Positions 1-32,246 of a stretch of 32,246 nucleotides of DNA are shown here, piece by piece. Source of the DNA: an uncultured Nitrosomonadales bacterium (GTDB lineage: Bacteria > Pseudomonadota > Gammaproteobacteria > Burkholderiales > Methylophilaceae); the NCBI GenBank assembly GCA_913048465.1, contig CAJWVO010000013.1, positions 1 to 32,246 of the forward strand, read 5' to 3'. The notes below the pieces were generated by a model. The model saw only the letters and a program-made list of their open reading frames with translations. It searched no databases and had not been told where the DNA came from. A program made the translations under genes and the position numbers. Position 1 is the first letter of the stretch, and every line of letters starts with the position of its first letter.

Positions 1-52
1 GCAGTAATGCATGAAGCTAACTGATACTAATTGCTCGTGAGGCTTGATCCTA
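1..52 (+). rRNA. 23S rRNA, 3' end (partial)
   Basis: The first ~50 bases match the conserved 3' terminus of 23S rRNA: GAAGCTAACTGATACTAAT followed by CGTGAGGCTTGATCC, which corresponds to the E. coli end GAGCTAACCGGTACTAAT...CGTGAGGCTTAACC. The rest of the gene lies outside the window. The exact 3' end (about 50-53) is an estimate by comparison with E. coli. Confidence 0.9.
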
Positions 53-159
53 TAACTTTAAATCTTAAAGCTATAGATCTAAAGCACTACAATTTACAAT
101 TTACTTCTTTCTTTTGTTAAAAACATCAAACAAATTCAAGCCTTAAGGCTTAACAGTTT

Positions 160-275
160 GTTTGGCGGACATAGCGAGTTGGAACCACTCCTTCCCATTT
201 CGAACAGGACAGTGAAACGATTCAGCGCCGATAATAGTGTGATCTTTTTCATGCGAATGTAGGACACCGCCAAAC
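160..275 (+). rRNA. rrf: 5S ribosomal RNA
   Basis: A 116-nt segment is closed by the complementary ends GTTTGGCGG (160-168) and CCGCCAAAC (267-275), the 5S helix I. Between them are typical 5S features: GGAACCACTCC-TTCCCATTTCGAACAGG (loop B/C region) and an AATGTAGG motif near the 3' side. It lies about 107 bases after the 23S end, and both belong to one rRNA operon. No tRNA is visible in the 23S-5S spacer (53-159). Confidence 0.95.
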
Positions 276-285
276 TTTTATATAT

Positions 286-319
286 AAAAAAACCCAAACA
301 AACATTTGGGTTTTTTTTT
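286..319. terminator. Bidirectional Rho-independent terminator between 5S and glnS
   Basis: The stem AACCCAAA (291-298) pairs with TTTGGGTT (305-312) around a 6-nt loop. It is preceded by an A run and followed by a T run, so it can end the rRNA operon on the plus strand and glnS on the minus strand. Confidence 0.85.
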
Positions 320-332
320 ACCTAAAATAAGA

Positions 333-2090
333 TTACTTTTGCCAGTTATCTCGTAGCGTTGCGGTACGGTTAAAGATTATTTCATCCGATTTACTTTCTG
401 GATCAACTATATAGTAACCATGACGTTCGAATTGAAATTGTTCTCCCGGGTGTACCGAAGAAATACTTTCTTCACAATAAGCAGAATTGGTTTCTATCGA
501 GGATTGATTAATATCATCAAGGAAGTTATCAAATTCATTAGGGTTTTCAGATAAGAATAAACGATCATAGTTTTTTATGGTAATGGGTTTAGAAAATTTT
601 GTTGATAACCAGTGAATATTACCCTTTACTTTAACTGCGTCACTGCCCGCAGTTCCAGATTTTGTTTCTGGAAAATATTTACAATAAACGGTAGAAACCT
701 CTTCATTATCATTAAGTTTATAGTCCGTACATTCAATAACGAAACCGTATCTTAAGCGCACCTTATTTCCAGGAAACAATCTGAAGTATTTGGGTGGTGG
801 ATTAATTTCAAAATCTTCACCTTCAATCCATAATTCTTTAGTTAACTTTACTTCTCTAGTCCCTTCTTCAGGTTTCTGTGGATGGTTTGGTACAGTGCAA
901 ATTTCAGTATGATTTTCATCAAAATTCTCAATAATCAATTTAATAGGATTAAGAACAGCAATTTTACGGTTACATTCCACATTTAAAACTTCACGCATTG
1001 AATCTTCAAAAGTTTGATAATCAATCACTGAGTCAGACTTTGATACCCCAATTCGGTCCATAAATAATTTAAACCCTTTTGGATGATATCCTCTGCGTTT
1101 TGCTCCAACCAAAGTTGGCATCCTTGGGTCATCCCATCCATTTACATGATTTTCTTCAACCAATTGAATAAGTTTACGTTTTGATAGAACCACATGACTT
1201 AAATTTAAACGAGAGAACTCGTGTTGTTTTGGTAGAGGTTTTTCTAAAAAATCAAATTCAGCTAATTTTTTTAGCACCCATTCATAAAAAGGTCTTTGAT
1301 CTTCAAATTCTAACGTACAGATTGAGTGTGTTATTTTTTCTAAAGCATCTTCAATAGGGTGAGCAAAAGTATACATTGGGTATATGCACCACTTATCTCC
1401 CGTGTTGTGGTGAGATACATGCCGTATTCGATATATAGCAGGGTCCCTAAGATTAATGTTTGGTGAAGCCATGTTAATCTTGGCTCTTAACACCATCTTC
1501 CCGTCTTGATATTGCCCACTCTTCATTTCTTCAAAAAGCTTTAAATTTTCATCAACAGACTGATCTCTAAATGGTGAATTTTGACCTGGTTCTATGAGAG
1601 TGCCACGGTTGATACGAATTTCTTCGGCTGTCTGTTTATCTACATAAGCTAAACCTGCGTTAATTAAGACTTTTGCTGCCTCATACATGTAGTCAAAGTA
1701 ATTGCTCGCATAATAAAGATTATTTTCATGTTCATCTTCAAATTTATATCCAAGCCAATGCACACTATCGATAATACTTTTGACGTATTCATCATTTTCC
1801 TTTTCAGGATTTGTATCATCAAAACGAAGATGACACCGTCCATTAAAATCTTGAGCAAGTGTAAAATTCAAAATAATACTTTTTGCATGACCAAAATGAA
1901 GATAACCATTAGGTTCAGGTGGAAATCTTGTTCTTATTTTAGCAGTATCAATTGGTGCATCTTTATGGGTATATGATGGACCTGGCTGACCTGACCATTT
2001 TTTTTCTGCATAGATATTCGCTTCAAGATTTTTTTCAATAATATTTCGAATAAAATTTGTTGGAACTGTATTTTTATTTTCATTACTCAT
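333..2090 (-). CDS. glnS: Glutaminyl-tRNA synthetase
   Basis: This is a class I aminoacyl-tRNA synthetase that charges tRNA-Gln with glutamine in the cytoplasm. The 585-aa product has the HIGH-type motif HFGH at residues 65-68 inside the context PPEPNGYLHFGHAKS, the GlnRS signature SICTLEFED near 256-264, and the KMSKS-like loop VLSKR at 301-305. The C-terminal half holds the beta-barrel anticodon-binding domains. It is about 30 residues longer than the E. coli enzyme (554 aa). Part of the excess is an N-terminal insertion (about residues 25-52) ahead of the catalytic core. The gene is transcribed toward the 5S gene and shares the terminator at 286-319. It is divergent from birA, with about 60 bases between the start codons. 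Confidence 0.97.
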   Translation of the reverse strand: MSNENKNTVPTNFIRNIIEKNLEANIYAEKKWSGQPGPSYTHKDAPIDTAKIRTRFPPEPNGYLHFGHAKSIILNFTLAQDFNGRCHLRFDDTNPEKENDEYVKSIIDSVHWLGYKFEDEHENNLYYASNYFDYMYEAAKVLINAGLAYVDKQTAEEIRINRGTLIEPGQNSPFRDQSVDENLKLFEEMKSGQYQDGKMVLRAKINMASPNINLRDPAIYRIRHVSHHNTGDKWCIYPMYTFAHPIEDALEKITHSICTLEFEDQRPFYEWVLKKLAEFDFLEKPLPKQHEFSRLNLSHVVLSKRKLIQLVEENHVNGWDDPRMPTLVGAKRRGYHPKGFKLFMDRIGVSKSDSVIDYQTFEDSMREVLNVECNRKIAVLNPIKLIIENFDENHTEICTVPNHPQKPEEGTREVKLTKELWIEGEDFEINPPPKYFRLFPGNKVRLRYGFVIECTDYKLNDNEEVSTVYCKYFPETKSGTAGSDAVKVKGNIHWLSTKFSKPITIKNYDRLFLSENPNEFDNFLDDINQSSIETNSAYCEESISSVHPGEQFQFERHGYYIVDPESKSDEIIFNRTATLRDNWQK

Positions 2091-2150
2091 GATGCGATAT
2101 TCTACACGTTTTATAAATTTTTAACTTAGCGCATGCTATGATTTATTACT

Positions 2151-3146
2151 ATGAAAAAGTACGATCTCCCATTTAAAGCGCTCCATATATTATCCGATGG
2201 CAACTTCCATTCAGGAGAAAAAATGGCTGCTGATATGGGATGTTCAAGAGTAACTGTCTGGAAAAGTATTTCCGAATTAAAAAATCTTGGAATAAATATA
2301 TTTTCAGTAAAAAAAAAGGGTTACCGTTTACCAAAAAAAATATCTTTTTTTAATACTGAAAATATACAAAGAGAGCTGGGAGAGCTTAACCAGTTCATCA
2401 ATTTAGAACTACTCAACGTCACAGATTCAACAAATAAATATTTAAATATTTCAGCGAATATAAAGCCTCATGCATCGGTTGTAATTGCAAATATTCAGAC
2501 TAAAGGTAAAGGTCGTCGAGGTCGATCCTGGCAGGCATCGGTAGGTGAATCTTTAGCGATGTCTATTTTATGGAAATTTGATAAGGGAGCCTCGGGATTG
2601 TCCGGTTTAAGTTTGGTTGTAGGGGTCGCTATCCAAAGACTGATGAAAAAAATAGGGATTAACAATTCATTTTTGAAATGGCCAAATGACCTTTTAATTT
2701 TGGAAGGCGATACTTATTTTAAACTTGCTGGTGTTTTAATTGAGCTTCAAGGTGATCTTGAAAGTCGTTGCTCAGCTGTTATTGGAATAGGGTTAAATTA
2801 TGACTTATCAAGTGATATTCTGAAAAATATTGATCAACCAGCTACAAATATAAAAAAATATTTAAATAGTGATATAGATCTCAATCAGTTATCGGCAATG
2901 TTAATTAAAGAAATCATTAACGCTTTATCAGAATTTGAGAATAATGGATTTTTATCTGTTAAAGATGAATGGTTGTCCTACAGCGCATTTAAAGAGAAAA
3001 CAATAAGCTTTATCAAGAGTGGTGGGGAGATAATTACTGGCCAGATTGTTGACATAGAAAACGATGGTGCATTAAAAATTCTGCAAAATAATGGAATCCA
3101 TGAAACATTAATCAGTGGTGAAGTTAGTCAACAAAAAACAAATTAA
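2151..3146 (+). CDS. birA: Bifunctional biotin-protein ligase / biotin operon repressor
   Basis: The product activates biotin to biotinyl-AMP and transfers it to the carboxyl carrier protein of acetyl-CoA carboxylase. It likely also represses biotin genes. In the 331 residues an N-terminal winged helix (about 1-62, with CSRVTVWKSISELK as recognition region and KKKGYRL as wing) precedes the catalytic domain. That domain shows the biotinyl-AMP loop GKGRRGRSW (119-127), KWPND (176-180) and KLAGVL with the probable catalytic lysine at 191. A small C-terminal SH3-like domain starts near 275. The presence of the HTH makes it the repressor-type BirA. It is followed after 15 bases by the pseudouridine synthase gene, probably in the same transcript. 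No biotin operator was identified here. Confidence 0.93.
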   Translation: MKKYDLPFKALHILSDGNFHSGEKMAADMGCSRVTVWKSISELKNLGINIFSVKKKGYRLPKKISFFNTENIQRELGELNQFINLELLNVTDSTNKYLNISANIKPHASVVIANIQTKGKGRRGRSWQASVGESLAMSILWKFDKGASGLSGLSLVVGVAIQRLMKKIGINNSFLKWPNDLLILEGDTYFKLAGVLIELQGDLESRCSAVIGIGLNYDLSSDILKNIDQPATNIKKYLNSDIDLNQLSAMLIKEIINALSEFENNGFLSVKDEWLSYSAFKEKTISFIKSGGEIITGQIVDIENDGALKILQNNGIHETLISGEVSQQKTN

Positions 3147-3161
3147 TTTAAATTACAAATT

Positions 3162-3881
3162 ATGACTTTAGTACGTATATCAAAACTATTATCAAACCAA
3201 GGTGTATGTTCTCGAAGGGAGGCTGACCATTTTATTGAATTGGGCTTTGTTTATGTGGATGGAGTTAAGGTTACTGAGCTTGGTGCAAAGGCTAATCCAG
3301 AACAAAAAATTGAATTAAGAGGTGAGGGTCACAGGCTTCAGAAAAGTAAAAAAACTATTTTATTAAATAAGCCTATCGGTTTTGTCTCTCATTCTGATGA
3401 TGAAGGAAAATATAAATCCTCACTATCTTTAATTTTAAAAGAAAATTTTTTTGGAGATGAAAAATTAGACAAACCTTCTTTTAGGTTGGCTCCAGCTGGA
3501 AGGCTTGATATTGATTCAACAGGGCTTTTAGTTCTTACCGAAGATGGCGTTATTGCAAAAAAAATCATCCAGGAAGACAGTGAAATAGAAAAAGAATACC
3601 TTGTGAGGGTTAATGGCAATTTGATTCCTAACGGATTAGATTTATTAAACCATGGATTATCTTTAGATAACAAACCATTGAAAAAAGCCATAGTTTCTTG
3701 GATAAATGAGGACCAACTCAAATTTATTCTAAAAGAAGGGAAAAAAAGACAAATCAGAAGAATGTGTGAAATGGTGGGTTTGAAAGTAGTCGGTCTCAAA
3801 AGGGTTAGGATTGGGAAGGTGAAGCTATCTAATTTGCCGATAGGGAAGTGGCGTTTTCTTCAAGAAAATGAATCTTTTTAA
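3162..3881 (+). CDS. rluF: 23S rRNA pseudouridine synthase, RsuA/RluB/E/F family (RluF-like)
   Basis: The protein converts a uridine in rRNA (U2604 of 23S rRNA for RluF) to pseudouridine. The 239-aa sequence has an N-terminal S4 RNA-binding domain (about 4-55, with SNQGVCSRREADHFIELG) and a catalytic domain starting at LLNKPIGFVSH. The family motif GRLD is at 113-116 with catalytic Asp116, in AGRLDIDSTGLLVLTEDG. EKEYLVRV and RQIRRMCEMVG further downstream match the RluF pattern better than RluB. It converges with the DUF442 gene, with only 10 bases between the stop codons. Family assignment is firm. The exact target (RluF versus RluB or RluE) is a judgement from motif similarity. Confidence 0.85.
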   Translation: MTLVRISKLLSNQGVCSRREADHFIELGFVYVDGVKVTELGAKANPEQKIELRGEGHRLQKSKKTILLNKPIGFVSHSDDEGKYKSSLSLILKENFFGDEKLDKPSFRLAPAGRLDIDSTGLLVLTEDGVIAKKIIQEDSEIEKEYLVRVNGNLIPNGLDLLNHGLSLDNKPLKKAIVSWINEDQLKFILKEGKKRQIRRMCEMVGLKVVGLKRVRIGKVKLSNLPIGKWRFLQENESF

Positions 3882-3891
3882 AATGAAATAC

Positions 3892-4239
3892 CTAGTCCTT
3901 TCGATGCTGCTCATAAGCCTGATAAATACTTTTAGCTCGACCTCCACTTCTACAATAGCCTAATATAGGTTGTTCATTCTGACTAAACTCTTTGCTAAAT
4001 TGGTTTATATTTTCATGAGTGACTAGTCCGGGAATAACAGGTATAGATACAAAACTAATCCCTCTTTTTTTTGCTTCTTTTTTGAGTGTGTCTTGTTTTG
4101 GCTGATTTTCTTTATCTTCATCCTGTGGTCTGAAGCAGATGATTGTTTTAAATCCATTTTCACTGATCTGTTCAAGGTCATCTATGTTAATTTGCCCAGT
4201 TGCGCTATATAAATAATTTATTTTAGTAATTTGTATGAT
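3892..4239 (-). CDS. DUF442 / Blh-type protein tyrosine phosphatase-fold protein with a non-canonical start
   Basis: On the minus strand an open frame of 115 codons runs from about 4239 to a TAG at 3892-3894. It contains no ATG, GTG or TTG at or near its beginning, so standard start rules miss it. The protein reads (I)IQITKINYLYSATGQ..., then GFKTIICFRPQDE, IPVIPGLVTHEN, and the active-site loop GYCRSGGRAKS with Cys96 and Arg101 (CxxxxR). That is the full layout of the DUF442 domain found alone or fused to persulfide dioxygenase in Blh. The homologous region starts right at the ATC (4237-4239) or ATA (4234-4236) codons. A Shine-Dalgarno-like AAGGG lies 6 or 9 bases upstream of these, so initiation at AUC or AUA is the simplest reading. 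The stop codon of the upstream ArsR gene is 13 bases away, so the two form an operon like bigR-blh. Role by analogy: handling of sulfide/persulfide. The start is the uncertain part. Confidence 0.8.
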   Translation of the reverse strand: MIQITKINYLYSATGQINIDDLEQISENGFKTIICFRPQDEDKENQPKQDTLKKEAKKRGISFVSIPVIPGLVTHENINQFSKEFSQNEQPILGYCRSGGRAKSIYQAYEQHRKD

Positions 4240-4252
4240 ATTTAACCCTTAA

Positions 4253-4570
4253 TTATTTGTTGCATCCATAGAGACTTCCTAAAGTCTGCATCACTTGGAT
4301 GACTTCGTCAGAAGCTATGGAGTAGTAATTAAATTTTCCATCTTTACGAATCTTTACGATGTTATCTTTTCTTAGAATAGTTAGTTGTTGGGAGAGGGTG
4401 GGTTGTTGAATATTAGTGGCTGCCTCAAGTTCTCCTACATTTTTTTCACCTTGGGTAAGCTGGCAAAGCAACATCAATCTGTCTTCATTGGCTAGAATTT
4501 TAAGCATCGAACAAGCCTGGCCTGCTGAATCTCTTATAGCGTCAACATTTTGAATTTTATAATCAGTCAT
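4253..4570 (-). CDS. ArsR-family repressor, BigR/SqrR-like (persulfide sensor)
   Basis: This is a 105-aa winged-helix repressor of the ArsR/SmtB family. The recognition helix is in QQPTLSQQLTILRKDNIV and the wing in IRKDGKFNYYSIASD. Cys36 in the LLC motif and Cys103 near the C-terminus occupy the positions of the redox cysteine pair of BigR and SqrR, which form a disulfide or polysulfide bridge with reactive sulfur and then release DNA. The metal-binding motif ELCVCDL of classic ArsR is absent. A further cysteine is at residue 20. The gene sits just ahead of a DUF442 protein, the same pairing as BigR with Blh. AT-rich palindromes directly upstream of the start are candidate autoregulatory operators. 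Family assignment is firm. Sulfide sensing is inferred from the cysteines and the neighbour. Confidence 0.88.
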   Translation of the reverse strand: MTDYKIQNVDAIRDSAGQACSMLKILANEDRLMLLCQLTQGEKNVGELEAATNIQQPTLSQQLTILRKDNIVKIRKDGKFNYYSIASDEVIQVMQTLGSLYGCNK

Positions 4571-4573
4571 AAT

Positions 4574-4605
4574 AATTTATAAATTAATAATATATAAATT
4601 TATAT
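4574..4605 (-). promoter_or_regulatory. Candidate operator pair upstream of the ArsR-family gene
   Basis: Two perfect AT-only palindromes lie within 35 bases of the repressor start codon: AATTTATAAATT (4574-4585) and ATATAAATTTATAT (4592-4605). BigR-type repressors bind AT-rich palindromes near their own start, so these are likely autoregulatory sites. The region is nearly pure A/T, so some palindromes are expected by chance. Confidence 0.45.
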
Positions 4606-4838
4606 TATATTATTTTATTAATTATTGCAATTTTTTGAATAACACACTTGAAAATTGAAAAAAGTCACATTTTTTTCATCAGAACACTATAGAGTGACCA
4701 TGCCTTTCTCAAGAAGGCTTATAAACAAAAATCTTAAAAGGAAAAAACATACTGGCAGCCTCAAATCGAAGACGATCTTAATTGGATAAATAACCCAAAA
4801 AAATTTTTGAACTTTGCGAAGTGAATGAGTCAAAAAGT

Positions 4839-4857
4839 TTCCTTCCACAAGAAGGAA
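4839..4857 (+). promoter_or_regulatory. Leader hairpin upstream of the 103-aa exported protein gene
   Basis: A perfect 7-bp stem, TTCCTTC (4839-4845) with GAAGGAA (4851-4857), closes a 5-nt loop CACAA. It ends 28 bases before the start codon at 4886 and is not followed by a T run, so it is not a terminator. A role in mRNA stability or translation is possible but unproven. Confidence 0.4.
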
Positions 4858-4885
4858 TAACAACATCTTCTCAAAAGGAAAAATT

Positions 4886-5197
4886 ATGAATAAAATATTC
4901 TTCGCTTTGCTTATTGCTTTATCCTCTTTAGCGCATGCTCAAACTGATTACGAGAAAGACCGCATTAACCAATTTAAGCATCTTAACGAAAAAATTGAAA
5001 ACCTCGAAAAGGCACTTAGATTGCAGGGGTTAATCAATACAGCAGTTAATAATGATGATTATGCACTTGCCTGTAAAGCTCAGTCCACACTTAAAAATAT
5101 CGTTGAAAAAGCAGATATCAGAGACTTAGTTCAGAAAAACAAAGATTATCAACAAGCTTATTGCGGAATCAAAAAATACAGTAAGCTATTTAAATAG
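4886..5197 (+). CDS. Small exported protein of unknown function
   Basis: I do not recognise a family. The 103-aa product begins with a clear Sec signal peptide (MNKIFFALLIALSSLAHA, cleavage after Ala18 at AHA|QT), giving a mature periplasmic protein of about 85 residues. The mature part is helical and charged (KDRINQFKHLNEKIENLEKALRLQG reads like a short amphipathic coiled coil). It has two cysteines, ALACKAQ and AYCGIKK, that could form a disulfide. The Shine-Dalgarno AAAAGG is well placed. The gene lies next to the convergent SoxYZ-like carrier gene at the edge of an island of exported proteins linked to quinoprotein dehydrogenases. A link to that function is only suggested by position. Confidence 0.75.
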   Translation: MNKIFFALLIALSSLAHAQTDYEKDRINQFKHLNEKIENLEKALRLQGLINTAVNNDDYALACKAQSTLKNIVEKADIRDLVQKNKDYQQAYCGIKKYSKLFK

Positions 5198-5207
5198 TTA
5201 AACAACA

Positions 5208-5981
5208 CTAATTGATCGCAACCTCAGATACAAACTTATTATCCTTTGTATCTGTTGCCAATATCTGTATTTTGCCATCTACTAAATTAGGAAGGCTGAA
5301 TTTAATAAATGGATCTTGACTGATTGATATTTTGTTCTCAACAGTTATAACTTTTTTTCCATTTTGATTAAATTCGATGGTTTCTACTATCCATTCTGGA
5401 ATATAGCCACCAGAATCTAAATCTTTTTGTAGACCGGTGAAATTAGGGTGCTTGATGCGCGTGGTAATAAATTTGTTTTCAGCTTTTAAGATTATTTTAC
5501 CTAAATCTTTAGTGAGCTCTGGGTCGTGAACATCCATATAGCCGCTACATCCACCCGATGCACGAATAGGAATTGCATCCATAAATAATTCACCTTTTTC
5601 ATTTTCTGCAATAACGCGCACGAATGAATCGGTTTCCATTCTTATGCGTGTGCTGATATTAACTATCTGTGATTGATCGGTTAACAAATAGGTGGCAGCA
5701 TGTTGACCAGGATTGGCGTCTATGTACATATACACCTTTTCAATTTTGTTATCATTTTGACTAATGCTGATTGTCACTGGGACTTGGGCCCCGCTAGATG
5801 CTCTCTTAGGCCCATCTATTTTTAAAAAATTTTGATTTTCTTGAATTGGACGATCTTTAAAAACTTGAGCCTTCAGGTAAGGCCATATATCAGGGCTGGC
5901 ATCAGCAAAAACATTGAATGCTATTGTTAGGTTTATAAAGCCTATTAGGAAAAAACTATTTAAAAATTGAATTTTTTTCAT
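5208..5981 (-). CDS. Quinoprotein dehydrogenase-associated SoxYZ-like carrier protein
   Basis: The 257-aa exported protein has a signal peptide (about 1-26, cleavage near VFA|DAS). A SoxY-like domain follows, ending in a swinging-arm-like motif GGCSGY with Cys145. A SoxZ-like domain comes next (ITTRIKHPNFTGLQ at about 172-185). In sulfur oxidisers SoxY and SoxZ form a carrier that binds intermediates on the Cys of GGCGG. The fused single-chain form belongs to a family typically encoded near PQQ-dependent alcohol dehydrogenases in methylotrophs and their relatives. What the fused protein carries is not established to my knowledge. It is divergent from the Sel1-repeat gene (about 78 bases apart), and the pqqA pair lies 1.1 kb away, which supports a link to periplasmic methanol oxidation. 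Confidence 0.85.
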   Translation of the reverse strand: MKKIQFLNSFFLIGFINLTIAFNVFADASPDIWPYLKAQVFKDRPIQENQNFLKIDGPKRASSGAQVPVTISISQNDNKIEKVYMYIDANPGQHAATYLLTDQSQIVNISTRIRMETDSFVRVIAENEKGELFMDAIPIRASGGCSGYMDVHDPELTKDLGKIILKAENKFITTRIKHPNFTGLQKDLDSGGYIPEWIVETIEFNQNGKKVITVENKISISQDPFIKFSLPNLVDGKIQILATDTKDNKFVSEVAIN

Positions 5982-6059
5982 TTACTCATACTAATACCAG
6001 TAAAGTATTGAATTTATTCTATCACATAGTAAATCTCAAGAACACAGTAGGTACTTTAT

Positions 6060-6596
6060 ATGAAAATTATCTTATTTTTTCTAATATACATAACACATAT
6101 TTCAATCAACTTTGCAAACGATCTAAAGAAAATGGCTTTGGATGGGGACCCTGTATCAATGTGTAAATATGCGCAAGAACTTCATGGAGAAGAAAAAAAC
6201 AAACTATTTAAACACTCTTATTTGCTTGGCAATATTTCCTGTAAGGAGGCAGCAGATCGTAATGAGTTTGCAACTAGTCATGACCTGGTAATTATTGAAG
6301 ATACAGAAAAAACGGTTAAACAGATTAAAGCGGAGGCAAACAATGACTCAAATAAACAGTTTCTTTTGTGGACCTTGTATGCAAACGGTTACGATGTATC
6401 AAAGCTAACTGCATTTACTTGGTTAAAGGTAGCTGCCGAAAACAAACACCCTGCGGCACTGATGATTTTGGGCACTTTATATTGCTTTGGATACATCATC
6501 CCTGAAGATAAAGATAAAGGGGTTCAACTAATTCAAGAAAGTGCAGACTTACAATATCCTTTGGCAAAAGATTTTTTAAAACAATTAAATATTTGA
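6060..6596 (+). CDS. Exported Sel1-repeat protein
   Basis: The 178-aa protein has an N-terminal signal peptide (MKIILFFLIYITHISINFA, about 19 residues) and a C-terminal pair of Sel1-like (TPR-related) repeats. These are visible as AFTWLKVAAENKHPAALMIL followed by GTLYCFGY and DKGVQLIQESADLQYPLAKDFL. The N-terminal half (DGDPVSMCKYAQELHG) looks like a degenerate repeat. Sel1 repeats form alpha-solenoid scaffolds for protein interaction. The mature protein probably acts in the periplasm as an assembly or interaction factor. Its position between the SoxYZ-like carrier and pqqA suggests, but does not show, a role with a quinoprotein dehydrogenase. Confidence 0.75.
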   Translation: MKIILFFLIYITHISINFANDLKKMALDGDPVSMCKYAQELHGEEKNKLFKHSYLLGNISCKEAADRNEFATSHDLVIIEDTEKTVKQIKAEANNDSNKQFLLWTLYANGYDVSKLTAFTWLKVAAENKHPAALMILGTLYCFGYIIPEDKDKGVQLIQESADLQYPLAKDFLKQLNI

Positions 6597-6625
6597 CAAA
6601 ATCCTTAGGTTTTGTAAAAGTATAA

Positions 6626-6684
6626 GGGATGTAGGAAAACGGGATGTAAGGTTTTCATATATTTTAAGTACTTAAAATTATAAT
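6626..6684 (+). promoter_or_regulatory. Composite regulatory region upstream of the 64-aa exported peptide
   Basis: Three elements are packed here. Two direct repeats GGGATGTA occur at 6626-6633 and 6641-6648. A perfect 18-bp palindrome ATTTTAAGTACTTAAAAT lies at 6661-6678. A consensus -10-like TATAAT follows at 6679-6684. A start from that -10 would leave almost no leader before the Shine-Dalgarno at 6688-6696, so the true promoter may lie further upstream with the palindrome as an operator or RNA stem. Confidence 0.45.
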
Positions 6685-6701
6685 TTTGGGAGAGAGAAGT
6701 A

Positions 6702-6896
6702 ATGAAATATTTAAAAGTTTTAACATTAGTAGGTTTTCTAGCAATGTTTTCATCAGTATTTGCTGATGAAAAAGAGTTTCACCCAACAGATGCGCTTTTA
6801 ATTGGCGGTAACGGTGGCTTCAATCCAACTGGTGATGAAGATTCACCAATTAAAATGCCTGGCGAAGACGGATTTGAATCAGGTGATGCGAAGTAA
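6702..6896 (+). CDS. Small acidic, glycine-rich exported peptide
   Basis: The 64-aa product is not recognised. It has a textbook Sec signal peptide (1-21, ending SSVFA|DE), and cleavage leaves about 43 residues. The mature peptide is strongly acidic (11 Asp/Glu against 3 Lys), rich in Gly and Pro, and has no Cys. Key stretches are LLIGGNGGFNPTGDED and MPGEDGFESGDAK. A strong ribosome-binding site GGGAGAG precedes the ATG, and a clean terminator follows at 6907, so it is a monocistronic and probably well-expressed gene. The acidic composition would suit binding of cations, but there is no EF-hand. It is located upstream of the pqqA pair, and a link to PQQ enzymes is speculative. Confidence 0.75.
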   Translation: MKYLKVLTLVGFLAMFSSVFADEKEFHPTDALLIGGNGGFNPTGDEDSPIKMPGEDGFESGDAK

Positions 6897-6906
6897 TTGT
6901 TCAGCT

Positions 6907-6941
6907 ATGACCTGGAGCAAGCTCCAGGTCATAATGATTTT
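6907..6941 (+). terminator. Terminator after the 64-aa exported peptide gene
   Basis: A perfect 11-bp stem, ATGACCTGGAG (6907-6917) with CTCCAGGTCAT (6922-6932), has the loop CAAG and is followed by a short T-rich tail (6938-6941). The tail is weak, but the stem is strong. It separates the peptide gene from pqqA. Confidence 0.7.
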
Positions 6942-6989
6942 CCTTAGTTAATCTTCATGTAGTTCTTCATTCCACTTTTTTTCATTCGA

Positions 6990-6995
6990 TATAAT
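6990..6995 (+). promoter_or_regulatory. Possible -10 element for the pqqA region
   Basis: A consensus TATAAT lies 97 bases upstream of the first pqqA start, after the preceding terminator. No good -35 box is seen at 16-18 bases (only weak T-rich matches), so an activator may be needed or the real promoter may differ. A start near 7002 would give a leader of about 90 nt containing the hairpin at 7052-7078. Confidence 0.35.
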
Positions 6996-7051
6996 ATTTA
7001 GTTGTAAATCTCAAGTTGAACCTTTGCACTTGCTGCATCTTCAATGATCTG

Positions 7052-7078
7052 GTTTATGTTGATTTTTATAACATAAAC
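7052..7078 (+). promoter_or_regulatory. Hairpin abutting the ribosome-binding site of the first pqqA
   Basis: A perfect 9-bp inverted repeat, GTTTATGTT (7052-7060) and AACATAAAC (7070-7078), has the 9-nt loop GATTTTTAT. The Shine-Dalgarno AAGGAG (7079-7084) begins at the next base, so folding of this stem would lie directly beside the ribosome landing site. The second pqqA has the same Shine-Dalgarno but no such hairpin. Confidence 0.55.
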
Positions 7079-7091
7079 AAGGAGAAATACT

Positions 7092-7163
7092 ATGTGGACA
7101 CAACCAACAGCAACTGAAATGCGTTTTGGTTTTGAAGTAACAATGTACGTTTGCAACAAGTAA
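7092..7163 (+). CDS. pqqA: Coenzyme PQQ precursor peptide PqqA, copy 1
   Basis: PqqA is the ribosomal peptide whose Glu and Tyr side chains are cross-linked by the radical SAM enzyme PqqE (with PqqD) and then trimmed and oxidised to PQQ, the cofactor of methanol dehydrogenase. This 23-aa peptide, with MWTQP at its N-terminus and the core FGFEVTMYVCNK, has Glu15 and Tyr19 in the ExxxY spacing and exactly the usual length and residue numbers of the family. The Shine-Dalgarno AAGGAG lies 7 bases upstream of the ATG. A near-identical copy starts 198 bases downstream (20 of 23 residues identical; differences Q4K, T6A, C21M). No pqqBCDE genes are in the window, so both are orphan precursor genes. 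Copy 1 uniquely carries a cysteine at position 21. Confidence 0.92.
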   Translation: MWTQPTATEMRFGFEVTMYVCNK

Positions 7164-7168
7164 TTTTA

Positions 7169-7267
7169 ATGAAATTACAACGTCGTAGACATACTGACAT
7201 TACTTTTTGGCCGTTTCATAACTGGCAATGCACTTGCCCGATATGTTCGGCTAAATCTTTTAATTAA
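7169..7267 (+). CDS. Possible 32-aa Cys/Trp-containing peptide between the pqqA copies
   Basis: An ATG frame of 32 codons fills the gap between the two pqqA genes, starting 5 bases after the first stop. The product starts with a basic stretch (MKLQRRRHTD), then TFWPFHNWQ, then the cluster CTCPIC, and ends SAKSFN. No Shine-Dalgarno is visible, so it could only be translated by coupling to pqqA. The frame overlaps a decayed terminator-like stem at 7236-7251. It may be a real small peptide (the Cys and His residues could bind metal) or a chance frame in a duplicated spacer. I know no matching family. Confidence 0.25.
   Translation: MKLQRRRHTDITFWPFHNWQCTCPICSAKSFN
7236..7261 (+). terminator. 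Imperfect terminator-like stem after pqqA copy 1
   Basis: GCCCGA (7236-7241) can pair with the bases up to GGC at 7251 with one bulged C, giving about 5 bp, followed by the T-containing tail aaatctttt. It starts with the same GCCCGAT heptamer as the perfect terminator after copy 2 at 7386. It looks like a weakened copy that would allow read-through into the second pqqA. Confidence 0.4.
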
Positions 7268-7289
7268 TTTTCTTTTAAGGAGAAATATT

Positions 7290-7361
7290 ATGTGGACAAA
7301 ACCAGCAGCTACTGAAATGCGTTTTGGTTTCGAAGTAACCATGTACGTAATGAACAAGTAA
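7290..7361 (+). CDS. pqqA: Coenzyme PQQ precursor peptide PqqA, copy 2
   Basis: This is the second 23-codon PqqA, with N-terminus MWTKPAATEMR and core FGFEVTMYVMNK. Glu15 and Tyr19, the residues that PqqE joins to build PQQ, are intact. The Shine-Dalgarno AAGGAG is again exactly 7 bases before the ATG. It is 63 of 72 bases identical to copy 1. Of the nine changes, four are silent codon changes and the other five fall in three altered codons, so both copies look maintained at protein level. It has the strong terminator (7382-7410), while copy 1 has only a weak one. Having more than one pqqA is known in some methylotrophs and is thought to raise precursor supply. Whether both are used here is unknown. 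Confidence 0.92.
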   Translation: MWTKPAATEMRFGFEVTMYVMNK

Positions 7362-7381
7362 TTCATTATTTGTTCTATACT

Positions 7382-7410
7382 AAAAGCCCGATGTATATCG
7401 GGCTTTTTTA
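7382..7410 (+). terminator. Rho-independent terminator after pqqA copy 2
   Basis: The perfect 11-bp stem AAAAGCCCGAT (7382-7392) with ATCGGGCTTTT (7397-7407) has the loop GTAT and runs into a T tract (7404-7409). It is a strong terminator, placed 20 bases before the next gene. Confidence 0.9.
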
Positions 7411-7429
7411 TTGTTAAAATTATGGTGCA

Positions 7430-7834
7430 ATGCAAAAATTAATTTATATAGTTTTATTTTTATTTTTTTCCTCACAAGCCCTTGCTGAGTGGACATTAAT
7501 CTTTGCTAATGATGAAACAGATGCCAAGTACTATGTTGATTTGTCTTCACTGAATAAAAGGAAAGAAACGATCCGCATGATGACCCTAGAGGATTACACA
7601 GTTCCAGAAATTGCAAAAAAGGGTCAAAAAAAAATAAGTTACAACTCGGTAAAAACCTTATCAGAATTCAATTGTGGTCTCCAAACAATGAGAGTTTTAT
7701 CCTATTCCGTTTATAAAAATCAGATGGCGTTTGGCGAACCGATCCTATCTAAGGGAATACCTTTTGAATGGTCTAAAATCAATAATAATACGGTAAATGA
7801 TGCGTATCTCAATATCGCCTGTAACGAGATATAG
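7430..7834 (+). CDS. Exported surface-adhesin protein E-like protein
   Basis: The 134-aa protein has a signal peptide (1-19, ALA|EW). The mature part fits the surface-adhesin E-like pattern: EWTLIFANDETDAKYYVDLSSL, then MTLEDY, a central SEFNC (Cys82), RVLSYSVYKNQMAFGEP, a Trp in PFEWSKI, and a final Cys131 near the C-terminus that likely pairs with Cys82. The family is common in beta- and gammaproteobacteria as a small periplasmic or surface protein. It is named for a Haemophilus adhesin, but its role in free-living bacteria is unknown. It starts 20 bases after the pqqA terminator, so its promoter must overlap that region or it depends on read-through. It converges with the phosphomannomutase gene. 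Confidence 0.75.
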   Translation: MQKLIYIVLFLFFSSQALAEWTLIFANDETDAKYYVDLSSLNKRKETIRMMTLEDYTVPEIAKKGQKKISYNSVKTLSEFNCGLQTMRVLSYSVYKNQMAFGEPILSKGIPFEWSKINNNTVNDAYLNIACNEI

Positions 7835-7843
7835 TGTTGCTCA

Positions 7844-9217
7844 TTAAAAAGGAATGTCGCTTTCATTAATTTTTGTTTTTAATTTGTCTCTAAAGTCATC
7901 TTGAATTTCTAATAGAGCTTGTTCTGTTTCTGCTTCAAATCTCAATACAATGACTGGCGTGGTGTTCGACGCTCTCATTAAACCAAAACCATGTTTGTAT
8001 TCAACACGCAATCCATCAATCTTAATGACCTCAAGCGATTTTTCAAAATGTGCATCTTGTTGCAGTGAATGGATGATGCTATGTTGCTCACCTTCATTCA
8101 GCGGAATGTTAATTTCAGGAGTAGAAAATCCTTTGGGCAGTTCGGTTAATACTTTTTCTATCTCTTGGTTTTCATGACTTAATATTTCTAACAATCGAGC
8201 ACCTGCATAAATTCCATCATCAAAGCCATACCACTTGTCATTGAAAAAAGTATGACCGCTCATCTCACCAGCCAAGATGGCATTATCTTCTTTCATTTTT
8301 TTCTTGATTAAGGAATGACCAGTTTTCCATATAACAGGCTCACCACCATTGTTTGCGATCCAAGAGTGAAGATATCTGGATGACTTCACATCAAAAATTA
8401 TTTTTCTTCCCGTATTATCTTTTAAGATGCTTTTGGCGAATAACATTAATTGCCGATCTGGATAAATAATCTCCCCATTTTTATTAATGACACCCAAGCG
8501 ATCAGCGTCGCCATCGAATGCCAAGCCAAGCTCACAATCCGTATTTTTTACAACATCAATTAATTCTTTTAAGTTATCAGGTTTTGATGGATCAGGATGA
8601 TGGTTAGGGAAATTTCCATCAACTTCGTCATACATCATGTGCGTATCAATGCCAAGCTCTTGAAATAATTCTTTCGCAATTACACCGGCAGCACCATTTC
8701 CACAATCAATGGCCACCCTCATCTTTCTTTTTAATTTGATGGTGCTTAGAATTTTATCTTTGTACGCTGTTTTAACATCCTTATTTATACTTTTGCCTTT
8801 ACCAGCAATAAAGTCATCTTCTAATATTCTTTGTTTTAATTTTCGAATGTCATCAGAACTTAGAGTTATTTTGTTAATCACCATTTTGAAGCCATTGTAA
8901 TTAGGCGGGTTATGACTTCCAGTAATCATGACCCCAGAATCAGTCTCTAGGAAAAAAGTACTAAAATAGAGAATAGGGGTGGTAACTAATCCAATATTGA
9001 TGGTGTTGATTCCGGTGGAATTGATTCCTTTGATTAATGTATCACAGATGGATGGACTGGATAGCCTACCGTCATAGCCAATACATATTTCAGTTTGCTT
9101 TTGAAGAATAGCTTCCGATCCGATAGCTTTGCCAATGGCAAAGATGGTTTCAACGGTCAGACCTTCATCAACTATTCCTCTAATGTCATAGGCTTTAAAT
9201 ATTGACTGGTCTAGCAT
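7844..9217 (-). CDS. algC: Phosphomannomutase / phosphoglucomutase
   Basis: This alpha-D-phosphohexomutase interconverts hexose 1- and 6-phosphates for sugar-nucleotide, LPS and polysaccharide synthesis. The 457 residues show the N-terminal KAYDIRGIVDE, the phosphoserine loop TGSHNPPNYNG with catalytic Ser101, the Mg-binding loop FDGDADR (Asp236, 238, 240), and the sugar-specificity motif GEMSGH. The C-terminal phosphate-binding domain ends with RASNTTP. Length and motifs match the dual-specificity AlgC/ManB class of Gram-negative bacteria. The start ATG follows the iscX stop codon directly with no gap, so the two are cotranscribed. Whether mannose or glucose is the main substrate cannot be read from sequence. 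Confidence 0.93.
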   Translation of the reverse strand: MLDQSIFKAYDIRGIVDEGLTVETIFAIGKAIGSEAILQKQTEICIGYDGRLSSPSICDTLIKGINSTGINTINIGLVTTPILYFSTFFLETDSGVMITGSHNPPNYNGFKMVINKITLSSDDIRKLKQRILEDDFIAGKGKSINKDVKTAYKDKILSTIKLKRKMRVAIDCGNGAAGVIAKELFQELGIDTHMMYDEVDGNFPNHHPDPSKPDNLKELIDVVKNTDCELGLAFDGDADRLGVINKNGEIIYPDRQLMLFAKSILKDNTGRKIIFDVKSSRYLHSWIANNGGEPVIWKTGHSLIKKKMKEDNAILAGEMSGHTFFNDKWYGFDDGIYAGARLLEILSHENQEIEKVLTELPKGFSTPEINIPLNEGEQHSIIHSLQQDAHFEKSLEVIKIDGLRVEYKHGFGLMRASNTTPVIVLRFEAETEQALLEIQDDFRDKLKTKINESDIPF

Positions 9218-9412
9218 TTATTCATATTCCTCGATCCAAGCCATTTGAATTGCTTCGAGAATTCTTTCACCACAGTTACTTTCCTTATCTGTGAAATCAT
9301 CTAACTCCAAAACCCATTGCATAAGATCTGTAAATCTAATTGTTTTAGGGTCTACGTCTGGATATTTATCATACAATTCTTCAGCAATGAGAGTTGAGTC
9401 TGTCCACTTCAT
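9218..9412 (-). CDS. iscX: Iron-sulfur cluster assembly protein IscX
   Basis: IscX is a small acidic protein that binds IscS and iron and tunes Fe-S cluster assembly. The 64-aa product has the typical start MKWTDSTLIAEELYDKYPDV and the motif DPKTIRFTDLMQWV, followed by the acidic ELDDF and the terminal AIQMAWIEEYE. Length is normal for the family. It is usually the last gene of the isc operon (iscRSUA-hscBA-fdx-iscX). Here it stands alone ahead of the phosphohexomutase gene, so it has been separated from the isc cluster or the cluster lies elsewhere. Confidence 0.93.
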   Translation of the reverse strand: MKWTDSTLIAEELYDKYPDVDPKTIRFTDLMQWVLELDDFTDKESNCGERILEAIQMAWIEEYE

Positions 9413-9513
9413 AAAATTTCCTTAAATTAATTTTCTGTATGTATTTAGTCATTAAATACCTATGAGTAGCGTGATAAAATATAGGTTCTTATTAATCAGA
9501 TACTAAACAAAAA

Positions 9514-10764
9514 ATGTACAACAGCCAAGATTATTTATTAAAAGATATTGATCCTGAAATTTATGAGCAGGTAATCAGTGAAGAAAAACGTCAAGAGGAG
9601 CATATTGAGTTAATCGCCTCTGAAAATTACACTAGTCCAGCAGTGATGGCTGCGCAGGGTTCGCAACTGACAAATAAATATGCAGAAGGCTACATTGGCA
9701 AGCGATTTTATGGCGGGTGTGAATTCGTTGATCAAGTTGAACAACTTGCCATTGACCGAATTAAGAAATTATATGGGGCGGAATATGCTAATGTCCAACC
9801 ACATTCAGGAAGTCAGGCCAATCAAGCGGTTTATTTTGCCTTTTTAAAACCAGGGGACACGATCATGGGAATGAATTTAGGCCATGGCGGTCACCTCACT
9901 CATGGATCTCCTGCGAATTTATCCGGAAAATTATTTAATATCATTCCTTATGGATTAAATGATAAAGAAGAGATTGATTATGACCACATGGAAGAATTAG
10001 CAATTGAAAATAAACCTAAATTAATCATAGGGGGCGCGTCTGCATATGCATTAACATTTGACTGGGAAAGAATGTCCAATATTGCAAAAAAAGTTGGCGC
10101 TTACTTTATGGTAGACATGGCCCATTACTCAGGACTGATTGCAGGTGGCGCATATCCTAACCCAACACCATATGCTGACTTTGTGACTTCAACCACTCAC
10201 AAGTCTTTAAGAGGCCCTAGAGGAGGCTTTATTCTAGCGAAAGAGGAACATGCTAAGGCATTAAATTCTATGGTATTTCCTGGTATTCAAGGAGGTCCAT
10301 TAATGCATGTGATTGCGGCAAAAGCGGTTGCATTTTTAGAAGCACTTAAACCATCATTTAAAGAATATCAGCAACAAGTGGTAAAAAATGCTCAAGCAAT
10401 GGCCCAGCAATTTATCCAGCGTGGATATCGAGTGATTTCAGGCAGAACTGAGTCGCATGTATTCTTGGTAGATCTGAGAGGTCAAAAATTAACTGGAAAA
10501 GAAGCGGATCGTTTATTAGGTGAAGCTCATATCACGGTCAATAAAAACTCCATCCCGAATGACCCCGAAAGTCCTTTTGTTACTTCTGGTATTCGAATTG
10601 GCACTCCAGCAATTACAACAAGGGGCTTGAAAGAAAAGGATGCTATTGAGGTAGTTAACTGCATTGCAGATGTTTTGGATAATCCAGGCAATAATGAAAT
10701 GTCATCAAATGTAAAATCTAAAGTATCTGAAATGATGAAGAAATTCCCAGTTTATAAAACATAG
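9514..10764 (+). CDS. glyA: Serine hydroxymethyltransferase
   Basis: This PLP enzyme interconverts serine + tetrahydrofolate and glycine + 5,10-methylene-THF, a main C1 node in a methylotroph. The 416 residues include [14 protein letters not shown], the substrate loop [16 protein letters not shown]-type motif [25 protein letters not shown], and the PLP lysine Lys230 in [14 protein letters not shown]. Length is standard. It is the first gene of a packed plus-strand series: nrdR follows after 9 bases, ribD abuts nrdR, and the next three genes overlap. A TAAAAT at 9475-9480 could serve as a -10 element, but no clear -35 is seen. Confidence 0.98.
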
Positions 10765-10773
10765 GAAAAAATA

Positions 10774-11220
10774 ATGAAATGCCCATTTTGTTCAGCAACA
10801 GATACTCAAGTCATTGATTCGCGCGTCAATGAGGCAGGTGATTCTATTAGGAGGCGAAGAAAATGCCTTAGATGTGAAAAACGCTTCACTACTTATGAAA
10901 ATGCCGACCTAGGATTACCCACTGTTGTCAAACAAGATGGCAAAAGAGAAGATTTTAATCAAGAAAAACTCAAACAATCGTTTTCTAGAGCCCTACATAA
11001 GAGACCAGTTCCTGCAGAATTTGTAGACCAAGCCATATCTAATATCATGCAAAAAGTATTGGCTTTAGGAGAAAAAGAAATTGTTTCACGATCTCTTGGT
11101 GAATCAGTGATGGCTGAATTAAAAAAATTAGATAAGGTGGCTTACATAAGATTTGCATCAGTTTACAGAAGTTTTTCTGATGTTGAAGATTTCAATAATG
11201 TCATTAAGGATCTTGATTAA
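10774..11220 (+). CDS. nrdR: Transcriptional repressor NrdR
   Basis: NrdR represses ribonucleotide reductase genes when dATP/ATP levels signal enough dNTPs. The 148-aa protein has an N-terminal zinc ribbon ([15 protein letters not shown]...[17 protein letters not shown], four Cys in two CxxC pairs) and an ATP-cone domain (about 48-138, with [16 protein letters not shown]). Length is standard. The order glyA-nrdR-ribD is common in proteobacteria. The downstream gene begins at the base after its stop codon. Confidence 0.97.
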
Positions 11221-12312
11221 TTGACTTTTAATAAACTGGATTTTTTTTTTATGGCGCAGGCTATCGCGCATGCAAAAAAAGGCCTGGGTCAGTGTAACCC
11301 CAATCCTATTGTCGGGGCGGTGATTGTGGCTGACGATAAAATAATCGCAACAGGTTATCATCAACAATTTGGTGGACCTCATGCTGAAGTAATAGCAATT
11401 CATAACTGCAAAGATAAATCTCTTTTAAAAAAATCCATTCTTTACGTCACGTTGGAACCTTGCGCGCATGAAGGAAAAACACCACCATGTTTAGATTTAA
11501 TCTTAGAACAGAACATTAAGCGAGTTGTGATTGCTTCCCAGGATCCAAACCCAAAAGTGAATGGCAACAGTATTGCGACATTGATAGACAAGGGTGTTAA
11601 GGTGGATGTTGGATTGATGGAAGATCAAGCCATTAACCTGAATAAAGGTTTTTTTAAAAGGATATTAAACAATATTCCTCGAGTCACTTCAAAAATTGCC
11701 GTGTCATCTGACGGCAAAACAGCTCTCAATAATTTTGAGAGTAAATGGATCTCAAATGAATTTTCAAGAAGTGATGTCCAGCGATTAAGAAGATTATCTG
11801 ACGGTATCTTAACCTCCTATAAAACAATCAACTGTGATAACCCTCGATTAACAGTAAGAGATGTCGATAGTTCAAAGCAACCTTACCGCTTTATTATTGA
11901 TGCGAGTTTTCAATCAAATTCAGATGCACACATTTTTAAGCAGGAAAAGGTAGTTATTTTTTACTCGAAAGAAATTACTAACAAACCAAATCTCAAAGCT
12001 ATTTGTATTCCGGTGTCTTGTGTTGATGGAGTTCTCAATTTCACAGAAATTATGAAACATATTGCCTCTATGGAGGTAAACAATCTTCTTGTCGAAGCTG
12101 GCCCAGGTTTGAATGGACTTTTACTGCAACATAGAATGATTGATGAGCTTATCATTTATCAATCACAATCCCTTTTAGGGGGGAATGCGAGACAGATGTT
12201 TAATTATCCAGTCATTACAGCCATGGAATCTAGAAATCAATTAAAGTTAATGGATTGTAGGTTTTTTGATAAAGATATTCGCTTCATTTACGAGATTGAT
12301 TATGTGGATTGA
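11221..12312 (+). CDS. ribD: Bifunctional riboflavin biosynthesis deaminase/reductase RibD
   Basis: RibD carries out the second and third steps of riboflavin synthesis: deamination of the diaminohydroxypyrimidine product and NADPH-dependent reduction of its ribosyl group. In 363 residues the deaminase domain (about 1-145) has the zinc motif HAE (54-56) and PCAHEGKTPPC (Cys81, Cys90). The reductase domain shows KIAVSSDGKTALNN, SKWISN and LLVEAGPGLNG. The start is TTG at 11221, directly after the nrdR stop, with a Shine-Dalgarno-like AAGGAT inside nrdR. An internal ATG (11251) would cut residues preceding the conserved MAxA helix, so TTG is preferred. The next gene overlaps the end by 11 bases. 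Confidence 0.95.
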   Translation: MTFNKLDFFFMAQAIAHAKKGLGQCNPNPIVGAVIVADDKIIATGYHQQFGGPHAEVIAIHNCKDKSLLKKSILYVTLEPCAHEGKTPPCLDLILEQNIKRVVIASQDPNPKVNGNSIATLIDKGVKVDVGLMEDQAINLNKGFFKRILNNIPRVTSKIAVSSDGKTALNNFESKWISNEFSRSDVQRLRRLSDGILTSYKTINCDNPRLTVRDVDSSKQPYRFIIDASFQSNSDAHIFKQEKVVIFYSKEITNKPNLKAICIPVSCVDGVLNFTEIMKHIASMEVNNLLVEAGPGLNGLLLQHRMIDELIIYQSQSLLGGNARQMFNYPVITAMESRNQLKLMDCRFFDKDIRFIYEIDYVD

Positions 12313-13072
12313 TACACATTGCCACTTTGATTTTATCTACAAGAACAAATTAAAAGACGAATCTTTGTTTGATAATACTTTCCTGGATTTTATTATTTGT
12401 CCCTCTGCCAATCATATGAGTTTTAATATTTTAAAAAAATTAAATCAAAAAAATAAAAGTATTGTCTATGCATTCGGCTATCACCCCCTCTATCTGAATG
12501 ACTTACCAGAGAATCCGATTCAGTATTTAGAAAATGAGATTCTAAATTCACAGCCAATCGCCGTTGGTGAAATAGGATTAGACTTTTATTTAGGGAATAA
12601 GGAGAAAGAAAAACAAAAAATAATTTTCCAGCAGCAGCTTGAGTTGGCAAGCAAATATAAATTACCAGTAATCTTGCATGTGAGATCAGCCATCGATGAT
12701 GTATTGAAGATATTAAAAGACTTTCCAGGTATTAAAGGAATTGCTCATGCATTTAATGGGAGTTTTCAACAAGCTCAACAATTTATTAATATGGGTTTTA
12801 AACTCGGCTTTGGTGGGGCGATGACTTATTCAAGAGCCAAGAAAATTAATCGATTAGCTCTAGAGTTACCAATTACCTCGATTGTTTTGGAGACAGACGC
12901 ACCCGACATGAAGCCAGCATGGGTTAATGCCACTAGCCAAAATCATCCTAATGAAATCAGAGGCATTGCCGAATTTTTCGCACAATTAAGAAATATTTCT
13001 TTGAATGATCTGTCTTGGCAATTAAAGAATAATATTGCCGATATCTTTCCAGATTTAGGAACTGCATCATGA
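12302..13072 (+). CDS. tatD: TatD-family metal-dependent hydrolase / DNase
   Basis: This TIM-barrel metallohydrolase belongs to the TatD family (3'-5' exonuclease/DNase or quality-control hydrolase). The product begins MWIDTHCHFDF with the metal-binding HxH (residues 6 and 8). It continues with FGYHPLY, GEIGLDFY (metal Glu), VILHVRSA, IAHAFNGS and VLETDAPDM (metal Asp). I chose the ATG at 12302 (256 aa) because the HxH motif lies near the N-terminus in this family. An ATG at 12266 would add 12 non-conserved residues and lengthen the overlap with ribD. The stop overlaps the start of mtnA in an ATGA arrangement. The cellular substrate is unknown. Confidence 0.9.
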   Translation: MWIDTHCHFDFIYKNKLKDESLFDNTFLDFIICPSANHMSFNILKKLNQKNKSIVYAFGYHPLYLNDLPENPIQYLENEILNSQPIAVGEIGLDFYLGNKEKEKQKIIFQQQLELASKYKLPVILHVRSAIDDVLKILKDFPGIKGIAHAFNGSFQQAQQFINMGFKLGFGGAMTYSRAKKINRLALELPITSIVLETDAPDMKPAWVNATSQNHPNEIRGIAEFFAQLRNISLNDLSWQLKNNIADIFPDLGTAS

Positions 13073-14115
13073 AGGTTGCGGGCCAACATTACCAAACCAT
13101 TTGGCTTGATCGAGAAAATAGTAAGGTTTTTTTTATTGATCAAGCGTTGTTACCATTTGAGTTTTCCATTAAATCTACCAACCATCATGAAGACCTCATA
13201 AATGCCATCAAAACAATGCAAGTAAGGGGGGCTCCAGTTATTGGGATTACTGGTGCATTAGCATTATTACTGGGCATGTCTGTCGACTGTTCAGATGACA
13301 ATCTCAATCTTCTTTCTCAAGAAATAATCAAGGCCAGGCCAACTGCAGTTAATCTCGCTTGGGCGGTGAACTCAATGAATGAGGAAATTCAAAAAATATC
13401 GCAAGAAAGACGATTGGATTTCGCTTGGAATTATGCGGAGAAATTAATTCAAAACGATATTCAATGCAATCATCAGATTGGTGTTCATGGAGGGCAATTA
13501 ATAATTGATAATAATTACAACAATATTCTTACCCATTGCAATGCAGGATGGCTGGCTACAGTGGATCATGGGACGGCTTTGAGTCCAATATTCGAAGCTT
13601 TTGCGAATAATCAAAATATTCATGTGTGGGTGGATGAGACTAGGCCAAGAAATCAGGGATTACTGACATGCTGGGAATTGATGAATGAAAAAATTCCATA
13701 TACTTTAATTGTAGATAATGCCGGCGGTCTATTGATGATGGAAAAAAAAGTTGATGTTGTGATTGTTGGTGCAGATCGAATTTCAATCAACGGTCATGTT
13801 TGCAATAAGATTGGAACATACTTAAAGGCTTTGGCTGCTAAAGCTAACAATATTCCATTTTATGTAGCAGCTCCATCATCGACAATAGATATTAACTTTA
13901 AAGACGAAATAAATTTTGATATTGAAAATCGCTCAACTGATGAGATATTAAAAATAAATGGTTTGGGTGAAAATAATAAACTATCCTCTATTAGCCTTTC
14001 TGAGTTCAATGCACACAATCCTGCGTTTGATATCACACCAAATCATCTGATATCCGGTATTATTACCGAAAAGGGTATATTTAAACCTGAAGACCTGAAA
14101 ACTGTTTATGCATAA
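13069..14115 (+). CDS. mtnA: S-methyl-5-thioribose-1-phosphate isomerase
   Basis: MtnA isomerises 5-methylthioribose 1-phosphate to the ribulose form in salvage of methylthioadenosine. It can also act on 5-deoxyribose 1-phosphate from spent radical SAM reactions. The 348 residues show MQVRGAPVIGITGA (50-63), the catalytic Cys157 in THCNAGWLATVDHGTAL, VWVDETRPRNQG, and the catalytic Asp236 in VIVGADRIS, followed by GHVCNKIGTYLKA. Length and active site are normal. It is coupled to tatD by an ATGA overlap and overlaps the following class II aldolase by 8 bases. The other genes of the full methionine salvage pathway (mtnC, mtnD) are not nearby. Confidence 0.95.
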   Translation: MKVAGQHYQTIWLDRENSKVFFIDQALLPFEFSIKSTNHHEDLINAIKTMQVRGAPVIGITGALALLLGMSVDCSDDNLNLLSQEIIKARPTAVNLAWAVNSMNEEIQKISQERRLDFAWNYAEKLIQNDIQCNHQIGVHGGQLIIDNNYNNILTHCNAGWLATVDHGTALSPIFEAFANNQNIHVWVDETRPRNQGLLTCWELMNEKIPYTLIVDNAGGLLMMEKKVDVVIVGADRISINGHVCNKIGTYLKALAAKANNIPFYVAAPSSTIDINFKDEINFDIENRSTDEILKINGLGENNKLSSISLSEFNAHNPAFDITPNHLISGIITEKGIFKPEDLKTVYA

Positions 14116-14755
14116 TTCTATTCAAGAAAAAATTTGTGATATCTCAAACAAGCTTATCCAAGAAGGACTCAATCATGCAGCCACAGGAAATATTAGTGTT
14201 CGGTTAGATGATTATTTTTACATCACACCAAGCGGCACTGTTTCTGAAAATTTAAAGCCAATAGATATAGTGAAGTGCCCTTTGTCTTTGGATGAGGAAT
14301 TTATTCAAACCATGTCTCAAAGACCCTCTAGCGAGTGGCATTTTCATAAACGAATATATGAGGAAAGAGGCGATGTAAATGCAATCATTCATACTCATTC
14401 TGTGTTCGCGAGCACATTGAGTGTATTAAGAAAGAACATACCAGCATTTCATTACATGATTGCTTTATTTGGCGGTAAAGAAGTCAGATGTGGCGCCTAT
14501 AAGTTGTTTGGTAGCAAAGAACTCTCAGAGGAGGTCATTAAGTCATTAGGATCACTCAAAGCCTGTTTAATGGCGAACCATGGCGCTATTGTCGTTTCAG
14601 CTGATATCGATGATGCTTATTTCCTAGCTCAAGAACTGGAGCATTTATCTCAGCAGTACATTGAGTTGCTTAAAATCGGAGAGTTAAATCTTCTCTCTGA
14701 TGATGAAATGGATAAGGTCATTCATAAATTTCAAGGATATGGCCCTAAGACTTAA
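14108..14755 (+). CDS. Class II aldolase, fuculose-phosphate aldolase type (Ald2-like)
   Basis: The 215-aa zinc enzyme of the class II aldolase/adducin family keeps the catalytic and metal residues of E. coli FucA at a constant offset of three: Glu76 in SSEWHFH, His95 and His97 in IIHTHS, His158 in ANHGAIV. Other features are ATGNISVRL and ITPSG. Because it overlaps mtnA, the likely substrate is 5-methylthioribulose 1-phosphate or 5-deoxyribulose 1-phosphate. Either would be split to dihydroxyacetone phosphate plus methylthioacetaldehyde or acetaldehyde, as described for the DHAP shunt. MtnB (a dehydratase in the same superfamily) is the alternative, but the absence of mtnC/D nearby favours the aldolase. 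It is the last gene of the operon. Confidence 0.82.
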   Translation: MHNSIQEKICDISNKLIQEGLNHAATGNISVRLDDYFYITPSGTVSENLKPIDIVKCPLSLDEEFIQTMSQRPSSEWHFHKRIYEERGDVNAIIHTHSVFASTLSVLRKNIPAFHYMIALFGGKEVRCGAYKLFGSKELSEEVIKSLGSLKACLMANHGAIVVSADIDDAYFLAQELEHLSQQYIELLKIGELNLLSDDEMDKVIHKFQGYGPKT

Positions 14756-14784
14756 ATCTTTAAAAACATCACCCCATTTATCGA

Positions 14785-14813
14785 TTGTGGTTATCTGCTC
14801 AATGAAGTAAAAT
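14785..14813 (+). promoter_or_regulatory. Candidate sigma-70-type promoter for pyrG
   Basis: TTGTGG (14785-14790) and TAAAAT (14808-14813) are separated by 17 bases and lie 30 bases before the pyrG start. The -10 is good and the -35 poor. This is the only gap of note (88 bases) between the mtnA operon and the pyrG group. Confidence 0.4.
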
Positions 14814-14840
14814 ATTATTCCGTCAGCAAACAATTAATAA

Positions 14841-17299
<2,459 letters not shown>

Positions 17300-17316
17300 A
17301 TTTAAATAGGATAAGC

Positions 17317-18603
17317 ATGAAAATTATAAAAAAAATTAAAGCAAGACAAGTAATTGACTCCAGAGGTAACCCGACTGTTGAAGCGGATGTAATTCTTCAG
17401 GATGGAAGTTTTGGTAGAGCTATTGTTCCTTCAGGAGCTTCAACAGGTTCTAAAGAAGCTATCGAATTGAGGGATAAGAATAAATCAGTTTATAAGGGCA
17501 AAAGTGTGCTCAATGCCGTTAACTTTATAAATACTGAAATTAATAAGGCTCTTGTTGGACAGGATGTGTCTGAGCAAATAAAAGTCGATGAAATTTTAAT
17601 AAATCTTGATGGAACATCAAATAAAGAAAGATTAGGTGCGAATAGTTTATTGGCGGTATCCTTAGCCAATGCTCATGCCTTTGCTAATTGTTCAAAAAAA
17701 CCTTTATATCAAACCGTTATAAAAGAAAATACATATTCTCTACCCACTCCAATGATGAATATTATTAATGGTGGAGCGCATGCTGATAACAGTGTTGATA
17801 TTCAAGAATTCATGATTATACCAGCTGGATTTGGAAGTTTTTCAGATGCGATTCGTTGTGGTACTGAAGTGTTTCATTCCTTAAAGGAAAATTTAGCAAA
17901 AAGAAATTTATCAACAACAGTTGGCGACGAAGGTGGTTTTGCTCCTAATTTAAACTCCAATGAGGAGGCAATAGAATTGATAATGCAATCAATTGAACAT
18001 GCCGGGTATCAAGCTGGAAAGCATGTTTTTATTGCCTTAGATTGCGCTTCATCTGAGTTTTATTGTGATGGACATTATCATTTAAAATCTGAAAATCTTA
18101 AATTGAGCTCGGCTGAGATGACAAATTATCTTGAGTCGTGGTGTGATAAATATCCAATTATCAGCATTGAGGATGGCTTGGATGAGAATGACTGGGATGG
18201 TTGGAAAATTTTGACTGAAAGTTTAGGAAAAAAAATTCAGCTAGTTGGGGATGATTTATTTGTGACCAATCCAAAAATACTTAAAGAGGGAATTGAAAAA
18301 GAAATAGCGAATTCTGTTTTGATCAAAGTGAATCAAATTGGCACATTAACTGAGACACTTGAAACAATTAAATTAGCCCAAGAAAATAACTACACCGCTG
18401 TGATATCTCATCGATCTGGTGAGACAGAGGATACCACCATCGCAGATTTGGCGGTGGGTACAAACGCGATGCAAATTAAAACTGGATCAATGTCACGATC
18501 TGAGAGAGTGGCCAAATATAACCAGCTCTTAAGAATCGAAGAAGAGTTACAAGACAAGGCTAAATATGCAGGACTTGACGCATTTTATCAATTAACTAAA
18601 TGA
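17317..18603 (+). CDS. eno: Enolase
   Basis: Enolase converts 2-phosphoglycerate to phosphoenolpyruvate in glycolysis and gluconeogenesis. The 428-aa sequence has [50 protein letters not shown], the catalytic [23 protein letters not shown], and the signature [14 protein letters not shown] (here [14 protein letters not shown]) followed by [10 protein letters not shown]. All metal ligands seem present. A Shine-Dalgarno AGGAT precedes the ATG. The gene ends in an ATGA overlap with ftsB. Confidence 0.98.
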
Positions 18604-18878
18604 AATTTCTGACATTCATTTTTGTTACTTTAATATTAGTATTACAGTACCCCTTGTGGCTTGGCAAAGGCGGGTGGCTAAATGTGATTTCGCTACAAAA
18701 ACAAATCGATCAACAGCTAAAAGTCAACGAGCTAAAAAAGTCCGAAAATGATATTCTTTTGGCTGTTGTTCAAGATTTAAAAAATGGCACGGATGTTATT
18801 GAGGGAAAGGCCCGTTTTGATTTAGGCTTAATTAAAAAGAATGAAACATTTTTTTTAATTATTGATAAAAAAAATTAA
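18600..18878 (+). CDS. ftsB: Cell division protein FtsB
   Basis: FtsB is a small bitopic membrane protein of the divisome that pairs with FtsL and FtsQ. The 92-aa protein has one N-terminal transmembrane segment ([19 protein letters not shown]), the conserved GKGG turn, then a coiled coil rich in Lys/Glu/Leu ([21 protein letters not shown]) and the family's late motif [18 protein letters not shown]. Its place after eno is conserved across proteobacteria. It converges with ygfZ, and their stop codons overlap by a few bases. Confidence 0.94.
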
Positions 18879-19714
18879 CTTGCAAATGATTTAGTTAATA
18901 CGAGCTTTTCATCCTTAATATTTAAGCTATCATCTTGTGTGTCTAAGGTTTTTTCAAATAGAACGTGTGTATAGTCTTCGCAGAAAATAAAATTGACTAC
19001 AGTTCCAACACTTTGATCATTTTCAAAGACCTGCTCCCCATAGTCTAAAGACAATTTAGAATTTATCACACCATAAAAACTTCGATGTTTTGGTTTGCCG
19101 AGATAATGTGTTCTTGCAACTATTTCTTGGCCGGTGTAGCACCCCTTTTTAAAATTAACGGCATCTATTAAATCAAGGTTACATGTGTGTGCTAAAAATT
19201 TTTCTTGTGTTTGTTCCACTACCTCTGGAATGCCAAATTGAATATCTTTTTTAATCCAATTTGAAATAACCCTAAAAGAATATTCACTTGTAATTTGATT
19301 AAATAAATCAGGATCGTTAAAAATTGCTACAGATCGATTTGTTTGATCAGGTAGGGCTAATTTCTGACCAGTAGGTATATTAATTAGAGAACTATCATCA
19401 ATAATTCCTAATAGATGAAAGTTTTCTGCTTTCTTAATCACAACCTTAGATCTGAGAATAAACATCGTTAATCTTTTTTGAACAGCATCAGCTAGAGATG
19501 AGGGGATGACTAAAAAGGTTGAGTTAAAATCAGGAACTCTCAAGATTCTTAAAAACGCAAATAATCTTCCCTTAGGGTTACACATACCGCTATAAATAAA
19601 CTTTTTTTCATTTTTTTTGACATCGTTTGTCAGTTGACCTTGGAGAAAGTCAAGGTGATCTTCCCCTGAAATTTCAATGATTGAATAGCGATCTAATAAA
19701 TTGACAAGCATCAT
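18875..19714 (-). CDS. ygfZ: Folate-binding YgfZ/GcvT-like iron-sulfur maintenance protein
   Basis: YgfZ is a folate-dependent protein that supports assembly or repair of some Fe-S enzymes, including MiaB-type tRNA modification. The 279-aa product has the family signature KKGCYTGQEIVARTHYLGKPKHR with its conserved Cys, and an N-terminal GcvT-like fold (EISGEDHLDFLQGQLTNDV, GMCNPKGR). It is shorter than the E. coli protein (326 aa). Its ATG overlaps the stop of mxaL (ATGA), so it is the seventh gene of the mxaRSACKL transcript. Nothing in the sequence shows a direct role in methanol oxidation. The link may be shared expression only. Confidence 0.92.
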   Translation of the reverse strand: MMLVNLLDRYSIIEISGEDHLDFLQGQLTNDVKKNEKKFIYSGMCNPKGRLFAFLRILRVPDFNSTFLVIPSSLADAVQKRLTMFILRSKVVIKKAENFHLLGIIDDSSLINIPTGQKLALPDQTNRSVAIFNDPDLFNQITSEYSFRVISNWIKKDIQFGIPEVVEQTQEKFLAHTCNLDLIDAVNFKKGCYTGQEIVARTHYLGKPKHRSFYGVINSKLSLDYGEQVFENDQSVGTVVNFIFCEDYTHVLFEKTLDTQDDSLNIKDEKLVLTKSFAS

Positions 19715-20676
19715 GTAATTTTTCTAATTAGGCTAGTGATATTCGCTTTTGATATGAATCTGGCGATAAAAAACAATAATGCAAGAAAACATAAAATAGG
19801 TTGAAGATAAAACTGATCTGGTGCTTTCCATGCAGGAGGTTGCTTTTTCATTTCTTTTCTGATGGCACGATAACTCTGACCATCTACATAAAAACCCCCG
19901 ATTTCTTTAGCTAATTTTTCAAGGTATTCACTATCAAGTTTGGACATATAGCGATCAGTTGCACCACTGGCTACTTTGTTATCTCTCACACCAATGTTTG
20001 ATTCAGATATCTGCGCAATCCCTGGTTGAAGAGCAAAACTATCATTGGACCAATACCCAATAAGTTGATTTTTATTATCATATTTTGGGATCGGTGCTCC
20101 TTCATTAGAACCTATTCCAACAAATAACCAATCATTGCCACCCTGAAACTGCTCAAGATCCCTTGTATTAAACACATGAAGTTTTGGAGCTTCTTCACCG
20201 TCAGTAAAATAAACTACTTGTGCAGACTCTGGAAAACTCCGAATAAGTCTGGCTAAATTAATCACAGACTCTCTAATTCTTGTATTGCCTGACCATGTAA
20301 CTCTCCAATCAAGTTTACTAATGGTTGTATTAATATTGCTAAAGTTTTCACATACTTCAATTGGGGAATAAGTTGCTGAAACAGACACTCCAGCAAACAT
20401 CCCAATACTTACTTTGGTGCCGCATGGAAAGTCCTCCACTAAGCGGCTCATGATATGTTTTGTGTAGTCCAATCGAGATACCGTTTTTTGATTAATTTTC
20501 ATATCTTCCGTGTTCATACTTTGAGAAATGTCTGCAATTAAAATATAGTTATAAAGGGATTGATTAACTGGTATAGATGGATTAATTAGTGCTAGCACCA
20601 ATAAAATGAAGCTAACAAGGAGAAAAAAATCACTTTTTTTCTCAAAATGTTTTTTAAATTTATCAAAAAAGATCAT
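19711..20676 (-). CDS. mxaL: MxaL, von Willebrand A-domain protein for methanol dehydrogenase maturation
   Basis: The 321-aa membrane protein has an N-terminal transmembrane helix (about 17-32) and a VWA domain with the MIDAS motif DISQS (in LIADISQSMNTEDM). A later Asp is in YFTDGEEAP, and a C-terminal transmembrane helix lies near 292-308. Together with MxaA, C, K, R and S it belongs to the accessory set needed to put calcium into PQQ methanol dehydrogenase (MxaFI). The large VWA part between the two helices would face the periplasm. Identity rests on the family plus the exact gene order R-S-A-C-K-L. It overlaps mxaK upstream and ygfZ downstream by four bases each. Confidence 0.85.
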   Translation of the reverse strand: MIFFDKFKKHFEKKSDFFLLVSFILLVLALINPSIPVNQSLYNYILIADISQSMNTEDMKINQKTVSRLDYTKHIMSRLVEDFPCGTKVSIGMFAGVSVSATYSPIEVCENFSNINTTISKLDWRVTWSGNTRIRESVINLARLIRSFPESAQVVYFTDGEEAPKLHVFNTRDLEQFQGGNDWLFVGIGSNEGAPIPKYDNKNQLIGYWSNDSFALQPGIAQISESNIGVRDNKVASGATDRYMSKLDSEYLEKLAKEIGGFYVDGQSYRAIRKEMKKQPPAWKAPDQFYLQPILCFLALLFFIARFISKANITSLIRKIT

Positions 20677-21224
20677 GGTAAACCGATAGGAATATTACCC
20701 ATAATGAGGCCTGGAGCATCTGAGTCTCCAACCCCTGGTGTGGGGTCAGGTGGGAGCATGGTAAGTAACCTGTCTAGGTTATGTTTTGCATCCCAATAAT
20801 AAGGACCAAATTTTAATGATTGACGATATGCTTTATTGGCTTGTTGAAACAGATATTCCGCCTCATCTCTAACAGACATGCTTGTTCCATTAATGATCAA
20901 ACCTCTTGTAAAGAAAATATTTCCTATATTGTATTGGAGTGCTGATTTTTGATCGTCATCAGCATCTTTCATAAGCGCATTAAATAAAATTGTTGATTCT
21001 TTAAACATTTCTTTTTTAGCCAACCAATATGCCGTGGAATATCTTGCTTCAAAACTCTGTTCAAAAAATGATGGATTCTCACCAGCTGACACTTCATTAT
21101 TAAATTTATTTGTTTGATACAGATTAAAAAGATTAAAAATGATGAATAAGGCGCTAAGGACTAAACTTATCAAGGCTATGCTAGTTATGTATTTAACTGT
21201 AAAAAATTGATTTAATTTTTTCAT
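20673..21224 (-). CDS. mxaK: MxaK, methanol dehydrogenase accessory protein
   Basis: The 183-aa protein has one N-terminal transmembrane segment (ITSIALISLVLSALFIIFNLFNLY). The remainder is predicted periplasmic and resembles a TPR-type helical protein: AYWLAKKEMFKESTILFNAL, ALQYNIGNIFFTRG, LFQQANKAYRQSLKFGPYYWDAKHNLDRLL. It lies between the two VWA genes exactly where MxaK is expected. TPR proteins next to VWA proteins are typical of MoxR-linked (Bat/Mxa) clusters. The tail ends in a Pro/Gly-rich stretch. Identification rests mainly on position and fold. Confidence 0.82.
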   Translation of the reverse strand: MKKLNQFFTVKYITSIALISLVLSALFIIFNLFNLYQTNKFNNEVSAGENPSFFEQSFEARYSTAYWLAKKEMFKESTILFNALMKDADDDQKSALQYNIGNIFFTRGLIINGTSMSVRDEAEYLFQQANKAYRQSLKFGPYYWDAKHNLDRLLTMLPPDPTPGVGDSDAPGLIMGNIPIGLP

Positions 21225-21228
21225 AATA

Positions 21229-22209
21229 TTATTTTTTTAACTCAATTAGTTTAAGAAAAAATAGTACAAATGTCATTAAAAAAGCACCAATTAGAAGATG
21301 GAGCGAATAATTAGCCCCTGGAATAACTTCTTCATAAAAAATTTGTTTTTTTTCTTTCAAGTTAATATCTTTGATGGCTTTTTCTAGTGATGAGGGATCT
21401 TCTGCCTCATAAGCCTGAAATGGTGATCTGAAAGTTTTGAAATAATCAAACAATTCAATTTGAGGTGGAGGTTGTGTTTCATCTCTAATTTTAAGATTTT
21501 CATCAAAGATACTTATTCCTCCAGGTTGTCGCAAGACAATCCAATACAAACCAATATCAAAACGATCAAACCAATCTCTTATTTTTTGTTGGGTTGGCGC
21601 ATCAATTCTTCCAGCTCCATCTGATAATAAAATTACGGCACGAGAGCCCGAGTCTTCTACCTTAGCGAAGAGTTCTGAAACGCTTGAAAGACCAGCCCCA
21701 ATATTTGTTTGAAATAGCGCATTACCAGCTGTTGCATTAACTGCACCTGTAATTGCACTCTTATTTTGAGTGAGAGGTAAAACAAACATTGCCGAGTTAC
21801 TAAAGGTTATAACTCCAATCATGTCATTTTTTCTTGACTCGACAAAATTGATAATAAGTCTAGCAGCAGCAGCTGATTTAGTCTCACCAACACCCTCATC
21901 GTCAAATTGGGTTGATCCAGAAAAAGGATCGTCCATAGAGGCACTTCTATCCAGTACAAGTCCAATTTGAGACCCAACTCCAACTTTAGTAACTGTTTCT
22001 TGAGGCATTTGAGGGGATGCAAAATATAGAATTAAAAAAAGAATAATCAAACTATTAAAAACTTTAATTAAGATAGATAGGAACAGCGATGATGAATCAT
22101 CAGGAATTAGCGTGTTCCAAGAATAAAAGTTTTTAGATATTACTTTAAAAATAAAAGGGACGAATACCAATGGAATTAAGATCAGAAATAAAGGGTTCAA
22201 AAAAAACAT
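21229..22209 (-). CDS. mxaC: MxaC, von Willebrand A-domain membrane protein
   Basis: The 326-aa protein has two N-terminal transmembrane segments (about 2-22 and 48-66), a VWA domain and a C-terminal membrane helix (about 303-322). The complete MIDAS motif is DRSAS in VLDRSASMDDPF, with LSDGAGRID later. This is the BatA-like architecture of MoxR-associated clusters. MxaC is required for active calcium-containing methanol dehydrogenase. The gene starts 3 bases after mxaA and stops 4 bases before mxaK, so the whole set is one transcript. Confidence 0.86.
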   Translation of the reverse strand: MFFLNPLFLILIPLVFVPFIFKVISKNFYSWNTLIPDDSSSLFLSILIKVFNSLIILFLILYFASPQMPQETVTKVGVGSQIGLVLDRSASMDDPFSGSTQFDDEGVGETKSAAAARLIINFVESRKNDMIGVITFSNSAMFVLPLTQNKSAITGAVNATAGNALFQTNIGAGLSSVSELFAKVEDSGSRAVILLSDGAGRIDAPTQQKIRDWFDRFDIGLYWIVLRQPGGISIFDENLKIRDETQPPPQIELFDYFKTFRSPFQAYEAEDPSSLEKAIKDINLKEKKQIFYEEVIPGANYSLHLLIGAFLMTFVLFFLKLIELKK

Positions 22210-22212
22210 ATC

Positions 22213-23184
22213 TTATATTTTTATTAATTTAATATCTGTATTCTTAACAGGAATCTTTTTTTCACATAAATGAAGATGAAAGCAGAAAAAAATCAGCCAA
22301 TCTCTAATTGATGCATTCTCCTTCATTTGTTTAGTAAATAATTTTTGATTTGAAATTTTAAAAAATAAAATTAACTCTTTTTCAATAAACTTAAAAGATG
22401 AGTTTTTTGTATACAGGTCTTCAAGGTTTTTTTCAAAAATACTCGCTTCTGAATAATTATTTATTTGCCCATGAATCAATTTAATGATCTCATCAATCTT
22501 TATATCTTTACCTTTTTTTAATTTTCTATGTAACGGTAAAAATGTCTTTTTAAATCCTGGAAGAATAGTGAATTTTGTATAAACATACAAAAGAACAAAG
22601 ATGGAAAAAATAAAGACAGCAGCACCGATATAAATTTTATTTAAGTATTGTTGTTGTTCAATTAAAACTGGCCCTCTAAAATCACTCATATCCTCTTGGA
22701 CTTTAATATCTCCAAATATTGCAATAGGGGATACTGCTATAGTGAGCTCGGGTACCCTTAGTTTTAAAACTTCTTCGGGATTTTTTTTATTAATGACCCT
22801 GTAGTAATCAGCTGTTATAAAGGCTGGCTTAGCTACCACGTTGTTAGTAAATATTTGATAAGTCAAAAGCATATCTAATTCATTCTTGTTGATTCTCTTG
22901 TCGATATTTTGCAGAGTAATTCCAAGCAGCTGGCCCCTAAAACGTTTTTCATAGCCCACAATTGGCAATGATTCTTCGACGAGGGCGTAAGGTTCATGCA
23001 CAGTCAATTTAATTTGTCTTTGTACCAGATCACCAACATGGTATCCAACTTTCTGACTGGGTTCGGTTATTGATAATGTGTAAAACTCTTCACCAAGATC
23101 AGGGTATTTTTTTGGATCTTCAAATGCAAAAACTAAATTTGCACATGCAAATAATATAATAAACCTAAGCATGATAATACTCAT
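22213..23184 (-). CDS. mxaA: MxaA, methanol dehydrogenase maturation protein
   Basis: The 323-aa protein has a signal peptide, a periplasmic beta-rich domain (about 25-185; KVGYHVGDLVQRQIKLTV), a central transmembrane helix (YIGAAVFIFSIFVLLYVYTKF) and a C-terminal cytoplasmic helical part. MxaA is needed for calcium insertion into MxaFI. The start is uncertain. The first ATG overlaps mxaS by 20 bases, but Met5 (ATG at 23170-23172) gives a cleaner signal peptide (MLRFIILFACANLVFA) and an 8-base overlap, and may be the true start. Sequence conservation in this family is low, so the name rests partly on gene order. Confidence 0.82.
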   Translation of the reverse strand: MSIIMLRFIILFACANLVFAFEDPKKYPDLGEEFYTLSITEPSQKVGYHVGDLVQRQIKLTVHEPYALVEESLPIVGYEKRFRGQLLGITLQNIDKRINKNELDMLLTYQIFTNNVVAKPAFITADYYRVINKKNPEEVLKLRVPELTIAVSPIAIFGDIKVQEDMSDFRGPVLIEQQQYLNKIYIGAAVFIFSIFVLLYVYTKFTILPGFKKTFLPLHRKLKKGKDIKIDEIIKLIHGQINNYSEASIFEKNLEDLYTKNSSFKFIEKELILFFKISNQKLFTKQMKENASIRDWLIFFCFHLHLCEKKIPVKNTDIKLIKI

Positions 23185-24016
23185 TAAAGTAGTGAGTCAT
23201 ATCATCTGGATTAAATTCACTCTCCACAAAAAAAGGTGGGGCATCAAAGTCATTAAATAATTTCGTCAATTGATTCTTTCTTTGATTAAATTCAGTAATA
23301 ATATTTTTGATGAGTTTTTTTCTTAACAATATTGTTCTTTCTTCTAATGTTTCAGGGTCGGTGAATGTTGTAATACCAAACTTCGGTAAATTAGAATATT
23401 CATCCTTATCCCATAGAATGACCGGAACAATAGTGTGTTTTCTTGTGTTATTCAAAAATGCTGTTATCTCTTCAATAGGCATATGAAAATCAGAAATAAA
23501 AAAGATCAGTGTATGATCCTTTGGAAGGTATTGATGAAGCTTTAAAATCCCATTAGAGCCTTTATTATGATTTTTTTCTAAGGCAATTTTGTCGATCAAG
23601 CTCTCGGTTAGGTATGGCCTATAGGACAGGGGGGCAATCCATTTATCATCTACGGTATCATGAAAGCCGACAAGACCAATAGCATCACTATTTTGGTAAG
23701 CAGAGTTTTTAATAATTTTTGCAATCTCTGCTGCACGCTCTAACTTGCTTGCTTGACCAAAACTCATGCTGGTTGATAAATCATTAAAAATCATAATGGG
23801 TGTAGCACTTCTTTGATTGAAAATACGCACATAAACCTGATCCATGGGATCTCTCATTGTCATTCTAAGATCTATCCTTCTTGGGTCTGGATAATCAAGA
23901 AGATTTGAGTGACCAGCAAATTCAATTCCCATGCCTCTCTGATCGGATTTATGTCTTCCTGGATGAATTGCTTTGGACTTCCAGTTGATATGATAATTAA
24001 AGAACTCGACAGACAT
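23165..24016 (-). CDS. mxaS: MxaS, DUF58-domain protein
   Basis: The 283-aa cytoplasmic protein belongs to the DUF58/VWA-like group. It has GIEFAGHSNLLDYPDPRRIDLRMTMRD, the DUF58-type stretch VYVRIFNQRSATPIMIF and a MIDAS-like DLSTSMSFG. MxaS pairs with the MoxR-type ATPase MxaR in the methanol dehydrogenase maturation system. The start overlaps the mxaR stop by one base (TAATG), showing tight coupling. Confidence 0.88.
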   Translation of the reverse strand: MSVEFFNYHINWKSKAIHPGRHKSDQRGMGIEFAGHSNLLDYPDPRRIDLRMTMRDPMDQVYVRIFNQRSATPIMIFNDLSTSMSFGQASKLERAAEIAKIIKNSAYQNSDAIGLVGFHDTVDDKWIAPLSYRPYLTESLIDKIALEKNHNKGSNGILKLHQYLPKDHTLIFFISDFHMPIEEITAFLNNTRKHTIVPVILWDKDEYSNLPKFGITTFTDPETLEERTILLRKKLIKNIITEFNQRKNQLTKLFNDFDAPPFFVESEFNPDDMTHYFNEYYHA

Positions 24017-25032
24017 TAATGCGCACTTACCTTATTGATTATTTCGGTAGTTAATTCTCTGGATATTTCAGTCCTTCGTAGATCATATACGGGATTAAAT
24101 ACTAATCTGTGCGCAATAGTTTCATGGAAAATTTGATGAATATCTTCTGGCAGAACTGACGAACGATTGTTCATCCATGCGTTAACTCGAGCACATTTCA
24201 TCATCATACTAATTCCTCGAGGACTTGATCCAGCAACAATAAGCCTGCTGATATCAATATCAGATATCTTAATATTGAAGTCTTGCGGTTTTATCGTTGC
24301 TTTCCATAAATTCAAAGCATATTTTTCCAATTCTTTAGTGGCATCAATATTTTCTTGAATTTCGGCGGCTACTTTATTTAACTGATCAAAGCTCAATTGA
24401 TCTGTTTTAACATTGGTTATTAGTTCATCAGCATTGTGAAATTTTGTATCAAAAATTAAATCAGTCATTAAGCCATCGTTATTAGGAATAACGATTGGAA
24501 TTTCCATCATAAACCGATCCCTAGCAGCAGATGGTATTTCAAATGTCTCTTCTTTTTCAACTTGATTTCGATCTGCAAAAACAATTAAATGTGGAAAGTG
24601 AAACTCTTGGTTAAATGCAGATAGTGTTTTCTCAGCCATGATTCTTAGCATAAGAGAATGCACCTGAGGCCTTGCTCGATTTATTTCATTGAAGAAGAAG
24701 ATACTTAAATCTTCACCAGATCTTAGGACAGGACCTTTATCGACATGGGGTTTGCCATCATCACCTAAATAGGTATGGTAGATCAAATCATTTGGCATTA
24801 AGTCAATGGTCCCCTCAATCCTCTCATAACCTCCTCCAATACCTCGAGCAACAGCACGCAGCATTGTCGTTTTTCCGACTCCAACATCACCTTCTAATAA
24901 GACATGTCCACGAGCAAAAATTGAAATAAGAATGAGACGAATTGGATTTTCTTGACCTAGGATAACTTCATTGATTTGTTTTTCTAGAGTTGTTGCACTT
25001 TTTAACCAATCGGCGAGATTTTTTTTTGCCAT
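24016..25032 (-). CDS. mxaR: MxaR, MoxR-family AAA+ ATPase
   Basis: The 338-aa AAA+ ATPase is the energy source of the mxa maturation machinery. The Walker A motif GDVGVGKT is at 48-55, and the Walker B region is IFFFNEINRARPQ (111-123). The second acidic residue, Glu116, is present, but the usual Asp before it is Asn115. Further on are FADRNQVEKEETFEIPSAARDRF (sensor and arginine-finger region) and SPRGISMMMKCARVNAW, the MoxR sensor-2 stretch. It is the first gene of mxaRSACKL-ygfZ. Upstream is a short region shared with divergent fabA that contains an inverted repeat. The structural genes mxaFJGI, which precede mxaR in many methylotrophs, are not here. Confidence 0.92.
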   Translation of the reverse strand: MAKKNLADWLKSATTLEKQINEVILGQENPIRLILISIFARGHVLLEGDVGVGKTTMLRAVARGIGGGYERIEGTIDLMPNDLIYHTYLGDDGKPHVDKGPVLRSGEDLSIFFFNEINRARPQVHSLMLRIMAEKTLSAFNQEFHFPHLIVFADRNQVEKEETFEIPSAARDRFMMEIPIVIPNNDGLMTDLIFDTKFHNADELITNVKTDQLSFDQLNKVAAEIQENIDATKELEKYALNLWKATIKPQDFNIKISDIDISRLIVAGSSPRGISMMMKCARVNAWMNNRSSVLPEDIHQIFHETIAHRLVFNPVYDLRRTEISRELTTEIINKVSAH

Positions 25033-25065
25033 TACTTAATCTTTCTATAAATCTTTAAGGTTTAC

Positions 25066-25109
25066 GAATTCATCATCAAACTATTTTTATTGTTTATAAT
25101 GATGAATTC
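25066..25109. promoter_or_regulatory. 11-bp inverted repeat in the mxaR-fabA divergent promoter region
   Basis: The arms GAATTCATCAT (25066-25076) and ATGATGAATTC (25099-25109) are perfect inverted copies separated by 22 bases. A consensus TATAAT for fabA (25095-25100) overlaps the right arm, and fabA starts at 25130. This layout suits an operator for a factor acting on one or both divergent operons. A cruciform or an mRNA stem is the alternative. Confidence 0.55.
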
Positions 25110-25129
25110 TAAATAAACTAAAATATAAC

Positions 25130-25645
25130 ATGACCACCAAAAATAGCTATTCATACGATGAATTGATTGAGTGCGGCCAGGGTAAAATGTTTGGCCTTGG
25201 TAATGCTCAATTGCCTTTGCCCCCGATGTTAATGTTTGATCGCATTATTGAAATCAATGACAATCAAGGTGAATTTAACAAAGGTTTCATCCATGCTGAA
25301 ATGGACATTAATCCTGACCTTTGGTTCTTTAAATGTCATTTTGAAAACGATCCTGTGATGCCGGGGTGTCTTGGTTTAGATGCGATGTGGCAGTTAGTTG
25401 GTTTCTTTCTTGGCTGGAAAGGTGGAGAGGGAAAGGGAAGGGCATTGGGCAGTGGTGAGGTTAAATTTACTGGACAAGTCCTGCCAAACGCAAAAAAAAT
25501 TACATATTTAATCAATCTAAAACGTGTGATTATGAGAAAATTGGTGATGGGTATTGCAGATGCTAAAATGCAAGTCGATGGACGTGTAATTTATGAGGCA
25601 AATGATCTGAAAGTTGGTTTATTTAAGTCAACAGAAAATTTTTAA
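25130..25645 (+). CDS. fabA: 3-hydroxydecanoyl-ACP dehydratase/isomerase
   Basis: FabA dehydrates 3-hydroxydecanoyl-ACP and isomerises the trans-2 to the cis-3 product, the branch point to unsaturated fatty acids. The 171-aa protein keeps the hot-dog fold active site with His70 ([14 protein letters not shown]) and Asp84 (LGLDAMWQ), the same numbers as in E. coli. The start follows a region with no clear Shine-Dalgarno. It forms an operon with fabB, which starts 9 bases after its stop. Confidence 0.97.
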
Positions 25646-25654
25646 GGAAATTAT

Positions 25655-26878
25655 TTGAGAAGAGTAGTTATTACCGGATTAGGGATTGTTTCAAGTTTAG
25701 GAAATAATCAGTCCGAAGTAAAAGATAGCCTTTATCATGGCAAGTCAGGGATTACCTTCCAGCCTGAATATGCAGAGAGAGGACTTCGCTCTCAGGTCGC
25801 TGGCTCAGTCAATATTAATTACGAAGAATTGATTGATCGTAAACTTCTCCGCTTTATGGCAAAAGGCCATGCCTATGCCTGGATTGCAATGCAGGAGGCA
25901 ATTGGAGACGCTAAACTTAGTGGTAATTTAGTATCTAATCCAATGACAGGCCTCATTGTTGGGGCGGGCGGGACATCAACCGAATCTATGCTACAAGGAA
26001 CAGAAACGCTTTCCGAAAAAGGAATTAGGCGAGTTGGCCCTTATATGGTAACTAAAACCATGTCTAATGGCGTGGCAGCCTGTTTAGCCACTGGCGCAAA
26101 GATCAAAGGAATCAATTATTCAATCAGCTCAGCTTGCTCCACCAGTGCACATTGTATTGGGAATGCAGTTGAACAAATTCAGCTCGGTAAACAAGATATT
26201 GTTTTTGCAGGGGGAGCGGAAGAAGAACATTGGACTATGAGCTATCTTTTTGATGCCATGGGTGCCATGTCATCAAAGTTTAATGACGCACCTGAAACCG
26301 CCTCAAGAACATATGATAAAGATAGAGACGGATTTGTAATTTCTGGAGGAGCAGGAATTTTAGTTTTAGAAGATTACGAACATGCGAAAAACAGAGGCGC
26401 AACTATTTATGCTGAGGTTACAGGCTACGGAGCTACATCAGATGGTCACGATATGGTTGCTCCAAGCGGAGAGGGTGCTGAGCGATCAATGATAATGGCA
26501 TTAGGAAATGTGGAGAAAGTTGACTACATCAATACGCATGGCACAAGCACACCGGTTGGTGATGTTGTTGAAATTAATGCAATAAAAAATATTTTTGCCT
26601 CAGGAAGATTTGGAGATATTCCTTTAATCGCCTCAACTAAATCATTATCTGGTCATGCCTTAGGAGCTGCTGGAGTTAATGAAGCTATTTATTCACTCAT
26701 TATGATGAAAAATGATTTTATTGCAGCTTCAGCAAATGTGAACAATATTGATGAAAATATTCAGGATGTACCGATTGTAACCAAGTTAATTGAAAATAAA
26801 CAAATTAACACGATTATGTCGAATAGCTTTGGATTTGGTGGTACTAATGCAACCCTTCTATTTTCCAAAATCAATTAA
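25655..26878 (+). CDS. fabB: 3-oxoacyl-ACP synthase I
   Basis: FabB elongates acyl-ACPs and is essential for unsaturated fatty acids together with FabA. The 407-aa product shows the Cys161 nucleophile in [12 protein letters not shown], His295 in [11 protein letters not shown], Lys329 and His334 in [14 protein letters not shown], and the C-terminal [11 protein letters not shown]. The start is TTG, with a good Shine-Dalgarno AAGGA 6 bases upstream, and gives the usual N-terminus [14 protein letters not shown]. The 3' end overlaps the convergent Mth938-type gene by 8 bases. Confidence 0.97.
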
Positions 26879-27239
26879 GTGCCACAATTAAGGCAGCTTC
26901 TCTTAATTCTGACATGGTGATGTTGAAAGTTCGATAACCACTTTCAAGTTTCATAAACTCAATACCAATTTGCATAGAGATAATCTCTTTATATTGAGCG
27001 ATACGAGTAAATTCGATATTGTTTTTGGATGCAACGATTATTAGCTCGAGATTCCTCTCTTTATGAATTTCTTTTATTAATTGAGCCACATCTGGTGAGG
27101 ATAATTTCTCAATGCTTAACACCTCATTGGGTAAAACAATTATTGATTTGTTATACCTTTTATTATTAATTTTTAACCAATTTTCTTCGTAGGCACTGAT
27201 ATAATTAAGTTCTTTATCAGTCATTTCATGGAATTTCAT
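26871..27239 (-). CDS. Mth938-domain (DUF498) protein
   Basis: The 122-aa protein fits the Mth938/NDUFAF3 domain family: an N-terminal strand region with [22 protein letters not shown] in the centre, and the characteristic end [30 protein letters not shown], where the family usually reads GIGVEVMDTxAACRTYNxLxxEGRRVAAAL. The biochemical role of bacterial members is not established. The human relative NDUFAF3 helps assemble respiratory complex I. It is a single minus-strand gene between fabB and alaA and shares a short divergent gap (48 bases) with alaA. Confidence 0.8.
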
Positions 27240-27287
27240 AATCTGATAATTTGTTGATAATTTTATTAATTATATAGTTATTTAAAA

Positions 27288-28505
27288 GTGAAAAAAATTC
27301 AAAAATCTAATAAGCTGGATGATGTTTGTTACGACATTCGTGGACCTGTTTTAGGTCATGCAAAGCAAATGGAGGAAGCAGGCCATAAGGTGATAAAAAT
27401 GAACATTGGCAATCCAGCTGCTTTTGGATTTGAGGCGCCTGATGAAATTACACAAGATGTAATCAGAAACATGTCGCAAGCTTCTGGCTATACTGAAAGC
27501 CATGGTTTTTTTGCTCCAAGAAAATCAATCATGCATTATGCGCAAGAAAAACAAATAAATGATGTCGATGTTGATGACATTATCATCGGCAATGGCGTTT
27601 CAGAATTAATTGTTATGGCCATGCAAGGCCTAATCAATAATGGAGATGAGGTGTTGATCCCGATGCCAGATTATCCACTTTGGACTGCTGCAGTCAGGCT
27701 AGCCGGTGGAAAACCAGTTCACTATGTATGTGACGAAAAACAAAAATGGTATCCAGATTTAATTGACATTAAATCTAAAGTAACATCCAAGACAAAAGCA
27801 ATAGTGGTCATTAACCCAAATAATCCAACTGGTTCTTTATACCCGGATGAAATTTTGATGGGTATTATTCAAATTGCCAGAGAAAATAAACTGATTGTTA
27901 TGGCAGATGAGATTTACGATAAGGTTCTTTATGACGGAAATAAGCACACCTCAATCGCATCATTGGCTGATGATATTGTTTTTTTAACCTTCAATGGCCT
28001 GTCTAAAAATTACAGAGCCTGCGGTTATCGAGCTGGCTGGCTGATTTTGTCTGGCGATAAAAAAAATGCATCAGATTATTTAGAGGGATTAAATATGCTT
28101 GCATCAATGAGACTGTGCTCCAATGTGCCAGGTCAATTGGCAATTCAAACTGCTCTAGGCGGCTATCAAAGCATTGACGATCTTGTTGCGCCTGGTGGAA
28201 GGTTAACTAGACAAAGAGATTTAGCCTATGATTTAGTGTCACAAATTCCTGGGGTAAGTTGTGTGAAGCCCGATGCAGCGATGTATTTGTTTCCTAGACT
28301 GGATCCAAAAAAATACAAAATTGATAATGACCAAGAACTTATTTTAAAGATTCTTATTGATACAAAAGTACTCTTGGTCCAGGGAAGTGGTTTTAATTGG
28401 TGTGATAATAATCACTTTAGAGTTGTCTTTTTACCTGATGAAGATAATTTAAAAGTGGCGTTTACAAGATTAAATGAATTTTTTACAGGAATTGTTAAAC
28501 AATGA
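27288..28505 (+). CDS. alaA: Glutamate-pyruvate aminotransferase AlaA
   Basis: This PLP-dependent class I/II aminotransferase makes alanine from pyruvate and glutamate. The 405 residues match AlaA closely from end to end: SNKLDDVCYDIRGPVL, IGNPAAFGFEAPDEI, GNGVSELIVMAMQ, INPNNPTGSLY, the PLP lysine in FNGLSKNYRACGYRAGW, and LASMRLCSNVPGQLAIQTALGGYQS. Length equals that of the E. coli enzyme. The start is GTG. It leads the operon alaA-hom-thrC-thyA-folA. The position before hom is typical of betaproteobacteria, and amino-group supply to the aspartate family may explain it. Confidence 0.94.
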   Translation: MKKIQKSNKLDDVCYDIRGPVLGHAKQMEEAGHKVIKMNIGNPAAFGFEAPDEITQDVIRNMSQASGYTESHGFFAPRKSIMHYAQEKQINDVDVDDIIIGNGVSELIVMAMQGLINNGDEVLIPMPDYPLWTAAVRLAGGKPVHYVCDEKQKWYPDLIDIKSKVTSKTKAIVVINPNNPTGSLYPDEILMGIIQIARENKLIVMADEIYDKVLYDGNKHTSIASLADDIVFLTFNGLSKNYRACGYRAGWLILSGDKKNASDYLEGLNMLASMRLCSNVPGQLAIQTALGGYQSIDDLVAPGGRLTRQRDLAYDLVSQIPGVSCVKPDAAMYLFPRLDPKKYKIDNDQELILKILIDTKVLLVQGSGFNWCDNNHFRVVFLPDEDNLKVAFTRLNEFFTGIVKQ

Positions 28506-29812
28506 GTAAGTTTAAAATAGGAATTTTGGGTTTTGGAACGGTTGGCTCCGGAGTCTTTAATGTATTGCGCGAAAATCATGATGAAATTCTTGCCAAGACA
28601 GGAATAGATTTTGAAATTGTATCTATACTGGACCTAGATCATGAAAAAATTATCAGCGTTGCTGGCGATGAAAAACTGATCGCAAAAGATATTGATGATT
28701 TAATCGATATGTCCGACGTGGTTCTTGAATTAATTGGTGGGACTAGAATTGCTTTTGATTTTGCTAAAAAGGCTTTAAACGAAAAGAAACATTTAGTTAC
28801 AGCCAACAAAGCATTAATTGCACTGCATGGGACTGAGCTGTTTAATTTAGCTAAAGAAAATAATGTTTCAATCTTGTATGAAGCCTCAGTCGCTGGTGGT
28901 ATTCCAATTATTAAAGCATTACGTGAAGGTGTGGTTTCAAATAAAGTTGAATGGGTGGCTGGTATTTTGAATGGAACTACTAATTACATTCTTACTGAAA
29001 TGAAAAATAATGGGTTGTCATTTGAAACAGCCCTGTCTCAAGCACAATCATTAGGTTATGCTGAGGCGGACCCAACTTTTGACATTGAGGGAATTGATGC
29101 AGCTCATAAGATAACAATTATCGCTTCAATTGCTTTTGGAGTTTCATTAAACTTTAACGACGTATTTGTTGAAGGCATAAGTAATCTTCAATTAAAAGAT
29201 GTGGCATATGCGGAGGAACTAGGCTATAGAATAAAGTTGATAGGCCTAGCCAAGAAAGTAAATCAAGATATTGAAGTGAGAGTGCATCCGACATTGATTT
29301 CTGAAACACAACTCGTTGCAAATGTAGACGGCCCGATGAATGCGGTCTTAGTAATGGGAAATATGTTAGGCCCGACCCTTTATTTCGGTGCAGGAGCAGG
29401 ATCTGATCCAACAGCCAGTGCAGTATTATCTGATGTGATTGATTTAGCACGCTCAATTTCTAATGGGAATAAAGTTTTTCATATCCCATCCTTCGGTTAT
29501 GAAGACTCAAGCCTATCTTCATTAAAATTTAAAAAAATAAATGAAATAAGTTCCGGTTACTACATGAGAGCTAATTTTGTGGATGCAGCTGGAGTGCTCG
29601 CAAAAATAACATCATTATTTGCTGATAAAAAAATCTCAATCGATGAAATGCATCAAAAAATGCTGAAAAAAAATCAGACAGAAAATGATGTCATTATTGT
29701 TGTCAAGAATGCTCAAGAAAAAGAAATTAATAACATTATTAATGACATACAAAAAATGAAATCGAATGTTGGAAATGTAGTGAAAATTAGACTTGAAGAG
29801 TTAGCAAAATGA
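28502..29812 (+). CDS. hom: Homoserine dehydrogenase
   Basis: The enzyme reduces aspartate semialdehyde to homoserine, on the path to threonine and methionine. The 436 residues begin with the Rossmann motif GILGFGTVGSGV, then have the catalytic core VTANKALIALHG, YEASVAGGIPIIKALREG and GILNGTTNYILTEM...AEADPTFDIEGIDAAHK. A C-terminal ACT regulatory domain (about 350-436, MRANFVDAAGVLAKITSLFADKKISI) probably mediates threonine feedback. It is monofunctional, with no aspartokinase part. ATGA overlaps link it to alaA before and thrC after. Confidence 0.97.
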   Translation: MSKFKIGILGFGTVGSGVFNVLRENHDEILAKTGIDFEIVSILDLDHEKIISVAGDEKLIAKDIDDLIDMSDVVLELIGGTRIAFDFAKKALNEKKHLVTANKALIALHGTELFNLAKENNVSILYEASVAGGIPIIKALREGVVSNKVEWVAGILNGTTNYILTEMKNNGLSFETALSQAQSLGYAEADPTFDIEGIDAAHKITIIASIAFGVSLNFNDVFVEGISNLQLKDVAYAEELGYRIKLIGLAKKVNQDIEVRVHPTLISETQLVANVDGPMNAVLVMGNMLGPTLYFGAGAGSDPTASAVLSDVIDLARSISNGNKVFHIPSFGYEDSSLSSLKFKKINEISSGYYMRANFVDAAGVLAKITSLFADKKISIDEMHQKMLKKNQTENDVIIVVKNAQEKEINNIINDIQKMKSNVGNVVKIRLEELAK

Positions 29813-31248
29813 AGTACATCTCAACACGTGGCCAAGCACCAAAAATAAACTTTAGTGATACATTAATTACCGGCTTAGCTTCAGATGGAGGATTATATTT
29901 ACCAGAAAATTATCCTCAGCTAGCGACAGAGAGTCTTGAGGAGTTGCGAGATCTGTCATATCCCGATTTAGCTTTTGCTATCATGAAATTATTTATTGAT
30001 GAGGATGATATTCCTCATGATGATCTAAGAGTCATCATCAATAAAACATATACTAAAGAAAAATTTTCCTACACCCGTGAATGTCAGGATGCAAAAGATA
30101 TCACTCCACTTACAAAAGTCGATAATCATTTATATCTTCTTTCATTATCTAATGGTCCAACCTTGGCTTTTAAAGATATTGCAATGCAATTTCTTGGAAA
30201 TATTTTTGAATATCTTTTAGATAAAAAAAATAAGACTTTAAATATACTGGGAGCAACTTCTGGGGACACAGGATCAGCTGCAGAATATGCCATGATTGGA
30301 AAAAAGGGTGTTAACGTATTTATGCTATCCCCTCGAGGCAAAATGAGTCCATTTCAGACAGCCCAAATGTATAGCTTGCAAGATAACAATATTTTTAATA
30401 TTTCCATTGATGGTTTTTTTGATGATTGTCAGGATATTGTTAAAGGAGTATCCAATGACCTTAAATTTAAAGACAAGAATCAAATTGGCGCAGTAAACTC
30501 AATCAACTGGGGAAGAATCATTGCTCAGGTAGTATATTATTTTAAGGGGTATTTTTCCTCAACAAATTCATCTGATGAATTGATTGATGTCACAGTCCCA
30601 TCAGGAAACTTCGGCAATATCTGTGCTGGGCATATATCTAGAATGATGGGATTACCGATAAGAAAACTTGTTGTGGCAACTAATGAAAATGATGTTCTTG
30701 ATGAGTTTTTTAAAACAGGTACTTATAAACCACGAGCATCGGATGACACCTACCATACATCGAGTCCTTCAATGGATATTTCTAAGGCATCAAACTTTGA
30801 AAGATTTGTATTTGATCTAATTGACCGAGATCCTGGAAATTTAAGATCTCTATGGAAAAAAATTGATCAGGGTGAGAGTTTTGATTTATCAAACACGGGC
30901 TATTTTGGAAAAGTATCCAATTATGGCTTTACTTCTTCATCTAGTTCTCACCAAAATCGTTTACACTTTATTAAGCTATTGCACGAAAAATATAATTTAA
31001 TTATCGACACACATACTGCAGATGGATTTAAGGCAGCTTTTGATCATTTTGATCAGTCCGAAGAAGTTTCGATGGTTGTTCTGGAAACTGCTTTACCAAC
31101 AAAATTTGAGGAGACGGTTATGGAGGCAATTAAGTTGAAGCCACCTAGACCCGATGGTTTGTCCAATATTGAACAGTTACCACAAAAATCCTTTGAGATT
31201 GAAAACGACATTAACCAAGTAAAACAATTCATTGAGAGTCATTCTTAA
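29809..31248 (+). CDS. thrC: Threonine synthase
   Basis: Threonine synthase converts O-phosphohomoserine to threonine with PLP. The 479-aa sequence is of the longer class also found in fungi and many proteobacteria: MKYISTRGQAPKINFSDTLI, ASDGGLYLPENYP, the PLP lysine Lys122 in GPTLAFKDIAMQFLG, LGATSGDTGSAAEYA, AVNSINWGRIIAQVVYY and VPSGNFGNICAGH. Its start overlaps the hom stop (ATGA). The stop is followed by thyA after 3 bases. Together with hom it completes threonine synthesis from aspartate semialdehyde except for homoserine kinase, which is not in the window. Confidence 0.97.
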   Translation: MKYISTRGQAPKINFSDTLITGLASDGGLYLPENYPQLATESLEELRDLSYPDLAFAIMKLFIDEDDIPHDDLRVIINKTYTKEKFSYTRECQDAKDITPLTKVDNHLYLLSLSNGPTLAFKDIAMQFLGNIFEYLLDKKNKTLNILGATSGDTGSAAEYAMIGKKGVNVFMLSPRGKMSPFQTAQMYSLQDNNIFNISIDGFFDDCQDIVKGVSNDLKFKDKNQIGAVNSINWGRIIAQVVYYFKGYFSSTNSSDELIDVTVPSGNFGNICAGHISRMMGLPIRKLVVATNENDVLDEFFKTGTYKPRASDDTYHTSSPSMDISKASNFERFVFDLIDRDPGNLRSLWKKIDQGESFDLSNTGYFGKVSNYGFTSSSSSHQNRLHFIKLLHEKYNLIIDTHTADGFKAAFDHFDQSEEVSMVVLETALPTKFEETVMEAIKLKPPRPDGLSNIEQLPQKSFEIENDINQVKQFIESHS

Positions 31249-31251
31249 TTT

Positions 31252-32246
<995 letters not shown>

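Follow-up and report, generated by a model that had tools for sequence, protein, structure and literature searches.

The precursor peptide PqqA is known through the families TIGR02107 and PF08042, and the tandem pair of genes analysed here agrees with it in peptide length, in the E-x3-Y motif and in scores that lie above both family cut-offs. In Methylovorus MP688, the availability of PqqA has been called the rate-determining step (PMC11317620, in the accessible part of its text, citing Ge 2015). The Methylophilaceae as a family carry 3-12 pqqA per genome, typically with one set of the other pqq genes, according to the accessible part of PMC4109929, and the existence of extra pqqA copies in methylotrophs, which the sequence-only reading of this DNA had mentioned, is in this way already documented. 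The locus described here differs from the multiple copies reported there in being a tight tandem, in carrying a leader on copy 1 and in having a microgene between the copies, none of which is described in the accessible text of that paper. A structured leader at pqqA likewise has a precedent, the c-di-GMP riboswitch listed for Methylophaga nitratireducenticrescens GP59 (PMC12530212, Table 4, accessible part), but that riboswitch belongs to another RNA class, as judged by Rfam to E 10. A cis-regulatory RNA is also known from a phage of the OM43 clade, namely the glutamine riboswitch of phage Melnitz, described for tmRNA in the accessible part of PMC9004378; it does not stand at pqqA, and the OM43 leader has no glnA-family match. 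Phage pqqA has itself already been reported as an auxiliary metabolic gene, with one virus predicted to infect Methylophilaceae (PMC7678222, PMC13188868), whereas the leader RNA, the microgene and the intron discussed below are not mentioned in the accessible portions of those reports. The structured leader and the conserved microgene look new, and no description of either was found in the open-access literature; the sequence-only reading had mentioned neither of them, nor their phage-borne versions.

In the window, by which we mean the whole stretch of 32,246 nucleotides that was analysed, the pair lies within a compact arrangement with the following features, all on the forward strand.

7004..7091, forward: structured 5' leader RNA of pqqA copy 1 (match of covariance model R1 at 7004-7094, folds, covariation)
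7015-7020 with 7040-7045, forward: leader stem P1 (folds, covariation)
7025-7028 with 7034-7037, forward: leader stem P2 (folds, covariation)
7052-7060 with 7070-7078, forward: leader stem P3, adjoining the Shine-Dalgarno sequence (SD) (folds)
7079-7084, forward: SD of pqqA copy 1
UCUC with GAGA of the SD: possible closing stem P0 (single-sequence folds)
7092..7163, forward: pqqA copy 1, 23 codons, Cys21 (open reading frame, profile scores, genus conservation)
7169..7267, forward: conserved microgene of 32 aa, MKLQRRRHTDITFWPFHNWQCTCPICSAKSFN (kept in 20/23 pair loci, dN/dS 0.25, third-position variation)
7290..7361, forward: pqqA copy 2, 23 codons, Met21, without leader RNA (open reading frame, profile scores, genus conservation)
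7382..7407, forward: intrinsic terminator-like hairpin closing the unit

Our main reading, to which we assign a probability of roughly 0.6, is that this is a self-contained unit under leader control that supplies PqqA, that phages use the same element and that the microgene product binds metal. The unit would comprise, in this order, leader RNA, pqqA1, microgene, pqqA2 and terminator, and the separately encoded PqqBCDE enzymes would make PQQ from the PqqA that it supplies.

The two pqqA genes were found as the sequence-only reading had placed them: intact and in tandem, each of 23 codons, with 20 of 23 residues identical, with differences between MWTQPTATEMRFGFEVTMYVCNK and MWTKPAATEMRFGFEVTMYVMNK at residues 4, 6 and 21 only, and with Glu15 and Tyr19 of the cross-linked E-x3-Y motif present in both. 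The two copies score 40.2 and 40.4 bits against TIGR02107 (cut-off 20) and 39.2 and 42.4 bits against PF08042 (cut-off 21.1), and these scores, together with conservation in the genus, rule out chance open reading frames; judged on the same grounds, both genes are genuine, intact and conserved. Two details of the earlier reading have to be amended. The ribosome-binding sites, said to be identical, are one base apart (AAGGAGAAATACT and AAGGAGAAATATT), and Cys21 of copy 1, said to be rare, is common, being found in 21/23 first copies of the genus and in 35/79 of the bacterial pqqA rows collected (Met:Cys 44:35); residue 21 is Met in 23/23 second copies.

Around the unit, the window holds a 64-aa open reading frame with a signal-like start upstream (6702-6896; no family above cut-off), with a terminator-like stem behind it at 6906-6933. 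Positions 5208-5981 of the reverse strand encode a quinoprotein-associated SoxYZ-like carrier (TIGR04557), and there is a MoxR/DUF58/VWA cluster, with Pfam matches for two genes, at 19711-25032, also on the reverse strand; we take the latter cluster to resemble mxaRSACKL. Directly before the leader, the promoter scan picked up nothing resembling a sigma-70 pair.

Copy 1, and not copy 2, is preceded by a conserved stretch of 88 bases that runs up to its start codon. The architecture of this stretch consists of a two-tier hairpin, P1/P2, and a third hairpin, P3, by the ribosome-binding site, with conserved unpaired CUCAA and YGANCUG; across divergent carriers the conserved unpaired columns are CTCAA, AC, TCT, GA and TG. 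Nine single-sequence folds (3 bacterial, 6 viral) all share the P1/P2 arm and the P3 arm, and are only moderately more stable than shuffles, with z-scores from -1.15 (L130; 25/200 shuffles as stable) to -4.87 and a value of -2.15 at the source locus. Within the genus alone, two-sided changes occur in 6/32 pairs. The wider alignment A8 comprises 61 leaders (18 bacterial and 43 viral), without L250 (E 0.6), the truncated L224 and duplicates or near-duplicates; 91.5% of its cells are paired, whereas shuffles reach 75.4% and slid versions 36-50%, and it holds 253 two-sided changes against 78, counts that lean towards structure because the alignment was fitted to the model. In the same alignment P1 is paired in 99.7% of cells and P2 in 94.5%, and two-sided changes occur in 4/6 P1 pairs and in 8/8 P2 pairs. 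RNAalifold, unaided, chose P1 and three P2 pairs, with two-sided changes in 7/9 pairs, and in an arm test that serves as the alignment-free check, 13 of 15 distinct arm pairs were fully paired, shuffles averaging 3.3 with 0/5000 as high; the two misses are a stray site in L312 and a genus variant with one mismatch.

P3 is variable among leaders. As to P0, 3-4 bases of UCUC/CUC pair with the SD in the nine minimum-energy folds, the stem being absent from one centroid and lacking covariation support; two of its four pairs are invariant, one is unpaired in 24/58 rows, and the GAG at the SD is missing from some viral leaders (L216, L219, L236, L262). Judged by the compensatory changes in P1/P2, the P3 arm and the conserved unpaired nucleotides, the leader is a real structured RNA. 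No class of Rfam release 15, c-di-GMP and glnA included, matches 7004-7091 at the gathering threshold or at E <= 10, and a known Rfam class was rejected as its identity.

The distribution of the leader was followed with the covariance model R1, which was built from 23 bacterial leaders only and gives rough E-values. With stricter filters, R1 finds exactly one leader in each of 23/187 genomes of the family, all of this genus and all at copy 1, and none at pqqA copy 2 or at the third pqqA. HTCC2181 (L316) and KB13 (L317) have leaders that also occur, base for base, within the genus, and both strains belong to OM43 (PMC9004378, accessible part, with a lineage record also for HTCC2181), which is why we equate the genus with the marine OM43 clade and not with Methylopumilus. 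Among 91 viral and phage loci listed (80 of them from the viral PqqA scan, 3 from that for the microgene and 8 from phage records), R1 finds 8 leaders at E <= 2.3e-5, each ending at the pqqA start codon; most of the phage-borne pqqA examined thus have no such leader.

An RNA-only pattern that contains no base of pqqA, and that finds close forms only, was run over IMG/VR and over 84,980 species genomes. The IMG/VR search gave 84 stretches, and in 79 of the 80 loci read the leader directly precedes pqqA, the remaining one (L224) being cut off; ATGTGGA follows within 90 bases downstream of 79 viral leaders, and with R1, 78 of the 80 reach E <= 0.06. The 80 loci represent 39 distinct leaders, none identical to a bacterial leader, and at least 5 of the loci are contigs already in the viral PqqA scan. 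Behind these leaders, 66 pqqA frames are complete, 4 run off the end of the contig and 9 are interrupted. The species genomes gave 25 matches, of which 18 are identical to leaders of the genus and for that reason are not independent evidence, and 7 are chance; all 18, which the covariance model also matches, stand before pqqA. The seven rejected matches, without a covariance-model match, come from Clostridia, Desulfotignum, Alkalihalobacterium, Bryobacterales, Cellulomonas, Mycobacterium and a gammaproteobacterial MAG. In all the sets searched, pqqA appears as the sole downstream gene of the leader.

Viral pqqA is frequent: the viral PqqA scan gave at least 600 stretches, a lower bound on prevalence, of which 591 were confirmed among those listed and 80 were kept, the kept set being biased towards close sequences. 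The cultured methylophages Venkman, P19250A, MEP301, MEP401 and MEP402 carry pqqA with no annotated feature under the match (records MT375522, KX815270, MW452941, OP830906 and OP830907, phages of Methylophilales/Methylophilaceae), and a term search of the text of the MEP401/402 paper found no mention of PQQ. Four records of Melnitz hold a weaker pqqA-like match of 77% identity, with no R1 hit at E <= 5. There are also two Acinetobacter 'phage' records; in the one examined, pqqB, pqqC and pqqD are annotated next to the match, and the DNA looks bacterial. From eight viral contigs that carry leader and pqqA, ten proteins were compared with PHROGs; eight were assigned to families (DNA polymerase, UvsX, terminase, SSB, helicase, clamp loader, SbcD-like and homing endonuclease), two (from L207 and L273) had no family, and on our own reading these genes would be T4-like.

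Several further peculiarities were seen at the viral loci. In L273 the leader is followed by two pqqA in tandem. In 9 of the 80 viral leader loci pqqA is interrupted in codon 14 (L238 at 12397-12700, L216, L230, L236, L254, L259, L260, L262, L267), the remainder of the gene being found 273-320 bases past the start in 7/9, while two contigs end first. The group I intron model RF00028 matches the L238 interruption at 84.9 bits, the only one of five sources searched to match, L230 and L262 giving none in that search; on short stretches, L216 and L259 reach 65.3 bits each (cut-off 50). Viral pqqA with other leaders (L109-L196) have a perfect hairpin of at least 5 bp before the ribosome-binding site in 51/76 cases, against 41/161 shuffled, and these hairpins are perhaps further leader classes.

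The link of the leader to pqqA alone, its conserved unpaired junction and its place by the ribosome-binding site favour a role in the control of pqqA. The leader would control translation of pqqA1 via the junction by the ribosome-binding site, such that PqqA supply follows a signal; we infer this because P3 directly adjoins the SD, and pairing is possible between the conserved CUC and the GAG of the latter. The obvious candidate ligand would be PQQ, although the signal may instead be another metabolite, a metal or a protein. Since the leader stands on copy 1 only, a difference in expression between the two copies is plausible, and pqqA2, with its own ribosome-binding site, would provide a second, leader-independent supply from the same transcript. 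Phages would keep the element so that infected cells continue PQQ production for methanol oxidation.

What kind of control this may be is a matter on which several readings compete. The leader may be a riboswitch that responds to a metabolite, PQQ or an intermediate of the pathway, by shutting off translation of PqqA, a tentative possibility for which it speaks that pqqA alone follows the element in the bacteria and viruses searched, that the folds put the SD in the closing stem and that unpaired nucleotides are conserved; however, the element was not seen before other pathway genes in the hits read, and covariation gives P0 no support. The fuller proposal, namely that this is the first PQQ-pathway riboswitch class, which would bind PQQ or a PqqA-derived intermediate and switch PqqA translation, and which OM43 would have exchanged with phages along with a PQQ-linked metal-binding micropeptide, strikes us as rather speculative.

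The main rival sees in the leader a stabiliser or an enhancer of translation that works without a ligand, its folded 5' end protecting an abundant tiny mRNA and presenting the ribosome-binding site. Each PQQ uses up one PqqA, and high PqqA output is therefore needed; perfect hairpins before the SD are moreover common in viral pqqA leaders of other sequence (the 51/76 against 41/161 given above). Yet a stabiliser needs no unpaired CUCAA, AC and YGANCUG kept from bacteria to viruses while the stems change, and we consider this reading doubtful. Rather unlikely is a third possibility, in which the leader is a binding site for a protein and not a small-molecule sensor: protein-binding leaders, too, are typically built as a two-tier stem with an internal loop and conserved flanks, so that the architecture fits, and a phage can rely on a host protein, but no candidate protein is linked to the element.

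The microgene starts 5 bases past the stop codon of pqqA1 (5-11 bases in the genus), inside the 126-base spacer, and has the motif W-x2-H-x3-C-x-C-P-x-C. Among the pair loci of the genus it is kept in 20 of 23 and lost in 3. Over a 21-codon core and 17 distinct sequences its dN/dS is 0.25, with 0/200 column shuffles as low, and the other two frames give 1.3 and 1.7; on these ratios the microgene is under purifying selection. Residues M1, W14, H17, C21, C23, P24 and C26 are invariant in 16 sequences from six genera, and the H-x3-C-x-C-P-x-C part suggests a putative metal site. In our main reading the product would be a metal-binding micropeptide, with one His and three Cys, whose translation would be coupled to that of pqqA1. 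Against Pfam and NCBIfam, the microgene stays below the cut-off of every family. The YnfU-type zinc-binding family NF038384 shows a sub-threshold likeness (12.7 bits against a cut-off of 36, E about 0.06) and was rejected as its identity; the microgene is much shorter and not a member.

Profile A2 at E < 1e-7 finds 36 microgene places in 34/187 genomes of the family, distributed over 20/31 genomes of this genus, 10/16 of g15, which we guess to be Methylopumilus, and one genome each of g2 (of 1), g6 (of 6), g18 (of 52) and g23 (of 1); among the g15 matches, that of G089 has no start codon. A further 22 family genomes that match only at E 0.008-0.1 were taken as chance, and an occurrence of the microgene outside the family was rejected: among 399 genomes of the order 17 matched, six of them strongly, all from this genus or g15, and the other 11 with E 0.001-0.01, mostly over short stretches. 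Two pqqA flank the microgene in g2 and g23; in g6 it begins with an ATG that overlaps the pqqA stop, and in g18 it precedes pqqA. In g15 it usually follows another small Cys/Trp-rich open reading frame that ends like VFVCKQGDKACWQRWSSAMTDCV (L072-L080, L090), with pqqA upstream in L072, L073, L075 and L090, while the available stretch of the other loci shows none. The g15 loci L074, L076 and L077, in which no pqqA was seen, have upstream a palindrome similar to TGATAAGTA-A-TACTTATCA, and in L075 there are genes that by eye encode a Fur-like regulator and a GTPase of COG0523 type.

In a scan of 171 loci from viral contigs and phage records, the microgene follows pqqA in L107, L108 (the contig of L249), L207, L227, L233, L241, L242 and L258, and L106 has it without pqqA in the available stretch. 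At L207 the sole ATG yields 18 codons, and L241 shows no evident ATG. The viral microgene scan gave 18 peptide-pattern stretches, of which 3 were confirmed, and the cultured phages gave no match in the microgene search. A homing-endonuclease-like gene precedes the microgene in L107 (220-696, phrog_655), where it lies between pqqA and the microgene, and, by resemblance, in L106 (3-482).

The microgene could instead be an upstream open reading frame that regulates pqqA2 in response to metal or cysteine, with no functional peptide, and its end 21-30 bases before pqqA2 in the genus would suit such a role; this is nevertheless an unlikely reading, since in viral L207 the microgene is followed by a terminator-like hairpin and no second pqqA, and the g15 microgenes have no downstream pqqA in the stretch shown, several of them with an AGGA-like stretch before the start.

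The micropeptide, like the pair that frames it, would belong to a unit that works with enzymes encoded elsewhere. As the sequence-only reading had noted, pqqBCDE are absent beside the pair. The source genome, in 46 contigs and 88% complete, has profile matches to pqqC and pqqE on another contig, C15, where the adjoining open reading frames resemble pqqB and pqqD by eye. It has three pqqA at E <= 10, namely the pair and a solo copy between other genes on contig C1; none lies on C15, which, within the 88% of the genome covered, discounts a hidden pqqA next to the enzyme genes. The earlier reading had named a complete pqqABCDE operon with its own pqqA elsewhere, together with broken frames or absence of the two copies in close relatives, as the finding that would speak against it; no such operon was found, because the pqq enzyme genes of this genome have no pqqA beside them. 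At L008:2877-9310 the pqq enzyme genes come, by eye, after aroF-, hisC- and pheA-like genes, which puts the synthesis of aromatic amino acids next to the use of a precursor that contains Tyr.

Conservation of both copies in relatives, which the sequence-only reading had proposed to examine, is borne out: the pair is kept in 23/31 genomes of the genus, at a spacing of 182-203 bp from start to start. Overall, 29/31 genomes of the genus have pqqA (21 with three copies, 2 with the pair only, 6 with one and 2 with none), and the eight with one or none are all 47-84% complete. In the Methylophilaceae, pqqA was found in 185/187 genomes, with 1 to 12 matches each; the earlier reading had called the stand-alone tandem unusual, but orphan copies as such are no exception in a family of which multiple copies are typical (PMC4109929, accessible part). 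That the pair is a dispensable leftover of duplication is very improbable: a third pqqA does exist, but both frames are kept in 23/31 genomes of 0.7-1.4 Mb, residue 21 consistently sets the two copies apart, and the pqq enzyme genes lack an adjoining pqqA.

The supply of PqqA is described as rate-determining in one methylotroph, and a leader that has so far been found at pqqA only, among streamlined marine methylotrophs and viral contigs, makes the control of PQQ supply in cells testable with a short RNA in vitro. The viral leaders suggest that phages may retain a control element as well as a 23-codon metabolic gene, and the 32-codon microgene is an easily overlooked addition to the locus. Taken together, the leader shared by bacteria and viruses and the mini-genes that accompany it suggest that the supply of the cofactor may be under common control.
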